Source: Streptomyces avermitilis MA-4680 = NBRC 14893
GTDB taxonomy: Bacteria > Actinomycetota > Actinomycetes > Streptomycetales > Streptomycetaceae
Length of the DNA stretch: 64,000 bases
Assembly (NCBI RefSeq): GCF_000009765.2
Contig: NC_003155.5
Coordinates: 8,060,001 to 8,124,000, forward strand
Direction: 5' to 3'
Position numbers and translations under genes: made by a program
Notes under the pieces: model-generated
The model's database searches: none
What the model was told of the DNA's origin: nothing
The model's input: the letters and a program-made list of their open reading frames with translations, nothing else
Shown: piece after piece, positions 1 through 64,000 of the stretch
How the letters are laid out: every line of letters begins with the position of its first letter
How positions within the stretch are numbered: position 1 is the first letter of the stretch

Positions 1-1
1 C

Positions 2-1789
2 TCCCCGATCTGGCTCCAGCGTCGGCTCCAGAAGGCCGGCATGCGCTCGATCTCGCTGGCCGTCGACATCACCAACTACGTGATGCTGGAGCTGGGCCAG
101 CCCCTGCACGCCTACGACCGCTCCCGCATCCAGGGCGCGATCGGCGTGCGCCGGGCGGAGCAGGGCGAGAAGCTCACCACCCTCGACGGCACCCAGCGCA
201 CGCTGGACGCCGAGGACCTGGTCATCACCGACGACCGCGGGCCCATCGGGCTCGCGGGCGTCATGGGCGGCGCCCACACCGAGATCGACGACACCGAGGG
301 CACGACCACCGAGGTCGTCATCGAGGCCGCGCACTTCGACCCGATCTCCGTCGCCCGCACGGCCCGCCGCCACAAGCTGGCCTCCGAGGCGTCCAAGCGC
401 TTCGAGCGCGGCGTCGACCCGCTGGCCGCCTCCGCCGCCGCCCAGCGCACGGTCGACCTGCTGGTGCTCCTCGCCGGCGGCAGCGCCGACGCGGGCGTCA
501 CGGAGGTCATCACGCCCTCCGCGCCGCACACCATCACCATCCCGGCGAACCACCCGGACCGGGTGGCAGGAGTCGAGTACGGCCGCGAGACCGTCGTACG
601 CCGTCTCCAGGAGGTCGGCTGCGACGTCTACGGGCAGGACGAGCTGCTCGTCACCGTGCCGTCCTGGCGGCCCGACCTGACCGACCCGAACGACCTGGCC
701 GAGGAGGTCATCCGGCTCGAGGGCTACGAGAACCTGCCCTCGACCCTGCCCAAGCCCCCCGCGGGCCGGGGCCTGACCGAGCGGCAGCGGCTGCACCGCC
801 GCGTCGGCCGCGCGCTGGCCGGCGCCGGATACGTCGAGGCGCCGAACTACCCCTTCATCGGGGAGCACGTCTTCGACCAGTTCGGCCTCGCCGCCGACGA
901 CCCGAAGCGCCGGGTCGTCAAGCTGGTCAACCCGCTCTCCGAGGAGGAGCCCGCGCTCCGCACGACGCTGCTGCCGGGCCTGCTCGGCGCGCTGCGCCGC
1001 AACGACGGGCGCGGTTCGCACGACCTGGCGCTCTTCGAGACCGGGCTGGTCTTCCACCCGCGCGCGGAGCAGCGCATCGCGGTCCGGCTGCCCGTCGACC
1101 GCCGTCCCACGGACGAGGAGATCGCCTCCCTCACCGCCGCGCTGCCCGAGCAGCCCCGGCACGCCGCCGTCGTCCTCGCGGGCGCCCGCGAGCAGGCCGG
1201 CTGGTGGGGCAAGGGCCGCCCGGCCGACTGGGCCGACGCGGTCGAGGCCGCACGCACCCTGGCCCGCGAGGCGGGGACCGAACTCCTCGTGCGCGCCGGC
1301 CAGTACGGGCCGTGGCACCCGGGCCGCTGCGCCGAGCTCGCCGTCGTCCTCGACGGCGAGGAGAAGGTCATCGGGTACGCCGGCGAGCTGCACCCCGGTG
1401 TCCTGAAGACGCTGGGTCTGCCCGCGCGCACCAGCGCGATGGAGCTGAACCTGGACGCGCTGGAGCAGGCGAGCGCGGGCGTCGTGAAGGGGCCCCGGAT
1501 CTCCACGTTCCCGGTCGCCACCCAGGACGTCGCGCTGGTCGTCGACAAGACGGTTCCGCACGCGGACGTCGAGGCGGCACTGCGCGAGGGTGCGGGTGAA
1601 CTCCTGGAGTCCATCCGGCTGTTCGACGTGTACGAGAGCGAGCAGCTCGGCGCGGGCAAGAAGTCCCTCGCCTACGCGCTGCGCTTCCGTGCCGCCGACC
1701 GCACCCTGACCGTCGAGGAGGCCTCCACGGCCCGCGACGCGGCGGTGGCGCTGGCCGCCGAGCGCACAGGGGCGGCACTGCGGAGCTAG
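2..1789 (+). CDS. pheT: Phenylalanyl-tRNA synthetase beta subunit, 5' end outside window
   Basis: This is the beta chain of the heterotetrameric enzyme that charges tRNA-Phe in the cytoplasm. The reading frame is open from base 2, so the first part (about 240 residues with the tRNA-binding domain) lies outside the window. The visible part begins in the B3/B4 editing region, with [21 protein letters not shown]5-type segment follows (residues FERGVDP onward), then the synthetase-like core. It ends with the ferredoxin-fold anticodon-binding domain, which starts near [12 protein letters not shown]. The stop is TAG at 1787-1789. Family identity is very secure. pheS is expected just upstream, outside the window. 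Confidence 0.97.
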
Positions 1790-1881
1790 CTTCGCCGGAA
1801 GTGCCGGGGAACTGCTGGGCGTCGGCCGGCTGCGGGTTGTCCGTGGCCGGCCGCGCCCATGCGGCGGAGTCGCACGATGTC

Positions 1882-1921
1882 GTGGCTCAGTGGCTCAGTG
1901 GCTCAGTGGCTCAGCGGCTCG
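1882..1921. repeat. 8-bp tandem repeat in the pheT-phosphatase spacer
   Basis: GTGGCTCA occurs four times in a row (1882-1913), followed by a degenerate fifth copy, GCGGCTCG. It lies in the 308-bp gap between pheT and the phosphatase gene (1790-2097). An 8-bp unit cannot keep a frame when its copy number changes, which fits a non-coding site. I see no convincing gene or strong terminator elsewhere in the gap. Confidence 0.8.
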
Positions 1922-2097
1922 GTGGCCCCGCGGCCCCCGACGGGCCCCTCGGCCACCTCACTCATTCGAGTGACGATTCCGGGCGATCTGGCCCGATCGG
2001 GGCATGCGGTCGAAAGAATCGGACCGGCCCCGGGGGACGAGGTGGAGCTCCGCGGGCCGCTTCTGCGCAGCTCAGGGCCTGATGGGGGGCCATCGGC

Positions 2098-3252
2098 ATG
2101 ATCCGTATCAAGGCTGGGGTTCCCTGCGGACCACGGCCCCGCGCTCGTCCCGGCGAAGGATTCAGGGCGGTCGTCGCCCGCGGGATCCCGCGTGACCGCA
2201 TGCTCCGGCGCCGCTCGCGCCGGGAGTCCCGGCGTTTCCGGCGGGCGCTGTCGATAGCGCTGCCCACCGTCTGGGGCACGACGGCGATCACCTACAAACT
2301 GGCCTGCCCGCTCGCGCAGCAGAACGGGCTCGGCGCGCGGATCGTCACCAGCGCCGTGTTCTTCGCCGTCGGCACCGGGCTGATCCTTCAGGTCCGACAC
2401 ACACTGCTGCGGGAGTTGCGACAGGCCCGCAAGGTCGCGGGCGCCGCCCAGAGCGTGCTGCTGCGGCCGCTGCCGTCGCGGATCGGCGGGCTGAACATCG
2501 CGGCGGCCCAGCTCTCCGCCGACCGCGGCGCCACCGTCGGCGGCGATCTGTACGAGGTGATCGCCACCGAGCACGGCGTACGCGTGGTGATAGGCGATGT
2601 ACGGGGGCACGGGCTGGCGGCCATCGGGACGGTCGCCGCCGTCCTCGGCAGCTTCCGCGAGGCGGTGCACGACGAGGCCGAACTCGCCGGTGTCCTCCAA
2701 CGGCTCGAACGGGCCATGGTCCGGCATCTGCGGGAGCGGGCCAGAGCCGAGCCCCCCTCGGCGGGCCCGGATCCGGACAGCCTGGTCGCCGAGGAGTTCG
2801 TCACCGTGCTGCTGCTGGAGATCCGCCACGACGGGGAGGTGTACGCCCTCAACTGCGGGCACCCCTGGCCGTATCTCCTCAGCGGCAGCCGGGTGGAACT
2901 GCTCGCGCGCGCCGAACCCCTGCCCCCGCTCGGACCGTTCCCGCTGCCCGCCGAGCTGCCGTCCACCAGCTGTGGCCCGCTTCAGCCCGGGGAGGCGCTG
3001 TTCCTGCACACCGACGGCGCCGAGGACGCGCGCGATGCCCGTGGCCGGTTCTTTCCGCTGGCCGCCGTCCTCGGCGAGGTCGTGCGGATCCCGGCGGTGT
3101 CGCCGCAGGCCGTCCTGAAGGCCGTCTTCGCCGGGCTTCTGCGCCACACCGGCGGCAGACCGTCGGACGACGTGGCCCTGCTGGTCCTGCACAACGACCC
3201 GCACCGCACCTCCACGACGGCGAACCACCCGATGGCTCACCACGTGCAGTAG
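2098..3252 (+). CDS. Membrane-anchored PP2C-type (SpoIIE family) serine phosphatase
   Basis: A 384-residue protein with a basic N-terminus, two probable membrane helices (about residues 48-66 and 80-98) and a cytoplasmic SpoIIE/PP2C phosphatase domain (about 130-370). Metal-binding aspartates are visible in GGDLYE (D150) and GDVRGHG (D167), and the closing PSDDVALLVL motif is present, so it should be catalytically active. In Streptomyces such enzymes usually dephosphorylate anti-anti-sigma factors. No partner gene is adjacent here, so its target is unknown. The ATG start is supported by a G-rich ribosome site about 8 bases upstream. The first 45 residues are poorly conserved in character, so a later start is possible. 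Confidence 0.85.
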   Translation: MIRIKAGVPCGPRPRARPGEGFRAVVARGIPRDRMLRRRSRRESRRFRRALSIALPTVWGTTAITYKLACPLAQQNGLGARIVTSAVFFAVGTGLILQVRHTLLRELRQARKVAGAAQSVLLRPLPSRIGGLNIAAAQLSADRGATVGGDLYEVIATEHGVRVVIGDVRGHGLAAIGTVAAVLGSFREAVHDEAELAGVLQRLERAMVRHLRERARAEPPSAGPDPDSLVAEEFVTVLLLEIRHDGEVYALNCGHPWPYLLSGSRVELLARAEPLPPLGPFPLPAELPSTSCGPLQPGEALFLHTDGAEDARDARGRFFPLAAVLGEVVRIPAVSPQAVLKAVFAGLLRHTGGRPSDDVALLVLHNDPHRTSTTANHPMAHHVQ

Positions 3253-3322
3253 GAACGCGACGTACCCGCACCCGCAGCCGACCCGCCCGACCGACGCCCC
3301 AGCCGACGACCCGCAGTTCCCC

Positions 3323-3353
3323 GGCTCCCCCGGCGGAGCCCGCCGGGGGAGCC
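3323..3353. terminator. Hairpin terminator after the phosphatase gene
   Basis: A perfect 13-bp stem (3323-3335 with 3341-3353) encloses a 5-base loop, GAGCC. There is no T tract, which is common for Streptomyces terminators. It lies in the 336-bp gap 3253-3588. The rest of that gap holds only a possible -10 (TACTCT, 3555-3560) and the ribosome site of the next gene. Confidence 0.6.
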
Positions 3354-3588
3354 GTCCGCCCCGCCACGGAGTGTCGGGCAGGCAGCCGGGCGGACGGCGC
3401 GGTATCGGGCCGCCGCACTGTACGAGGGGGAGCCGGCGGCCCGGCCGGCCTCTTACGAGGCATTTCAGTCAAGCGGTCGGAAACTCTCCGCAACAGCGCG
3501 CGCACAGCCCGGATTCGAGCACTCCGTTCACACCCCGTGCGAAGGCGGACGCACTACTCTGTCGGCACCGAGCCACCGGAGGGCATTC

Positions 3589-4929
3589 ATGCAGCCCAAC
3601 ACTCTGCTCGACGCGATCCTCGACGAGGCCGGGATCTCCCACGCGGGACTCGCCGCGCACGTCAACCAGGTGGGGAGGGCGCGTGGTGTTGCCCTCAGGT
3701 ACGAACACACCGCCGTGGCACGGTGGTTGAAGGGCCAGCGGCCGCGCGGCCAGGTGCCCGACCTGATCTGCGAAGTGCTCGCGGCCAGGCTGCACCGCCC
3801 GGTGACGCTCGACGACATCGGCCTCGGCGTTCCCGGTGAACCGTCCGCCCCCCACGCTTCCACGCTCTCCGGCTTCGTCGAGCGGGCCACCGCCCTGTGG
3901 CGCTCCGACGAACAGCAGCGCCCGCACATCCTCGGCGCCCCCGCCGTCACCGGAACGCCTGCCGTGATGCCGGTCTGGGAGTGGGAGAACCCGCCCGAGG
4001 ACGTGGACGTCTCGCGCGGCGGCCGGCACCGGGTCAGGATGGCCGACATCGAGATGCTGCGCGCGGCCCGCGCCCACTACGAGCAGATGTACCGCAAGGC
4101 GGGCGGCATAGCGACCCGCACCCGCATCGTCGGCTTCCTCAACTCCGAGACGGCACCCTTACTGCGCGGCAGTTACACCGACGCCACCGGCCGTCAACTG
4201 CACCGGGCCACCGGCGGCCTGGTGGCCATCGCGGGCATCTGCGCGTACGACTCCGACGCCCACGGCCTCGCCCAGCGCTACTTCCACCAGGCACTCCGGC
4301 TGGCGAAGGCCAGCGGGGACCGGGGACTCGGCGCCTATGTCATAGCCCTGCTGGTCAACCAGTCGCTGTTCATGCGCGAACACCGGCAGGCCGTCGCCTT
4401 CGCCGAGGCCGCGCTGCGCGCCGCGGGCAAGCACATCACTCCCGCGCTCGCCTCCGACCTCTACGCGATGCAGGCCAAGGCGTACGCGCACCTCGGCGAC
4501 GGTACGAGCGCGCTGTCCTGCATCCGGCGGGCCGAGCAGGCGGCCGAGCGCATCCGGCGCGGCTACGAGCCCGACGAGACCGGTTATGTCCAGCCCGGCC
4601 TGGTCAACGTCCAGGTGGCGGAGGCGCTGCTCAGCCTCGGCGACCTGGTGGCGGCGGGCGAGCACGCGGCGGCCGCCGTCGACACCCCCGCCCATGACCG
4701 GGGGCGGGTGCACCGGCTCGCGATGCTCAGTCAGATCGAGCTCCGCCAGGGCAACGCCGACAAGGCGGTCGCCACGGCGGTCGAAATGGCGGAACAGGCG
4801 CGCGGGATGGAGTCCCAGCGCCTGCGCGACAGACTGCGGGCGGTACGCGAACATCTGGCGCGCAGCGGCTGCGCGGGCACGGCCGAGGCCGCCGAACTGA
4901 TCGACGGGGCACTGCGCGTACCGCTGTAG
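3589..4929 (+). CDS. TPR-containing regulator of the NsdA-like Streptomyces type, with a TTA codon
   Basis: A 446-residue cytoplasmic protein. The N-terminus (about residues 1-85) looks like a DNA-binding helix-turn-helix domain, including the AGLAAHVNQV and ARWLKGQRPRG segments. The remainder is helical and TPR-like, with repeated AHLGDG, ALLSLGDL and ELRQGNADKA helices. Such proteins act in Streptomyces as regulators of sporulation and antibiotic production. GGAGGG precedes the ATG by 5 bases. A TTA leucine codon (codon 191, 4159-4161) implies dependence on the bldA tRNA. The assignment to the NsdA-like family is from general pattern, not alignment. Direct targets are unknown. Confidence 0.7.
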   Translation: MQPNTLLDAILDEAGISHAGLAAHVNQVGRARGVALRYEHTAVARWLKGQRPRGQVPDLICEVLAARLHRPVTLDDIGLGVPGEPSAPHASTLSGFVERATALWRSDEQQRPHILGAPAVTGTPAVMPVWEWENPPEDVDVSRGGRHRVRMADIEMLRAARAHYEQMYRKAGGIATRTRIVGFLNSETAPLLRGSYTDATGRQLHRATGGLVAIAGICAYDSDAHGLAQRYFHQALRLAKASGDRGLGAYVIALLVNQSLFMREHRQAVAFAEAALRAAGKHITPALASDLYAMQAKAYAHLGDGTSALSCIRRAEQAAERIRRGYEPDETGYVQPGLVNVQVAEALLSLGDLVAAGEHAAAAVDTPAHDRGRVHRLAMLSQIELRQGNADKAVATAVEMAEQARGMESQRLRDRLRAVREHLARSGCAGTAEAAELIDGALRVPL

Positions 4930-4937
4930 ACGAACCG

Positions 4938-4995
4938 GCCCCACCCCCTGCGGGGGAACCCCGCCCCCCTCGGGGCGCGGGCGACTGCGCCTGCC
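4938..4995. repeat. Degenerate GC-rich interspersed repeat
   Basis: The sequence carries CCCCCTGCGGGGG and a CGGGGCGCGGGCGACTGCGC core. It resembles the better preserved copies at 24795-24836 and 44419-44460. It sits between the regulator and the Nudix gene and can fold into short stems, so it may also serve as a terminator. Confidence 0.5.
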
Positions 4996-5083
4996 GCTGC
5001 GCTGCGAGCGCGCCGCTGTGAGCCTGCTGAGTGGACGCTCCTGCTGCGATATTGCCACTTACTCGGCGGAAGGTGGCAGAACC

Positions 5084-5629
5084 GTGCAGTGGACGAAACA
5101 GAACGAACAAACTGTGTATGAAAACCGCTGGTTCAGCGTCAATCTCGCGGATGTCGAGCTGCCGGACGGCCGGCACCTCGATCACTTCTTGATACGGCTG
5201 CGGCCCGTCGCCGTGGCCACCGTCGTGAATGAGGCCAACGAAGTGCTGCTCCTGTGGCGGCACCGCTTCATCACCGACAGCTGGGGGTGGGAGCTCGCGG
5301 CGGGCGTCGTCGAGGACGGCGAGGACATCGCCGTGGCGGCGGCCCGTGAACTCGAGGAGGAGACCGGCTGGCGACCGGGACCCCTGCGCCATCTGATGAG
5401 CGTCGAGCCCTCCAACGGGCTCACCGACGCCCGGCACCACATCTTCTGGGCCGACGAAGGCGTGTACACCGGGCACCCTGTGGACGACTTCGAGTCGGAC
5501 CGTCGGGAGTGGGTTCCCCTCAAGCTCGTACCCGACATGGTCGCCCGGGGCGAGGTCCCGGCCGCCAATATGGCGGCCGCGCTGCTCCTCCTGCATCATC
5601 TGAGGCTCGGGCAGGACGCTTTGCCCTGA
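5084..5629 (+). CDS. Nudix hydrolase
   Basis: A 181-residue cytoplasmic hydrolase of nucleoside-diphosphate-linked substrates. The Nudix box is complete: G-x5-E-x7-REL-x-EE-x-TGW spans GVVEDGEDIAVAAARELEEE and the residues after it. The N-terminal lead and the size resemble ADP-ribose pyrophosphatase-type Nudix enzymes, but the substrate cannot be told. The start is GTG at 5084 because AAGGTGG lies just upstream; the in-frame ATG at 5018 lies in the preceding repeat-rich spacer and adds a non-Nudix tail. It follows the TPR regulator in the same direction with its own ribosome site. Confidence 0.85.
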   Translation: MQWTKQNEQTVYENRWFSVNLADVELPDGRHLDHFLIRLRPVAVATVVNEANEVLLLWRHRFITDSWGWELAAGVVEDGEDIAVAAARELEEETGWRPGPLRHLMSVEPSNGLTDARHHIFWADEGVYTGHPVDDFESDRREWVPLKLVPDMVARGEVPAANMAAALLLLHHLRLGQDALP

Positions 5630-5649
5630 TATCACCGCGTCCTCGGGCC

Positions 5650-5907
5650 TCAGTGGCCCAGAGCCTGCCAGACCGCCACGGCGAGCGCGCCCACGGCCGT
5701 GATGGCCGCGACCGCGGGCAGTGGCCAGCGGGTGTGTTCCAGTGTGACGACCCGTGTGCTCAGGTCGTCGACATCCTTGGCGGTCTGTTCCGCGCGATGG
5801 CTGAGCAGAGCCAGCCCTCCCTCGACGCGGGCATGTGCCACATCGAGGCGACGGCGTAACTCTGCGACTTCTCCGTGGACCACGGGATGCTCGGGGTCGG
5901 CGGTCAC
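5650..5907 (-). CDS. Small tail-anchored coiled-coil membrane protein
   Basis: An 85-residue protein, function unknown. An acidic and basic heptad-like segment (HGEVAELRRRLDVAHARVEG) suggests a coiled coil. The last 20 residues form one membrane helix, LPAVAAITAVGALAVAVWQ, so the protein is probably tail-anchored with its N-terminus in the cytoplasm. The start is GTG at 5907, because AAAGGAG lies 6-8 bases upstream; the longer frame from 5961 has no such site. It is convergent with the Nudix gene. Confidence 0.6.
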   Translation of the reverse strand: MTADPEHPVVHGEVAELRRRLDVAHARVEGGLALLSHRAEQTAKDVDDLSTRVVTLEHTRWPLPAVAAITAVGALAVAVWQALGH

Positions 5908-6037
5908 GTGTCCGCTCCTTTCCGTAGTCGTCACATCCCTTGTGTACGCACGGAAAGTCAACTCGCCTGGTGGACGTGTGGGGAGCGTGTGCGAGCGGCA
6001 TATGCGGGCCCGGCGCGCACACGGTGTGTGAATGGCG

Positions 6038-6070
6038 CGGGCCCGGCACCACTTTTCGGTGCCGGGCCCG
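6038..6070. terminator. Strong hairpin terminator after the hbdA gene
   Basis: CGGGCCCGGCACC (6038-6050) pairs perfectly with GGTGCCGGGCCCG (6058-6070) around the loop ACTTTTC. It lies about 60 bases beyond the stop of the minus-strand dehydrogenase gene and upstream of the small membrane protein gene, so it separates the two units. Confidence 0.75.
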
Positions 6071-6128
6071 TGGCGGCCTGGGCCTCACGCTGCGCAGTCG
6101 GGCGCGGGTCGTCCCGGCGCGTACGGGG

Positions 6129-6989
6129 TCAGGCGTAGGAGTAGAAGCCCGAGCCCGACTTCCGGCCCAGCCGGCCCGCGTCCACCATGCGCTGGAGCAG
6201 CGGGGGAGCGGCGTACAGCGGTTCCTTGTACTCCTCGTACATCGACGACGCGACCGAGGCCACCGTGTCCAGGCCGATCAGGTCGGACAGCTTGAGCGGG
6301 CCCATCGGATGGGCGCAGCCCAGCTCCATGCCGTTGTCGATGTCCTCACGGCTGGCGATGCCCGACTCGAACATCCGGATCGCGGAGAGCAGATACGGGA
6401 TGAGGAGGGCGTTGACCACGAAGCCGGAGCGGTCCTGGGCGCGGATCGCGTGCTTGCCGAGGATCTTCTCGACGAGCCCCTGCGCGCGGCTGAGGGTGCC
6501 CTCGGAGGTGGTGAGGGCCGGGATCAGCTCGACGAGCTTCTGCACCGGGGCCGGGTTGAAGAAGTGGATGCCGATGACCTGGTCGGGGCGCGAGGTGGCG
6601 ACGGCGAGCTTCACCAGCGGGATCGAGGAGGTGTTGGAGGCGAGGATCGCGTCTGGCCGGGTCACCACCTGGTCGAGCACCTGGAAGATCTCCGTCTTCA
6701 CCTGCTCGTTCTCGACGACGGCCTCGATCACCAGATCGCGGTCCGCGAACTCGCCGAGGTCGGTGGTGAAGCTGAGCCGGGCCTGCGTCGCGTCCCGCTC
6801 CTCCTCGGAGATCTTGCCGCGCTCGGCCGCCTTGGACAGCGAGTTGAACAGACGGGTCCGGCCGATCTCCAGGGCCTCGCCGGTGGTCTCGGCGACCTTG
6901 ACGTCAAGACCGGCGCGGGCGCACACCTCGGCGATGCCCGCTCCCATCTGGCCGCAGCCGACCACTCCGACGCGTTCGATGTCGGTCAC
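6129..6989 (-). CDS. hbdA: 3-hydroxybutyryl-CoA dehydrogenase
   Basis: Oxidises 3-hydroxybutyryl-CoA to acetoacetyl-CoA with NAD(P), in short-chain acyl-CoA and butanoate metabolism in the cytoplasm. The protein has about 286 residues. It shows the N-terminal Rossmann motif VGVVGCGQMGAGIAEVCARA, the catalytic and substrate region SNTSSIPLVKLA and GIHFFNPAP, and the C-terminal dimerisation domain with HPMGPLKLSDLIGLD. The start is GTG at 6989: GAAAGGGAC lies upstream at good spacing, whereas ATG 7010 lies before it. Length is typical of the family. The name hbdA follows Streptomyces usage. Confidence 0.92.
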   Translation of the reverse strand: MTDIERVGVVGCGQMGAGIAEVCARAGLDVKVAETTGEALEIGRTRLFNSLSKAAERGKISEEERDATQARLSFTTDLGEFADRDLVIEAVVENEQVKTEIFQVLDQVVTRPDAILASNTSSIPLVKLAVATSRPDQVIGIHFFNPAPVQKLVELIPALTTSEGTLSRAQGLVEKILGKHAIRAQDRSGFVVNALLIPYLLSAIRMFESGIASREDIDNGMELGCAHPMGPLKLSDLIGLDTVASVASSMYEEYKEPLYAAPPLLQRMVDAGRLGRKSGSGFYSYA

Positions 6990-7175
6990 ATCGTCCCTTT
7001 CGCTGATCATCGGGCTGGCAGGGCCCCCGTTGTTCGGTGCCTGCCCCGATCGTGCACGTTACCCCCGAAGGGACGGTGATCGATCACCCGGGGCGGGCAT
7101 GCTGGACAGGGAGACGATCCGTGACCGCGCGGATCCGCACGGTGGCGCGGGGCCGCGGCGGGGAGGGGTGTGCAG

Positions 7176-8423
7176 ATGGGGCGACTGTCACGTCGGGCGT
7201 TCGCGATGGCCGCGCTGACGACTCTCGGGACGGCGGGCGACCTGGCGGCCGCGCCACGGGGCGGCCCGGCGGCCCCGCCGGGCCGGCGGCGCGCGGCCGG
7301 CGAGCTGCGGGGCATGTGGCTGGCGACCGTCGCGAACCGCGACTGGCCCTCCCGCACCGGGCTCACCCCGGCCGAGCAGCGCGCCGAACTGCTGGCCCAC
7401 CTCGACACCGCGGTCCGTCGCCGGCTGAACGCGGTGTTCTTCCAGGTCCGCCCCACCGCCGACGCGCTGTGGCCCTCGCCGTACGAGCCCTGGTCCCAGT
7501 ACCTGACCGGCACCCAGGGAAAGGACCCCGGCTGGGACCCGCTCGGCACGGCCGTCGCGGAGGCCCATGCGCGGGGCCTGGAGCTGCACGCCTGGTTCAA
7601 CCCGTACCGGATCGCCAACCACACGGACCCGGCCAGGCTGGTCGCCTCGCACCCCGCCCGGCTGCACCCCGACTGGGCCGTGCCGTACGGCGGGAAGCTC
7701 TACTACAACCCCGGGCTGCCCGAGGTCCGCGCCTTCGTCCAGGACGCGATGCTCGACGCGGTGCGTCGATACCGGGTCGACGGCGTGCACTTCGACGACT
7801 ACTTCTACCCGTATCCGGTCGCGGGCCAGACCTTCGACGACGACGCGGCGTACGCGGCCCACGGCGCGGACTTCCCGGACCGGGCCTCCTGGCGGCGCCA
7901 CAACATCGACCGGCTCGTGAGCGAGACCGCGGCCCTGATCCGGAAGGTGCGGCCCGCCGCACGGTTCGGGATCAGCCCCTTCGGGGTGTGGCGCAACGCC
8001 GCGACGGACCCCCTGGGCTCGGACACACGGGCGGGCGTGCAGACGTACGACGATCTGTACGCCGACACCCGCACCTGGGTACGGGAGTGCTGGATCGACT
8101 ACATCTGCCCGCAGGTCTACTGGAACATCGGCTTCGCCGCGGCCGACTACGCGAAGCTCGTGCCCTGGTGGGCGGCGGTCGCCAAGGGCACCGGCGTACG
8201 GCTGTACGTCGGCGAGGCCCTGTACAAGGCCGGGGACCCGGCGCAGCCCGCCGCCTGGCAGGACCCGGTCGAACTCTCCCGGCACCTCACCCTCGCCAAG
8301 GGTTACCCGCAGGTGCGCGGGCATGTCTTCTTCTCGGCCAAGGAGGTCGCGGCGGACCGGATCGGCGCGCTGGCACGCGTGGTCGCCGACCACTATCAGC
8401 AGCCGGCGAAACCTCCACGCTGA
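7176..8423 (+). CDS. Secreted glycoside hydrolase-like protein (GHL10/DUF187 family)
   Basis: About 415 residues, starting with a twin-arginine-like signal (RLSRRAFAMAALTTLG) followed by an Ala/Gly/Pro stretch, so it is probably exported, possibly by Tat. The mature part has the GHL10 (YngK-type) TIM barrel: RGMWLATVANRDWPS, FFQVRPTADALWPS, HAWFNPYR and DGVHFDDYFYPYP, which carries the acidic active-site residues. This family is thought to act on cell-wall or polysaccharide substrates. ATG 7176 is preceded by GAGGGG; GTG 7170 is a possible alternative. It diverges from hbdA. Confidence 0.85.
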   Translation: MGRLSRRAFAMAALTTLGTAGDLAAAPRGGPAAPPGRRRAAGELRGMWLATVANRDWPSRTGLTPAEQRAELLAHLDTAVRRRLNAVFFQVRPTADALWPSPYEPWSQYLTGTQGKDPGWDPLGTAVAEAHARGLELHAWFNPYRIANHTDPARLVASHPARLHPDWAVPYGGKLYYNPGLPEVRAFVQDAMLDAVRRYRVDGVHFDDYFYPYPVAGQTFDDDAAYAAHGADFPDRASWRRHNIDRLVSETAALIRKVRPAARFGISPFGVWRNAATDPLGSDTRAGVQTYDDLYADTRTWVRECWIDYICPQVYWNIGFAAADYAKLVPWWAAVAKGTGVRLYVGEALYKAGDPAQPAAWQDPVELSRHLTLAKGYPQVRGHVFFSAKEVAADRIGALARVVADHYQQPAKPPR

Positions 8424-8424
8424 A

Positions 8425-8625
8425 CTAGAGCGACCCGAGGGGCTTGGGGTGACGGATTTCGGAGTCCGGGCCCGGTGAACACACTGCCTCGTGCCCGTCC
8501 TGGAAGCGGACGCGGTACGGGGGAGTGCCCTCGGCGCCCATTACTTCGACGATCTCTGCGATCTTGTCGTGCTGCCCGACGACCCTGCCGTGCTGCACGA
8601 GCTGGTCGCCCTCAGTCGCATGCAT
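8425..8625 (-). CDS. DUF1918 domain protein
   Basis: A 66-residue single-domain protein. It carries the typical DUF1918 sequence: a GDQLVQHGRVVGQHDK start, then IVEVMGAEGTPPYRVRF, then a DGHEAVCSPGPDSEI end. These small SH3-like barrel proteins are widespread in Actinobacteria, and their function is not known. GAGGAGG lies 8 bases before the ATG. The gene is convergent with the glycosidase gene and stops 1 base from it. Confidence 0.88.
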   Translation of the reverse strand: MHATEGDQLVQHGRVVGQHDKIAEIVEVMGAEGTPPYRVRFQDGHEAVCSPGPDSEIRHPKPLGSL

Positions 8626-8729
8626 CTGAAGGGCCTCCTCGTCATGTGCCTCGTCATGTGCGGGAGTAGCGGTCAGTCACCGCCAGTCTACGGCTGCCCG
8701 CCTCGGTTGCCCCGGGCCGTGCATGCCGC

Positions 8730-9749
8730 TCAGCCTCGCGCTCGCTGGGTGACCGCGATGCAGACCAGTACGGCCGCGGCCGTCAGCGGGGCGGCCGGTG
8801 TGAGGTGCTCGCCGAGGAGCAGTACCGACCACACCAGTGTGAGCAGCGGCTGGGCCAACTGCAACTGGCTGGCCTTCGGAATGCCGATCGCGGCCATACC
8901 GCGGTACCAGACGACCAGCCCCAAAAACTGCGAACCCGCCGCCACCCACAGCAGCCCGGCGACACTGTGTGCCGCCAGCTGTACCGGCTCGTACGCCAGG
9001 GCGACCAGCGCGCCCGGCACCGAGAGCGGCAGGCACAGCACCAGGGCCCAGCCGATGACCTGCCAGCCGGGCATCACCCGGGCGAGCCGGCCGCCCTCGG
9101 TGTAGCCCGCCGCGCAGACCAGCAGCGCCCCGAAGAGGTAGGCGTCCGCGCTGGTCAGGGCGCCGCCGCTCTGCTGCACGGTGAACGCGATGACGGCGGC
9201 GGCGCCGGAGAGGGCCGCGATCCAGAAGGTGCGGGAAGGGCGTGCGCCGGTGCGCAGCGCCGAGAACAAGGCAGTCGTCAAAGGCAGCAGCCCGACGACC
9301 ACGGCCGCGTGCGAGGTGGTGGCCGTCTCCAACGCGAGCGTCGTCAGCAGCGGGAAGCCGAGCACGACGCCCGCGGCGACGACGGCGAGGCCCGCCCAGT
9401 GCCGCCGGGCGGGCAGCGGTACGCGCAGCGCCAGCAGACAGCCACCCGCGATGACCGCGGCCAGCAGGCTGCGCACGGTGACGAGCGACCAGGGGCCGAA
9501 GCCCTCCAGGCCCCAGGCGGTGGCGGGAAAGGTGAGGGAGAAGGCGGTGACTCCGAGAGCGGCCTGGAGCGTGCCGGAGCGGTGGGGGAGGGAAGCGGGG
9601 CCCGCGCCGGTGGTGTCCCGTGGGAGGGAAGCGGGATCCACGCCGGTGGTGTCCCGCGGAAGGGCCGCGGGGTGCGTGTGCGCCGTGCTCCTGGGCTGGG
9701 TGGGCACCGCTATCGGGGTATCGGCAGTAGCGCTATCCTGTGCTCTCAT
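8730..9749 (-). CDS. EamA/DMT-superfamily transporter
   Basis: About 339 residues with ten predicted membrane helices in two EamA halves, for example LQAALGVTAFSLTFPATAWG near the start and PLTAAAVLVCIAVTQRA at the end. DMT transporters of this type export amino acids, metabolites or toxic small molecules. The first ~55 residues are hydrophilic and include a 12-residue tandem repeat (LPRDTTG-x-x-PAS). The annotated ATG overlaps the divergent MocR start codon, and no ribosome site is possible in the usual place. The mRNA must therefore be leaderless, or the true start lies further in. The divergent MocR regulator probably controls it. Confidence 0.85.
   Translation of the reverse strand: MRAQDSATADTPIAVPTQPRSTAHTHPAALPRDTTGVDPASLPRDTTGAGPASLPHRSGTLQAALGVTAFSLTFPATAWGLEGFGPWSLVTVRSLLAAVIAGGCLLALRVPLPARRHWAGLAVVAAGVVLGFPLLTTLALETATTSHAAVVVGLLPLTTALFSALRTGARPSRTFWIAALSGAAAVIAFTVQQSGGALTSADAYLFGALLVCAAGYTEGGRLARVMPGWQVIGWALVLCLPLSVPGALVALAYEPVQLAAHSVAGLLWVAAGSQFLGLVVWYRGMAAIGIPKASQLQLAQPLLTLVWSVLLLGEHLTPAAPLTAAAVLVCIAVTQRARG
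9585..9665. repeat. 36-bp tandem repeat inside the EamA gene 5' end
   Basis: Two copies, with a partial third, of a 36-bp unit containing GAGGGAAGCGGG and CGCCGGTGGTGTCC. The copies begin at 9588 and 9624. They keep the reading frame and encode a 12-residue repeat in the hydrophilic N-terminus, before the first membrane helix. Confidence 0.75.
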
Positions 9750-9781
9750 GCAAGAGCGTAGCAGCGTCGGTGATCTGGCAA
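9728..9781. promoter_or_regulatory. Overlapping divergent promoters and start codons (EamA / MocR)
   Basis: The two genes start back to back on one CATG: the minus ATG is at 9749-9747 and the plus ATG at 9748-9750. For the plus strand, TATCCT (9734-9739) lies 8 bases before the ATG, which predicts a leaderless transcript. For the minus strand, TACGCT (reverse of 9755-9760) and TTGCCA (reverse of 9776-9781) lie inside the MocR gene with a 15-base spacer. The palindrome TAGCGCTA (9728-9735) overlaps the plus -10 and is a candidate MocR operator. Confidence 0.5.
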
Positions 9782-11181
9782 ATCGTCTGCGGACGGACCT
9801 GAACCGCTACTCTCCCGGTGAGAAGCTGCCGTCGAGCCGGGCGCTCGTCGAGCGATTCCGGGTGAGTCCCGTGACCGTCTCGCGGGCCCTGGCGCAACTG
9901 GTCGCCGAGGGCTTGGTGATCACGCGGCCGGGCGCCGGGGCCTTCCGGGCCGAGCCGCGGCGGGCCCCCGCCACCGTGGGGGACACCGCCTGGCAGGAGG
10001 TCGCCCTCAGCGCCGACGCCGCCGCCGAACTCGTGCCGCGCACCGTCGACGCCTCCGGCGTGCTCGTCTCGCTCGCCGCACCACCGGCCGGGGTCGTCGA
10101 GTTCAACGGCGGCTATCTGCACCCCTCCCTCCAGCCCGAGCGGGCGATGGGCGCGGCGCTGTCCCGGGCCGGGCGGCGCCCCGGGGTGTGGGCGCGGCCG
10201 CCCGTGGAGGGGCTCGGGGACCTGCGCGAGTGGTTCGCGCGGGGCATCGGCGGCGCGATCACCGCGGCCGAGGTACTGATCGCGGCGGGCGGTCAGTCGG
10301 CGCTGACCACCGCCCTGCGCGCACTGGCCCCGCCCGGCGCCCCGGTCCTGGTCGAATCACCCACGTACCCCGGCATGCTGGCGATCGCCCGCGCGGCCGG
10401 GCAGCGGCCGGTGCCCGTCCCCGTGGACGCCGACGGGGTGAAACCCGCCCTGCTCGCCGACGCGTTCCGGGCGACGGGTGCGCGCGTCTTCGTCTGCCAG
10501 CCGCTGTTCCAGAATCCGACGGGCGCCGTCCTCGCACCCGAGCGCCGTGGTGAGGTGCTGCGGATCGCGCGCGACGCCGGGGCGTTCGTGGTCGAGGACG
10601 ACTTCGTACGACACCTGGTGCACGAGGACGCCGGGCCGCTGCCGCCGCCGCTGGCCGCGGAGGACCCCGACGGGGTTGTCGTACACGTCCGTTCGCTGAC
10701 CAAGGTGACCTCGCCCAGCTTCCGGGTGAGCGCGCTGGCCGCGCGCGGACCGGTCCTCGAGCGGCTGCGCGCCATCCAGGTCGTCGACACCTTCTTCGTG
10801 CCGCGCCCGCTCCAGGAGGCCGCGCTCGAACTCGTCGGATCCCCGGCCTGGCCCCGCCATCTGCGCTCCGTCGGCGTCGAGTTGAGGAACCGTCGGGACA
10901 CGATGACCGCCGCACTGCGCCTGCACCTGCCCGAACTCGCCCTGCCGCACATCCCGTCCGGCGGCTACCACCTGTGGCTGCGGCTGCCCGACGGCGCGGA
11001 CGAGCCCTCCGTGGTCGCGGGGGCCCTGCGCGCGGGCGTGGCGGTCACGCCCGGCCGCCCCTACTTCAGCGCCGAACCCCCCGCCGCCCACCTGCGGTTG
11101 AGCTTCGCGGGGGTCGCGGGAACGGGAGAGATCACGGAGGGGGTGCGCAGGCTGCGTACCGCGTGTGACGCGGTCCTCTGA
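9748..11181 (+). CDS. MocR/PdxR-type GntR regulator with aminotransferase domain
   Basis: A 477-residue regulator. Residues 1-75 are a GntR winged helix (LANRLRTDLNRYSPGEKLPS, RVSPVTVSRALAQLVAEGLV). The rest is a fold-type I aminotransferase domain that binds pyridoxal phosphate, with the FQNPTGAVL segment and the SLTKVTSPSFRVS segment holding the PLP lysine. MocR proteins sense PLP or amino compounds and usually control a neighbouring gene, here probably the divergent EamA exporter. ATG 9748 was chosen because the GntR fold begins there. The open frame upstream to 9181 is antisense to the exporter. Confidence 0.9.
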   Translation: MQERSSVGDLANRLRTDLNRYSPGEKLPSSRALVERFRVSPVTVSRALAQLVAEGLVITRPGAGAFRAEPRRAPATVGDTAWQEVALSADAAAELVPRTVDASGVLVSLAAPPAGVVEFNGGYLHPSLQPERAMGAALSRAGRRPGVWARPPVEGLGDLREWFARGIGGAITAAEVLIAAGGQSALTTALRALAPPGAPVLVESPTYPGMLAIARAAGQRPVPVPVDADGVKPALLADAFRATGARVFVCQPLFQNPTGAVLAPERRGEVLRIARDAGAFVVEDDFVRHLVHEDAGPLPPPLAAEDPDGVVVHVRSLTKVTSPSFRVSALAARGPVLERLRAIQVVDTFFVPRPLQEAALELVGSPAWPRHLRSVGVELRNRRDTMTAALRLHLPELALPHIPSGGYHLWLRLPDGADEPSVVAGALRAGVAVTPGRPYFSAEPPAAHLRLSFAGVAGTGEITEGVRRLRTACDAVL

Positions 11182-11285
11182 GGCAGCGGCACCAGCCGCG
11201 GCATCGCACCCGCCCCCGACGACGGCCCCGTCCACCAGGCGAAAACCGATCGACGCACCGCACGTCCGCCTGCGAACCTCCCGGC

Positions 11286-11726
11286 ATGACTGACGCACAA
11301 CGCCTGCCCGGCGGCTACGAACTCTCCACCGACCCCGCCCGGATCGACCTCGACCGTGTCCACGGCTGGCTGTCGGCCGACGCGTACTGGGCGATCGGGC
11401 GGCCCCGCGAGAAGCAGGAGCGCGCGGTGGCCGGCTCGCTCAACTTCGGGGTGTACGCGGCGGCTTCGGGCGAACAGGTGGCGTACGCGCGCGTGGTGAC
11501 CGACCGGGCGACGTTCGCGTGGCTCTGCGACGTCTACGTCGACCCCTCGGTACGCGGCAAGGGGATCGGCACCGCGCTGGTCGGCGGCGTACGCGCACAC
11601 CTCGAACCCCTCGGGCTGCGGCGCGTCCTGCTCGCCACCGAGGACGCGCACGGCGTCTACGCGAAGCTCGGCTTCAAGCCGCTCGACACGCCGGGCCACT
11701 GGATGGCGCTCGCGTTCGAACAGTAG
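11286..11726 (+). CDS. GNAT family N-acetyltransferase
   Basis: A 146-residue cytoplasmic acetyltransferase. The acetyl-CoA-binding motif A is seen as DVYVDPSVRGKGIGTALVGG, and the C-terminal motif as AKLGFKPLD. The substrate is unknown. No strong ribosome site precedes the ATG. The gene stands alone between the MocR gene and the phosphatase-like gene. Confidence 0.85.
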   Translation: MTDAQRLPGGYELSTDPARIDLDRVHGWLSADAYWAIGRPREKQERAVAGSLNFGVYAAASGEQVAYARVVTDRATFAWLCDVYVDPSVRGKGIGTALVGGVRAHLEPLGLRRVLLATEDAHGVYAKLGFKPLDTPGHWMALAFEQ

Positions 11727-11817
11727 ACCGGGCGAGCCGTGTGACCTCGTGGATACCCTTGGTAACTCCTGAGTAACACCTCTTGACCTGCGCACTTGTG
11801 AGCATCACGATCGCCGC

Positions 11818-12402
11818 ATGCATCTTCGGGTCACATTCGTCGCCACCGCGCGCAGCTCCTCGCTGCTCGCGGAGCGCTTCGAGGAGGACCGGCCGCTGGA
11901 CCAGGCCGGCTGGGACGCGGTGCAGCGGGCCGCCGCTGAGCTGGTGCCGCTGGCGGCCGCCGAGCTGCGCTACTGCTCGCCGTCCCCGGGCAGCCGGGCG
12001 ACCGGTGACGCGCTCGGCTATGCCCCGCTCGCCCAGCTCGCGCTGCGCGACTGCGACATGGGCCGGTGGCGCGGTCTGACGCTGGGCGAGGCGATGGCCC
12101 GTGAGCCGTCGGCGGTCGACGCCTGGCTCGCGGATCCGCGCTCCGCTCCGCACGGCGGTGAGCCGCTGATGTCCTTCGTCTCCCGGGTGGGGCAGTGGCT
12201 CGACACCCGGCCCGCGGACGACGGCAGCCAGATCGTCGCCGTGGCGGAGCCGTCGGTGGTGCGGGCGGCCCTGGTCCACGCGCTGCGGGCCCATCCGTCG
12301 ACGTACTGGAACATCGACGTCCGCCCGTTGTCGACGGTCACGCTCATCGGCGCCAACGGGCGCTGGAACCTCCGGCTGGAGGCCGGACTCCAGCGCGTCT
12401 AG
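11818..12402 (+). CDS. Histidine-phosphatase-fold protein lacking the catalytic histidines
   Basis: A 194-residue protein with the phosphoglycerate-mutase-like layout: an N-terminal strand, CSPSPGSRATGDALG in place of the usual SP-x-RA-x-TA motif, DCDMGRWRGLTLGEA and GGEPLMSFVSRVGQWLD. The RHG motif expected near residue 8 reads FVATARSS, and the later HGG site reads VAEPSVVR. Both active-site histidines are therefore absent, and phosphatase activity is doubtful. Similar RHG-less proteins occur in other Streptomyces (general recollection). It converges with the next gene, with a 4-base overlap of the ends. Confidence 0.75.
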   Translation: MHLRVTFVATARSSSLLAERFEEDRPLDQAGWDAVQRAAAELVPLAAAELRYCSPSPGSRATGDALGYAPLAQLALRDCDMGRWRGLTLGEAMAREPSAVDAWLADPRSAPHGGEPLMSFVSRVGQWLDTRPADDGSQIVAVAEPSVVRAALVHALRAHPSTYWNIDVRPLSTVTLIGANGRWNLRLEAGLQRV

Positions 12403-12869
12403 ACGGTCGCGCGCCCAGTCGGTTCTTCGCGCGCGTAGTCGGTCGTGAGGATCAGGTCCTTGGCCGGTCCGCCGACCCGCCACACCGTCCGCCAGCGGTC
12501 CTCGGCGTACACGGTGAACTCGCCGCGGTAGAGGTCCGCGGCGCACGGGTGGTCGGCGACATGGTGCCCGGTGGTCAGGTCGAGGACGTGGAAGGGGCGC
12601 CCGTCACCGAACCGTACGTCCGACATGCCGAGGGTCTCCCCGGGCAGGAACCACAGCGTTCGCTCGGCCGGTCTCGCGGCGCCCTGCCACACGAACGTCC
12701 CGGACTCCTGATGCAGCAGCCCGCCGCCGCCGTCCTCCAGGGGTGAGAAGACGGTCGTCCCGGTGAAGTGCCCTTCGGCCCCGCCCGCGAGATCCCGCAC
12801 GGTGCGCTCCACGCGCCAGCTTCCCGTCAGATACCCCAGGGCATCGGCCACCGGCCAGAACTCACCCAT
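12399..12869 (-). CDS. DUF6314 family protein
   Basis: A 156-residue protein of unknown function with a lipocalin-like pattern of strands: YLTGSWRVERTVRD, GHFTGTTVFSP, GLLHQESGTF, MSDVRFGDGRPFHVLDL, HPCAADLYRGEFTVY and WRTVWRVGGPAKDLIL. This order fits DUF6314, probably a small beta barrel. The start is ATG at 12869, preceded by GAAGGAAGGGAG. The frame upstream to 13091 is not needed. Confidence 0.75.
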   Translation of the reverse strand: MGEFWPVADALGYLTGSWRVERTVRDLAGGAEGHFTGTTVFSPLEDGGGGLLHQESGTFVWQGAARPAERTLWFLPGETLGMSDVRFGDGRPFHVLDLTTGHHVADHPCAADLYRGEFTVYAEDRWRTVWRVGGPAKDLILTTDYAREEPTGRATV

Positions 12870-13090
12870 CGGCTCCCTTCCTTCGTACGGCGGTTTGACC
12901 CTACCGGGCCGGGTGCGAGCGCCGACGGCGCAGGCGGCGCCGGGGCCTTGGGCCCGGCCGGGCGCTGTGCCCGTGGCTCGGCCGCCACATGCCGTCCGGC
13001 GACTCGACGGGGGCCGACCACGGCCAGACAGCCGGCGAAGGCCAGGTACGGCGGCAGCGCATCCACGGGGAGGGCCCTGTGTCCGACCCA

Positions 13091-13157
13091 TTGACGCACT
13101 CCAGCCCCCTGCCTATCTTGCCGTTCGATGTACTGATCGCAGTTCGAAATATCGAAC
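13091..13157 (+). promoter_or_regulatory. Promoter and palindromic operator of the arabinofuranosidase gene
   Basis: TTGACG (13091-13096) and TATCTT (13114-13119) are separated by exactly 17 bases and form a good housekeeping-type promoter. Transcription should begin near 13126. A perfect inverted repeat, GTTCGA-AATA-TCGAAC (13142-13157), follows within the leader, and a half site GTTCGA lies at 13123-13128 on the start point. This is a probable repressor site for a sugar-responsive regulator, for example of the LacI type. Confidence 0.7.
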
Positions 13158-13186
13158 CTCAGACCCTACAGAGCCGCGGAGTATCC

Positions 13187-15319
13187 ATGTCACCCACCCG
13201 CACCCGCTGGAGACTCGGACTCACAGCCGCCGCGTTACTGGTGGCCTCGGTCGGCGTTCCCGCGCCCGCCCACGCCGAAGACATCACCGACTACGCGATC
13301 GCCGTCGATCCCAAGGGATCGGGGGCGAAGATCGACGACACCATGTACGGGGTGTTCTTCGAGGACATCAACAGGGCCGCCGACGGCGGGCTCTACGCGG
13401 AACTCGTGCAGAACAGGTCGTTCGAGTACGCGACCGCCGACAACACGTCGTACACCCCGCTCACCTCCTGGAACACCTCCGGTACCGCGGACGTCGTCAG
13501 CGACGACGGACGGCTCAATGCCCGCAACCGCAGCTATCTGGCCCTCGGCGGCGACTCCTCGGTCACCAACTCCGGCTACAACACCGGCATCGCGGTCGAG
13601 AGCGGCAAGGTCTACGACTTCTCCGTCTGGGCCCGCGCCGACCAGGCCGACCCCCTCAGCGTGACCCTGCACGACACGGACGGTGACTTGGCCCGGGCCC
13701 GCCGCGTCACCGTGCGCGGCGGCTGGGCCAAGTACACGGCCAGGTTCACCGCCGGCCGCACCAGCACCACCGGCCGGCTCACCGTCGCCGCCGCCGGCGC
13801 CGTCGCGCTCGACATGGTCTCGCTCATCCCTCATGACACCTACATGGGGCACGGGCTGCGCAAGGACCTCGCCGAGAAGATCGCCGCCCTGCACCCCGGC
13901 TTCGTCCGCTTCCCCGGCGGCTGTCTCGTCAACACCGGTTCGATGAGGGGATACGACGAGGCGTCGGGGTACGAGCGCAAGCGGTCGTACCAGTGGAAGG
14001 ACACCATCGGACCCGTCGAGCAGCGCGCCACCAACGCCAACTTCTGGGGCTACAACCAGAGTTACGGGCTCGGCTACTACGAGTACTTCCAGTTCGCCGA
14101 GGACACGGGCGCGATGCCGCTGCCCGTGGTGCCCGCCCTCGTCACCGGCTGCGGCCAGAACAAGGCCGTCGACGACGACGCTCTCCTCGAGCGCCACATC
14201 CAGGACACGCTGGACCTCATCGAGTTCGCCAACGGCCCGGTGACCAGCGAATGGGGCAGGAAGCGCGCCAGGATGGGCCATCCCGAGCCCTTCCACCTCA
14301 CCCACCTCGAGGTGGGCAACGAGGAGAACCTCCCCGACGAGTTCTTCGCCCGCTTCACGCGGTTCCGGGCCGCCATCGAGGCGAAGTACCCCGACGTCAC
14401 GGTCATCTCCAACGCCGGCCCGGACGACAGCGGTCCGACCTTCGACACCGCCTGGAAGCTCAACCGTGACGCGGACGTCGACATGGTCGACGAGCACTAC
14501 TACAACAGCCCCCAGTGGTTCCTCCAGAACAACGACCGCTACGACGCGTACGACAGGAACGGCCCCAAGGTGTTTCTCGGCGAGTACGCGTCGGGCGGCA
14601 ACACCTTCAAGAACGCCCTGGCCGAAGCCGCGTACATGACCGGTCTGGAGCGCAACGCGGACGTCGTCAAGCTGGCCTCGTACGCACCGCTGCTCGCCAA
14701 CGAGGACTATGTGCAGTGGCGCCCCGACATGATCTGGTTCGACAACCACGCCTCCTGGGGCTCCGCCGACTACGAGGTCCAGAAGCTCTTCATGACGAAT
14801 ACCGGCGACCGGGTCGTGCCCAGCACCGCGAGCGGCACGCCCGCCCTGAGCGGGCCGATCTCCGGTGCGGTCGGCCTGTCGACGTGGGCGACCACCGCCG
14901 CGTACGACGATGTGCGGGTCACCGGCGAGGACGGGACCACGCTGCTCGGCGACGACTTCAGCGGTGACGCCTCGCGGTGGACGCACACGGGCGGCGGAAG
15001 CTGGAGCGTCGAGGACGGGCAGTACGTGCAGAGCGACGTGGCCGCCGAGAACACCATGGTCTCGGCGGGCGACCCGGCCTGGCACGACTACGACCTGCGG
15101 GTGAAGGCCACCAAGAAGTCCGGCAAGGAGGGCTTCCTCGTCGCGTTCGGCGTCAAGGACACCGGCACCTACACGCTCGTCGCCGCGCCCGACGCGGTGA
15201 ACTCGCGGACGGCGACGCCTGTCGCACCGGTGACGTCCGTCTTGGAGGGGGTGGCCGACAGGTTCACGTATACCTTCCCGGCCAACTCCGTGACGTTCCT
15301 GCGGATCAGGCAGAGGTAG
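13187..15319 (+). CDS. Secreted GH51 alpha-L-arabinofuranosidase
   Basis: A 710-residue secreted enzyme that releases arabinose from arabinoxylan or arabinan. It has a Sec signal peptide ending AHA (about residues 1-32), an N-terminal GH51 entry motif (IDDTMYGVFFEDINRAADGG), a carbohydrate-binding-like insert, then the TIM barrel with FVRFPGGCLV, the acid/base glutamate in LEVGNEE and the nucleophile in VFLGEYASGG. A lectin-like segment follows, then an abrupt jump to the last strands of the arabinofuranosidase C-domain (ADRFTYTFPANSVTFLRI). The junction near residue 662 suggests an in-frame deletion. Codon 17 is TTA (13235-13237), so translation should need bldA. Confidence 0.9.
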   Translation: MSPTRTRWRLGLTAAALLVASVGVPAPAHAEDITDYAIAVDPKGSGAKIDDTMYGVFFEDINRAADGGLYAELVQNRSFEYATADNTSYTPLTSWNTSGTADVVSDDGRLNARNRSYLALGGDSSVTNSGYNTGIAVESGKVYDFSVWARADQADPLSVTLHDTDGDLARARRVTVRGGWAKYTARFTAGRTSTTGRLTVAAAGAVALDMVSLIPHDTYMGHGLRKDLAEKIAALHPGFVRFPGGCLVNTGSMRGYDEASGYERKRSYQWKDTIGPVEQRATNANFWGYNQSYGLGYYEYFQFAEDTGAMPLPVVPALVTGCGQNKAVDDDALLERHIQDTLDLIEFANGPVTSEWGRKRARMGHPEPFHLTHLEVGNEENLPDEFFARFTRFRAAIEAKYPDVTVISNAGPDDSGPTFDTAWKLNRDADVDMVDEHYYNSPQWFLQNNDRYDAYDRNGPKVFLGEYASGGNTFKNALAEAAYMTGLERNADVVKLASYAPLLANEDYVQWRPDMIWFDNHASWGSADYEVQKLFMTNTGDRVVPSTASGTPALSGPISGAVGLSTWATTAAYDDVRVTGEDGTTLLGDDFSGDASRWTHTGGGSWSVEDGQYVQSDVAAENTMVSAGDPAWHDYDLRVKATKKSGKEGFLVAFGVKDTGTYTLVAAPDAVNSRTATPVAPVTSVLEGVADRFTYTFPANSVTFLRIRQR

Positions 15320-15743
15320 CCGCGGCGGCCGTGGGCTGCTGTCCGGCGGGCGGCAGCCCACGCTCGGCGAAGACCTTCTTCGCGACGAGGGAGGCGTTCA
15401 TCGCCTTGGGTATGCCGCAGTACACCGCCGAGTGCAGCAGCGCCTCGACGATCTCGTCCGGCGAAAGGCCCACGTTCAGCGCCGCGTTGACGTGCACCTC
15501 CAGCTGAACCTCACAGCCGCCGAGCGCGGTGAGCATGCCGAGCGTCACCAACTGGCGGTCGCGCGGGGCGAGTCCGGGGCGGTCGTAGATGTCGCCGAAG
15601 GCCCAGGAGACGATCTGGTGGCCCAGTTCGGGATTGATGTCGCCCAAGGCGGCGACGACGCGCTCCCCGGCCTCGCCGTCGACCTGCTTCAGGACCCGCA
15701 GGCCGTGCTCGAAGCGCTCTTCGCGGGTGGTGGCGTCGCTCAT
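15306..15743 (-). CDS. Carboxymuconolactone decarboxylase family protein
   Basis: A 145-residue protein with the CMD fold typical of gamma-carboxymuconolactone decarboxylase and of AhpD-like proteins. It shows RDRQLVTLGMLTALGGCEVQ, then LEVHVNAALNVGLSPDEIVE and LLHSAVYCGIPKAMNA. The reaction cannot be fixed; a role in aromatic-lactone or redox chemistry is possible. Its start overlaps the stop of the MerR gene by ATGA (15740-15743), so both form one operon. Its end overlaps the convergent GH51 gene by 14 bases. Confidence 0.88.
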   Translation of the reverse strand: MSDATTREERFEHGLRVLKQVDGEAGERVVAALGDINPELGHQIVSWAFGDIYDRPGLAPRDRQLVTLGMLTALGGCEVQLEVHVNAALNVGLSPDEIVEALLHSAVYCGIPKAMNASLVAKKVFAERGLPPAGQQPTAAAATSA

Positions 15744-16159
15744 GTCGGTTCTCCTGGTTCCGGCTGGCCGAGCAGCCGTTCATAGTGGTCGATCTTGTCG
15801 TCGAGGGCGGCCGCGTTGCGGCGCAGGGCGCGGATGCGCTCCGCCAGCTCGGCGCGGTGCTCGCGGAGCATCACGAGCCGGTCCGGGACCGTGGCGTCGC
15901 CCCGCGAGCGCAGCAGCGCGAACCGCTGCATGTCCGCGATCGACATGCCCGTCTCGCGCAGCCGGAGCAGAAACTCCAGCCAGGCCAGGTCCGCCGCCTC
16001 GTAACGGCGTTGGTTGCCGGTGGTCCGGCCGACCCGTTCGATCAGACCGGCCTTCTCGTAGTAGCGCAGTGTGTCGTGCGACAGGCCGGTGCGCTCGACG
16101 ACCTGAGCGATCGTGAGGGTCGGTTCCCGGTGGAGCGGGAGGGGCTGTCCGCTGGTCAT
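15740..16159 (-). CDS. MerR family regulator
   Basis: A 139-residue regulator. The winged helix appears as TIAQVVERTGLSHDTLRYYE and KAGLIERVGRTTGNQRRYEA, followed by a long dimerisation helix and a C-terminal helical tail. No cysteine-rich effector loop is visible, so it is probably not a metal sensor. It is the first gene of a two-gene unit with the CMD protein, and its own promoter has the classical MerR architecture, so it is autoregulated. Confidence 0.9.
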   Translation of the reverse strand: MTSGQPLPLHREPTLTIAQVVERTGLSHDTLRYYEKAGLIERVGRTTGNQRRYEAADLAWLEFLLRLRETGMSIADMQRFALLRSRGDATVPDRLVMLREHRAELAERIRALRRNAAALDDKIDHYERLLGQPEPGEPT

Positions 16160-16166
16160 GACAACA

Positions 16167-16197
16167 ACGGTAGAACCTGGAGCGCACTCCAGGTCAA
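16167..16197 (-). promoter_or_regulatory. MerR-type promoter with 19-bp spacer and palindromic operator
   Basis: On the minus strand, TTGACC (complement of 16192-16197) and TACCGT (complement of 16167-16172) are separated by 19 bases. The spacer holds the perfect palindrome ACCTGGAG-CGCA-CTCCAGGT (16175-16194). The long spacer is the mark of promoters twisted open by MerR proteins. Transcription should begin at or next to the ATG at 16159, giving a leaderless mRNA. Confidence 0.85.
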
Positions 16198-16349
16198 GCG
16201 CGGACGGCGACCACTTCCGAAGTGGCCCTGAGCTGCGCGGACCGCACCGCCGCGGCGAACCGGCGTGCCGGTGGGCGCGGGTGCCGTGGCGGAGGCCGCC
16301 CTGTGATCGACGACCGGTCCACTGATCGCCGACTGACGCCGGACAGGCC

Positions 16350-16988
16350 CTAGAGCGCCGGCGGTGCCGGCGGCATCGGCGGTGCCCAGGCCGGCTGCGC
16401 CCCGAAGGGCGGCAGGGACGTGAACCGCGGGTCGAACGTCACGGTGGGCGTGATCCGGCGCAGCGCGTCGCGCACCAGTGTGAGCGGATGGTCCGGGAAG
16501 TGCGCGTCCCACTCCTCGTGGTCGGCGACGTGGTACGGCAGGGCGCCCTGGAGGTCGTACGCGTACGGATGGGGCCTGAAGTAGGCGGCCGGGCCGACCT
16601 GGTTCAGCACGACGGCCTCGCGCATCCCGGTCGTGGCCCCCTCCCCGGCCTGCACCTTGACGACCGTGCTGCAACCAGCCTTCGGTATCGTCCAGGAGCC
16701 GAGGAAGACCTGGCCGTGACCGTCCGGCCGGCGCACCTTGATCAGCTGCCGGACGGCCGGCACACCGGCCACGTCGCCGGTCACCGCTTCGATCAGACCG
16801 GCACCGGCCCGTGCGGCGCCCTCCGCGAGGCCGCGCCGCAGCCGGTCCGGTTCGTGGAGCGGGGCCGGCAGGTCCGGGACGAGGGGGAAGAAGTGCAGCG
16901 ACAGGACGAGTCCCCGCTCGTCGGTCCAGAGATCCGCCTCCCGCTGGGTGAAGCCCGCCGTATTGATGCCTGTGATCGGTGTGCCCAT
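16350..16988 (-). CDS. Conserved-looking protein of unknown function next to SMI1/KNR4 gene
   Basis: A 212-residue soluble protein, not recognised. It has no signal or membrane helix. The middle (LVLSLHFFPLVPDLPAPLHE, then AVRQLIKVRRPDGHGQVFLG) has a strand-rich pattern reminiscent of Mog1/PsbP-like folds. The C-terminal part has DHEEWDAHFPDHPLTLVRD and a proline-rich tail. The ATG at 16988 has only a weak GATGATGAG site. It lies downstream of the SMI1/KNR4 gene on the same strand with a 62-base gap, so the two may be co-expressed. Confidence 0.6.
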   Translation of the reverse strand: MGTPITGINTAGFTQREADLWTDERGLVLSLHFFPLVPDLPAPLHEPDRLRRGLAEGAARAGAGLIEAVTGDVAGVPAVRQLIKVRRPDGHGQVFLGSWTIPKAGCSTVVKVQAGEGATTGMREAVVLNQVGPAAYFRPHPYAYDLQGALPYHVADHEEWDAHFPDHPLTLVRDALRRITPTVTFDPRFTSLPPFGAQPAWAPPMPPAPPAL

Positions 16989-17050
16989 GGGCTCATCATC
17001 GCGTCCGGCCAACGGAGTTCGGCACGCGGGGGAGCGCTGCACGGGGCTCC

Positions 17051-18250
17051 TCACCAGTAGGCCCGGTCGTCCCAGGACTCGAAGCGGGCGAACTCGACCG
17101 GGTCGTCGTCCTCGTCCAGACCGGCCAGGCCCGGCGCGGTGAGCAGACCGCGCTGCCAGGCGACCAGGGTGTCGACCAGGCCGCTCTCCAGGCGCGGCCC
17201 CTGCGGCGCGTGGCGCGGCCAGACGATCAGGGGCCAGGTGTCCGGGTCCGGGCCCTCGGCCAGCCAGCCGAGGTAGTCGCCGTCGATGGAACAGGCGAAC
17301 GGGAGGAAACCGCCCGGCTCGGGCCAAGCGGGCAGCGGATACTGCTCCGGGTAGCTCTCCCTGTGCTTCCGATACCCGCCCGTGGTCTGCTCGATGTGCG
17401 TGCGAAAGCGCCGCTCGCCGGTCCGCAGCGGGGTGAGGAAGCGCAGCCACTCGCTCCAGCAGCCCGCGCCGTACTCGTCCATCAGCGTCACGTACTCCCG
17501 CGGCAGCCGTGTGCCCAGCTCCGCGAAGAGGGACGCCCACCGACCGCCGCCGAGATACGGCGTCGCGGGCGGCGGGCAGAGCAGCCGCAGCGCAGCGAGG
17601 CCGGCGCCGGTCTCCAGCGCGACACGGCGCTGCGTCTCGGTGAGGCGGGGCGCGGTCCGCGCGGGCGGGGTCCAAGGCGCGGCCGTCGGCAGGAACGCGG
17701 TGCGGGCGACGGATCCGGGCAGAGGGCCGATCAAGGGGCCCGGCGGCGAAGGGAGTTCCCAGGTGTCGCGGACCGTGTGCCGCAGATAGGCGCCGAGGGT
17801 GAGGTCGTACGGGTGCCAGTTCCGCAGTCCGCTGCCCGGCACGGACCCGGAGTGCCGGACGACCACGGTCCACCGGTCGGGGTCGTCGGAACTCGACGTG
17901 TCCCAGAAGAAGACGTCGCTGCCCCGGCTGCACCCCCAGGCGAGCAGCCCGCCGGGCGCGGGATGGACGGCGTACCGCTCGTCTTCCGGGAGGTCGCGCA
18001 ACTCGATGCGCGCCGCGCGGTGCTTCTCGCGCAGCCAGTCCCCGTAGTCGAACCGTCCTTCCTCGGCACAGGGACCGTGGATCCACACGTACTCACCGAA
18101 GTCCATGGGCCCGTGGCGGTCGATCAGCCGCTTGTACTCGCCCGGCAGGCGCAGCCCGAGCCACTTCTCGACCGCCGCCCAGTCGACGGCGAGGGGCACC
18201 GGCGGCCGCTCGGCGTGCGGTGCGGTGAAGTCGGCCAGGTCCTGGGTCAC
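17051..18250 (-). CDS. Tandem SMI1/KNR4 (SUKH superfamily) protein
   Basis: A 399-residue soluble protein with two SUKH-type domains. The first covers about residues 20-170 (EKWLGLRLPGEYKRLIDRHG, LLAWGCSRGSDVFFWDT). The second covers about 225-370 (LGTRLPREYVTLMDEYGAG, FLPFACSIDGDYLGWLAEG, WPLIVWPRH). Each half ends with a tryptophan-rich strand typical of the fold. SUKH proteins are common immunity proteins against polymorphic toxins, but many stand-alone ones have other roles; no toxin gene is seen here. The start is GTG at 18250 with GGAGGA upstream. Confidence 0.82.
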   Translation of the reverse strand: MTQDLADFTAPHAERPPVPLAVDWAAVEKWLGLRLPGEYKRLIDRHGPMDFGEYVWIHGPCAEEGRFDYGDWLREKHRAARIELRDLPEDERYAVHPAPGGLLAWGCSRGSDVFFWDTSSSDDPDRWTVVVRHSGSVPGSGLRNWHPYDLTLGAYLRHTVRDTWELPSPPGPLIGPLPGSVARTAFLPTAAPWTPPARTAPRLTETQRRVALETGAGLAALRLLCPPPATPYLGGGRWASLFAELGTRLPREYVTLMDEYGAGCWSEWLRFLTPLRTGERRFRTHIEQTTGGYRKHRESYPEQYPLPAWPEPGGFLPFACSIDGDYLGWLAEGPDPDTWPLIVWPRHAPQGPRLESGLVDTLVAWQRGLLTAPGLAGLDEDDDPVEFARFESWDDRAYW

Positions 18251-18354
18251 GGGTGGTCCTCCGGGGGTGAGCGGGCGGGGCGCACGACGATTGTCCCGCC
18301 GGCCCGCGTCCGGAGCGTGCGGCCGTCGTTGCCGCATCCCGCTACCAGCTCCGC

Positions 18355-18639
18355 CGCCGAATCCCGTTGAGATGCCGCCGTACGTCGGGGAGAGTCTGTG
18401 GGCATGGAGTGTCGGTGGCGATCACCGTCCGAGGGGCCGAACCGCTCGGCCGGCCCGAGGGGTACGGACGGACCACCGGCGCCGATCTTCCGGCACCGCA
18501 TGCCGGCACCGATCCCGAGCTGGTCGACGTGCCGGAAAGTCACCGGATCGAACAACTCGCTGAGGGCGTCGAACCGGATCCCCGCCTCCGCGTGCCGGTT
18601 GTCCAGCAGGCAGCCCTGATCCGCGCCGTGCTCGGGCAT
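18355..18639 (-). pseudogene. Remnant of a class I SAM-dependent methyltransferase
   Basis: The minus strand encodes the recognisable N-terminus of an actinobacterial methyltransferase: CLLDNRHAEAGIRFDALSEL, FDPVTFRHVDQLGIGAGMRC and GAGGPSVP, the last matching the SAM-binding motif I region. After residue ~70 the match leaves this frame. In the next frame a shorter match continues (VIATDTP, VRRHLN), so a frameshift lies near 18423. The remaining two thirds of the enzyme are missing before the SMI1 gene. It is therefore a truncated, frameshifted relic. The rest of the 503-base gap 18251-18753 holds no other gene that I can support. Confidence 0.6.
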
Positions 18640-18753
18640 CTGGCGATTCTGCTTGGCCAAGGGCTTGCCGGGTGCCCTCCGCGACGACATCCGCCTGCAA
18701 TGGTCAGGCCACGGCGCAGGACACGCTGGACAGCGCTCGGAGAGGGAAGGGCT

Positions 18754-19659
18754 TCAGGGGCTGAAGAGGCTGAGGTTGTCCCGGACGTAATCGGCCACCC
18801 CTGAAGGAGGCCGCCCGGTGACCTGCTCGACCCCTTCCGCCTTGCGGTCGTATCGATTCTCCGCATGAAGGCGAGCCATGGTGGAGATGTGCTGGAAGAC
18901 GTGATCGGGCAGCCCCAGCGGCCTGAGATCGTCGTCGATCCATTCCTGCAAGGGGATGTCGGCGTACCTGACCGGTCGGCCCAGAACTGTGGAGACCTCC
19001 GCCGCCATGGCGGCGATGTCCTCCGAGCGCGGGCCGGTCAGCTCATAGATCCTGCCGATGTGCGGGGCCGGGTCGGCCAGGATCTCCTCCACGACCGCGG
19101 CGACGTCGCCGGCCGCCACAGGGGAGGACTTCGCCCGGCCGAAGGGCAATCTGATGGTTCCGTACTTCGCGATCGAGGAGAAGCCGACACGGAACAGCGG
19201 GTTTTCCATGAACACGGTGGGCCTGACCTGGACAACGGGCAGGCCCGACCAGTCGAGGACCTGCTCCGCCAGCCACTGCTGCCGTTGCTGCACGGACTCG
19301 GAGGTGCTGGTGAGGTCCATCTCGGAGACAGTCAGCTGCGACATGTTCACGAACACTTCCAGGCGCCCGTACGCACGCGCGACGGCCGCCGCCGTCACGG
19401 CAGCCTCCAGATACTGCGCCGAGACACTCATGCCGAAGTACATGCGTGCGCAGCCGGCCAGGGCGTCGGCGACATCGCCTGCGCGCGTCAGGTCTCCGAT
19501 GACGACCTCGGCGCCGGTCGCGCGCAGCGCCTGTGCCCGCTCGTCGTCGCGACGCACCATGGCCCGGACGGGCAGGTCCCGTTGTCGAAGGCCTTCGACA
19601 ACGGATCGTCCGACGGCACCGACGCTGCCCGCCGCGCCCGTCACCAGAACGGGCGGCAC
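18754..19659 (-). CDS. NmrA-like NAD(P)-binding protein
   Basis: A 301-residue atypical short-chain dehydrogenase of the NmrA/HSCARG kind. It has the N-terminal nucleotide-binding motif VLVTGAAGSVGAVGRSVVEG, a Rossmann core with MVRRDDERAQALRATGAEVV, and a C-terminal substrate domain with VVQVRPTVFMENPL and IYELTGPRSEDIAAMA. Such proteins act as redox sensors or quinone/azo reductases; the substrate is unknown. The start is GTG at 19659 because the glycine motif begins four residues later and GGAG lies 6-9 bases upstream. The longer frame to 19905 runs through the argC promoter and a large hairpin. Confidence 0.85.
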   Translation of the reverse strand: MPPVLVTGAAGSVGAVGRSVVEGLRQRDLPVRAMVRRDDERAQALRATGAEVVIGDLTRAGDVADALAGCARMYFGMSVSAQYLEAAVTAAAVARAYGRLEVFVNMSQLTVSEMDLTSTSESVQQRQQWLAEQVLDWSGLPVVQVRPTVFMENPLFRVGFSSIAKYGTIRLPFGRAKSSPVAAGDVAAVVEEILADPAPHIGRIYELTGPRSEDIAAMAAEVSTVLGRPVRYADIPLQEWIDDDLRPLGLPDHVFQHISTMARLHAENRYDRKAEGVEQVTGRPPSGVADYVRDNLSLFSP

Positions 19660-19733
19660 ACCGGCTCCGGGATGTGGTTCACATGGGCAGCCTGCGGTGC
19701 GCACAGCCAGGGCGCAACCGGAACCAGACGAGC

Positions 19734-19790
19734 GCCGGCGCAGCGCCACCCCCGCGCCCGCCGCGAGCGCGGGGGTGGCGCTGCGCCGGC
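19734..19790. repeat. Perfect 23-bp inverted repeat between nmrA-like gene and argC
   Basis: Bases 19734-19756 and 19768-19790 are exact reverse complements, with an 11-base loop between them. The arms are about 85% GC. There is no T tract on either side. It lies upstream of both divergent genes, in the only gap between them, so it cannot be a normal 3' terminator. It may insulate the two promoters or form a cruciform or protein-binding site. Confidence 0.85.
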
Positions 19791-19821
19791 ACTCGGTCGT
19801 TCCGCATACCGATCCATGGGA

Positions 19822-22047
<2,226 letters not shown>

Positions 22048-22051
<4 letters not shown>

Positions 22052-22962
22052 GCCACGGACCCACGCGGAAACACACCGCCCTTCCCAAAGCCCAGATCCT
22101 CATCGAAGCGCTGCCCTGGCTGACCCGGCACAACGGCAAGACCGTCGTCGTCAAGTTCGGCGGCAACGCGATGATCGACGAGGAGCTGAAGGCGGCGTTC
22201 GCGCAGGACATCGTGTTCCTGCACCACGCCGGTCTGAAGCCCGTCGTCGTGCACGGCGGGGGCCCGCAGATCAGCGCGGCCCTGGACCGGCACGGCATCG
22301 TCAGCGAGTTCAAGGCGGGCCTCAGGGTGACCACCGAGGACGCCATGGACGTCGTACGCATGGTGCTCGCCGGGCAGGTGCAGCGCGAGCTGGTCGGGCT
22401 GCTCAACCAGCACGGACCGCTCGCCGTCGGACTCACCGGCGAGGACGCGCACACCATCACCGCCACCAAGCACCAGCCCGAGATCGACGGGGAACTCGTC
22501 GACATCGGGCGGGTGGGCGAGATCACCGAGATCGACACGGGCGCGATCGAGGCACTGCTCGCCGACGGCCGGATCCCGGTCGTCTCCTCGATCGCCCGCT
22601 CCCAGGACGACGGACATGTCTACAACGTCAATGCTGATACGGCGGCTGCGGCACTCGCTGCGGCATTGGGCGCCGAAACCCTCATGGTCCTCACGGACGT
22701 CGAGGGCCTCTACGAGGACTGGCCCGACAGCGACGAGGTGATCAGTCGCCTCACCGCCTCCGAACTGGAGAAGCTGCTGCCCGAGCTGGCCAGCGGCATG
22801 GTGCCGAAGATGGAGGGCTGTCTGCACGCCGTACGCAACGGCGTCACCACGGCCCGCGTCATCGACGGCCGGGTCCAGCACTCGATCCTGCTGGAGATCT
22901 TCACCGACGAAGGCATCGGCACGATGGTCGTGCCGGACGAGGAAGAGGGGGATGCCGTATGA
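22048..22962 (+). CDS. argB: Acetylglutamate kinase
   Basis: Phosphorylates N-acetylglutamate, the usual feedback-inhibited step of the pathway. The protein has 304 residues of the amino-acid-kinase fold, with VVKFGGNAM at the phosphate loop, [15 protein letters not shown] for substrate, and [18 protein letters not shown] near the nucleotide site. The N-terminal extension [18 protein letters not shown] resembles the helix used by arginine-sensitive hexameric kinases, so arginine feedback is likely. ATGA overlap with argJ at 22048-22051. Confidence 0.97.
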
Positions 22963-24170
22963 CCGGCACCGCGACCAACGCCGAGCTGACCGAGCGGTGG
23001 CAGGGCGCCCTCATGAACAACTACGGCACCCCGCGCCTGCCCCTCGTCCGCGGCGCGGGCACCAGGCTGTGGGACGCCGACGGCAAGGAGTACCTGGACT
23101 TCGTCGGCGGCATCGCGGTCAACGCCCTCGGCCACGCCCACCCCGCGATCGTCGAAGCGGTCAGCACGCAGATCGCCTCGCTCGGCCATGTCTCCAACCT
23201 CTTCGTCGCCGAGCCGCCCGTCGCGCTCGCCGAACGGCTGCTCCAGCTCTTCGGGCGCGACGGCCGGGTCTACTTCTGCAACTCCGGGGCCGAGGCCAAC
23301 GAGGCCGCCTTCAAGATCGGGCGGCTGACCGGGCGGTCCCACATGGTCGCCACCCAGGGCGGCTTCCACGGCCGCACCATGGGCGCGCTCGCCCTCACGG
23401 GCCAGCCCGGCAAGCAGGAGCCGTTCCTGCCGTTGCCCGGCGACGTCACGCACGTCCCGTACGGCGACGCGCAGGCCCTGGCCGCCGCGGTCACCGAGGA
23501 GACGGCCCTGGTCGTCATCGAACCGATCCAGGGCGAGAACGGGGTCGTGGTCCCGCCCGCCGGCTATCTGAAGGCCGCCCGGGCGATCACCGCCGCCACC
23601 GGGTCCCTCCTCGTCCTCGACGAGGTGCAGACCGGCATCGGCCGTACCGGGCACTGGTTCGAGTACCAGGCCCACGAGGGCGTCCTGCCCGACGTCGTCA
23701 CGCTCGCGAAGGGACTCGGCGGCGGGCTGCCGCTCGGCGCGACCGTCGCCTTCGGACGCGCCGCCGAGCTGCTTCAGCCGGGCCACCACGGCACCACCTT
23801 CGGCGGCAACCCGATCGCCTGCGCGGCCGGACTCGCCGTCCTCGAGACCATCCAGGCCGAGGGCCTGCTGGAGAACGTGAAGTCCGCGAGCGAGAAGCTG
23901 CGCGACGGAATCGAGTCGCTGGGCCACCCGTTGATCGCCCACGTCCGGGGCTCGGGCCTCCTCCTGGGTATCGTGCTCACCGAGCCGCTCGCGCCCCAGG
24001 CGCAGCAGGCGGCTCAGGACGCCGGTTTCCTGGTGAACGCGCCCGCCCCCGATGTCGTACGGCTGATGCCGCCGCTGAACCTCGGCGACGACGAGGTGGA
24101 CGCTTTCCTCCGGGCGCTTCCCGGCGTCCTCGACGCGGTCACCAACGGGGACGGACGAGCCAAAGAATGA
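22959..24170 (+). CDS. argD: Acetylornithine aminotransferase
   Basis: A pyridoxal-phosphate enzyme of class III that converts N-acetylglutamate semialdehyde to N-acetylornithine. The protein has 403 residues, with [35 protein letters not shown], the PLP aspartate region [18 protein letters not shown], and the Schiff-base lysine in [18 protein letters not shown] overlap with argB. ArgD enzymes sometimes also serve lysine synthesis. Confidence 0.97.
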
Positions 24171-24177
24171 GACGACG

Positions 24178-24714
24178 ATGAGTCAGGCGCAGGAGAACGA
24201 GCACGCAGGGCCTGCCGTGCCGCAGACCCGCACCGCACGCCACCGCCGGATCGTGGACATCCTCAACCGGCAACCGGTGCGTTCCCAGAGCCAGTTGGCG
24301 AAGCTCCTCGCCGACGACGGGCTGAGCGTCACCCAGGCGACGCTCTCCCGGGACCTGGACGAGCTGAACGCGGTGAAGATCCGCAACAACGACGGCGACC
24401 TCATCTACGCGGTACCGAGCGAGGGCGGCTTCCGCACCCCGCGGGTGCCGCTGGGGGAGTCGGCGAAGGAAGAGCGGATGCGGAGGCTCTCCGCGGAGCT
24501 GCTGATCTCCGCGGAGGCCTCGGCCAACCTCGTCGTTCTGCGTACTCCGCCGGGGGCCGCGCAGTTCCTCGCCTCGGCGATCGACCAGGCCGAGCTGCAC
24601 GACATCCTCGGGACGATCGCCGGGGACGACACGTTGCTGCTGATCAGCCGTGAACCGACGGGTGGGCAGGCGTTGGCCGATCACCTGTTGCGGTTGGCTC
24701 AGAACCATCATTGA
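24178..24714 (+). CDS. argR: Arginine repressor
   Basis: A 178-residue hexameric repressor that binds ARG boxes when arginine is present. The N-terminal winged helix has [20 protein letters not shown] and [18 protein letters not shown]. The C-terminal domain binds arginine and forms trimers ([20 protein letters not shown]). A ~20-residue N-terminal extension rich in polar residues precedes the fold. It is the last gene of argCJBDR, 7 bases after argD, so the repressor regulates its own operon. The likely second target is the argG promoter. Confidence 0.96.
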
Positions 24715-24724
24715 GGTGGACGAC

Positions 24725-24762
24725 GGTGGAGGCGCGACCCCGGTCGGGGTCGCGCCTCCACC
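24725..24762. terminator. Terminator of the argCJBDR operon
   Basis: A perfect 17-bp stem (24725-24741 with 24746-24762) with a GGTC loop, 11 bases after the argR stop. It has no T tract. As it is symmetrical, it may also stop transcripts from the convergent apbE gene. Confidence 0.8.
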
Positions 24763-24794
24763 GATGTACGTCGCGTTCTGGCCGCGGGCCGGAT

Positions 24795-24836
24795 GTGGCC
24801 GGTCGCGTGGTTCCCCGCGCCCCCGGAAGGGACGCT
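24795..24836. repeat. Streptomyces-type interspersed repeat (reverse orientation)
   Basis: It contains GGTCGCGTGGTTCCCCGCGC followed by CCCCGGAAGGG. The reverse complement reads CCCTTCCGGGGGCGCGGGG, then AACCACGCGACC. This matches the copy at 44419-44460 and the common GGGGCGCGGGGAACTGCGCG element seen between Streptomyces genes. It lies between the convergent ends of argR and apbE. Confidence 0.7.
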
Positions 24837-24840
24837 CCGG

Positions 24841-25641
24841 TCAGCCGAGCCGTTGAGCGAGGCCCCCGGTGCACCGCACCTCGTCGCCCGCCGTGATGAG
24901 CAGTGCCTCCACGTCCGGCAGCGACTCCAGCCAGGCCAGCGCCTCCCGCGAGCCCATCGCGAAGGCAGCCGTCGCCCAGGAGTCCGCCCAGGTCAGCCGG
25001 GGTCCCACCACGGTCACGGCGACCAGGTCGGTGACCGCGGACCGCCCGGTGCGCGGATCCACGATGTGCGCACCGCGCTCGGCGGTCCCGGAGGTGGCCA
25101 CGGCCAGCTCCGGGACCCCGGCGGCGGAGACCACGGCGGCCAGTGCTCCCGGGCGCAGCGGGTCCGACACGCCGACCCGCCACGGCCGGTGCGGCCCGGG
25201 GACGCCGTACAGCTGGACGTCACCGCCGCCGTTGACGCTCACTCCGCTCGCCCCGGCCGCCACGAGGTGCCGGGCCGCCCGCTCGACCGCCCAGCCCTTC
25301 ACGATCCCGGTCGGATCGAGACGTCCTTCGTACCTCGTACTGAACCAGCCCTCGCTGACCCGCTCCGCCTCGGCGCCCAGACCGAGCACCTCGGCGACCT
25401 CCGGATCGCACTCCTCGACGGTCAGCTCACCGCGGGCGAGCCGGGAGATCTGGCTCTGCTCGCGATAGGTGCTGAACACCTCGTCCACCCGGTGGAGCCC
25501 GGCGACCGCCTCCTCCAGCGCGGTCCCCACGGCCTGGGGGTCGCCGCCGCGCACGTCGAAGGAGACGACGGTGCCCATGACCTCCTCGGCGTGACGCAGG
25601 GCGGGCGGGCCCTGAGCCGGCCCGTCGGCCGGCTCAGCCAC
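24841..25641 (-). CDS. apbE: FAD:protein FMN transferase (ApbE family)
   Basis: A 266-residue enzyme that moves FMN from FAD to a threonine or serine of a target protein, using Mg2+. It shows EEVMGTVVSFDV at the N-terminus, FSTYREQSQISRLARGE, LDPTGIVKGWAVERAA, SVNGGGDVQLYG and the metal site TADSWATAAFAMG-like segment (here TWADSWATAAFAMG). No clear signal peptide is present, so the site of action is uncertain. The start is GTG at 25641 and overlaps the end of the FMN-binding gene by 8 bases. The two neighbouring FMN-binding proteins carry ApbE acceptor motifs and are its probable targets. Confidence 0.92.
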   Translation of the reverse strand: MAEPADGPAQGPPALRHAEEVMGTVVSFDVRGGDPQAVGTALEEAVAGLHRVDEVFSTYREQSQISRLARGELTVEECDPEVAEVLGLGAEAERVSEGWFSTRYEGRLDPTGIVKGWAVERAARHLVAAGASGVSVNGGGDVQLYGVPGPHRPWRVGVSDPLRPGALAAVVSAAGVPELAVATSGTAERGAHIVDPRTGRSAVTDLVAVTVVGPRLTWADSWATAAFAMGSREALAWLESLPDVEALLITAGDEVRCTGGLAQRLG

Positions 25642-26422
25642 CGGCCTTGTCCAGGGCCGACTGCAGGGACTGCTTGTAGCCGTCGCTGGTGTAGGTGGCG
25701 CCCGAGACGGTGTCGATGTCGGCGCTGCCGGCCGCGACCGCTTCCTGGTTGAGCCTGGGCACGGCCAGCTCGGTCTTCTGGCTGCTGGTCCCGCCGCTGG
25801 GCGCCTGCACGGCCTCGGCCTTGCTGATCTTCCCGCCGCTCACGGTGACACGCACCTGGACGGGCCCGTACTGGGTCTTGACCACACTCCCGGTGACCGT
25901 CTTGGCCTGGGTGGACGATCCGCCGCCCGTCGGGGAGGGCGACGCGGACGACGCCCCGCCGCCGGTGGCCTTGGCCTTGTCCAGCGCGGACTGCAGGGAC
26001 TGCTTGTAGCCGTCGCTGGTGTAGGTGGCGCCCGAGACGGCGTCGATGTCGGCGCTGCCGGCCGCGACCGCTTCCTGGTTGAGCCTGGGCACGGCCAGCT
26101 CGGTCTTCTGGCTGCTGGTCCCGCCGCTGGGCGCCTGCACGGCCTCGGCCTTGCTGATCTTCCCGCCGCTCATGGTCAGGCGCACCTGGACGGGCCCGTA
26201 CTGGGTCTTGACCACGTCTCCGGTGACCGTGCCGGACTGAGCGGCCGCGGCACCGCCCTGGGCCGATTCCTGGGCCGCGGCCGTCTGCTGCGGTGCCGCG
26301 CCGCCCGCCGCCGACGCGGACGCCGGATCGGACGCCGGCTTCAGCGACAGCAGCAGCACGATCCCGGACACGGTGGCGGCGGTGGCGAGCATGACACGCC
26401 GAATGGGGTGGCTCTTCTTCAT
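25634..26422 (-). CDS. Secreted or membrane-anchored protein with two FMN-binding domains
   Basis: A 262-residue protein. A basic start and one hydrophobic helix (about residues 8-26, RRVMLATAATVSGIVLLLSL) anchor or export it. An Ala/Gln/Ser linker follows, then two nearly identical FMN_bind domains about 110 residues apart. Each has KTQYGPVQVR and the ApbE flavinylation motif SGATYTSDGYKQSLQSALD, in which the threonine of SGAT-Y-T would receive FMN. Two flavins per protein would allow electron relay outside the membrane. It lies between apbE and a ferric-reductase-like gene. The near identity of the domains at DNA level points to recent duplication. Confidence 0.88.
   Translation of the reverse strand: MKKSHPIRRVMLATAATVSGIVLLLSLKPASDPASASAAGGAAPQQTAAAQESAQGGAAAAQSGTVTGDVVKTQYGPVQVRLTMSGGKISKAEAVQAPSGGTSSQKTELAVPRLNQEAVAAGSADIDAVSGATYTSDGYKQSLQSALDKAKATGGGASSASPSPTGGGSSTQAKTVTGSVVKTQYGPVQVRVTVSGGKISKAEAVQAPSGGTSSQKTELAVPRLNQEAVAAGSADIDTVSGATYTSDGYKQSLQSALDKAGG
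25645..26235. repeat. ~250-bp direct repeat encoding the two FMN-binding domains
   Basis: The sequence at about 25645-25905 is repeated at about 25975-26235 with an exact offset of 330 bases. I see only a handful of differences over more than 230 bases, for example ACGGTGTCGATG against ACGGCGTCGATG. Synonymous sites are also conserved, which points to recent duplication or gene conversion. Confidence 0.85.
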
Positions 26423-26441
26423 CGCTCCTGACTCCCGTCGC

Positions 26442-27821
26442 TCACATCTCGAACGACTCGTGATGGATGCGGCGGGCGGGGACCCCCGCGCCGCGCAGTG
26501 CTTCGAACACCTGCTGCGCGAAGCCGGGCGGCCCGCACATGAAGACGTCGTGATCGTCGATGTCCGGCAGCTTCCGGGTCAGGGTCTCCGCCGAGATGTC
26601 CGGGCGCTCCCCTTCCGGGCTGTTGACCGCGTACATCAGCCGGGCGCCGCGCTCCTCGGCGATCGTCGCCAGCTCGTCCCACAGGGCCAGGTCCTGGGTG
26701 GTGTTGGCCCGGTAGAGCAGCGTGAGGTCGCCGGCCGCGCCGGGCAGTGTCTCGAACAGCGCCCGCATCGGCGTGATGCCGACGCCGCCGGCCACCAGCA
26801 GCACCTTGCCGCGGCTGCGCTTGTCCGCGGTCAACGCGCCGTAGGGGCCCTCGGCCCACACGCGGGTGCCGGGCTCCAGTTCGCGCAGCGCGGAGCTGTG
26901 GTCGCCGATCGCCTTCACCGTGATGCGCAGCATGTTGGGGCGGGGCGCCGCCGACAGCGAGTACGGGTGCGAGCTGAACCGCATGCCCGGCGCGAGGAAG
27001 CGCCAGCGGAAGAACTGCCCGGCCTCCGCGCCCATGCGGTGCAGCTTCCGCCCGCTGATCAGCACCGACACGACGCCGGGCGTCTCCTCGATCACGGCCT
27101 CGACCCGCATGCGGTGACGCAGGTTCAGCCGGATCGGCGCGAGGATGCGGTACCAGATCACCAGCGCGGTCACCGACCCGTACAGCGCGTACCAGGCGGT
27201 CTTCGCGGCCGGCTGGACGGCGAAGTCGTTGCCGGTGGACAGCTGGTGCCAGAACGTCAGGAACACGGCCGCGTAGGTGAGCAGGTGGATGTGGTACCAG
27301 GCGTCGTACGGCATCCTGCGGCGGATCCCGCCGATCGAGATCAGCCCGATGAACACCAGCAGACCGGTGCCGATCGCGGCCTGGCCCATGTCCGGCAGTT
27401 GGTTGATGGAGTCGATGGTCTGCTGGACGATGTCGTTGAACGTCTTGCCGGCCTGGAGCGCGTACCCCCACATCGTCAGGACGAGGTGGGCGAGGACCAG
27501 GCAGAGCGTGTACCGGCCGCTCATGGCGTGCCAGCGCGCGACCCGGTCGGAGCCGACCCGGCGCTCCAGCGCGGGCACCCGCGCCATCTGGAGCACGACG
27601 AGGGCCATCAGATAGCCGGCGAGCAGACCGGTGATCCGTCCCGCGTTGAGGATCTTGCTGTTGTCGTCCGCGATGGACGGGGTGTTGCTCCACCACAGCC
27701 AGATGACCCCGGCCGCGCCCGCCCAGACGGCGAGCAGCAGCGGGACGGCGGGTGAGCGGCGCGGGCGGATGCGGCGCATGGTCTGGCGCCGCGCGGCGCG
27801 ACCACCGGCGATCGTGGACAC
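26442..27821 (-). CDS. Ferric-reductase-like transmembrane flavoprotein (copy 1)
   Basis: A 459-residue membrane oxidoreductase. About six helices form a ferric-reductase domain with histidines for two hemes in RWHAMSGRYTLCLVLAHLVL and YHIHLLTYAAVFLTFWHQL. The cytoplasmic C-terminal half has an FAD site (FSSHPYSLSAAP) and an NAD(P) site (VLLVAGGVGITPMRALFE, VFMCGPPGF), ending HHESFEM. It should pass electrons from NAD(P)H through FAD and heme to the outer face, here probably to the flavinylated FMN-binding protein downstream. A close paralogue lies at 28410-29771. Confidence 0.88.
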   Translation of the reverse strand: MSTIAGGRAARRQTMRRIRPRRSPAVPLLLAVWAGAAGVIWLWWSNTPSIADDNSKILNAGRITGLLAGYLMALVVLQMARVPALERRVGSDRVARWHAMSGRYTLCLVLAHLVLTMWGYALQAGKTFNDIVQQTIDSINQLPDMGQAAIGTGLLVFIGLISIGGIRRRMPYDAWYHIHLLTYAAVFLTFWHQLSTGNDFAVQPAAKTAWYALYGSVTALVIWYRILAPIRLNLRHRMRVEAVIEETPGVVSVLISGRKLHRMGAEAGQFFRWRFLAPGMRFSSHPYSLSAAPRPNMLRITVKAIGDHSSALRELEPGTRVWAEGPYGALTADKRSRGKVLLVAGGVGITPMRALFETLPGAAGDLTLLYRANTTQDLALWDELATIAEERGARLMYAVNSPEGERPDISAETLTRKLPDIDDHDVFMCGPPGFAQQVFEALRGAGVPARRIHHESFEM

Positions 27822-27904
27822 GGTTTCCTCCGTGGTCGTCCGTGGGGACGGGGCGAGGGGAGTGGCCCCCTGGCCCAGAGATACGGTCCACGACGCCCGT
27901 GCGT

Positions 27905-28402
27905 TCAGAGGCCCGCCGAGTCCAGTGCCGACTGGAGTGATTGCCTGTATCCGTCGCTCGTGTACGTGGCACCGGAGACGGAGTCGATCTGCGCGCTCTG
28001 CGCGGCCAGCGCCTCACGCCTGAGCTGGGGGATCGCGTAGCTGTTGATCTCCCGGTCCTTCGGGTTCTCCTGGGGACAGGCGACCGCGGTCACCTCGGTG
28101 ATCACGCCGTTCCGCACCGTGACACGCACCTGGACGGGGCCCCAGCGGGTCTGGACCGTGTCACCGGTCACGGTCCTGGTGCCCGTGCTCTTCGTGCCGC
28201 CGGAGGAGCCTCCGGAGGAACCGCCGGGAGAGCTGCCGGAGGACTGGGACTGGGACTGGGACTGGCCGGACGGCGAGGACGCCTGGGCCACGGCCGGTGG
28301 CGTGTGCGGCTTCAGCGAGAGCAGCAGGACGACACCGGTGACCGTACCGGCGGCCGCCAGCGTCACCCGGCGCAGCGGACGGTTCTTCTTCAGGGCGTGC
28401 AC
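27905..28402 (-). CDS. FMN-binding domain protein (single domain)
   Basis: A 165-residue exported or membrane-anchored protein with the helix RRVTLAAAGTVTGVVLLLSL near its N-terminus, a Ser/Gly/Gln-rich linker with a short SQSQSQSS repeat, and one FMN_bind domain ending DSVSGATYTSDGYRQSLQSA, which carries the ApbE acceptor motif. It differs from copy 1 by a cysteine (AVACPQENPKD) and by having only one domain. It lies between the two ferric-reductase-like genes, 8 bases after the upstream one. Confidence 0.88.
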   Translation of the reverse strand: MHALKKNRPLRRVTLAAAGTVTGVVLLLSLKPHTPPAVAQASSPSGQSQSQSQSSGSSPGGSSGGSSGGTKSTGTRTVTGDTVQTRWGPVQVRVTVRNGVITEVTAVACPQENPKDREINSYAIPQLRREALAAQSAQIDSVSGATYTSDGYRQSLQSALDSAGL

Positions 28403-28409
28403 GACGGCC

Positions 28410-29771
28410 TCACAGTTCGAACGACTCGTGGTGGATACGGCGGTCCGGGACCCCCGCCGCGCTCAGCGCCGCGTAGAGGTCCCGCGCCATCGCGGGCGGC
28501 CCGCACAGGTAGACGTCGTGCTCGGCGAGGTCCGGCACGGTCTCCCGCAGGGACTCGGCGGTGAACCGCGGACGCGTTCCGTCGGCGCCGTTGACCGCGT
28601 ACAGGAGGCGCGCCCCACGCCACTTCGCGATGGCCTCCAGCTCACCGCCGAGTGCCAGGTCCTCGGCCGTGCGCGCCCGGTAGACCAGGGTGACCTGGCC
28701 GGGCAGGGTCTCGAACAGGGCGCGCAGCGGGGTGATGCCGACGCCCCCCGCGATCAGCAGCGCCTTGGACGCCGTGCTCCGGTCGGCGGTCAGCGAGCCG
28801 TACGGGCCCTCGGCCCACACCCGGGTGCCGGGCCGCAGCAGCCCCACGGCGGCACTGTGGTCGCCGAGCGCCTTCACGGTGATCCGCATCAGGCCGGCCC
28901 GGGGCGGCGCCGACAGTGAGTACGGCGTGGAGGTCCACCGCATCCCGTCCGCGAGGAACCGCCAGCGGAAGAACTGCCCGGGCCGGGCGTCCAGTTCGTC
29001 CAGCCGTTCCCCGCGCACGACGATGGAGAAGACGCCGGGCGCCTCCCGGTGCACGGACTCCACGCGCAGCCTGTGACGCAGGTTGAGCCGCACCGGCGCG
29101 AGCAGCCGGAACCACCCGACCAGCGCGGCCGTACCCAGGTAGAGCACGTACCAGGCGGCCCGGGCCGCGGAGTTCCCGACGAGGTCGGAGCCCAGCGCGA
29201 GCTGGTGGAAGAAGGCGAGGAACACGGCCACGTACGTGAGCAGGTGCACGTAGTACCAGAACTCGTGGCTGATCCGGCGGCGCGCCGCACGCGCCGAGGT
29301 GATCCCGACGGCGACGAGGACGATCGTGCCGATCGTGGCCTCGAGCATGTCCGGATAGTCGAACACCACGCTCAGCGTCTCGCGCACGATGCCCGCCCCG
29401 TCCTGGGCGGCGTACCCGAAGAGGATCAGCGTGACGTGCGCGGCCAGCAGACAGACCGTGTACCGGCCGGCCATCGCGTGCCAGCGGGCCACCCGGTCGG
29501 AGCCTGTGCGCCGCTCCAGAAACGGGACCCGCGCCATCAGCGCCACCAGCACCGCGCAGCTGTAGCCGCACAGCAGCCCGGTGATCCGCCCGGCGTCCGT
29601 GAGCCATCCGGAGAGGCCCACCACCGACCGCGTGTCGTACCACCACAGGGCGACGACCGCGGCGGCTCCCGCCCAGAGCAGGGCGAGCGGCGGCCCCGCG
29701 GGCGAGGGCCGGGGGCGCTTTCGCCCTTGTGTCGGGCGCGGGAGAGCGGCCCGCTCGTACACCGTGGTCAT
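28410..29771 (-). CDS. Ferric-reductase-like transmembrane flavoprotein (copy 2)
   Basis: A 453-residue paralogue of the protein at 26442-27821, with the same order of parts: heme-binding membrane region (RWHAMAGRYTVCLLAAHVTL, YYVHLLTYVAVFLAFFHQL), FAD site (STPYSLSAPP), NAD(P) site (LIAGGVGITPLRALFE, VYLCGPPAM) and a C-terminal HHESFEL. It is the first gene of the five-gene minus-strand operon. Its 5' region of 184 bases is shared with the divergent two-component system and holds direct repeats that look like response-regulator sites. Confidence 0.88.
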   Translation of the reverse strand: MTTVYERAALPRPTQGRKRPRPSPAGPPLALLWAGAAAVVALWWYDTRSVVGLSGWLTDAGRITGLLCGYSCAVLVALMARVPFLERRTGSDRVARWHAMAGRYTVCLLAAHVTLILFGYAAQDGAGIVRETLSVVFDYPDMLEATIGTIVLVAVGITSARAARRRISHEFWYYVHLLTYVAVFLAFFHQLALGSDLVGNSAARAAWYVLYLGTAALVGWFRLLAPVRLNLRHRLRVESVHREAPGVFSIVVRGERLDELDARPGQFFRWRFLADGMRWTSTPYSLSAPPRAGLMRITVKALGDHSAAVGLLRPGTRVWAEGPYGSLTADRSTASKALLIAGGVGITPLRALFETLPGQVTLVYRARTAEDLALGGELEAIAKWRGARLLYAVNGADGTRPRFTAESLRETVPDLAEHDVYLCGPPAMARDLYAALSAAGVPDRRIHHESFEL

Positions 29772-29854
29772 CTGTCCGTCCTTCCGGCTGTCCGGGCTGA
29801 AACTGTGCGTCCAAAACTTCTGAGGAAGCTCTGAACAGGCGCGTTCAGCGGGGA

Positions 29855-29906
29855 CTCAGAGGAAACCGAGAGGGACGAGGAGGGCGGACTCAGAGGAAAC
29901 TCAGAG
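29855..29906. promoter_or_regulatory. Two tandem direct-repeat pairs, candidate response-regulator sites
   Basis: CTCAGAG-GAAA-CTCAGAG (29889-29906) and CTCAGAG-GAAA-CCGAGAG (29855-29872) are direct repeats with an 11-base period, the layout used by OmpR-family dimers. The pairs start 34 bases apart, about three helix turns. They lie between the divergent reductase operon and the response-regulator gene. A third, inverted-looking motif (TTCTGAGGAAGCTCTGAA) lies just upstream at about 29818-29835. Confidence 0.7.
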
Positions 29907-29955
29907 GCCGCGGGCGGGGGTGCGGGCTCCGCGAGGGGTGATGCTGGAGGACGAC

Positions 29956-30708
29956 ATGAACATTCCCCGCTCCCGAGGCAACGGCCGGCCCGCGCTCACC
30001 CGGCCCGACGGCACCCCTGTACGCGTCCTCGTCGTCGACGACGACCCGGACCTGGCCGAGGTCCTCTCCGGGGCCCTGCGCTACGAAGGCTGGGAGGTCC
30101 GCGCGGCGGGCGACGGCGCCCGCGCGGTCGACGAGGCGCGGGACCTGCTGCCCGACGCCGTCGTCCTCGACGTGATGCTCCCGGACACCGACGGCTTCGC
30201 CGTGCTGCGCGAGCTGCGCACCGTGAGGCCGGACGTCTGCGTCCTCTTCCTCACCGCGCGCGACGCCGTCGAGGACCGCATCGCGGGCATCACCGCGGGC
30301 GGCGACGACTATGTCACCAAGCCGTTCAGCCTGGAGGAGGTCGTCGCCCGGCTGCGCGGACTGCTGCGCCGCGCCGGCATGGCCCGGCAGCTGGACGAAG
30401 GGCCGCGGCTGATCGTCGGCGACCTCGTCATGGACGAGGAGGCCCGCGAGGTGACCCGCGGCGGCGAGCTGATCGAGCTGTCGCCGACCGAGTTCGAACT
30501 CCTGCGGTTCCTGCTGCGCAACCCGCGCCGCGTGCTCAGCAAGGCGCAGATCCTCGACCGCGTCTGGTCGTACGACTTCGGCGGGCAGGCCCATGTCGTG
30601 GAGCTCTACATCTCCTACCTGCGCAAGAAGGTGGACGCGGGCCGCGAACCCATGATCCACACGGTGCGGGGCGCCGGGTACGTGATCAAGCCGGTGGCGG
30701 GGCGATGA
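29956..30708 (+). CDS. OmpR-family response regulator
   Basis: A 250-residue DNA-binding regulator. The receiver domain (about residues 22-135) has the acidic pocket VLVVDDDPDL, phosphoacceptor D72 in VVLDVMLPD, and the lysine in DDYVTKPFS. The C-terminal winged helix (about 150-245) has LSPTEFELLRFLLRNPRRVL, VWSYDFGGQAHVVELYISYL and HTVRGAGYVI. ATG 29956 was chosen because GGAGG lies 5 bases upstream; ATG 29941 is an alternative. It is coupled to the kinase gene by an ATGA overlap and lies next to direct repeats that it probably binds. Confidence 0.92.
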   Translation: MNIPRSRGNGRPALTRPDGTPVRVLVVDDDPDLAEVLSGALRYEGWEVRAAGDGARAVDEARDLLPDAVVLDVMLPDTDGFAVLRELRTVRPDVCVLFLTARDAVEDRIAGITAGGDDYVTKPFSLEEVVARLRGLLRRAGMARQLDEGPRLIVGDLVMDEEAREVTRGGELIELSPTEFELLRFLLRNPRRVLSKAQILDRVWSYDFGGQAHVVELYISYLRKKVDAGREPMIHTVRGAGYVIKPVAGR

Positions 30709-32219
30709 GGTCACGGTGGCGGTCCTGGGCGGGGCGATGGCCACGGGTGCGGGCAGTCGTGCGCGGGCTGCCGCGTCCGCGCACGATGCGGGCGCGGCTC
30801 ACCGCCGGACTGGTGGTGCTGCTCGCCGTCAGCTGCGCCGCCGTCGGCGTCGCCGCCGTGTACGAGCTGAACGGCTTCCTCACCGGCCGCCTCGACCAGC
30901 AGCTCCACGACGTGGGAGTGCGGTTCCCCGCGAGCCTGGAGCACGGGGGCGACGCACCCAGGTCGGACCACGACGGAGACGAACACGGCGACACACGCCG
31001 GCAGAGCACCGGCACCTTCGGCGCGCGGCTGGTCGGCCGGGACGTCACCAACGCGGCGGTCGTCCCCTCCGGCGCGGACACCACCGACCTCAACGTGACC
31101 CTGACCACCGCCGACGCGAAAGCCCTGGCCCATGTCCCGGCCGACGGCCGGGGACACTCCGTCTGCCTGTCGGCCCTCGGCGACTACCGGGTGATGGCGG
31201 CGCGCGGACTGGACCGGGACGTCCTGATCACCGGGCTGCCCATGGAGCCGGTCGACGCCGCCGTGCACCGCCTGGAACTGGTCGCCTCCGGCGTGCTCGC
31301 CGTGGCCCTCGCGGTCGCCGGGGTCGCCGGGGCCCTGTGGGTGCGCTGGTCGCTGCGCCCGCTGAACAGGGTCGCCGCGACCGCCACGACGGTCAGCGAA
31401 CTCCCGCTCGCCAGCGGCGAGGTCGCCCTGCCGCCGCGCGCTCCCGAATCCGACCCGCGCAGCGAGGTGGGCCGCGTCGCGTCCGCCTTCAACCGCATGC
31501 TCGGCCATGTCGAGGACGCGCTGACCAAACGGCACGCGAGCGAGGAGCGGCTGCGCACCTTCGCCGCCGACGCCAGCCATGAGCTGCGCACTCCAGTGGC
31601 CTCGGTGCGCGGTCACGCGGAACTGGCGCTGCTGCATCCCGGCCCGGTCCCGCCGAAGGTGACCCGCGCCCTCGAACGCATCGCCGCCGAGTCCGCCCGC
31701 ATGGGCGAGATGGTCGACGACCTGCTGCTCCTCGCCCGGCTGGACGCGGGCCGCCCGCTGGAGCGGCTTCCCGTCGACCTCACCCGTCTGGTCCTCGACT
31801 CGGTCACGGACGCCCGGGCCGCGGGCCCCGGCCACCGCTGGGCGCTGCGACTGCCCGAGGAACCGGTGACGGTGCCGGGCGACGCCCACCGCCTCCACCA
31901 GGTGGGGGCCAACCTGTTGGCCAACGCGCGTCTGCACACGCCTGTCGGCACCAAGGTGACGGTGGCGCTGGAGTCCGACGGCCGGACGGCGGTCCTGACG
32001 GTGCACGACGACGGCCCCGGCGTCCCCGAGGACATCCAGCCGGGCGTCTTCGAACGCTTCACCCGCGCGGACCGCCGCCGCACGGACGGCACGGGCGGCG
32101 GCGCCGGGCTGGGCCTGTCGATCGTGGCGGCGGTGGTGGAGGCCCACGGCGGAAGCGTCGCACTGGAGAGCCGCCCCGGCACCACGACCTTCACGGTCCG
32201 GCTGCCCGCCCGGTACTAG
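30705..32219 (+). CDS. Sensor histidine kinase, partner of the adjacent regulator
   Basis: A 504-residue membrane kinase. TM1 spans about residues 31-53 and TM2 about 192-214, enclosing an extracellular sensor of ~135 residues. The sensor has a His/Asp/Glu-rich patch at residues 80-97 (EHGGDAPRSDHDGDEHGDTR) that could bind metal. A HAMP segment (about 212-275), the HisKA motif DASHELRTPVASVRGH with H292, and an ATPase domain (DDGPGVPEDI, GAGLGLSIVAAV) follow. The gene overlaps the regulator gene by ATGA. Control of the divergent flavin/ferric-reductase operon is inferred from position. Confidence 0.92.
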   Translation: MRSRWRSWAGRWPRVRAVVRGLPRPRTMRARLTAGLVVLLAVSCAAVGVAAVYELNGFLTGRLDQQLHDVGVRFPASLEHGGDAPRSDHDGDEHGDTRRQSTGTFGARLVGRDVTNAAVVPSGADTTDLNVTLTTADAKALAHVPADGRGHSVCLSALGDYRVMAARGLDRDVLITGLPMEPVDAAVHRLELVASGVLAVALAVAGVAGALWVRWSLRPLNRVAATATTVSELPLASGEVALPPRAPESDPRSEVGRVASAFNRMLGHVEDALTKRHASEERLRTFAADASHELRTPVASVRGHAELALLHPGPVPPKVTRALERIAAESARMGEMVDDLLLLARLDAGRPLERLPVDLTRLVLDSVTDARAAGPGHRWALRLPEEPVTVPGDAHRLHQVGANLLANARLHTPVGTKVTVALESDGRTAVLTVHDDGPGVPEDIQPGVFERFTRADRRRTDGTGGGAGLGLSIVAAVVEAHGGSVALESRPGTTTFTVRLPARY

Positions 32220-32282
32220 GCCGGCCCGCCGGACAGGCTCTGGTCCGGACAGGCTCTGGTCCGGACCGGACCTAGTACCGGG
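32209..32282. repeat. Inverted repeat at convergent gene ends, enclosing a 16-bp tandem repeat
   Basis: CCCGGTACTAGG (32209-32220) and CCTAGTACCGGG (32271-32282) are exact inverted copies. Each contains the stop codon of one of the two convergent genes, so both proteins end in RY. Between them, GGACAGGCTCTGGTCC occurs twice in tandem (about 32232-32263). The unit can form a long stem and probably serves as a two-way terminator. Confidence 0.75.
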
Positions 32283-32973
32283 TGAGCGCGGTCGTCCCGC
32301 TCGCCGTCCCGATGGCGATGTGCGGCAGCCTCGGGGGTTCGGCCCAGGTGAGGATCTGCCGCATCGCCTCCGCGGGCACCGACACACAACCGGCCGTGGC
32401 TCCGCTCCCGTTGACGTGCAGGAAGATCCCCGCGCCGCGCCCCCGCACCGGCCGCGCGTAGTTGAAGCCGATGACGAAGGCGTGCGCGTACTGCGCCTCG
32501 TAGGAGACGAGGTGCTCGGACTCGGCGGGGCGGCAGTCGGCGGGGCGCGGCTCGGTCCAGCGGTTGTACGACAGGGAGTCGTTGTCCTGGCACCACCAGG
32601 AGTCCTGGTGCACCCGGCGGTACGTGGCCGTCGTACCGCTCGGCGCCGCCTTGATGCCGAAGGCGTACGGCAGGTCGTACAGGCCGGTCGGTGTGGTGTT
32701 CGTGCCCTGCTTGCGGGCGGTGCCCTCGACGAGGCCCTTCGCGCCGAAGCGGGCGGCCGCCGAGCCGCGCTTCACCCAGTGTCCGTCCTGCCGGTCCCAC
32801 CAGGTGACCGTGCCGGTGGTCGCGTCCGCGCGGAGCGCCTGCGCGGTGATCAGCTGGGTGCCGCCGCCGGTGTCGGCCATCAGCTCGGGCAGGGTGGCCC
32901 GGGCGGTGCCCGGCGCGCCACCGAGGGTGAGGAGGGAGACGGACGCGAGGGCGGCGACGACACCAGGGCGCAT
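32272..32973 (-). CDS. Secreted L,D-transpeptidase (YkuD) family protein
   Basis: A 233-residue protein with a short signal peptide (VVAALASVSLLTLGGAPGTARA) and a YkuD-type catalytic segment: HAFVIGFNY, then FLHVNGSGATAGCVSVP, with the histidine and nucleophile cysteine. These enzymes make or edit 3-3 cross-links in peptidoglycan or attach proteins to it. A pair of additional cysteines (WWCQDND, ADCRPAE) may form a disulfide. The gene starts 3 bases after the PPOX-like gene, so the two form an operon. Confidence 0.85.
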   Translation of the reverse strand: MRPGVVAALASVSLLTLGGAPGTARATLPELMADTGGGTQLITAQALRADATTGTVTWWDRQDGHWVKRGSAAARFGAKGLVEGTARKQGTNTTPTGLYDLPYAFGIKAAPSGTTATYRRVHQDSWWCQDNDSLSYNRWTEPRPADCRPAESEHLVSYEAQYAHAFVIGFNYARPVRGRGAGIFLHVNGSGATAGCVSVPAEAMRQILTWAEPPRLPHIAIGTASGTTALTRY

Positions 32974-32976
32974 GGC

Positions 32977-33564
32977 TCAGACCGTAGTGGGCGGCAGCGG
33001 CAACGGCAGCCCGGGTAGGCCATCCAGGCTGGTCGCCACGTGCTCCTTCTTCCGGAAGTAGGCGCTCAGCGAGTCGTCGTCCTCGCGCGCGAAGCGCTTT
33101 CCGTGCAGATCGCGGTCCTCGTCGTACGACATGAAGGGCACCGCGTAGCCGCAGGTGTCCCGGACGAGTTCCGCCGTCACCACGATGATCGCGCGCAGGC
33201 CGTGCGGGGCGGGGTCGATGCGGGGGAAGTGGGTGAGCAGCTGCCCGAAGCGCGGGTCGTCGCGGAAGACGGGCTCGCCGCGGCCGTGCACCCGGACGAT
33301 GTTCGGCGGGCCCTGGAAGGCGCACCACATGAGGGTGATCCGGCCGTTCTCGCGCAGGTGCGCGATGGTCTCGGCGTTGCTGCCGGCGAAGTCCAGATAG
33401 GCCACGGTCAGTTCGTCGATGACGGCGAAGGAGCCCGTGAGCCCCTTGGGGGAGAGGTTGACCGTGCCGTCGCCGGACAGGGGCGCGGTCGCGGTGAAGA
33501 AGAGGTGCTGCGCCTCGATGAACGTACGCAGCCGGCCGTCTATGCGCTCATAAGTCTTTCCCAT
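32977..33564 (-). CDS. Pyridoxamine 5'-phosphate oxidase-fold flavoprotein
   Basis: A 195-residue split-barrel flavin-binding protein. It has LFFTATAPLSGDGTVNLSPK, AYLDFAGSNAETIAHLRENG, ITLMWCAFQGPPNIVRVHGR and CGYAVPFMSYDEDRD, all typical of the actinobacterial PPOX-like family. Its reaction is unknown; F420- or FMN-linked reduction is possible. The ATG at 33564 appears to be leaderless, as the -10 GATAAT lies 8 bases upstream. It is followed by the L,D-transpeptidase gene. Confidence 0.85.
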   Translation of the reverse strand: MGKTYERIDGRLRTFIEAQHLFFTATAPLSGDGTVNLSPKGLTGSFAVIDELTVAYLDFAGSNAETIAHLRENGRITLMWCAFQGPPNIVRVHGRGEPVFRDDPRFGQLLTHFPRIDPAPHGLRAIIVVTAELVRDTCGYAVPFMSYDEDRDLHGKRFAREDDDSLSAYFRKKEHVATSLDGLPGLPLPLPPTTV

Positions 33565-33602
33565 GTCTAACGATTATCGGGGAAGATCTTTCGCCTGTCT
33601 AA
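33565..33602 (-). promoter_or_regulatory. Promoter of the PPOX-like gene with TTAGACA direct repeats
   Basis: On the minus strand, TTAGAC (complement of 33597-33602) and GATAAT (complement of 33573-33578) are 18 bases apart. TTAGACA occurs again immediately before the start codon, giving two direct repeats 32 bases apart that flank the core promoter. The predicted start of transcription is at or beside the ATG. Confidence 0.6.
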
Positions 33603-33617
33603 GGAATGGCGGGATCG

Positions 33618-33757
33618 GGTCGTGCGGGTCGTACGGGTCGTACGGGTACCGGCGGTACCGGCGGTACCGGAATCCGTGCGGGTACCGGCAGTACCGGAAT
33701 CCGTGCGGGTGCTTGCAGTACCGGCAGTACCGGCAGTACTGCCCGTACCGAAACCGT
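33618..33757. repeat. GTACCGGC-type minisatellite
   Basis: About 140 bases built from variants of GTACCGGCG, GTACCGGCA and TACGGGTC, with a longer 27-base unit GTACCGGAATCCGTGCGGGT repeated. It lies in the 238-base gap between the secreted-protein gene and the PPOX-like gene, just upstream of the PPOX promoter. The open frames through it are low-complexity Tyr/Arg or Pro/Val and have no ribosome site, so I treat it as non-coding. Confidence 0.8.
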
Positions 33758-33802
33758 GGCCGCCCCGGCCGGCGCTTCGCGGGGCGGCCACAGCGCCGTG
33801 CA

Positions 33803-34708
33803 CTACTCGTTGAGCGTGCAGGCGGCCAGGGAGTCGAGGCCCTGCGGCTTCTCCGCGGTGCGGCCGATGGCCGTGGCGATGCGGTTGACGGTGGCGATCC
33901 GCTTGTCCTCCAGCGGGCCCAGGATGGCGTTCTGGACGAAGTTGGCGCCGCCCTGGCCGACGGTGTCGACGAGCCGCTTGTTGGCCTCGGCGATCTGGGT
34001 GTCCAGGAGCGCCAGGTTGCGGTCGACCTCGGCCTGCGCGGTGGCGGGGATCGCGGGGAGCTGCGAGGCCACGTCGGGGCAGCTGATGGTCCCGACGCCG
34101 GTCGCGTCGTCGCCGGTGTCGCCCGCCTCGCCCGCGCCGTCGTCCGCCGCGTCCGTGGCCGTCGCGCTCGGCGCCGCCGTGGCCTCTTCGCCGGCCCCGG
34201 CCTCCTCGCCCGCGCCCGCCTCGTCGCCGGCACCCGCCTCGTCGCCCGTACCGGCCGCGCCGTCCGTGCTCAGCGCGCACTCGGCGAGCGCGTCGAGGCC
34301 CTGGGGCTTCTCGGCGGTGCGGCCGATGGAGATGGCGATGCGGTCGATCGTGGACTTCCGCTTGTCGGCGAGCGGGCCGAGGATGGCGTTCTGGACGAAG
34401 TTGGCGCCGCCCTGGCCGACGGTGTCGACGAGCCGCTTGTTGGCCTCGGCGAGCTGGGTGTCCAGGAGCGCCAGGTTGCGGTCGACCTCGGCCTGCGCGG
34501 AGGCCGGGACGCTGGGCAGCTGCGACTTGACGTCCGGGCACGCGATCGTGCCGGTGTCGGCCAGCGTCCTGGCGCTCGTGCCGTTGCTCTTGGATGTTTC
34601 CCCGGCGAGGGCGGAGCCGGCGATCACCGCACCGGACAGCACCACGGCGGCGGCGCCGCCGATGAGCGCGACGCGACGCTTGTTGTACTTCGGAAGAGCC
34701 CTGGACAT
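33803..34708 (-). CDS. Secreted protein with two homologous domains, unknown function
   Basis: A 301-residue protein. A signal peptide (RRVALIGGAAAVVLSGAVIA, cut near ALAG) is followed by domain 1 (about 55-145), an acidic Gly/Ala/Glu/Asp-rich linker with GAGDEAGAG-type repeats (about 150-205), and domain 2 (about 207-300). Both domains share EVDRNLALLDTQ, AEANKRLVDTVGQGGANFVQ and NAILGPL, and each has one cysteine near its start and one near its end, so each may hold one disulfide. The domains look all-helical. I do not recognise a family with a known role. It diverges from argG with a 191-base gap. Confidence 0.75.
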   Translation of the reverse strand: MSRALPKYNKRRVALIGGAAAVVLSGAVIAGSALAGETSKSNGTSARTLADTGTIACPDVKSQLPSVPASAQAEVDRNLALLDTQLAEANKRLVDTVGQGGANFVQNAILGPLADKRKSTIDRIAISIGRTAEKPQGLDALAECALSTDGAAGTGDEAGAGDEAGAGEEAGAGEEATAAPSATATDAADDGAGEAGDTGDDATGVGTISCPDVASQLPAIPATAQAEVDRNLALLDTQIAEANKRLVDTVGQGGANFVQNAILGPLEDKRIATVNRIATAIGRTAEKPQGLDSLAACTLNE

Positions 34709-34834
34709 GCGGATGCCTCACTCGGATCGGGGGTGACTTGACTGACGAACGCGGCGCCTGCGTTCGGCGAGAAGTACGGGAAAGCGGTTTCTTGCGTTCA
34801 AGGCTTCCTGAGATTTCGATCGGACGGCCCGAGA

Positions 34835-34869
34835 TTGACGAATCATGCAGAGCCCTGCATACTCATGCA
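34835..34869 (+). promoter_or_regulatory. argG promoter with two overlapping ARG boxes
   Basis: TTGACG (34835-34840) and CATACT (34858-34863) are 17 bases apart. Between and over them lie ATGCAG-AGCC-CTGCAT (34845-34860) and TGCAT-ACTC-ATGCA (34856-34869), which share the TGCAT half site. The second matches the ARG-box pattern seen at argC. ArgR bound here would cover the -10. The ribosome site GAGGAG of argG follows at about 34888. Confidence 0.75.
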
Positions 34870-34899
34870 TGTCAGTGATTGCAGTGTGAGGAGAAGCCC

Positions 34900-36093
34900 G
34901 TGACCGAGCGCGTCGTACTCGCCTACTCGGGTGGTCTGGACACCTCCGTCGCCATCGGCTGGATCGCCGAGGAGACGGGCGCCGAGGTCATCGCCGTCGC
35001 GGTCGACGTCGGCCAGGGCGGCGAGGACCTGGACGTCATCCGCAAGCGCGCGCTCGCCTGCGGTGCCGTCGAGGCCGAGGTCGCGGACGCCAAGGACGAG
35101 TTCGCCGACGAGTACTGCCTCCCGGCGGTCAAGGCCAACGCCCTCTACATGGACCGCTACCCGCTGGTCTCCGCCCTCTCCCGGCCGACCATCGTCAAGC
35201 ACCTCGTCGCCGCCGCCCAGAAGCACGGCGCCACCACGGTCGCCCACGGCTGCACCGGCAAGGGCAACGACCAGGTGCGGTTCGAGGCCGGCATCGTCGC
35301 CCTCGCCCCCGGCCTCAAGTGCATCGCCCCGGTCCGTGACTACGCGATGACCCGGGACAAGGCGATCGCCTTCTGCGAGGAGAAGCGGCTCCCGATCGCC
35401 ACCACCAAGAAGTCCCCGTACTCCATCGACCAGAACGTCTTCGGGCGCGCGGTCGAGACGGGCTTCCTGGAGGACATCTGGAACGCGCCGATCGAGGACA
35501 TCTACGAGTACACCTCGAACCCGGCCGAGCCCCGCGAGGCCGACGAGGTCGTCATCTCCTTCAAGGAGGGCGTCCCGGTCGCCATCGACGGCCGGCCCGT
35601 CACCGTGCTCCAGGCGATCCAGCAGCTCAACGAGCGCGCCGGCGCCCAGGGCGTCGGCCGGATCGACATGGTCGAGGACCGGCTCGTGGGCATCAAGTCC
35701 CGCGAGGTGTACGAGGCTCCGGGCGCGATCGCTCTCATCACGGCCCACCAGGAGCTGGAGAACGTCACCGTCGAGCGTGAACTCGCCCGCTACAAGCGGC
35801 AGGTCGAGCAGCGCTGGGGCGAGCTGGTCTACGACGGCCAGTGGTTCTCCCCGCTCAAGCGCGCCCTGGAGGGCTTCATCGACGAGGCCAACCAGCACGT
35901 CAACGGCGACATCCGGATGACCCTGCACGGCGGCCGCGCCGTCGTCACCGGCCGGCGCTCCGAGACGTCGCTCTACGACTTCAACCTCGCCACGTACGAC
36001 ACGGGCGACAGCTTCGACCAGGCCGCGGCCAAGGGCTTCATCGACATCTACAGCCTGTCGTCGAAGATCGCCGCCAAGCGCGACCTGGCGTAA
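34900..36093 (+). CDS. argG: Argininosuccinate synthase
   Basis: Joins citrulline and aspartate with ATP, the penultimate step of arginine synthesis. The protein has 397 residues, with the PP-loop [17 protein letters not shown], the [14 protein letters not shown] segment, and [17 protein letters not shown]. The start is GTG at 34900 with GAGGAG upstream; the ATG at 34879 lies inside the leader. It stands about 10 kb from argCJBDR and next to argH, under its own ARG-box promoter. Confidence 0.97.
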
Positions 36094-36100
36094 GCGGTAG

Positions 36101-37627
<1,527 letters not shown>

Positions 37628-37703
37628 CAGGTCGGGTGTAGCGAGGGAATCGCGGGATAGGTTGGTCCGGAGCCGTAGAGGAGCCGACCGAACGGAGCCC
37701 GCG

Positions 37704-38675
37704 ATGCCCTTCGCCCGCCTGAGCGCAGCGACGACTCCCACCGCCCACATCGGCCTCGGCCTGGCCGCCGTCGGCCGCCCCGGCTACATCAACCTCGGCC
37801 GCGAGGACGACCTTCCCGCCGTACGCAGCGTCGAGGCCCTGCGCGCCCGCACCCACGAACTGCTCGACGCCGCCTATGCCCAGGGCGTCCGTTACTTCGA
37901 CGTGGCGCGCTCCTACGGCCGCTCGGAGGAGTTCCTCGCGGACTGGCTGAACGCCCGGCCGGGCATCGACGACATCGTCGTCGGCAGCAAATGGGGCTAC
38001 ACCTACACGGCGGACTGGACCACGGACGCCGAGCAGCACGAGGTCAAGGACCACAGTGCCGCCACCTATGAACGGCAGCGCGCCGAGACCGCCGGGCTGC
38101 TCGGCGAGCGGCTCGACCTCTACCAGATCCACTCGGTGACCCCGGACAGTCCGGCCCTCACCGACAAGGAACTCCACGCCGAGCTGGCCGAGGCCGCGGC
38201 CGAGGGACTCACCGTCGGGTTCTCCACCAGCGGCCCCGCCCAGGCCGACGCCATCCGTGCCGCGCTCGCCGTGACGGTCGACGGCGCACCCCTCTTCCGC
38301 ACCGTCCAGTCCACGTACAACGTCCTCGAGACCTCGGCCGGACCCGCGCTCGCCGAAGCCCAGGACGCCGGGCTCACGGTGATCGTGAAGGAGGGCATGG
38401 CCAACGGCCGTCTGGCGGGCGGGCACGCGCCCGGCCCGGTGCGGGAGATCGCCGAGCAGGCGGGCCTCGGCGCCGACGCCGTCGCCCTCGCGTTCGTCCT
38501 GCGGCAGCCCTGGGCCGGAGTCGTCCTCTCCGGTGCGGCCACCACCAACCAGCTCGCCTCGAACCTGCACGCGGCCGTCGTCGACCTCGACGACGAGCAG
38601 GTCGCCCGCCTCGACGCCCTCGCCGAGGACCCGCGCACGTACTGGGAGCGGCGCGGGCAGCTGCCCTGGCACTGA
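37704..38675 (+). CDS. Aldo/keto reductase
   Basis: A 323-residue NADPH-dependent reductase of the AKR TIM-barrel type. The catalytic tetrad can be placed: D and Y in YFDVARSYGRSEEFLADWL, K in VVGSKWGYTY and H in DLYQIHSV. The C-terminal cofactor site has GAATTNQLASNL. The substrate is unknown. ATG 37704 follows ACGGAG. It stands alone downstream of argH. Confidence 0.88.
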   Translation: MPFARLSAATTPTAHIGLGLAAVGRPGYINLGREDDLPAVRSVEALRARTHELLDAAYAQGVRYFDVARSYGRSEEFLADWLNARPGIDDIVVGSKWGYTYTADWTTDAEQHEVKDHSAATYERQRAETAGLLGERLDLYQIHSVTPDSPALTDKELHAELAEAAAEGLTVGFSTSGPAQADAIRAALAVTVDGAPLFRTVQSTYNVLETSAGPALAEAQDAGLTVIVKEGMANGRLAGGHAPGPVREIAEQAGLGADAVALAFVLRQPWAGVVLSGAATTNQLASNLHAAVVDLDDEQVARLDALAEDPRTYWERRGQLPWH

Positions 38676-38723
38676 GCACTCACCCCCGTGAACGACACGA
38701 AGGTGAGACGCATACGCTCCTCA

Positions 38724-38760
38724 TGAGACAAAGATGTCTCACTTGGTCTATGCTTGTCTC
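38724..38760 (+). promoter_or_regulatory. Promoter and TetR-type operator of the tetR-MFS operon
   Basis: The inverted repeat TGAGACA-AAGA-TGTCTCA (38724-38741) overlaps a -35-like GAGACA (38725-38730). TATGCT (38749-38754) serves as -10, 18 bases on, and a third half site, TGTCTC, lies directly before the ATG (38755-38760). Transcription is predicted to begin at the ATG, giving a leaderless mRNA. The arrangement indicates autorepression by the TetR protein. Confidence 0.75.
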
Positions 38761-39312
38761 ATGGCTGTCGATCGCGAACACGTGCTGCGCAGCGCAGCGG
38801 ACCTGCTCACCCGGAAGTCCACCGCCACCATGGACGAGGTCGCCAAGGCGGCCGGGATCAGCCGGGCCACGCTGCACCGCCAGTTCGCGGGGCGGGACGC
38901 CCTCGTCCGGGCGCTCGAAGAGCTGGGCATCCGGGAGTGCGAGGCGGCGCTGGACGCGGCCCGGCTGGAAGCGGGCACCGCGAACGAGGCCGTACGCCGG
39001 CTGGTGAGCGAGATCGAGCCCGCCGCCCGGCTGCTCGCCTTCCTCTACACCGAGAACCAGCTTTTCGAGGGCGACGCCCAGCACGAGGGCTGGGCCCGGC
39101 TGGACGCGCGCATCGCCGCGCTGTTCCGGCGCGGCCAGGAGAGCGGCGAGTTCCGCATCGACCTCAGCCCGGCCTGGCTCACCGAGGCGCTCTACGGCCT
39201 GATGGCCTCGGGCGCCTGGGCCGTGCTGGACGGCCGCGTGGCCGCCAAGGACTTTTCCTATATGACCGTCGAACTGCTGCTCGGCGGTGCGCTACGGAGA
39301 GAGGAATCATGA
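38761..39312 (+). CDS. TetR family regulator
   Basis: A 183-residue repressor. The helix-turn-helix is in TATMDEVAKAAGISRATLHR, followed by QFAGRDALVRALEELG. The C-terminal ligand domain is variable. ATG 38761 was preferred over 38734, because 38734 lies within the inverted-repeat operator. The stop overlaps the MFS start by ATGA, so it almost surely controls the transporter's expression in response to an exported compound. Confidence 0.9.
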   Translation: MAVDREHVLRSAADLLTRKSTATMDEVAKAAGISRATLHRQFAGRDALVRALEELGIRECEAALDAARLEAGTANEAVRRLVSEIEPAARLLAFLYTENQLFEGDAQHEGWARLDARIAALFRRGQESGEFRIDLSPAWLTEALYGLMASGAWAVLDGRVAAKDFSYMTVELLLGGALRREES

Positions 39313-40826
39313 CCAGCACCCTGCGGCCGGCGTCCGTGGCGGAGGTGGAGCAGCGCCCGGGCCGGTGGCTCGCGCTCTCCGTCCTCGTCCTCGCCGTGCT
39401 GCTCGTGGCCGTCGACGCGACCGTCCTCGGCCTCGCGACCCCGTACATCAGCGAGGACCTGAAGCCCTCCGGCACCCAGCTCCTGTGGATCGGTGACGTC
39501 TACTCCTTCGTCATCGCCGGCCTGCTCGTCTCCATGGGCAGCCTCGGCGACCGCATCGGCCGCAAGAAGCTGCTGCTCATCGGCTCCACGGCGTTCGGCG
39601 CGATATCCGTGCTCAACGCCTATGCCACCACACCGGAGCTGATGATCCTGGCGCGGGCGCTGCTCGGCGTCGCGGGCGCGACCCTGATGCCCGCCACCCT
39701 CGCCCTCATCCGCAACCTCTTCCACGACCCGCGCGAACGCAGCTTCGCCATCGGCGTCTGGGGCGCGACCGCCTCCGCCGGCACCGCGGTCGGTCCGGTC
39801 GTCGGCGGTTTCCTGCTCGGGCACTTCTGGTGGGGCTCGGTCTTCCTGATCAACCTCCCCGTGATGATCGTCCTCGTCCTCGTCGGCATCAGACTCCTGC
39901 CCGAGTCGCGGAATCCGGATCCCGGACCCTGGGACCTGAGCAGTGTCGTCCTCTCGCTCGTCGGCATGATCGGCATCGTGTACGCGGTGAAGGAGGCCGC
40001 TTCGCACGGGCCTTCCCTGGACGCGCTGGCCGCCGGAGCGCTCGGCGCCGCCGCCCTCTTCGGCTTCGTACGACGCCAACTCGTCATGCCCAAGCCCCTG
40101 CTGGACATGCGGCTGTTCCGCAACCGCGGTTTCTCCGCGGCCGTGCTCGCCGATCTGCTGACCGTGCTCGGCATGTCCGGACTCATCTTCTTCCTGTCTC
40201 AGTACCTGCAACTCGTCCAGGGCAGGCCCCCGTTCGAGGCCGGCCTCGCCGAAGTCCCCGCCGCCGTCGGCGCGGTGGCGGCCGGCCTGGCCGCGGGGCG
40301 GGCCGCCCGCCGGTACTCGGTGCGGGCCGTGGTCTCGGGCGGTCTCGCCGCCGTCGGCCTGGCACTCGCCGCGCTCACCCTGCTGAGCGAGTCGACCGGC
40401 TACCCGCTGCTCGGGACCGCGCTGCTCGTGGTCGGCGTGGGCGCCGGCTTCTCGTTCACCGTGACCGCCGACGTGATCCTCTCCAGCGTGCCCAAGGACC
40501 AGGCGGGCGCCGCCGCCGCGGTCTCCGAGACGGCGTACGAACTCGGCGCCGCCCTCGGCATCGCACTGCTCGGCTCGATCGTCACCGGCGTCTACCGGGA
40601 CTTCCACGGCCCGGCGGGCACCCCGGCACAGGCCCACGAATCCCTCGGTGGTGCCGTCGAGTCGACGGCGGGGCTGCCCGCGCACACCGCGGAGGCCGTG
40701 CTGTCCTCGGCCCGCGCCGCCTTCGTCGACGGGCTGGCGCTCGCGGCGGGCGCCGGCGCGGCGGTACTGCTCGCGACGGCGGTCGCGGCCTGGTTCCTGC
40801 TGCGCGGCCAGAAACTCGAGGCGTAG
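39309..40826 (+). CDS. MFS drug exporter, DHA2 (14-TM) family
   Basis: A 505-residue proton-coupled exporter with fourteen predicted helices. The DHA2 marks are VAVDATVLGLATPYISEDL (motif D1), GSLGDRIGRKKLLLIGS (motif A), RALLGVAGATLMPATLALI (motif B) and the antiporter motif C region TASAGTAVGPVVGGFLLGH. It resembles SmvA/QacA-like pumps for cationic drugs or dyes; the true substrate is not known. It is translationally coupled to the TetR gene. Confidence 0.92.
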   Translation: MTSTLRPASVAEVEQRPGRWLALSVLVLAVLLVAVDATVLGLATPYISEDLKPSGTQLLWIGDVYSFVIAGLLVSMGSLGDRIGRKKLLLIGSTAFGAISVLNAYATTPELMILARALLGVAGATLMPATLALIRNLFHDPRERSFAIGVWGATASAGTAVGPVVGGFLLGHFWWGSVFLINLPVMIVLVLVGIRLLPESRNPDPGPWDLSSVVLSLVGMIGIVYAVKEAASHGPSLDALAAGALGAAALFGFVRRQLVMPKPLLDMRLFRNRGFSAAVLADLLTVLGMSGLIFFLSQYLQLVQGRPPFEAGLAEVPAAVGAVAAGLAAGRAARRYSVRAVVSGGLAAVGLALAALTLLSESTGYPLLGTALLVVGVGAGFSFTVTADVILSSVPKDQAGAAAAVSETAYELGAALGIALLGSIVTGVYRDFHGPAGTPAQAHESLGGAVESTAGLPAHTAEAVLSSARAAFVDGLALAAGAGAAVLLATAVAAWFLLRGQKLEA

Positions 40827-40841
40827 GGGTACGAACGGGTG

Positions 40842-40875
40842 AGGCCCGCCCCGGCGACAGCCGGGACGGGCCTTT
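40842..40875. terminator. Terminator after the MFS gene
   Basis: AGGCCCGCCCCGGC (40842-40855) and GCCGGGACGGGCCT (40860-40873) pair with one mismatch around GACA, followed by TT. It sits 15 bases after the MFS stop and 20 bases before the end of the convergent acyltransferase gene, so it may serve both. Confidence 0.7.
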
Positions 40876-40894
40876 CACGGTGTGGGCGGAGCCG

Positions 40895-41566
40895 CTACGC
40901 CGCCTTCGCCTTGGTGGCGTACATGTCCACGTACTCCTGACCCGAAAGGCGCATGACCTCGGCCATCACGGAGTCGGTCACGGCGCGCAGCACATAGCGG
41001 TCGCGGTCCATGCCCTCGTAGCGGGAGAACTCCATCGCCTCGCCGAAGCGGACCGTCACCCGGCCGGGGCGCGGGAAACCGGCGCCGCCCGGCTGGAGCT
41101 TGTCGGTGCCGATCATCGCGAACGGGACGACCGGGGCGCCGGTCATCAGGGTGAGGCGGGCGATACCGGTACGACCGCGGTAGAGCCGGCCGTCGGGGGA
41201 GCGGGTGCCCTCCGGGTAGATGCTGAAGACCTTGCCCTCCTCCAGCACCCGGCGGCCGGTCATCAGCGCCGCGACACCGCCGCGGCCGCCGTCACGGTCG
41301 ACGGGGATCATCCCGGTGCCGGTGAAGAACCAGGCCATCAGCCGACCCTTGATGCCCTTGCCGGTGACGTACTCGTCCTTGCCGATGAAGAAGACCTGGC
41401 GGTCGCAGAAGAGCGGCATGATCATCGAGTCGATGAACGTGAGGTGGTTGCCGGCCAGGATGACCGGACCTTCGCCCGGGATGTGCTCCGCACCTTCCAC
41501 CCGTGGGCGGAACATCAGGCGCATGATCGGTCCGAGCACTGCCTTGATGAGCACGAAGCGGGACAA
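40895..41566 (-). CDS. 1-acyl-glycerol-3-phosphate acyltransferase (PlsC-like)
   Basis: A 223-residue membrane-associated acyltransferase of phospholipid synthesis. The catalytic motif is GNHLTFIDSM (H-x4-D variant HLTFID), and the glycerol-phosphate site is SIYPEGTRSPDG, followed by GAPVVPFAMIGTDKL. The start is TTG at 41566, because GGAGG lies 5 bases upstream and the homologous sequence begins SRFVLIKAVLGPIM; GTG four codons later is an alternative. The longer frame to 41716 adds only spacer sequence. Confidence 0.85.
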   Translation of the reverse strand: MSRFVLIKAVLGPIMRLMFRPRVEGAEHIPGEGPVILAGNHLTFIDSMIMPLFCDRQVFFIGKDEYVTGKGIKGRLMAWFFTGTGMIPVDRDGGRGGVAALMTGRRVLEEGKVFSIYPEGTRSPDGRLYRGRTGIARLTLMTGAPVVPFAMIGTDKLQPGGAGFPRPGRVTVRFGEAMEFSRYEGMDRDRYVLRAVTDSVMAEVMRLSGQEYVDMYATKAKAA

Positions 41567-41952
41567 CGGGCCCTCCGGTGTCAACGAACGGTATGAGTAT
41601 GTGCAGGTGAGGACGATACTCGCGCCCCCCGGGTGATTGCACATCGGGTTCACCGACTGGATACGCACTGTTGACGCACGTTTACCTGCGGTGGCGCCCC
41701 GCTGCGGGGTCCTCACGCGGACGACACGGTGTGACGGAGATCGCGCCGTCGGGCGCGGCCCGTCCCTCCCGCGGGTGCCCCCTGCCGCGCCCCCGAACCC
41801 GGCGAGCCGTCAACTGTCCGAACCCGTACGGCATCTCGTGCGACATCCAGCGTCACCCGTGTGTTCTGCCGCAGGTCTCCCCTCCGTCACTCGAGCACAC
41901 CTACGATCGACCAGATTTGACAGGTGCAGGGCGGTGTGGCGGAGGAGCGCTC
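41567..41952. other. Intergenic region between divergent plsC-like and glycerophosphodiesterase genes
   Basis: A 386-base gap with no gene I can support. A TACGAT box (41902-41907) and GGAGGAG (41941-41947) lie before the plus-strand gene. CATACT and CATACC boxes appear on the minus strand near 41590-41610. A TTGACA at 41917-41922 has no matching -10. Confidence 0.4.
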
Positions 41953-43134
41953 ATGGGGACGCAGGAAACACGACGGACACAGCGGTCGGACGAGCCGGGG
42001 CGGGGGACCGGGCGGCGGGCGCTGCTGGGGGCCGCGGTGCTCGGCGCGGGCGGAGCGGTCCTCGGACTGCCCGCCGCGGCGAGAGCGGACGAGCGGCACG
42101 GGGGCGGCGGCTACCGGAGTCTGCCGAAGCCGACCGTCATCGGTCACCGCGGGGCCAGCGGCTACCGGCCGGAACACACCTTCGGCTCCTACGAGCTGGC
42201 CCTCGACCTGGGTGCGCACGTCGTCGAGGCCGGCGATCTGGTGCCCACCAAGGACGGCCATCTCGTATGCCGTCACGAGCCGGAAATCGGCGGGACCACC
42301 GATGTCTCGGCGCACCCCGAGTTCGCCGACCGCAGGACCACCAAGACCCTCGACGGGGTCGCCACCACCGGCTGGTTCACCGAGGACTTCACGCTCGCCG
42401 AGCTGAAGACCCTGCGCGCCGTCGAGCGCATCCCCGCCACCCGCCAGCGCAACACGATCTACAACGGCCGCTGGGAGATCCCCACCTTCGAAGAGGTGCT
42501 CCGGTGGCAGGACGAGCAGACCCGCAAGCGCGGCAGGCAGGTGTGGATCTACCCCGAGACCAAGCACCCCACCTACTTCCGCAAGCTGGGCCTCGGCCTG
42601 GAGGAGCGGGTCGCCAAGCTGCTGCGCAAGTACGGCAAGGACAAGAAGAACTCGCCCGTCATCATCCAGTCCTTCGAGCCGAGCAGCATCCAGCGTCTGA
42701 ACAAACTGGTCGGCAACCCGCTCGTCGTGCTGCTGTCCGCCGCGAACACCCGCCCCTGGGACTTCGTCGAGGCGGGCGACCCGCGCACCGTCGCCGACCT
42801 CGTCAAGCCCGAGGGCCTGGCGTGGATCGCCTCGTACGCGCAGGGCATCGGGCCGACGCTCGACCTGGTCATCCCGAAGGACGCGAGCGGCAACCTCACC
42901 ACGCCGACCACGCTCGTCGCCGACGCGCACGACGCGGGCCTGATCCTGCACCCGTACACCATGCGCAACGAGAACACCTTCCTGCCGACCAACTTCAAGA
43001 AGGGCACCGACGCGAACGCCTACGGCGATGTCTTCGGCGCCTTCAAGACGTACTTCGGGACGGGCATCGACGGGGTCTTCTCGGACAACGCGGACACCGC
43101 GCTCCTGGCCCGCGCGGACTTCCTGAACGGCTGA
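41953..43134 (+). CDS. Secreted glycerophosphodiester phosphodiesterase
   Basis: A 393-residue exported enzyme that splits glycerophosphodiesters into glycerol 3-phosphate and alcohol. The twin-arginine-like signal GRRALLGAAVLGAGGAVLGL (residues 20-39) ends in AAARA, suggesting Tat export. The GDPD barrel starts VIGHRGASGYRPEHT (H65, R66). The usual E-x-D metal pair reads EAGD (E92, D95), with one more residue than normal. H108 lies in VCRHEPEI. Later motifs are WIYPETKHP, IQSFEPSSI and VFSDNADTA. GGAGGAG precedes the ATG. Confidence 0.88.
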   Translation: MGTQETRRTQRSDEPGRGTGRRALLGAAVLGAGGAVLGLPAAARADERHGGGGYRSLPKPTVIGHRGASGYRPEHTFGSYELALDLGAHVVEAGDLVPTKDGHLVCRHEPEIGGTTDVSAHPEFADRRTTKTLDGVATTGWFTEDFTLAELKTLRAVERIPATRQRNTIYNGRWEIPTFEEVLRWQDEQTRKRGRQVWIYPETKHPTYFRKLGLGLEERVAKLLRKYGKDKKNSPVIIQSFEPSSIQRLNKLVGNPLVVLLSAANTRPWDFVEAGDPRTVADLVKPEGLAWIASYAQGIGPTLDLVIPKDASGNLTTPTTLVADAHDAGLILHPYTMRNENTFLPTNFKKGTDANAYGDVFGAFKTYFGTGIDGVFSDNADTALLARADFLNG

Positions 43135-43253
43135 GCGGGGGCCTTTCCCGAGGGCTGAGGTCCCGCGGTCAACCCATCGCTCCGCGCCCCCGGTTGGAGT
43201 GACAGTCGGCCGCCCCGGCAACCTCCCGCCGGGGCGGCGGCGTCCCGCCGCAT

Positions 43254-43760
43254 ATGACCCACGACATGGTTGCCACCCTGCGCCCGCTGCTCGCCGCCGA
43301 GGCCTCGGCGGAGGCATATGCGGCCGGTACCGACCAGAGCGACCTGGAACAAGCCGTCTGGCTGCGTCTCCTCGAGCGCCTCGAATCCGACGGCCCCCTC
43401 GTCGATCCGCAAGGCTGGGTACGCCGCGCCGTCCGCTCGGAGGTGCGCCGCAGCCGCCGCACCGCCCGTCTCGAGCTGCCGTACGGCTCCGAACCCGCCG
43501 ACGACGGCGCGGCCGGCCCCGAACAGCAGGCGCTGACCGCCGCTCGCCATCGTGCCCTGCACGCCGCCGTGCGTCGGCTGCCCGGCCGCTGCCCACGCCT
43601 CATGGCCGCACTGCTGTCTCCCCAGGACCTCACGTATCGCGAAATCGCAGGCGAGTTGGGTATCTCACAGGGCAGTCTGGGCCCGGAACGTTCCAGATGC
43701 CTGGGATGTCTGCGCAGATTGCTGTCCGCGGAGGTTGCGGCCCGTGAACCGCGGGGATAG
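43254..43760 (+). CDS. RNA polymerase sigma-70-like factor (short)
   Basis: A 168-residue sigma-factor-like protein. A region-2-like helix is seen at DLEQAVWLRLLERLESDGPL with WVRRAVRSEVRRSRR, and region 4 at LTYREIAGELGISQGSLGPE, which holds the helix-turn-helix. It lacks an obvious anti-sigma gene nearby. ATG 43254 or 43266 may be the start; no ribosome site is visible, as the upstream bases form GC hairpins. Homologues of this kind are annotated as sigma factors in Streptomyces; its regulon is unknown. Confidence 0.7.
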   Translation: MTHDMVATLRPLLAAEASAEAYAAGTDQSDLEQAVWLRLLERLESDGPLVDPQGWVRRAVRSEVRRSRRTARLELPYGSEPADDGAAGPEQQALTAARHRALHAAVRRLPGRCPRLMAALLSPQDLTYREIAGELGISQGSLGPERSRCLGCLRRLLSAEVAAREPRG

Positions 43761-43805
43761 GAGTGAGGGACAACTGGCGAGCAGGTGAGCGGGAGGCGTG
43801 CACAC

Positions 43806-44303
43806 ATGGGCATGAGCGTGACCATCTCTGTGGCGACCGAGCGGGACGCCGAGCAGATCTTCCGGCTGCAGTACCTCTGCTTCCAGAGCGAGGCCGCCCT
43901 GTACGGCAACTACCGCATCGACCCGCTCGTCCAGTCCCTCGAATCGGTCCGCGCGGAGGTCGCGGGCGACTGCGTGTTCGTGGCGCGGCTGGGCGACGAG
44001 GTGGTCGGTTCGGTGCGCGGCACCGTGACCGAGGACGGCGCGGCGTCCATCGGCAAACTCTGTGTGCACCCCCGTCTCCAGGGGCACGGCATCGGCGCCC
44101 GGCTGCTGCGCGCGGCCGAGGCGGCCCTGGCCGGGGAGCGCGGCGCCACCCGCTTCCGCCTCCACACGGGCCACCGCAGTGAGGGCAACCTCCGCCTCTA
44201 CCGGCGCGTGGGCTACGAGACGGTGGGCACGTCGAAGGGCGCCGACGGAGTCCCGATGATCGTCCTGGAGAAGCCGGCGGGCACCTACGCGACAACGGCG
44301 TAG
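43806..44303 (+). CDS. GNAT family N-acetyltransferase
   Basis: A 165-residue acetyltransferase. It has SVATERDAEQIFRLQYLCF at the N-terminus, the acetyl-CoA motif LCVHPRLQGHGIGARLLRAA, and GHRSEGNLRLYRRVGYETVG. The substrate is not known. ATG 43806 follows GGGAGG at 9 bases; ATG 43812 is also possible. It lies 45 bases after the sigma-like gene in the same direction. Confidence 0.85.
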   Translation: MGMSVTISVATERDAEQIFRLQYLCFQSEAALYGNYRIDPLVQSLESVRAEVAGDCVFVARLGDEVVGSVRGTVTEDGAASIGKLCVHPRLQGHGIGARLLRAAEAALAGERGATRFRLHTGHRSEGNLRLYRRVGYETVGTSKGADGVPMIVLEKPAGTYATTA

Positions 44304-44418
44304 ACATGTCGCCGCTCCCGAAGGGGCGCGGCGACTACGTATTCAGGGGCGCGGCGACGCGAACCCGACACGCCGCCTCCCGAGGGCCGGCCGTGTCCCA
44401 GCGGGCGCTTCCACGTCC

Positions 44419-44460
44419 GCGCCCCCGAAGGGGCGCGGGGAACTGCGCGACCAGCCACAG
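44419..44460. repeat. Streptomyces-type interspersed repeat
   Basis: CGCGCCCCCGAAGGGGCGCG forms a stem-loop and is followed by GGGAACTGCGCGACCAGCCA. This is the most complete of three related copies in the window (others at about 4938 and 24795). A second partial copy of the GAAGGGGCGCGGCGAC kind lies at about 44318-44336. It sits between convergent genes. Confidence 0.75.
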
Positions 44461-44481
44461 ACGTCCCGCAGCTTCGCAACG

Positions 44482-44545
44482 GACGGACCGCGGTCTCCTT
44501 CCGGCTCCCGGGGACGGACCGCCGTCTCCTACCGGCTCCCGGCGG
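44482..44545. repeat. Two-copy tandem repeat at a gene 3' end
   Basis: ACGGACCGCGGTCTCCTTCC and ACGGACCGCCGTCTCCTACC, each followed by GGCTCCCGG, form two units of about 32 bases. The second unit runs into the last codons of the minus-strand membrane-protein gene (end 44529). Confidence 0.65.
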
Positions 44546-44960
44546 AGCGCTCCCGCTTCCGGAGCCAGTACATGGCCGACAACGGCAGCAGCACGGGAAT
44601 GAACAGATACCCCATGCCGTAGTCGGACCACACGGTCGCGTCCGGGAACGCGGACGGCTCGACCAGCGTCCACGTCCCGACCGTCAGTACGCCCACGAGC
44701 TCGGCGGCGCAGCACACCAGCGCCGCCCGGCGGGCCGTCTCGCCGCCGCGCACCAGCGAGTACGTGATGAAGCCGTAGACGACGCCCGCCACCGCGGAGA
44801 GCGAGTAGGCGAGCGGCGCCTTGTCGAACTCCGTCGAGATCTGCACCGCGGAGCGCGAGACGGCGCCGACCACCATGACGCCGTACAGCCACACGAGCAG
44901 CATGCCCGGGCCGCCGATCAGCCGGGTCCTGGCCGGCTTCGTCTCTTGCGTGGCCGTCAT
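44529..44960 (-). CDS. Small four-helix membrane protein, unknown function
   Basis: A 143-residue protein with four predicted helices (GMLLVWLYGVMVVGAVSRSA, LAYSLSAVAGVVYGFITYSL, AALVCCAAELVGVLTVGTW, YGMGYLFIPVLLPLSAMYWL). The short hydrophilic N-terminus should be cytoplasmic. No motif of a known transporter or enzyme is visible. ATG 44960 has GGGGAAG upstream. It follows the gene at 44962-45321 with a 1-base gap, so the two form an operon. Confidence 0.72.
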   Translation of the reverse strand: MTATQETKPARTRLIGGPGMLLVWLYGVMVVGAVSRSAVQISTEFDKAPLAYSLSAVAGVVYGFITYSLVRGGETARRAALVCCAAELVGVLTVGTWTLVEPSAFPDATVWSDYGMGYLFIPVLLPLSAMYWLRKRERSAGSR

Positions 44961-44961
44961 C

Positions 44962-45321
44962 TCAGCTTCCCCAGATGTCATAGAGCCGCACCTCCAGCAC
45001 GGCGAGGACCACGCCACCGGCGGCGACGGTGATCGAACCCCACCGCGTGCGCTCCGCCAGCGACATGAAGCCCGCCGCCGGAACGCAGGCGAAGGCGCCC
45101 AGCAGATACGCCACGAAGATCGTCGTGCCCTGCTCCGGCTGCTGGCCGCGCGCCAGCTGGACGACGCCGACGACCAGCTGGACCACGGCGAGCAGCGACA
45201 CCACGGCCATGCCGATGAAGTGCCAGTCCTTGGTCGGCTGATCGCGGTAGGCGGCCCAGCCGCACCAGGCGGTGAGCAGCAGCGCGGCGACGGCGGTCAC
45301 CACGGTCAGGGCATCAAGCAT
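44962..45321 (-). CDS. Small four-helix membrane protein, unknown function
   Basis: A 119-residue protein with four predicted helices (LDALTVVTAVAALLLTAWCG, IGMAVVSLLAVVQLVVGVVQ, IFVAYLLGAFACVPAAGFMS, GSITVAAGGVVLAVLEVRLY). It has the size and layout of integral-membrane proteins common in Streptomyces, with no known role. It is the first gene of a two-gene unit with the downstream membrane protein. Confidence 0.72.
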   Translation of the reverse strand: MLDALTVVTAVAALLLTAWCGWAAYRDQPTKDWHFIGMAVVSLLAVVQLVVGVVQLARGQQPEQGTTIFVAYLLGAFACVPAAGFMSLAERTRWGSITVAAGGVVLAVLEVRLYDIWGS

Positions 45322-45645
45322 GCCGTGACCCTATTACGGGCCAAAAGGCCCCACGCGCGCGGGCCCGACCGCCGAGCCGTCCCGGCCTCGGGGGCAGGTC
45401 CGCCGCACCCGGTCCGCCGCCGGCCTGCGCCGGCCGCACCGCCGGGGCGGCCACCGTGGCCTTGGCCACAACCCATGAGGCGGCCGAGCCGGACGCCGAC
45501 CCGTAGGGAGGGACCCCATGCCCTGTCCGCACTGGTCACCAGCGGCGGGTGAGGATCTCCGGCCGAGGCCGAAAGCTGTCCACGGCTGTCCGCTATTCGG
45601 ACAGCACTGGCGGGCCTCCGCTGTGCGTCTGCTTTACTTGATCCC

Positions 45646-45732
45646 ATGACCACGACGAGCAGCCGCACCCTTGCGACCGAGGCGACCATGACGCCCGGTG
45701 CTCGCTGTATGTGTCGAATGTGCGCCTTCTAG
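45646..45732 (+). CDS. Cys/Met-rich leader peptide upstream of the methionine transporter
   Basis: An unannotated 28-codon frame, or 14 codons from the inner ATG at 45688, which has GAGG 5 bases upstream. The peptide ends MTPGARCMCRMCAF, so three Cys and two Met codons fall among the last eight before the TAG stop. It precedes metN by about 200 bases on the same strand. A short peptide with clustered codons for sulphur amino acids, before a sulphur amino acid transporter, is the pattern of an attenuation leader. The region 45322-45645 before it holds only short inverted repeats (for example CTGTCC-GCTATTC-GGACAG, 45586-45604) and no gene I can support. Confidence 0.6.
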   Translation: MTTTSSRTLATEATMTPGARCMCRMCAF

Positions 45733-45753
45733 AGGGCCCCCGCACCACCGCCT

Positions 45754-45777
45754 GGTCTCGCGCCCCGAAGCGAGACC
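45754..45777 (+). promoter_or_regulatory. Hairpin after the leader peptide (candidate attenuator)
   Basis: GGTCTCGC (45754-45761) pairs exactly with GCGAGACC (45770-45777) around GCCCCGAA, 21 bases after the leader peptide stop. A further weak stem, CGGTTC with GAACCG, lies at about 45838-45864. I found no conserved SAM-riboswitch core in this leader. Confidence 0.45.
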
Positions 45778-45938
45778 GCCGCCCCATGTCCGTACCCCGT
45801 ACGTGACCCGGGCTGCCCGCGCACACGTTCTCCCCCCCGGTTCCATCGCCATCGCGAGAACCGTGCCGCGTTCCCGACCGAATGCATCCGTGCCCGGCGC
45901 ACACCCACGCCCTGCACTCGACAGTGACGGAAACCCCA

Positions 45939-46982
45939 GTGATCACGACAACGGGCCTCACCAAGGTCTACCGCTCGCGCGGCCGCGAGGTCACCGCCCT
46001 CGACGGCGTCGATCTGCACGTCCGCGAAGGCGAGGTCTACGGCGTCATCGGCCAGTCCGGCGCCGGCAAGTCCTCGCTCATCCGCTGCGTCAACCTCCTG
46101 GAGCGTCCCACCTCCGGCACGGTCACCGTCGCCGGACAGGACCTCACCGCCCTCGCCGGCCGCGGCCCGCGCGCGGGCAAGGAGCTCCGCACGGCGCGCA
46201 GCCACATCGGGATGGTCTTCCAGCACTTCAACCTGCTGTCCTCGCGCACCGTCCAGGACAACGTCGAGCTGCCGCTCGAAATCCTCGGCGTCTCCGGCCG
46301 GGAGCGCGGCCGCAAGGCCCTCGAACTCCTCGACCTGGTCGGCCTCACCGACAAGGCCAAGGCCTACCCCGCCCAGCTCTCCGGCGGCCAGAAGCAGCGC
46401 GTCGGCATCGCCCGCGCCCTGGCCGGCGACCCGAAGGTGCTGCTCTCCGACGAGGCCACCAGCGCCCTCGACCCCGAGACCACCCGCTCCATCCTCCAGC
46501 TGCTGCGCGACCTGAACCGGCAGCTGGGCCTGACCGTCCTGCTCATCACCCATGAGATGAACGTCGTCAAGAGCATCTGCGACTCGGCCGCCCTGATGGA
46601 GAAGGGCCGCATCGTCGAGTCCGGCACCGTCAGCGAACTCCTCGGTACCCCCGGTTCCGAACTGGCGTCGGCGCTCTTCCCGGTGACCGGCGACGCCTCC
46701 GGCGACGACCGCACCGTCGTCGACGTCACCTTCCACGGCGAGGCCGCGACCCAGCCCGTCATCTCGCAGCTCTCGCGCACGTACAACATCGACATCTCGA
46801 TCCTCGGCGCCGCGATCGACACCGTCGGCGGCCTCCAGGTCGGCCGGATGCGCATCGAACTGCCCGGCCGTTACGAGGACAACGTGGTGCCGATCGGCTT
46901 CCTGCGCGAACAGGGTCTGCAGATCGACGTCGTCGACAAGTCGGACCAGGAGTCCGTACTGGTGAAGGAAGGTGCCAAGTGA
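45939..46982 (+). CDS. metN: Methionine ABC transporter ATP-binding protein
   Basis: A 347-residue ATPase of the D/L-methionine importer. Walker A is GQSGAGKSS, the Q-loop region MVFQHFNLLSSRTV, the signature LSGGQKQRVGIARAL and Walker B VLLSDEATSALDP. The C-terminal NIL domain (about residues 265-340) binds methionine and gives trans-inhibition in known MetN proteins. GTG 45939 was chosen as the start because the ABC domain begins ITTTGLTKVY; GTG 45924 is possible. It overlaps metI by GTGA. Confidence 0.94.
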   Translation: MITTTGLTKVYRSRGREVTALDGVDLHVREGEVYGVIGQSGAGKSSLIRCVNLLERPTSGTVTVAGQDLTALAGRGPRAGKELRTARSHIGMVFQHFNLLSSRTVQDNVELPLEILGVSGRERGRKALELLDLVGLTDKAKAYPAQLSGGQKQRVGIARALAGDPKVLLSDEATSALDPETTRSILQLLRDLNRQLGLTVLLITHEMNVVKSICDSAALMEKGRIVESGTVSELLGTPGSELASALFPVTGDASGDDRTVVDVTFHGEAATQPVISQLSRTYNIDISILGAAIDTVGGLQVGRMRIELPGRYEDNVVPIGFLREQGLQIDVVDKSDQESVLVKEGAK

Positions 46983-47758
46983 CCTGGTCCGAGATGCAGC
47001 CGCTGCTGTCCCAGGCGTGTTGGGACACGCTCTACATGGTCGGCTGGTCCACGCTCATAGCGATCGTCGGCGGACTCCCGCTCGGCCTCCTGCTCGTCCT
47101 GACCGACCGCGGCGGACTCCTCCAGAACGTCGTGGCGAACAAGGTCGTCGGGCAGATCGTGAACGTCGCCCGCTCACTGCCGTTCATCATCCTGATGGTG
47201 GCGTTGATGAACTTCACCCGCACCATCACGGGGACGACCATCGGCCGTGAGGCGGCGATCGTGCCGCTCGCGATCGGCGCGATCCCGTTCTTCGCGCGTC
47301 TGGTCGAGACGGCTGTCCGCGAAGTGGACGGCGGACTCGTCGAGGCCGTGCAGTCCATGGGCGGCAACACCTGGACCGTCGTCCGCAGGGTCCTCGTGCC
47401 GGAGTCCCTGCCCTCGCTGATCTCGTCGGCGACCACCACCATCGTCGCGCTCATCGGCTACTCCGCGATGGCCGGCACCGTCGGCGCCGGCGGCCTCGGC
47501 GACATCGCCATCCGCTACGGCTACCAGCGCTTCGAGACCGGCCTGATGTGGATCACCGTGGCGATCCTCGCCGTCGTCATCTCCCTCATCCAGTTCGCCG
47601 GCGACTACGCGGCCCGCGGACTGCACCGACGCGGCGGCCGGTCCGGTGTCGCGCCGAAGCTCAGGCTGCTGAAGGACAAGGCGCCCGCGGACAGGACGCC
47701 CGCGGCCGACGCCCCCACCGGCGAGGCGGCCACGGCCGACGTCGGCAAGGTCGCCTGA
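46979..47758 (+). CDS. metI: Methionine ABC transporter permease
   Basis: A 259-residue inner-membrane channel subunit with five to six helices. The ABC-coupling loop is EAVQSMGGNTWTVVRRVLVP. The core matches MetI (ARSLPFIILMVALMNFTRTI, GYSAMAGTVGAGGLGDIAIR). A ~45-residue Ala/Pro/Asp-rich cytoplasmic tail (KLRLLKDKAPADRTPAADAP) is unusual in length. It starts GTG, coupled to metN. Confidence 0.94.
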   Translation: MTWSEMQPLLSQACWDTLYMVGWSTLIAIVGGLPLGLLLVLTDRGGLLQNVVANKVVGQIVNVARSLPFIILMVALMNFTRTITGTTIGREAAIVPLAIGAIPFFARLVETAVREVDGGLVEAVQSMGGNTWTVVRRVLVPESLPSLISSATTTIVALIGYSAMAGTVGAGGLGDIAIRYGYQRFETGLMWITVAILAVVISLIQFAGDYAARGLHRRGGRSGVAPKLRLLKDKAPADRTPAADAPTGEAATADVGKVA

Positions 47759-47829
47759 GTCACCCCCTCCCCGAACTCCCCGTACCACCCAAGACGGGGT
47801 CGCTCCACCCATCAGGAAAGGCACTTTTC

Positions 47830-48657
47830 GTGCGTAACACCGCCAAGATCACCACCGCTGTCCTCGCCGCCGGAGCCCTCACCCTCGGGCTCTCGGCCTG
47901 CGGCTCGGACAAGGACTCCGCCTCCGACACCAGTGGCCCGCTGATCGTCGCCGCGAGTCCCACCCCGCACGCCGAGATACTCGACTTCGTCAAGAAGAAC
48001 CTGGCGAAGAAGGCGGGCCTGGACCTGGAGGTCAAGGAGGTCACCGACTACGTCACGCCGAACACGGCGACCGAGGACGGCTCCGTCGGCGCCAACTACT
48101 TCCAGAACCAGCCCTACCTCGACGACTTCAACAAGAAGAAGGGCACCCACATCGTGCCCGTCGTCACGGTGCACCTGGAACCGCTCGGCCTCTACTCCCA
48201 CAAGGTCAAGAAGGCCGACGACCTCAAGAGCGGTGCGACCGTCGCCATCCCGAACGACACGGTCAACGAGGCGCGGGCGCTCAAGCTGCTCGACGCCAAC
48301 GGGATCATCACGCTGAAGAGCGGCGTGGGCAACGAAGCGACCCCGGGGGACATCACCAAGAACCCCAAGAACCTCAAGTTCAAGGAGCTGGAGGCGGCCC
48401 AGACCCCGCGCTCCCTGGACGACGTGGACGCCGCGGTGGTCAACGGCAACTACGCCATCTCCTCGGGCCTCAAGCCGGCCAAGGACGCCGTCGTCCTGGA
48501 GTCCCCGAAGGACAACCCCTACGGCAACTTCCTCGCGGTCAAGAAGGGCAACGAGAAGGACCCGCGCGTCAAGAAGCTCGCGAAGCTCCTCACCTCGCCC
48601 GAGGTGAAGAAGTTCATCGAGGACAAGTACGCCGGCTCCGTCATCCCGTCCTTCTGA
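47830..48657 (+). CDS. metQ: MetQ/NlpA-type methionine-binding lipoprotein (copy 1)
   Basis: A 275-residue lipoprotein that catches methionine outside the membrane. The lipobox is TLGLSAC (Cys at about residue 25), and the mature part begins with an Asp/Ser linker. The NLPA family is seen in IVAASPTPHAEILDFVKKNL, ANYFQNQPYLDDFNKKKGTH and ATVAIPNDTVNEARALKLL. The start is GTG at 47830 with GGAAAGG upstream. A second, similar gene follows 13 bases later. Confidence 0.92.
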   Translation: MRNTAKITTAVLAAGALTLGLSACGSDKDSASDTSGPLIVAASPTPHAEILDFVKKNLAKKAGLDLEVKEVTDYVTPNTATEDGSVGANYFQNQPYLDDFNKKKGTHIVPVVTVHLEPLGLYSHKVKKADDLKSGATVAIPNDTVNEARALKLLDANGIITLKSGVGNEATPGDITKNPKNLKFKELEAAQTPRSLDDVDAAVVNGNYAISSGLKPAKDAVVLESPKDNPYGNFLAVKKGNEKDPRVKKLAKLLTSPEVKKFIEDKYAGSVIPSF

Positions 48658-48670
48658 GGAGCTCTCAGCA

Positions 48671-49510
48671 ATGCGTAAGCCCGTCATTTCCGCGGCGGCG
48701 GCCGCACTCGCCCTCGGACTCGGCCTGACCGCCTGCGGCTCGGGCTCCGACTCCGACTCCGCGAAGAGCGGTGGCGACGGCGACGCACTCGTCGTCGGCG
48801 CCACCGCCGTCCCCGCCGGCGAGGTCCTCGCGTACATCAAGAAGGACCTCGCCGAGAAGGCGGGCCTCGACCTGGAGATCAAGGAGTTCACGGACTACGT
48901 CCTGCCGAACACCGCCCTCCAGGAAGGCGAACTGGACGCGAACCTCTACCAGAACCAGCCCTACCTCGACGACTTCAACAAGGCCAAGGGCACCGACCTG
49001 GTCCCCGTCGTCAAGGCGTACCTGCCGCCCATGGGCGTGTACTCGAAGAAGGTCACCGACGTCACGAAGCTCGCCGACGGAGCCACCGTCGCCGTACCCA
49101 ACGACACGACCAACGAGGGCCGCGCCCTCAAGCTCCTCGCGTCCAAGGGCGTCATCGCGCTCAAGGCGGGCGCCGGCACGGACGCGTCCCCCGCGGACAT
49201 CACGTCCAACCCCAAGCACCTGACGTTCAAGGAGCTGGAACCCGCCCAGCTGCCGCGCTCGCTCGACGACCTGGCCGCCGCGGTGATCAACAACAACTAC
49301 GCCCAGGACGCGGGTCTCAGCCCGACGAAGGACGCCATCCTTCTGGAGTCGGCGGAGAACAACCCGTACGCCAACCTCCTGGCCGTGAAGAAGGGCAACG
49401 AGGACGACCCGCGGGTCGAGAAACTCGCCAAGCTCCTCACCTCGCCCGAGGTGAAGAAGTTCATCGAGGACAAGTACCGCGGCTCGGTCCTGCCGGTCGT
49501 CTCCGGCTGA
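48671..49510 (+). CDS. metQ: MetQ/NlpA-type binding lipoprotein (copy 2)
   Basis: A 279-residue paralogue of the preceding gene. The lipobox is GLGLTAC (Cys at about residue 22), followed by a Ser/Gly/Asp linker. The same core motifs occur (NLYQNQPYLDDFNKAKGTD, ATVAVPNDTTNEGRALKLL), and both end with SPEVKKFIEDKY. Differences such as PAGEVLAYIKKDL and PPMGVYSKK may alter ligand preference, for example between L- and D-methionine or another sulphur compound. It shares one permease and ATPase with copy 1. Confidence 0.9.
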   Translation: MRKPVISAAAAALALGLGLTACGSGSDSDSAKSGGDGDALVVGATAVPAGEVLAYIKKDLAEKAGLDLEIKEFTDYVLPNTALQEGELDANLYQNQPYLDDFNKAKGTDLVPVVKAYLPPMGVYSKKVTDVTKLADGATVAVPNDTTNEGRALKLLASKGVIALKAGAGTDASPADITSNPKHLTFKELEPAQLPRSLDDLAAAVINNNYAQDAGLSPTKDAILLESAENNPYANLLAVKKGNEDDPRVEKLAKLLTSPEVKKFIEDKYRGSVLPVVSG

Positions 49511-49527
49511 CGCCGGACACCGCAACG

Positions 49528-49564
49528 CACGGGGTCCACTCCTTCACCGGGAGTGGACCCCGTG
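49528..49564. terminator. Terminator of the met transporter operon
   Basis: A perfect 15-bp stem, CACGGGGTCCACTCC (49528-49542) with GGAGTGGACCCCGTG (49550-49564), around TTCACCG, 17 bases after the stop of the second lipoprotein gene. Confidence 0.85.
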
Positions 49565-49642
49565 GTGCGATTCGGTACCTCGATACTGCATGCTGGGCAG
49601 TTCAGCAGGCCCTGAAGGTTTCCGAAGGTTACGGAGCGGCGC

Positions 49643-50281
49643 ATGACTAGCACCTTCCCCAACATCTCCATCAGCACGGAGCGGTTGGTACTGCGCCCCC
49701 TCGACGAGGACGACGTCCCCGCCCTGGCCGAGATGATGAACGACGAGCAGGTAGGGGCCTGGACCGACGTGCCCCAGCCCTACACCGAGGACCGGGCCCG
49801 CCGCTGGATCACCGAGTACGCGCCCGCCCAACGCACCGCGGGCCGCGGCCTCGACCTCGCCGTCACCGAGTTCCTCACCCAGCGACTGGTCGGCATCGTC
49901 CAGCTCGACAAGACGAACTGGCACATCCGGTCCACCGAAATCTCGTACGTCATCGCCCCCTGGGCCCGCGGCGAGGGCTATGCCTCCGAGGCGGCGCTCG
50001 CCACCGCCCAATGGCTCTTCGGGGACCAGAAGTTCGAGCGGATCGAGCTGCGCACGGCGGCCGACAACACCGCCTCCCAGCAGGTCGCCCAGAAGATCGG
50101 CTGCATCAGCGAGGGCGTCCTGCGCAACGCCTGCATAGCCCACGTCCGGACCGAGGACGGCACGTGGACCGACGTGCGCACCGACTTCATCGTCTGGAGC
50201 CTCCTCCCGGAGGACCTCGACGGAGTCGGCGAGGAACTCGCGGACACCGGCGGTTTCACGTCGTTCTCCGACTGGAACTGA
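49643..50281 (+). CDS. RimJ-like GNAT acetyltransferase
   Basis: A 212-residue acetyltransferase of the RimJ/RimL type. It begins ISTERLVLRPLDEDDVPALA, has the acetyl-CoA loop ISYVIAPWARGEGYASEAAL and the segment ERIELRTAADNTASQQVAQK with IGCISEGVLRN. It may modify protein N-termini or small amines. It has its own promoter region after the met terminator and precedes cobL by 130 bases. Confidence 0.87.
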   Translation: MTSTFPNISISTERLVLRPLDEDDVPALAEMMNDEQVGAWTDVPQPYTEDRARRWITEYAPAQRTAGRGLDLAVTEFLTQRLVGIVQLDKTNWHIRSTEISYVIAPWARGEGYASEAALATAQWLFGDQKFERIELRTAADNTASQQVAQKIGCISEGVLRNACIAHVRTEDGTWTDVRTDFIVWSLLPEDLDGVGEELADTGGFTSFSDWN

Positions 50282-50411
50282 GACCACGGGGCCGCCGGAA
50301 CCCGGCCCGGCCCCCGTACGCCGCACCATTCAGCTCCACCAGGTACGCTCACGGAGCGCCATGCACGGGCTGCCCTGACGACCTGCGAAGACCCCCTGGA
50401 GACTGACGACG

Positions 50412-51623
50412 ATGGCCGACCGGGTCACGGTGATCGGCTGGGACGGCTCGCCCCTGACCGCGGCCGCGCGTTCCGCCCTCGGCGCCGCCACCCTCGTCGC
50501 CGGCGCGGCCCACCACCTGACACTGGCGGAGGTCCCCCCGGCCGCCGAGCGCATCCGCCTGGGCAGCGTCGCCCTCGCCGCCCGCCGTATCGCCGCCCAC
50601 CGCGGCACCGCCGTCGTCCTCGCCGACGGCGACCCGGGCTTCTTCGGTGTCGTACGCACGCTGCGCGCCCCCGAGTTCGGCCTGGAGGTCGAGGTCGTGC
50701 CCGCGGTCTCGTCCGTCGCCACCGCCTTCGCCCGCGCCGGAATGCCCTGGGACGACGCCCAAGTGGTCGTCGCACACCGCCGCACCCTGCGACGGGCGGT
50801 GAATGTATGCCGCGCCCACACCAAAGTCGCCGTCCTCACCTCACCCGGCGCCGGACCCGCCGAACTCGGCCTGCTGCTCGAAGGAGTCCACCGCACCTTC
50901 GTCATCTGCGAGGAACTCGGCACCGAACGCGAACAGGTCACCGTCCTGACCTCCGACAAGGCGGCCGACCACACCTGGCGCGACCCGAACGTCGTCATCG
51001 TCATCGGCGGTCCCGTGACCGCGGTCGAGGGCGGCGGCTGGATCGCCGGACGCGAACCGGGCGCGGAACCGCGCGGCTGGGCGCTGCCCGCCGAGGCGTA
51101 CGGCGGCGCACTCGGCGAAGGCGAAACGGATCTGCTGCGCGCCGCCCAGCTCGCCCGCCTGGGGCCGCGCGCGGGCGACCTCGTCTGGGACATCGGTTCC
51201 GGCAGCGGGGCGTTCGCCGCAGAGGCGGCGCGCTGCGGCGCCGCCGTCATCGCCGTCGACCGGGACCAGGACGCCTGCGGCCGTACGACGGTCTCCGCGC
51301 GCCGCTTCGGCGTCCAGCTCCAGGTCGTGCACGGCGCCGCGCCGCACATACTGGAGAACCTCCCCGAACCCGATGTCGTACGGGTCGGGGGCGGGGGAGC
51401 CGCGGTGGTCTCGGCCGTCGCCGACCGCCGCCCGCAGGGCATCGTCACGCATGCCGCGACCCGCGACGCGGCGGAACTCATCGGCAGGGGTCTGACGGAG
51501 CACGGCTACCTGGTCGAGTGCGCCCTCCTGCAGTCCGTCGAGCTGGACACGAGGGCCTGGACGGAGAAGGAGCGGAGCGTCGCGTTCCTGCTCAGCGGCC
51601 GATTGCCCGACCGCTCCCCGTGA
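50412..51623 (+). CDS. cobL: Precorrin-6Y C5,15-methyltransferase (decarboxylating)
   Basis: A 403-residue fusion of CbiE and CbiT acting in corrin-ring synthesis for B12. The N-terminal SAM-dependent half begins VTVIGWDGSPLTAAARSALG and has VVPAVSSVATAFARAGMPWD. The C-terminal CbiT half has the SAM site DLVWDIGSGSGAFAAEAARC and methylates C15 with decarboxylation. It lies just before the bluB-cobT fusion and cobA. No cobalamin riboswitch core is visible before it. Confidence 0.92.
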   Translation: MADRVTVIGWDGSPLTAAARSALGAATLVAGAAHHLTLAEVPPAAERIRLGSVALAARRIAAHRGTAVVLADGDPGFFGVVRTLRAPEFGLEVEVVPAVSSVATAFARAGMPWDDAQVVVAHRRTLRRAVNVCRAHTKVAVLTSPGAGPAELGLLLEGVHRTFVICEELGTEREQVTVLTSDKAADHTWRDPNVVIVIGGPVTAVEGGGWIAGREPGAEPRGWALPAEAYGGALGEGETDLLRAAQLARLGPRAGDLVWDIGSGSGAFAAEAARCGAAVIAVDRDQDACGRTTVSARRFGVQLQVVHGAAPHILENLPEPDVVRVGGGGAAVVSAVADRRPQGIVTHAATRDAAELIGRGLTEHGYLVECALLQSVELDTRAWTEKERSVAFLLSGRLPDRSP

Positions 51624-51824
51624 TCCTGTTGTCGTACCGGCGCGGTAGGCTGGCCGATCGTTGTACCGCACTCCGGTCACCCGGCACCTCGTCGGTCAAT
51701 GTCCGGAAAACGCGCCTCTTTTGGGATGTGTGTGGTACGGCGGAGCCGGAGGGCGCGCAACGTGGCGCAGTCCACAGCGGGCTGTCGCGGATCAAGCTGT
51801 CGCGACGGCGGGACGACCGGGACA

Positions 51825-51947
51825 ATGCCAGTTAATGGCTTTGTCGCCTTTGCTGGCGGGTCGTTCGTGCCGCTGGGCACGCACGCTCGTTCTTCACTGC
51901 GGGGCGGTCGGTGCGCCGTTCCGGGCCAGCTGGCGAAGAAGCACTAA
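51825..51947 (+). CDS. Possible 40-residue upstream ORF before bluB-cobT
   Basis: An ATG-started frame of 40 codons in the 345-base gap 51624-51968, ending 21 bases before the cobT fusion start. The peptide starts MPVNGFVAFAGGSFVPLG and ends GQLAKKH. A GGGA lies just upstream. The gap also has a TAGGCT box (51646-51651) that could be the -10 of a long leader. There is no firm proof that it is translated; it could be part of a structured 5' leader. Confidence 0.3.
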   Translation: MPVNGFVAFAGGSFVPLGTHARSSLRGGRCAVPGQLAKKH

Positions 51948-51968
51948 ACCGATGGGCGAGGGGTACGC

Positions 51969-54900
51969 ATGACCGACACCGGCCAGGTCCCGGGCGAGGG
52001 ACTGCCGGAGAACGCAGGCATGGTGGAGCAGCCGGGCGTCCCCGCGCCGGGCGCGTACACCTACCTCGACCCCTCCGACACCGCCGCCGATGACGACGAC
52101 CTGCTCCTGATGCCCGGCCAGCAGGGTGCCTGGGGCAATGAGATGCCGCAGGCGATGCCGGCCCCGGCGCCCGTCGTCCACGAGCCAGGACCGCACGAGA
52201 CGGACGGACGCGACAGCGGCTCCGTGGACCTGAGCGCCGTCCGTACGCTGTCCCAGGCAGCCGCGCCGCAGGCGACCCCGCCGCGCCGCCCGCTGCACCT
52301 CGGCCCGCCGACCCCGGACATCTCGTCGAGCCCGGTGCGTTCGCTGGCGGACCGCGGCCCGGCGGACGCCCCGCTGCGCCAGGTGGGACCGCCCACGACC
52401 GGACCCGAGTACCTCGACGCGCCGCCGCAGCTCGCGGAGACCCCTCCCCAGGGCGCGGTGCCCTGGGGCGCTCCGCCGCAGACACAGGCGGTGCCACCGG
52501 TGAGCCCCGAGGGGCCCCCCGCAGAAACGGTCGTCCCGGAGGCCGCCCCGGCCGCCCCGGTCGTCCCGGAGGCCGCGCCGGGTCTCGGGACCGTGCCGGC
52601 CGACGAGCCGGCGCCGTTCGTCGAGCCCGAGCAGGCGTCCGAGATGCCGCCCTTCGCCGAGGCCGAGACGCCGGACGCACCGGCCTTCGTGGAGGCGCCG
52701 CAGCCCCCGCAGACGCCGGACGCACCCGCGTTCACCGAGGTGCCGCACGCCTCGGACGAGCCGCCGGCCGCGGACGCGCAGCACGCCGGGGCCGCCGCAC
52801 CCACGGACGTTCCTCCGGCCGCGGAGACGCCGTTCGCCGCTCCCGAGGCCGAGGCGCTCTACGCGGTGGACGGCTCACCGGACGGTGTCACCCACCCGCA
52901 GGTGCAGTACGCCGACGGGACCGGCCCCGTCCCGGACGGCTCGCCCGAACCGCAGGCCCCGGACACCACGCCCTTCCCCGCGGCTCCCGACCCCGCGCAG
53001 CCGACGGGCGACACCGGACACATCGCCGTGCCGCCGGCCGCTCCGGACACCGCAGTGCCCGCGCCGGCCGCCGACTTCCCCGTACCCCCGTATGACGCCG
53101 CCCCGGATCCGGCCCAGGCCGCCGCCGCGGAGGCGGTGCCGCAGGCCGGGACCGAGCAGCCCGGGCCCGCGCAGGACCCGCACCAGGCGCCGGAAATCTC
53201 CCTCGACCTGCATGCGGCGCCGGACCCGGCCCTCGACCCCCAGCAGGCGCCGGACCCGGCCCTCGACCCCCAGGCCGCGCACGTGCCCGAGCCGCAGCTC
53301 GCCGCCCCGGCCGTCCACATCACGGACACCGCGGTCCAGTTCGCGGACACGGCACTCCCCGACGAGGACGCGCGGCCTGTCGCCGACGAGGTCCAGCCGC
53401 AACTCGTCGCCGAAGCAGGGGCCCAGGGCCACGCGGAGGCCGAGCCGGAGCCGCAGTACGCGGAGCACGCCGCCGCGGCCCTGCACGGTGTGCCCGTCGG
53501 AGTCGGCGCTCACGCCGTGGCGCCCCAGGCGTCCGCGGGGCAGGCGCAGCACGGCGAGCAGCCCGCGCACGGTGACCCGGCAGGCCCGCCGGGCTTCTCC
53601 CCGGAGCCCCACGCCGACCAGTCCCTCGGGCAGTTCGTGCCGGTGGAGGGCGCGGTGCCCACCACCCCGCACCTGGCCCCGACCCCGTCGCACGCCATGA
53701 CGGTGCCGCCCCTCCCCGCGGAGGAGCAGCCGGTCGCCGAGGAGGCCGCCCCGGCCGTCGTGGAGCCGTCCGAGGCGCCGCACGAGCTGTCGGAAGAGGC
53801 GCCGCACGAGCTGTCGGAAGAGGCGCCGCACGAGCTGCCGGCCGAGGTGCCGACCGAGGCGGAAGCCCCGGCTCCGGTGATGGCCGCGCAGGAGACGCCC
53901 GCCGTGACGGTGCCCGCCCCCCGCGAGGCCGAGGCACCCGTCGCGGCGCAGCCCCCCGTATCGCAACTCCCCACCCCGGAGCCGCCCTTGGCGGACCCCG
54001 AGCCCGTAGTCGCACAGCACGCGGATGACCTGGACACCCAGGTCGCCGACCAGGAAGAGAGCACGGCCGCAGTGGAAGACGTACGAGAGTCCACCGGCCC
54101 GGCGGCCCCCGGCTACGACGAGGCCGAGCGCGAGGCCGTACTGCGTGTGATGCGCGAGCGCCGGGACATCCGCAACGGCTTCCGCAGCGACCCGATCCCG
54201 CACGAGGTACTGCTGCGCGTCCTCGAAGCGGCCCACACGGCGCCGTCCGTCGGCCACTCCCAGCCCTGGGACTTCGTCGTCATCCGCTCCGCCGACACCC
54301 GGCGCTCGATGCACGAACTGGCCATGCGTCAGCGCGACGCCTACGCGAAGTCGCTGCCCAAGGGCCGGGCCAAGCAGTTCAAGGAACTCAAGATCGAGGC
54401 CATCCTCGACACCCCGGTGAACATCGTCGTCACCGCCGACCCGACCCGCGGCGGCCGCCACACCCTCGGCCGGCACACCCAGCCGCAGATGGCCCCGTAC
54501 TCCTCCGCGCTCGCGGTCGAGAACCTGTGGCTCGCGGCCCGCGCGGAAGGCCTCGGCGTCGGCTGGGTCAGCTTCTTCGACGAGCGCGAGATGGTGCGCG
54601 AGCTGGGCCTGCCCGAGCACCTCGAAGTCGTCGCCTACCTCTGCGTGGGCTACGTCGACGAGTTCCCGGACGAGCCCGAGCTGATGCAGGCGGGCTGGTC
54701 CAAGCGCCGCCCGCTGTCGTGGGTCGTCCACGAGGAGACGTACGGCCGCCGCGCCCTGCCCGGCGAGGAGCCGCACGACCTGCTCGCCGAGACCGTCTCC
54801 AACATCCGCCCGCTCGACGCCAAGGCGCTCGGCGAGGCGTGGGAGCGGCAGAAGCGGATGACCAAGCCCGCCGGCGCGCTCGGCATGCTGGAGATCATCT

Positions 54901-55829
54901 CCGCGCAGCTGTCCGGCCTGTCCCGCCAGTGCCCGCCGCCGATCCCGGAGCCCGCGGCCGTCGCGATCTTCGCGGGCGACCACGGCGTGCACGCCCAGGG
55001 CGTCACCCCGTGGCCGCAGGAGGTCACGGCCCAGATGGTGGCCAACTTCCTCGGCGGCGGCGCGGTCTGCAACGCGTTCGCCAACCAGGTCGGCGCCGAG
55101 GTCTGCGTCATCGACGTCGGCGTCGCCTCCGACCTCCCGGCGACCCCCGGCCTGCTGCCCCGCAAGGTCCGCGCCGGTACGGCCGACATGACGACCGGTC
55201 CCGCGCTGACCCGCGAGGAGGTCAAGGCGGCCATCGAGGTGGGCATCGAGACCGCCCGCGACCTCGTCTCGGCAGGCAACAAGGCCCTGCTCACCGGTGA
55301 GATGGGCATCGCCAACACCACGGCCTCTGCGGCCCTGATCTCGGTCTACACCGGGGCGGACCCGGCCGAGGTGACGGGCCGGGGCACCGGCATCAACGAC
55401 GAGACCCTCGCCCGCAAGACCGAGGTCGTCCGCCGAGCCCTCGAACTCCACCAGCCGGACCCGGCCGACCCGATCGGCGTCCTCGCCGCGATCGGCGGCC
55501 TCGAACACGCGGCGATGGTCGGCCTGCTGCTCGGCGGCGCGTCCCTGCGGACGCCGGTGATCCTGGACGGCGTGAGCGCCGGCGCCGCGGCCCTGGTGGC
55601 CCGCGCCATCGCCCCCGAGGTCCTGGCCGCCTGCATCGCGGGCCACCGCAGCGCGGAACCGGGCCACGTGGCCGCGCTGAACAAGCTCGGACTGCGCCCC
55701 CTGGTCGACCTGGACCTTCGCCTGGGCGAGGGCACGGGCGCGCTGCTGGCGCTGCCCGTGGTCCAGAGCGCCGCGCGAGCGATGCACGAGGTGGCGACGT
55801 TCGACTCGGCGGGAGTCACCGAGAAGTAG
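51969..55829 (+). CDS. cobT: BluB-CobT fusion with a ~700-residue low-complexity N-terminus
   Basis: A 1286-residue protein for making and activating the lower ligand of B12. Residues 1 to about 712 are almost all Pro, Ala, Glu, Asp, Thr and Gln, surely disordered, with short tandem repeats. Residues about 716-935 are a BluB-type flavin destructase that makes 5,6-dimethylbenzimidazole (RRDIRNGFRSDPIP, HTAPSVGHSQPWDFVVIR, GLGVGWVSFFDEREMVRELG). Residues about 943-1286 are CobT, which links that base to nicotinate mononucleotide (VAIFAGDHGVHAQGVTPWPQ, LTGEMGIANTTASAAL, DLDLRLGEGTGALLAL with the catalytic Glu). Fusing source and user of the base suggests channelling. Confidence 0.9.
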   Translation: MTDTGQVPGEGLPENAGMVEQPGVPAPGAYTYLDPSDTAADDDDLLLMPGQQGAWGNEMPQAMPAPAPVVHEPGPHETDGRDSGSVDLSAVRTLSQAAAPQATPPRRPLHLGPPTPDISSSPVRSLADRGPADAPLRQVGPPTTGPEYLDAPPQLAETPPQGAVPWGAPPQTQAVPPVSPEGPPAETVVPEAAPAAPVVPEAAPGLGTVPADEPAPFVEPEQASEMPPFAEAETPDAPAFVEAPQPPQTPDAPAFTEVPHASDEPPAADAQHAGAAAPTDVPPAAETPFAAPEAEALYAVDGSPDGVTHPQVQYADGTGPVPDGSPEPQAPDTTPFPAAPDPAQPTGDTGHIAVPPAAPDTAVPAPAADFPVPPYDAAPDPAQAAAAEAVPQAGTEQPGPAQDPHQAPEISLDLHAAPDPALDPQQAPDPALDPQAAHVPEPQLAAPAVHITDTAVQFADTALPDEDARPVADEVQPQLVAEAGAQGHAEAEPEPQYAEHAAAALHGVPVGVGAHAVAPQASAGQAQHGEQPAHGDPAGPPGFSPEPHADQSLGQFVPVEGAVPTTPHLAPTPSHAMTVPPLPAEEQPVAEEAAPAVVEPSEAPHELSEEAPHELSEEAPHELPAEVPTEAEAPAPVMAAQETPAVTVPAPREAEAPVAAQPPVSQLPTPEPPLADPEPVVAQHADDLDTQVADQEESTAAVEDVRESTGPAAPGYDEAEREAVLRVMRERRDIRNGFRSDPIPHEVLLRVLEAAHTAPSVGHSQPWDFVVIRSADTRRSMHELAMRQRDAYAKSLPKGRAKQFKELKIEAILDTPVNIVVTADPTRGGRHTLGRHTQPQMAPYSSALAVENLWLAARAEGLGVGWVSFFDEREMVRELGLPEHLEVVAYLCVGYVDEFPDEPELMQAGWSKRRPLSWVVHEETYGRRALPGEEPHDLLAETVSNIRPLDAKALGEAWERQKRMTKPAGALGMLEIISAQLSGLSRQCPPPIPEPAAVAIFAGDHGVHAQGVTPWPQEVTAQMVANFLGGGAVCNAFANQVGAEVCVIDVGVASDLPATPGLLPRKVRAGTADMTTGPALTREEVKAAIEVGIETARDLVSAGNKALLTGEMGIANTTASAALISVYTGADPAEVTGRGTGINDETLARKTEVVRRALELHQPDPADPIGVLAAIGGLEHAAMVGLLLGGASLRTPVILDGVSAGAAALVARAIAPEVLAACIAGHRSAEPGHVAALNKLGLRPLVDLDLRLGEGTGALLALPVVQSAARAMHEVATFDSAGVTEK
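53221..53280. repeat. 30-bp tandem repeat in the low-complexity region
   Basis: Two near-identical 30-base units, each starting CGGACCCGGCCCTCGACCCC. They encode PDPALDPQ-type repeats in frame inside the disordered part of the BluB-CobT protein. Confidence 0.8.
53773..53840. repeat. 24-bp tandem repeat in the low-complexity region
   Basis: Almost three copies of a 24-base unit containing GCGCCGCACGAGCTGTCGGA (from 53773, 53797 and 53821). They encode EAPHELSE in frame. Confidence 0.8.
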
Positions 55830-55976
55830 TACGCCGGGGCGGTGGGCGGGCGATCGCGCCTGCCCACCCCCCACCCCGCCGTACTCTGGACGCGCATCTT
55901 AAAATCCGCACGTCAAGGGCTTCTCCACCGCCGCAGGGGCCCCTCTCGCACCGCCCGTACGAGGAGCCGCACCTCC

Positions 55977-57209
55977 ATGGCCGAACACCCCGCCTACCCC
56001 GTGGGCCTGCGCCTCACCGGCCGCCGCGTAGTCGTCCTCGGCGGCGGCCAGGTCGCCCAGCGCCGCCTCCCCGCGCTCATCGCGGCGGGCGCGAAGGTCC
56101 ACCTCGTGTCTCCCGAGGCGACCCCGTCGGTCGAAGCCATGGCCGACACGGGCGAGATCACCTGGTCGAGGCGCCGGTACGAGGACGGTGACCTCGCGGA
56201 GGCCTGGTACGCCCTGATCGCCACCAGCGACGCGGCGGCGAACGTCGCGGCCTCCGCCGAAGCGGAGCGCCTCCGTGTCTGGTGCGTCCGCTCCGACGAC
56301 GCCGACGCGGCCACCGCCTGGACCCCGGCCACCGGGCACAGCGAGGGCGTCACGGTCGCCGTCCTCACCACGAACGCCAAGGGCCGCGACCCGCGCCACA
56401 CGGCGGCGATCCGGGATGCCGTGGTCGAGGGCCTGCGCGACGGCACCCTCGTCGCCCCCCACCATCGCGTCCGCACCCCCGGCGTCGCCCTGGTCGGCGG
56501 CGGCCCCGGCGACCCCGACCTCATCACGGTGCGCGGCCGCCGCCTGCTCGCCGAGGCCGACGTGGTCATCGCGGACCGCCTCGGCCCGCGCGATCTGCTC
56601 GCCGAACTCCCGCCGCACGTCGAGGTGATCGACGCGGCGAAGATCCCGTACGGCCGTTTCATGGCCCAGGAGGCCATCAACAACGCGCTGATCGAGCACG
56701 CCCGGCAGGGCAAGTCGGTCGTACGGCTGAAGGGCGGCGACCCCTTCGTCTTCGGCCGTGGCATGGAGGAGGCCCAGGCGCTCGCCGAGGTGGGCATCCC
56801 CTGCACGGTCGTCCCCGGTATCTCCAGCTCGATCTCGGTTCCCGGCGCGGCCGGCATCCCGGTCACCCACCGGGGTGTCGCACACGAGTTCACGGTGGTC
56901 AGCGGCCATGTGGCCCCTGACGACGAGCGCTCGCTGGTCGACTGGCCGGCCCTCGCGAAGCTGCGCGGCACGCTCGTGATCCTGATGGGCGTCGACAAGA
57001 TCGGAAAGATCGCCGACACGCTCGTGGCCCACGGCAAGCCGGCCGGCACACCCGTCGCCCTCGTCCAGGAAGGCACGACGGCCGCCCAGCGCCGTGTCGA
57101 CGCCACGCTCGCGACGGTCGCGGAGACCGTACGCGCCCAGGACGTGAAGCCCCCGGCCGTCATCGTCATCGGCGCGGTCGTGGACGTGGGCCCGCAGACT
57201 TTCGAGTAA
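55977..57209 (+). CDS. cobA: Uroporphyrinogen-III methyltransferase with precorrin-2 dehydrogenase-like domain
   Basis: A 410-residue enzyme that makes precorrin-2 from uroporphyrinogen III, feeding both B12 and siroheme. Residues about 10-150 are a CysG-N-like NAD-binding domain (RRVVVLGGGQVAQRRLPALI), which could oxidise precorrin-2. Residues about 165-405 are the SUMT domain, with VALVGGGPGDPDLITVRGRR, KIPYGRFMAQEAINNALIEH, VVRLKGGDPFVFGRGMEEA and GIPVTHRG. GAGGAG lies about 13 bases before the ATG. Whether the ferrochelatase activity is present cannot be told. Confidence 0.92.
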   Translation: MAEHPAYPVGLRLTGRRVVVLGGGQVAQRRLPALIAAGAKVHLVSPEATPSVEAMADTGEITWSRRRYEDGDLAEAWYALIATSDAAANVAASAEAERLRVWCVRSDDADAATAWTPATGHSEGVTVAVLTTNAKGRDPRHTAAIRDAVVEGLRDGTLVAPHHRVRTPGVALVGGGPGDPDLITVRGRRLLAEADVVIADRLGPRDLLAELPPHVEVIDAAKIPYGRFMAQEAINNALIEHARQGKSVVRLKGGDPFVFGRGMEEAQALAEVGIPCTVVPGISSSISVPGAAGIPVTHRGVAHEFTVVSGHVAPDDERSLVDWPALAKLRGTLVILMGVDKIGKIADTLVAHGKPAGTPVALVQEGTTAAQRRVDATLATVAETVRAQDVKPPAVIVIGAVVDVGPQTFE

Positions 57210-57238
57210 CCCCGGGTAACCCAACCCGTTCCCAGCCG

Positions 57239-57267
57239 TTGGCACCGCACCCAGGACAAGGCAGTAT
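57239..57267 (+). promoter_or_regulatory. Promoter of the RNA methyltransferase gene (leaderless)
   Basis: TTGGCA (57239-57244) and CAGTAT (57262-57267) are 17 bases apart. The GTG at 57274 lies 6 bases after the -10 with no ribosome site, so transcription and translation should begin together. Confidence 0.65.
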
Positions 57268-57273
57268 CACCCT

Positions 57274-58092
57274 GTGGCCGATCTCATCACCGTTGAGGAC
57301 CCCGCCGACCCGCGTCTGCGCGACTACACGGGCCTGACCGACGTGGAGCTGCGCCGTAAGCGCGAACCCGCCGAGGGCCTGTTCATCGCCGAGGGCGAGA
57401 AGGTCATCAGACGGGCCAAGGACGCAGGCTACGAGATGCGCTCCATGCTGCTGTCCGCCAAGTGGGTCGACGTCATGCGCGACGTCATCGACGAACTTCC
57501 GGCCCCGGTGTACGCGGTCAGCCCGGAGCTCGCCGAGCAGGTCACCGGCTATCACGTGCACCGCGGCGCGCTCGCCTCGATGCAGCGCAAGCCGCTGCCG
57601 ACGGCGGACGAACTCCTGGCGACCGCCCGCCGGGTCGTGATCATGGAATCCGTGAACGACCACACCAACATCGGCGCCATATTCCGTTCCGCCGCCGCCC
57701 TCGGCATGGACGCCGTACTGCTCTCCCCGGACTGTGCCGACCCGCTCTACCGACGCAGCGTCAAGGTCTCCATGGGCGCGGTCTTCTCGGTGCCGTACGC
57801 ACGTCTGGACACCTGGCCCAAGGGGCTGGAGTCGGTCCGCGAGGCCGGCTTCAACCTGCTCGCGCTCACCCCCGACGAGAAGGCGAAGACCCTCGACGAG
57901 ACGGCACCGCACAAGATGGACCGGGTCGCGCTGATGCTCGGCGCGGAGGGCGACGGCCTGTCCACGCAGGCACTGGTCGCGGCGGACGAATGGGTCCGCA
58001 TCCCCATGGCCCACGGCGTCGACTCCCTCAACGTGGGCGCCGCGGCCGCGGTCGCCTTCTACGCGGTGGCCACCGGCCGGCCCCAGTCATAG
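57274..58092 (+). CDS. SpoU-family RNA 2'-O-methyltransferase
   Basis: A 272-residue SPOUT-class methyltransferase acting on tRNA or rRNA. The N-terminal substrate domain is seen at LRRKREPAEGLFIAEGEKVI. The knotted C-terminal domain has VVIMESVNDHTNIGAIFRSA, ALMLGAEGDGLSTQALVAAD and the closing motif IPMAHGVDSLNVGAAAAVAF. GTG 57274 appears to be a leaderless start. The target nucleotide cannot be read from sequence. Confidence 0.9.
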   Translation: MADLITVEDPADPRLRDYTGLTDVELRRKREPAEGLFIAEGEKVIRRAKDAGYEMRSMLLSAKWVDVMRDVIDELPAPVYAVSPELAEQVTGYHVHRGALASMQRKPLPTADELLATARRVVIMESVNDHTNIGAIFRSAAALGMDAVLLSPDCADPLYRRSVKVSMGAVFSVPYARLDTWPKGLESVREAGFNLLALTPDEKAKTLDETAPHKMDRVALMLGAEGDGLSTQALVAADEWVRIPMAHGVDSLNVGAAAAVAFYAVATGRPQS

Positions 58093-58107
58093 ACAGGGCC
58101 CGGGAGA

Positions 58108-58503
58108 GTGAGGGACCAGCGTGAGGCGATCGTCGCGGTGCTGCGCCGCGGCGAGCGGGTGCTCGTCATCAAGCGCGGTCCGCAGGCGGCCCGCCCGGGC
58201 TACTGGGCACCCCTCAGCGGCAAGCTCGAACCAGGCGAGACCCAGGAGGAAGCGCTGGTCAGAGAGGTGCGCGAGGAGGTCGGCCTGGACGTCTCGCCGC
58301 TGCGGAAGGTCTGGGAGTGCCCGACCGACGACGGACACTTCCGCCTCCACTGGTGGACGGCGGAGTCCGGCACGGGTGAGGTGGTCCCCGACCCGGGCGA
58401 GGTGGCCGAGGCGCGCTGGGTCACCCCGGGCGAATTCCTGGCGATGGAACCCGTCTTCGACGGCGACCGGGAGTTCTTCGAGCGCGTACTGCCGGAACTC
58501 TGA
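58108..58503 (+). CDS. Nudix hydrolase (MutT-like)
   Basis: A 131-residue Nudix protein. The box reads GKLEPGETQEEALVREVREE followed by VGL, all catalytic glutamates present. A VIKRGPQAARPGYWAPLSGK entry and the size resemble MutT/ADP-ribose-type enzymes; the substrate is not known. GTG 58108 has GGGAGA directly before it, closer than usual. It follows the RNA methyltransferase gene by 15 bases and may share its transcript. Confidence 0.85.
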   Translation: MRDQREAIVAVLRRGERVLVIKRGPQAARPGYWAPLSGKLEPGETQEEALVREVREEVGLDVSPLRKVWECPTDDGHFRLHWWTAESGTGEVVPDPGEVAEARWVTPGEFLAMEPVFDGDREFFERVLPEL

Positions 58504-58586
58504 CCTGCCGGCTCCGGCCGCCCGGGGGCCCGTCCGCCCGGCGCGCCATCGGACCGGGCTGATCCCGCTCCGGTACCGCTGATCCG

Positions 58587-59858
58587 TCAGATCCCCCGCC
58601 ACGGCTCGTACGACTGCTCCTGTCGTACGTCCTTGCGTACGCCGCCGTCGTCGAGCCCGCGCGCCGGCCCCTGGCAGCCCTGGGCCGCCGCGATGCCCAG
58701 CGCCACCAGCAGGGTCACGACGACGAACACGAAGAGCCGCTGGCGCAGCAGCCGCGGATTGGCCGGCCGCCGTCCGGTCCCGGTGGTCCGCGGCGAGGAG
58801 CGCCCGGCGCCGCTGCGCGGTGCGGGCCGGCTGCCGGAGCGGGTGGAGTTGCGCGGGGCCGGCGTCGGCCGCGAGCCGGAGCGCGGCCCGCCCCCGGTCC
58901 GGGGCGGGGGAGTCCCGGGCGCACCCTGCGGCCGGCGCTGGGTCCGCTGCTCGGCGTACTGCTCCGCGAGCCGCCCCGAGGGCCGGTCCGGTTCACCGCG
59001 CTGGGCCGGCGGCCGTACGTCCGCGATGCCCTGAGCCTCACGGGCCGCGATCTCCTTGAGCCGCAGCGAGAGTTGGAGCGTGCTGGGCCGCTCCTCCGGG
59101 TCCTTGGCGAGGCACGCGCGCACCAGTGGCGCCAGCGCGTCCGGCACACCGTTCAGATGCGCCTCCTCGTGCACCACCCGGTAGAGCATCACTTCGGAAC
59201 TGCCGTGCCCGAACGGGGAGTCGGCGGTCGCCGCGTACGCGAGCGTGGCGCCGAGGGAGAACACGTCCGTGGCCGGCGTGACGGCGGCGCCGCGCACCTG
59301 CTCGGGCGCGAGGAAGCCGGGCGACCCGACGGCCGTACCGACGTGCGTGAGCGTCGAGGCCCCCGTCGCCCAGGCGATGCCGAAGTCGATGATCCGCGGC
59401 CCCTTCGGGGACAACAGGATGTTGGACGGCTTCAGATCGCGGTGTACGACACCGGCCTCGTGCACGGCGACGAGCCCCTCGGAGAGGGCGGCGCCCACGG
59501 CGGCCACGTCGGCGGCCGACAGCGGCCCCTCCTCGGCGACCTTGTCGTGCAGGGAGGGCCCGGGCACGTACTGCGTGGCGAACCACGGCCGGTCCGCGTC
59601 CAGGTCGGCGGCCACCAGCCGGGCCGTGCACCCGCCCCTGATCCGCCGTGCCGCCGAGACCTCGCGGGCGAACCGGAACCGGAACTCCTGATCCTCCGCC
59701 AGGTCCGGCCGGATCACCTTCAGCGCGACCCGCTGGCCACGCCGGTCGGAGCCCAGGTAGACAACGCCCATCCCGCCCGCGCCGAGCCGTCGGTGAAGCC
59801 TGAACGAGCCGACGACACGCGGGTCCTCGCGCCTCAGGCGCATCATCGCCATGTCCAT
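58587..59858 (-). CDS. Membrane-anchored serine/threonine protein kinase
   Basis: About 423 residues. The kinase domain covers residues ~18-275, with GAGGMG (26-31), VALKV (K47), VVHRDLKPSNILL, IIDFGIAWAT and the activation segment GTAVGSPGFLAPEQVRG. A basic Arg/Pro/Gly/Ser-rich linker of ~90 residues follows, then one membrane helix (LFVFVVVTLLVALGIAAAQG) and a ~30-residue outer tail. No PASTA repeats are present, so it is unlike cell-wall-sensing PknB. The start is uncertain among ATGs at 59858, 59852 and upstream codons. Confidence 0.88.
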   Translation of the reverse strand: MDMAMMRLRREDPRVVGSFRLHRRLGAGGMGVVYLGSDRRGQRVALKVIRPDLAEDQEFRFRFAREVSAARRIRGGCTARLVAADLDADRPWFATQYVPGPSLHDKVAEEGPLSAADVAAVGAALSEGLVAVHEAGVVHRDLKPSNILLSPKGPRIIDFGIAWATGASTLTHVGTAVGSPGFLAPEQVRGAAVTPATDVFSLGATLAYAATADSPFGHGSSEVMLYRVVHEEAHLNGVPDALAPLVRACLAKDPEERPSTLQLSLRLKEIAAREAQGIADVRPPAQRGEPDRPSGRLAEQYAEQRTQRRPQGAPGTPPPRTGGGPRSGSRPTPAPRNSTRSGSRPAPRSGAGRSSPRTTGTGRRPANPRLLRQRLFVFVVVTLLVALGIAAAQGCQGPARGLDDGGVRKDVRQEQSYEPWRGI

Positions 59859-59973
59859 CCCCGCTGCCCGGTCCGTTTGACGAGCCACAGCTTACGTTTC
59901 CCCGGCCGGGTGCGCGCAGAGGCCGCGCCCTCTGGTCCCCATCGATTGTCAGTGCCTGGTGGGAAACTTGAAA

Positions 59974-60030
59974 GGTGGTCAGGGAGCCTGTGAACAGGCT
60001 GGTTTTGAGCTGCCTGTGCTCCCAACCACC
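59974..60030 (+). ncRNA. Structured leader before the 77-residue gene
   Basis: GGTGGT (59974-59979) pairs with ACCACC (60025-60030), and GGGAGC (59982-59987) with GCTCCC (60018-60023). The palindrome AGCCTGT-GA-ACAGGCT (59985-60000) lies inside and competes with that stem. It ends 24 bases before the GTG of the next gene. It may be an mRNA leader fold or a protein-binding site. Confidence 0.4.
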
Positions 60031-60054
60031 CGTCACAGAAGGGGGATTGAACCC

Positions 60055-60288
60055 GTGAAGGGTGATCGCGTGGAGATAGTCGTGGATGCCGGGGACACGA
60101 CGCGTACCTACGAGGTGGTGGCGAGCAGGGCGGGCCGCCGGGTGGAGACGGCGGTGCGCAGGGGGGTCGTGGAAGTGAGCGAAGTCACCCGAAGCGGATC
60201 AGTGGTGCGCACGGCGCGCTTCATGGCGAACCGGGTGCTGGCGCTGGTCGAGCAGCCCGTGCCCAGGGAGGACGCCTCGGAACAGTAG
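60055..60288 (+). CDS. Small conserved-looking actinobacterial protein, unknown function
   Basis: A 77-residue protein made of alternating strands (GDRVEIVVDAG, RTYEVVASRAGRRVETAVRR, VVEVSEVTRSGSVVRTARFM), suggesting a small all-beta fold, then a C-terminal helix VLALVEQP. There is no signal peptide or metal motif. GTG 60055 follows AAGGGGGA. It diverges from the protein kinase gene, with a structured leader between them. Confidence 0.7.
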   Translation: MKGDRVEIVVDAGDTTRTYEVVASRAGRRVETAVRRGVVEVSEVTRSGSVVRTARFMANRVLALVEQPVPREDASEQ

Positions 60289-60529
60289 GGGCACTCCGGG
60301 CGTCCCCTCCGGGAAGACCCTGAGACCTAGGACCTCGTCTCCACCCAGGGGAGTACGCCGCAGGTCATCGCTCATCCTCGGGGAGGCCCGTCAAGCGGTA
60401 CGAGGGCATGACGACCGGCAGCCGCCGGGCGCCTAGATTTGAGGTCAAGCGGCGGGTGCAGCACTCGTCCCCCGAGGTCAGACACTCGCCGCTGCCAACC
60501 ACAACAGAAGCTCGGTCAGGAGAGGGACC

Positions 60530-60739
60530 ATGGCCCACACGGCACCGCGGACGGCGATCCGCACGCAGGGACGCAGGGCGTACACCGCCGCGTTCGGCAC
60601 CCGCCGCACGGGCCGTCGCCACCCCTTGGTGGCGACCGCGATGGCCCTTCCCCTGGCGGCCCTGCTCCTGCTCGTCTTCGACGGCTGGGAAACAGTGGTC
60701 ACACAAGCGTCGTCCGTGGGTGTGATGTTGGGGCGCTGA
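60530..60739 (+). CDS. Small single-helix membrane protein
   Basis: A 69-residue protein. The basic N-terminal half (RRAYTAAFGTRRTGRRHP) should stay in the cytoplasm, and one helix, ATAMALPLAALLLLVFDGW, spans the membrane. The function is unknown. AGGAGAGGGA precedes the ATG. It has a strong terminator about 90 bases downstream, so it forms its own transcript. Confidence 0.65.
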   Translation: MAHTAPRTAIRTQGRRAYTAAFGTRRTGRRHPLVATAMALPLAALLLLVFDGWETVVTQASSVGVMLGR

Positions 60740-60825
60740 GCGGCGCCCCAAGCCCGGAAGAGCGGTCCGGGCGGGGACATCCGGCCATGAAACCCCGTGG
60801 GGACGGGGGTGCGGCGGACGGCACA

Positions 60826-60866
60826 AATGCCCGCGCAGCTGGGGAGCTGCGCGGGCATTGTTTTTT
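60826..60866 (+). terminator. Strong intrinsic terminator with T tract
   Basis: AATGCCCGCGCAGCT (60826-60840) and AGCTGCGCGGGCATT (60845-60859) form a perfect 15-bp stem with a GGGG loop, followed by GTTTTTT. It is the clearest intrinsic terminator in the window. Confidence 0.92.
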
Positions 60867-60920
60867 CCGGGCCGGCCGGGTCCGTACGCTCACGGGTGAA
60901 CCGACCACCCTGGGGGACTC

Positions 60921-61856
60921 ATGACCGCAGACCTGCTGCCCGGGCTGACCGCGCGGGTGAGAGCCATGGCCCACCCGGAAGCGGGGCCCTGCGGCTGCGA
61001 CGCCGCCGGCACGCTGGCGGACCGCGCGGACGGCACCGTCGTCCGGCATGCCGACACGGTGGCGAAGGCGCACGCCCCGGACACCGATCCCGCCGAGCTG
61101 GCCCTGCGCCTGGAGATCGCCTCGCGGCTCGCCGGCATCCTGCTGCCCCCGTTGAGTCCGACCCCGGCCGACCTGCACGGCCGCCCGGTGACCTTCTGGC
61201 CGTACGGCAGCCCCGTGAACCCCGACTGTCCGCGGGCCGCCCCCTGGGAGGCGGCCGCCACCCTCCTCGCCCGGCTGCACAAGGCGCCCGCGCCAAAGGG
61301 TCTGCCGCCGATGCGCGGTCCCGCCAAGGCGGCCCGCGCGCTCGCCCGCCTCCACGCGGCCGGCCCGCACCCCGCCGCCGCCCCGATCCTGCGGGCCTGG
61401 GCCGGTCTGCCCGCCTGGGCCCGCGCCGAAGCGCCCATGCCGTCCTCGAAGACCCTGTGCCACGGCGACCTCCACCTCGGCCAGCTCGTCCGCCATCCCG
61501 CGACGACCGGTCCCTGGCTCCTCATCGACGTGGACGACCTCGGCGTGGGCGAGCCGGCCTGGGACCTGGCCCGCCCGGCCGCCTGGTACGCCTGCGGGCT
61601 GCTCCCGCCGGACGAGTGGACCCGATTCCTCGCCGCGTACCGCGCCGAGGGCGGCCCGGCGGTTCCCGCCGACGGCGACCCCTGGCCCGTGCTGGATGTC
61701 GCCGCCCGCGCCCTCACCGTGCAGACGGCGGCTGTGGCCGTCGCCAAGGCCGTGACCGCCGACCGTCCCTTGGACGAGGTGGAGCAGGCGGTGATCGACG
61801 CCTGCGACCGAATGGGCGGAGTCCCGCCGGAGTTCATCCACGGAAGTGCCACGTAA
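60921..61856 (+). CDS. APH-fold phosphotransferase
   Basis: A 311-residue protein of the aminoglycoside/choline kinase superfamily. The catalytic loop is LCHGDLHLGQLVRH and the metal site LLIDVDDLGVGEPAWDLARP. The N-terminal lobe is atypical, with CGCDAAGTLADRADGTVVRH and a lysine in TVAKAHAPD. Most such proteins in Streptomyces phosphorylate cell metabolites rather than antibiotics; the substrate is unknown. The gene follows the strong terminator and precedes the zinc-ribbon gene. Confidence 0.82.
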   Translation: MTADLLPGLTARVRAMAHPEAGPCGCDAAGTLADRADGTVVRHADTVAKAHAPDTDPAELALRLEIASRLAGILLPPLSPTPADLHGRPVTFWPYGSPVNPDCPRAAPWEAAATLLARLHKAPAPKGLPPMRGPAKAARALARLHAAGPHPAAAPILRAWAGLPAWARAEAPMPSSKTLCHGDLHLGQLVRHPATTGPWLLIDVDDLGVGEPAWDLARPAAWYACGLLPPDEWTRFLAAYRAEGGPAVPADGDPWPVLDVAARALTVQTAAVAVAKAVTADRPLDEVEQAVIDACDRMGGVPPEFIHGSAT

Positions 61857-61930
61857 GGTGCAACCGACCACCGCCGGGCAGTGTCTCTACCTGGCGAAGC
61901 ACCACCGACCGGCGAGGAGTTGAGCCGACC

Positions 61931-62224
61931 ATGCAGTGTCCGAAGTGCCATGCGCCGATGCACACATACAACCGCAATGGCGTCCAGATCGAGCAGTGCA
62001 GCGGCTGCCGCGGGATATTCCTGGACTACGGCGAGCTGGAGTCGCTGACCCAGCTGGAGTCCCAGTGGTCGCAGCCCGCACCGCCGCCCCCGGCCGCCCC
62101 GCAGGCCTACCCGGCCGCTCCCGCCTGGGGTGCCCCGCACGGTGGGCACGGCGGCGGTCACTACGGCGGCCACGGCGGCCACCAGCGGCACAAGAGCTTC
62201 GGTCACATGCTCTTCTCGTCCTGA
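61931..62224 (+). CDS. TFIIB-type zinc-ribbon protein
   Basis: A 97-residue protein. The N-terminal zinc ribbon (zf-TFIIB type) has CPKCHAPM and CSGCRGIFLDYGELESL with four cysteines. A Pro/Ala linker and a Gly/His-rich tail (GGHGGGHYGGHGGHQRHK) follow, which could bind further metal. The function is unknown; the family is widespread in Actinobacteria. GAGGAG lies about 11 bases before the ATG. Confidence 0.85.
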   Translation: MQCPKCHAPMHTYNRNGVQIEQCSGCRGIFLDYGELESLTQLESQWSQPAPPPPAAPQAYPAAPAWGAPHGGHGGGHYGGHGGHQRHKSFGHMLFSS

Positions 62225-62228
62225 CTGA

Positions 62229-62261
62229 AAAAGGGCTCCTCCCGAGTGGAGGAGCCCTTTT
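62229..62261. terminator. Terminator after the zinc-ribbon gene
   Basis: AAAAGGGCTCCTCC (62229-62242) and GGAGGAGCCCTTTT (62248-62261) form a perfect 14-bp stem around CGAGT, with runs of A and T at the ends that give T tracts in both directions. Confidence 0.88.
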
Positions 62262-62312
62262 CCGTGCCGCCGGGACGGCGTGCATCCATGCCGCTGCGGA
62301 CGGCGGGAACGA

Positions 62313-62349
62313 CGAAGCCCCCGACCGTACGAGACGGCCGGGGGCTTCG
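62313..62349 (-). terminator. Terminator of the tRNA cluster
   Basis: CGAAGCCCCCG (62313-62323) and CGGGGGCTTCG (62339-62349) form an 11-bp stem just beyond the last tRNA of the minus-strand cluster. Confidence 0.75.
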
Positions 62350-62354
62350 GCTGG

Positions 62355-62426
62355 TGCGCGATACTGGGATTGAACCAGTGACCTCTTCCGTGTCAGGGAA
62401 GCGCTCTCCCGCTGAGCTAATCGCGC
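62355..62426 (-). tRNA. tRNA-Val (GAC), copy 1
   Basis: 72 bases with acceptor stem GCGCGAT/ATCGCGC, D-arm GCTCAGCGGGAGAGC, anticodon arm CTTCC-CTGACAC-GGAAG with anticodon GAC, and T-arm ACTGG-TTCAATC-CCAGT. It is followed at the 3' end by A and CCA (62352-62354), so CCA seems to be encoded. It is the last gene of the minus-strand cluster. Confidence 0.95.
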
Positions 62427-62466
62427 GGGACGGGCCCTCGAGCTACAGGGACCAGGTGGTGCTGCG

Positions 62467-62538
62467 TGCGCGATACTGGGATTGAACCAGTGACCTCTTC
62501 CGTGTCAGGGAAGCGCTCTCCCGCTGAGCTAATCGCGC
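62467..62538 (-). tRNA. tRNA-Val (GAC), copy 2
   Basis: Identical to copy 1 over its 72 bases, including the GCGCGAT acceptor stem and anticodon GAC. The bases after the discriminator A are CGC, so CCA is not encoded. It lies 40 bases from copy 1. Confidence 0.95.
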
Positions 62539-62557
62539 GGGGATCCTTGCGGACCAG

Positions 62558-62629
62558 TGGACGATACTGGGATTGAACCAGTGACCTCTTCCGTGTCAGG
62601 GAAGCGCTCTCCCGCTGAGCTAATCGTCC
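62558..62629 (-). tRNA. tRNA-Val (GAC), copy 3 with a different acceptor stem
   Basis: 72 bases. The body from the D-arm to the T-arm is the same as in copies 1 and 2, but the acceptor stem is GGACGAT/ATCGTCC instead of GCGCGAT/ATCGCGC. The changes on the two sides compensate each other. CCA is not encoded. Its 5' end is 1 base from the encoded CCA of tRNA-Cys. Confidence 0.95.
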
Positions 62630-62630
62630 A

Positions 62631-62704
62631 TGGAGGTGGAGACGGGATTTGAACCCGTGTAGACGGCTTTGCAGGCCGTTGCCTCGCCTCTCGGCCACTC
62701 CACC
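62631..62704 (-). tRNA. tRNA-Cys (GCA)
   Basis: 71 bases plus an encoded CCA. Acceptor stem GGTGGAG/CTCCACC, discriminator T, and anticodon arm ACGGC-CTGCAAA-GCCGT with anticodon GCA. T-arm ACGGG-TTCAAAT-CCCGT. Confidence 0.95.
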
Positions 62705-62742
62705 AGGAGTGCAGGGATTCGGGAAGATCCCCTGTTCTTCCG

Positions 62743-62815
62743 AGCGGACGACGAGGCTCGAACTCGCGACCTCAACCTTGGCAAGGTTGCGCTCTACCAA
62801 CTGAGCTACGTCCGC
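62743..62815 (-). tRNA. tRNA-Gly (GCC)
   Basis: 73 bases with acceptor stem GCGGACG/CGTCCGC, D-arm GCTCAGTTGGTAGAGC, anticodon arm CAACC-TTGCCAA-GGTTG with anticodon GCC, and T-arm GCGAG-TTCGAGC-CTCGT. CCA is not encoded. It is the first tRNA after the cluster promoter. Confidence 0.95.
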
Positions 62816-62856
62816 TTGTCGTTTCGGTCCGCTCTCGCGTCCCGGCGACGTGTTGA

Positions 62857-62884
62857 ACTCTAGCGGATTCCCGGGCCAGCACAA
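62857..62884 (-). promoter_or_regulatory. Promoter of the tRNA cluster
   Basis: On the minus strand, TTGTGC (complement of 62879-62884) and TAGAGT (complement of 62857-62862) are 16 bases apart, about 40 bases before the tRNA-Gly 5' end. A small palindrome, GCACAAA with TTTGTGC (about 62879-62898), covers the -35 side. Confidence 0.65.
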
Positions 62885-62970
62885 AAACGCGTTTGTGCAG
62901 CGTGCTGCGGTGCGCCTGCTCGAAGACATGGTCAGGGCATCCTCAGGTCACCCGCCATAGACTCGACGGC

Positions 62971-64000
62971 GTGCTCGACCTCCCTCCTCTCGCCCGCTTC
63001 GGCGGCCTCGTCGCGACCGGTCTCCTCGACGTCACCAGCGACCCCGCGGCCCTCGACTCCACCGGTTTCTGGGCCGTTTGCGCCGACTTCGAGGGCCGTC
63101 TGACCTGCGCCCGCTTCCGGAACGTACAAGAGGAAGCGGTGCGAGCGCCCGAGCCGGGGCGGTGGCGAGGCCCCGCGGCCGGTGACTGGACGTCGTCCCT
63201 CGACCGCACCGCGTACACGGCGGGGGTACGCCGCATCCGCGAGCACATCGCGGCCGGCGAGGTCTACCAGGCGAACCTCTGCCGGGTGCTCTCCGCGCCC
63301 ATCGCCCCCGACGCCGACGTGGACGCGCTCACCGCCCTGCTGGCCCGCGGCAACCCGGCGCCGTATGCCGGAACGATTCGCCTGCCGGGGCACGGCGTCG
63401 AGATCGCGACCGCGTCTCCCGAACTCTTCCTGCGCCGCACCGGCGCCGCCGTCGAGTCGGGACCGATCAAGGGCACCGGGCGCACCGAGGCGGACCTCCT
63501 GACGAAGGACTACGCCGAGAACGTGATGATCGTGGACCTCGTCCGCAACGACATAGGACGCGTCTGCGCCACGGGGACGGTGACCGTCCCGGACCTCTGC
63601 GTCGTCGAGAAGCATCCGGGCCTGGTCCACCTCGTCTCCACCGTCCACGGCGAACTGCGCGCGGACGTCGGCTGGCCGGAACTCCTCGCCGCCTCCTTCC
63701 CGCCCGGCTCCGTGACCGGCGCACCCAAGTCGAGTGCGCTGCGGATCATCGAGGCCCTGGAGACGGCGCCCCGCGGTCCGTACTGCGGCGGCATCGGCTG
63801 GGTCGACGCGGACCGGCGGACCGCGGAGCTCGCCGTCGGCATCCGCACCTTCTGGATCGACCGCCCCGCCGGCCTGCTGCGCTTCGGCACGGGCGCGGGC
63901 ATCACCTGGGGCTCCGACCCCGAGGGTGAGTGGCGGGAGACCGAGCTGAAGGCCGCCCGGCTGCTCGCGGTAGCGTCGGGGGAGTACGAGGAAAGTGGAA
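62971..64000 (+). CDS. Chorismate-binding enzyme (PabB/TrpE type), 3' end outside window
   Basis: The first 343 codons are in the window and the frame is still open at its end. The chorismate-binding domain has IREHIAAGEVYQANLCRVLS, IKGTGRTEADLLTKDYAENV, MIVDLVRNDIGRVC and SFPPGSVTGAPKSSALRIIE, the last being a family signature. The short N-terminal part suits aminodeoxychorismate synthase component I for folate or a related pathway better than anthranilate synthase. GTG 62971 lies 7 bases after TAGACT (62958-62963), so a leaderless start is likely. Confidence 0.88.
   Translation, partial: MLDLPPLARFGGLVATGLLDVTSDPAALDSTGFWAVCADFEGRLTCARFRNVQEEAVRAPEPGRWRGPAAGDWTSSLDRTAYTAGVRRIREHIAAGEVYQANLCRVLSAPIAPDADVDALTALLARGNPAPYAGTIRLPGHGVEIATASPELFLRRTGAAVESGPIKGTGRTEADLLTKDYAENVMIVDLVRNDIGRVCATGTVTVPDLCVVEKHPGLVHLVSTVHGELRADVGWPELLAASFPPGSVTGAPKSSALRIIEALETAPRGPYCGGIGWVDADRRTAELAVGIRTFWIDRPAGLLRFGTGAGITWGSDPEGEWRETELKAARLLAVASGEYEESG

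Follow-up and report, generated by a model that had tools for sequence, protein, structure and literature searches.

What does a short reading frame that ends in a cluster of cysteine and methionine codons do ahead of a methionine importer operon? The initial annotation of the window (the whole 64,000-nt stretch of the Streptomyces avermitilis genome analyzed here) took this frame, metL, to be a leader peptide on which ribosomes stall when Cys-tRNA or Met-tRNA is scarce, with a hairpin after the stop codon as the switch for metNIQ. Of this proposal the sulphur amino acid leader peptide held up, in its frame, its Cys/Met codons and its leaderless promoter geometry, and the hairpin as a switch did not. 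The metL leader probably lets ribosomes sense a shortage of sulphur amino acids, and we consider it fairly likely that this element controls the methionine importer by ribosome-mediated attenuation, in answer to both Cys and Met.

The metL frame and its promoter

The metL frame encodes MTTTSSRTLATEATMTPGARCMCRMCAF followed by a stop, and its last eight codons read C-M-C-R-M-C-A-F, five of them Cys or Met. If codons are drawn at the frequencies seen in 48 long, high-GC3 ORFs from the window (Cys 1.5%, Met 1.7%), a given eight codons would contain at least five Cys/Met with a probability of ~1.6e-6, before any correction for how many short ORFs there are. There is no run of consecutive Cys codons in the tail (C-M-C-R-M-C). 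The layout first described for this locus was found as such: the 28-aa frame is present, about 200 bases before metN (206 nt from stop to start), the perfect 8-bp hairpin follows 21 bases after the stop, and a SAM-riboswitch core is lacking, as no Rfam family reaches threshold in the leader (sub-threshold matches to the Rfam covariance models only, E 2.9 and 7.7). The interval originally marked, 45646-45777, excludes the promoter, an upstream palindrome and a conserved block adjoining metN, all of which are included in Table 1. The S. avermitilis genome holds a single copy of the element; no credible second copy was found in it by DNA search (next E 0.003 over 26 bases), and none by covariance model (next best E 1.4). 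A short ORF with the relevant codons near its end is what would be expected of a ribosome-mediated attenuator, and metL appears to be such an ORF; the operon downstream of it belongs to the same metabolism. Elsewhere in the window there is a cluster of five tRNA genes (62355-62815, minus strand).

Table 1. Features of the metL-metNIQ region, in positions of the window
Feature	Position	Strand	Remarks
17-bp palindrome TGTCCGCTATTCGGACA, probable regulator site	45587..45603	.	~58 to 42 bp upstream of start codon
-10 box TTTACT	45633..45638	+	spacing would put transcription start at the ATG (leaderless)
Leader peptide ORF (metL)	45646..45732	+	28 codons, ATG start, TAG stop; 28 aa
Three-way junction	45652..45708	+	inside the ORF; first 63 nt of the ORF
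P1	45652-45660/45700-45708	+	9 bp; one A-C mismatch in the window
P2	45664-45667/45672-45675	+	4 bp
P3	45676-45679+45681-45684 / 45692-45695+45696-45699	+	8 bp, bulged A 45680
CGAGGC, P3 5' strand, candidate alternative helix	45678..45683	+	complementary to 45755-45760 (hairpin B 5' arm GCCUCG)
Cys21-Met22-Cys23, probable sensing codons	45706..45714	+	Cys21 in 78/85; at least one tail Cys in 136/136
Invariant CGA-AUG, then YGY codon (Cys or Arg)	45715..45723	+	CGA, ATG 136/136; YGY 131/131 aligned
Conserved GGGCCCCC	45734..45741	+	directly 3' of stop
Hairpin B, GGTCTCGC-GCCCCGAA-GCGAGACC	45754..45777	+	perfect 8 bp; 21 nt after stop
Hairpin B conserved core CTCGC-GCCCCGAA-GCGAG	45757-45774	+	inner 5 pairs
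Variable C-rich, G-poor spacer (possible Rho-loading region)	45778..45877	+	
Conserved block before metN (CCGTGCCCGG...GCACTCGACAGTGACGGAA)	45888..45938	+	
metN, ABC ATPase with NIL domain	45939..46982	+	GTG start, 206 nt after leader stop
metI, permease	46979..47758	+	
metQ-like NlpA lipoprotein	47836..48657	+	start approximate
Second metQ-like NlpA lipoprotein	48671..49510	+	tandem with the first

The gene is already known in one species. A 2021 reannotation of S. lividans TK24 (PMC8079986) lists metL (SLIV_29928), MSTTSDRTPATEATTTPGARCMCRRMCAF, before metNIQ; the window leader is the same gene, in the same place and with the same ending, and a peptide identical to the S. lividans one was recovered at three of our loci (L147, L153 and L162). 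In the excerpts of that report at hand, metL is described as rich in Met and Thr, with a leaderless transcription start, unclear termination and hairpins without a typical intrinsic terminator; the account concerns one species, does not name Cys or give it a role, and contains no conservation analysis or RNA structure within the ORF. Among the literature matches listed, metNIQ occurs only in this paper, with most subscription journals lying outside the search, and the main text of a ribosome profiling study of S. coelicolor (PMC4895711) mentions no leader peptides, attenuation, methionine, SCO1557 or SCO1559. New to this analysis are the leader's near-universality in the genus, the junction within its ORF, the invariance of CGA-AUG and the findings that speak against a simple terminator hairpin.

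In the promoter, TTTACT is present in 132 of the 136 distinct leaders compared below, a -10-like hexamer ends 6 or 7 nt upstream of the start codon in 134/136, and an SD-like sequence upstream of the leader ATG was seen in 0/136. From this geometry the window metL transcript is predicted to be leaderless. Transcription starting downstream of 45732 would speak against a leader peptide, and is contradicted by the leaderless start given for the S. lividans orthologue in the excerpted part of PMC8079986. The palindrome further upstream, TGTCC-N7-GGACA, has no mismatch in 87 and one mismatch in 34 of the 136 leaders, and it starts at -57 to -59 in 118 of them. Across the whole genome there are two perfect matches to TGTCCGNNATNCGGACA, the window site included, and the reversed control pattern gave 1 and 1 matches with up to 1 mismatch. 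The other perfect match (L262, around 1501-1517) is at the beginning of an ORF named leuB-like by eye.

Conservation in Streptomyces and beyond

Leaders were picked as ORFs, 107 loci by a start-motif pattern and an ORF length of 15-60 aa (107/107 found) and later ones from a Cys/Met screen, with two that the screen missed (L221 and L225) added by hand. Removing repeats reduced 143 loci to 136 distinct leaders, a set that omits two Kitasatospora loci and further loci with leaders (L195, L196, L204, L205, L207, L209, L210, L212, L217 and several of L240-L251). The alignment comprises 131 of these, excluding L017, L131, L176, L219 and L226 (four of them without the hairpin B motif), and its L107 row is 20 nt shorter at the 3' end. 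The codon table was built from 107 ORFs, 87 of them distinct and 85 after excluding the two Kitasatospora ones. Spacer skew, folding with upstream RNA removed and folding for RBS pairing cover 126 of the 136 leaders, the footprint-masked folding covers 121 and the long-range pairing test 130.

Among leaders collected in this way, start, frame and stop are kept in 136/136, at lengths of 28-37 aa, and changes in length are of whole codons; the spacing between the leader ATG and metN falls into all three residue classes mod 3. Loss of the frame or of its Cys/Met codons in relatives, which would have counted against the leader peptide, was not seen. From codon 19 on, Cys and Met each occur at least once in every one of the 136, and Cys at least twice in 134. 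Insertions in frame add Met or Cys in some leaders (RLMCRMCAF, RMMCRMCAF, PCRMCAF) and neither in others (LLRMRAF, PVRRMCAF). No single Cys position is essential across the leaders, and Arg(CGA)-Met is invariant, with CGA-AUG forming the fifth and fourth codons before the stop in 136/136 and UGY or CGY (Cys or Arg) following it in 131/131 aligned leaders.

The choice of codons is constrained as well. Within their codon families in the window, CGA accounts for 2.5% of Arg codons, GCT for 2.3% and GGT for 9.0%, and the same codons are kept in the leaders in 85/85, 84/85 and 83/85 ORFs, while the amino acids encoded in the RNA loops (codons 6, 8, 9, 14 and 15) vary. This combination of frozen codon choice and variable loop residues argues against a purely peptide-level constraint, and the use of CGA as the sole Arg codon inside Streptomyces points to a constraint on the RNA or the codon. 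Over the 85 ORFs, synonymous sites are more conserved than amino acids, and therefore part of the signal is RNA rather than peptide.

In a DNA search with the 132-nt region as query (E <= 0.01), 193 of the 199 genomes sampled from the genus gave a match to the leader; these are search matches, a minority of them also read individually, and two are doubtful. Five of the six genomes without a match have no NIL-domain MetN, and in the sixth (G050) metN sits at a contig end with 2 nt upstream. Of two marginal matches, one genome (G022, E 0.003) has no NIL-domain MetN and in the other (G008, E 0.004) the locus ends before the metN start. Leaving G050 and G008 aside, there are 12 weaker-matching genomes with a NIL match, and 11 of these have a diverged leader before metN, for example MTGASSHHQAPETGTLSGARCPRRMCAR (L216); the twelfth (G073, L220) has only ~150 nt of upstream sequence.

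Related leaders occur outside the genus as well. Those of Kitasatospora read MTTTTTCIPTGATPAGERRMCRRMRRMCCR (L018) and MTTTTTCIPTGATPAGESRMCGRRMCRR (L019), and in another family of the order seven of eight loci gave a metN start, all seven with leaders carrying CGA-ATG (e.g., MIANTSSRMPAAAMAPGMMCCRFACRMCGC). By eye, the last leader codons and the stop in this family (L227-L234) can pair with a downstream arm, which is followed by a C/U-rich stretch and is more terminator-like than in Streptomyces. In family f19, which belongs to another order, candidate leaders picked for Cys/Met richness were found in four of seven loci, such as MTPQGRVMCRGTRMCGTARMCAMGGMPSMR (L250); L255, L259 and L261 were judged to be without a leader, L259 having a short ORF with two Cys. 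At a cutoff of E <= 0.1 the covariance model gave matches in 31 of 296 genomes of the class: 28 belong to the genus and three do not. One of these three is convincing (L295, from the order of f19, E 1.4e-4), and the other two have E 0.06. L295 has a GTG-start ORF (...GCTRCRRMCGC, with CGA-ATG) before a metN-like gene, and it shares GGGCCCCC and hairpin B, with one extra loop C, its 5' half being unrelated. Since the 5' halves of L295 and of the leaders in the other family differ from those of Streptomyces, the constant core is the (C)RMC ending and not the junction; in L295 this core includes GGGCCCC and hairpin B besides the RMC ending.

RNA structure of the leader

Covariation supports a three-way junction inside the ORF of the Streptomyces leaders. 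Taken together with the 5-bp core of hairpin B, it has 97.3% of cells paired in the 131 leaders, as opposed to 45.3% at most for slid versions. Double changes fall at 8 pairs and in 25 cells (2.0 and 2.4 in shuffles), counts that are inflated by relatedness among the leaders; 0 of 500 shuffles reached them and slid versions came to at most 6 pairs and 16 cells. The number of pair types is less telling, being reached in 48/500 shuffles. Folding of the junction gave a z of -2.6, with 3 of 200 shuffles folding as well. The P1 pair 10-69 is broken in 21 of the 131 rows, the window included, and when more of the window sequence is folded the outer part of P1 pairs differently in the minimum free energy structure. 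Neither Kitasatospora L018 (z -1.4) nor L295 (z 0.0) shows significant structure in the 5' half, and we therefore claim the junction for Streptomyces only.

Downstream of the stop, GGG[CT] and the hairpin B motif occur together in 131 of the 136 leaders and the motif occurs alone in one; the remaining four have neither and retain the peptide, as do Kitasatospora and the other family, where by reading the motif is also absent. The inner five pairs of hairpin B were counted and are kept across relatives, its outer three were judged by reading and differ among relatives (L005, for example), and a U-A to C-G double change is found in 4/131 leaders. The loop GCCCCGAA is nearly invariant. This is the hairpin that was initially proposed as the switch, a role that its features do not support: the stem is only 3-5 bp in some relatives, the hairpin is predicted in every ribosome state, as described below, and no U-tract or T-run comes after it, the next sequence being GCCGCCCCATG. 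The arrangement of a classical intrinsic-terminator attenuator, a GC hairpin and then a U-run, is thus absent. In the spacer that follows, C exceeds G in 126/126 leaders with a mean (C-G)/length of 0.17, a skew reached on either strand by 7% of 110-nt segments of the 64 kb. The block adjoining metN is almost as conserved as the leader itself.

An attenuator would be expected to have an alternative helix, and the candidate in metL pairs the 5' strand of P3 with the 5' arm of hairpin B. This helix has 94.0% of cells paired (slid versions at most 66.5%) and one double-changed pair, seen in two rows (L186 and L191); the percentage is equalled or exceeded in 48 of 500 shuffles, the number of double-changed pairs in 214. 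The complementarity would explain the invariant bulged A of P3. With the ribosome footprint masked, the mean probability of hairpin B over 121 leaders was 0.84 with no ribosome; a ribosome at Cys21 or Cys23 lowered it to 0.78 and 0.68, respectively, and one at the codon that follows CGA-AUG or at the stop raised it to 0.91 and 0.95. The mean probability of the P3:hairpin B helix was 0.11 at Cys21, 0.16 at Cys23 and ~0 at the stop. The trend runs in the direction that attenuation needs, yet hairpin B dominates throughout, is formed in all five ribosome states tried with the window sequence, and is almost unaffected by removing the RNA upstream of the ribosome. Folding thus gives no clean terminator/antiterminator switch, and with hairpin B dominant the mechanism we describe is one that we infer.

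Other pairings were considered and are not claimed. A classical antiterminator in which the ORF end (G-YGC-G) pairs with hairpin B (CGCGC) is 99.2% paired with one-sided wobble changes and no gain over shuffles, is at most about 5% probable in folding, and leader-end:hairpin pairing showed no covariation in the 131 leaders. RNAalifold proposed a helix of UGCG (P2 3' strand) with YGYG that is 98.5% paired, and a two-column slide gives 98.3%. For a long-range contact between the ORF end and GCACUCGAC near metN, the listed variants of 130 leaders contain no matched changes, sequestration of the metN RBS by the ORF was not seen in single-sequence folding of 126 leaders, and a GGGC:GCCC loop pseudoknot has as its sole support a joint loss in four leaders, the alignment in this region being out of register between leaders with TAG and with TGA stops.

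Mechanism and significance

The order of events that we propose is as follows. The transcript would start at the AUG of the 28-codon leaderless ORF, as reported for S. lividans and as promoter geometry suggests here, and the RNA of the ORF would fold on itself as the three-way junction for which there is covariation. Judging from the conserved frame and codons, ribosomes would translate metL to its Cys/Met/Arg-rich end. When charged Cys- and Met-tRNA are ample, the ribosome would reach the stop, the junction would refold behind it and hairpin B would form, after which transcription may stop in the C-rich spacer or metN may stay untranslated. When Cys or Met is short, the ribosome might halt on Cys21-Met22-Cys23 and open the junction, and the P3 strand CGAGGC set free in this way could conceivably capture the 5' arm of hairpin B so that the operon is read. 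A response to Cys and Met at once is compatible with the codons. That the junction is itself the sensor, with a halted ribosome freeing CGAGGC to disarm the U-less hairpin and the invariant rare CGA setting ribosome speed or holding an RNA contact, is a tentative reading on the doubtful side; under it, a halt on Cys21-Met22-Cys23 that disarms the hairpin would allow one element to read two sulphur amino acids.

Known leaders share parts of this design. In the excerpts available of a 2005 study (PMC1262725), Cys-codon leaders are predicted before cys operons of Mycobacterium and P. acnes and before cbs of B. longum, with Rho suggested and no conserved terminator hairpin, and no conserved RNA structure is given before methionine operons; polycysteine leaderless sORFs are attenuators in mycobacteria (Canestrari 2020, cited in the portion of PMC13236596 at hand). 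As far as these excerpts describe them, metL has in common with such leaders an actinobacterial host and the Cys codons near the stop and, with the mycobacterial sORFs, leaderless translation, but they have runs of Cys codons and precede cysteine/sulphur operons, whereas the metL tail alternates Cys and Met with Arg, ahead of an operon for methionine import, and its ORF contains a conserved RNA fold. By its codons, metL would therefore fall outside the mycobacterial polycysteine type. Classical attenuators (trp and leuS of Streptomyces, PMC1262725; ilvB1 of M. tuberculosis, PMC13236596; both in excerpt) likewise share a leader ORF, a hairpin after the stop and a related operon, but they use a U-tract terminator and an antiterminator, while in metL the U-tract is missing and a clear antiterminator did not emerge. 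In S. avermitilis and S. lividans, 3' ends that lack a U-tract and have a stem upstream are frequent, and the passages concerned (PMC8780764, PMC6742748) attribute them to Rho or processing. Rho-dependent termination is our first choice for metL, over U-less intrinsic termination or translational control.

Control of translation is nonetheless to be weighed. The leader could act as mycobacterial polycysteine leaders do, its translation governing access to the metN RBS, and leaderless Cys-codon ORFs indeed act so in mycobacteria (Canestrari 2020, as cited in the same excerpt of PMC13236596); the conserved block at the metN start would also fit. We find this rather unlikely, as the metN start lies 206 nt after the leader stop, the metN RBS pairs with the ORF end at 4% and with the stop-to-hairpin stretch at 3% in folding of 126 leaders, and GUCGA..GYGC:GCACUCGAC, though kept at 79-99% per pair in 130 leaders, has no matched changes. 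A riboswitch that binds a metabolite such as Met, SAM or Cys, with the ORF incidental or a folding aid, would account for the very strong nucleotide conservation, for the amino acid changes tolerated in the loops and for a covarying three-way junction. It is quite unlikely given that the same frame is kept with its start, stop and whole-codon indels, that the RNA begins at the AUG by promoter geometry, that Rfam gave no match, and that the CGA-AUG end of the ORF is the same in the other family and L295 despite a differing 5' half.

That same constancy of the ORF end could be taken as the mark of an arrest peptide, in which nascent ...R-M-[C/R]-x-x-stop stalls the ribosome on a small molecule rather than on tRNA charging. 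In 136/136 leaders the fifth and fourth residues before the stop are Arg-Met, a constancy that no Cys reaches, and the pair recurs in another family and in L295. Against this, the Arg codon is always CGA inside Streptomyces, the neighbouring residues vary and the Cys/Met richness is kept, making an arrest peptide very improbable. Finally, the main regulator might be a DNA-binding protein at the upstream palindrome (at most one mismatch in 121/136), with the leader peptide as a weak modifier, but this does not account for what is conserved beyond the promoter, namely the ORF, the junction and the hairpin, and we regard it as decidedly improbable.

With ribosome-mediated attenuation as the preferred reading, a short annotation in S. 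lividans becomes a regulatory element conserved across nearly all sampled Streptomyces, with codons and helices that can be tested. This points to methionine import that responds to a shortage of cysteine and not of methionine alone, and it makes metL a good case for attenuation in high-GC bacteria, where U-tract terminators are a minority.
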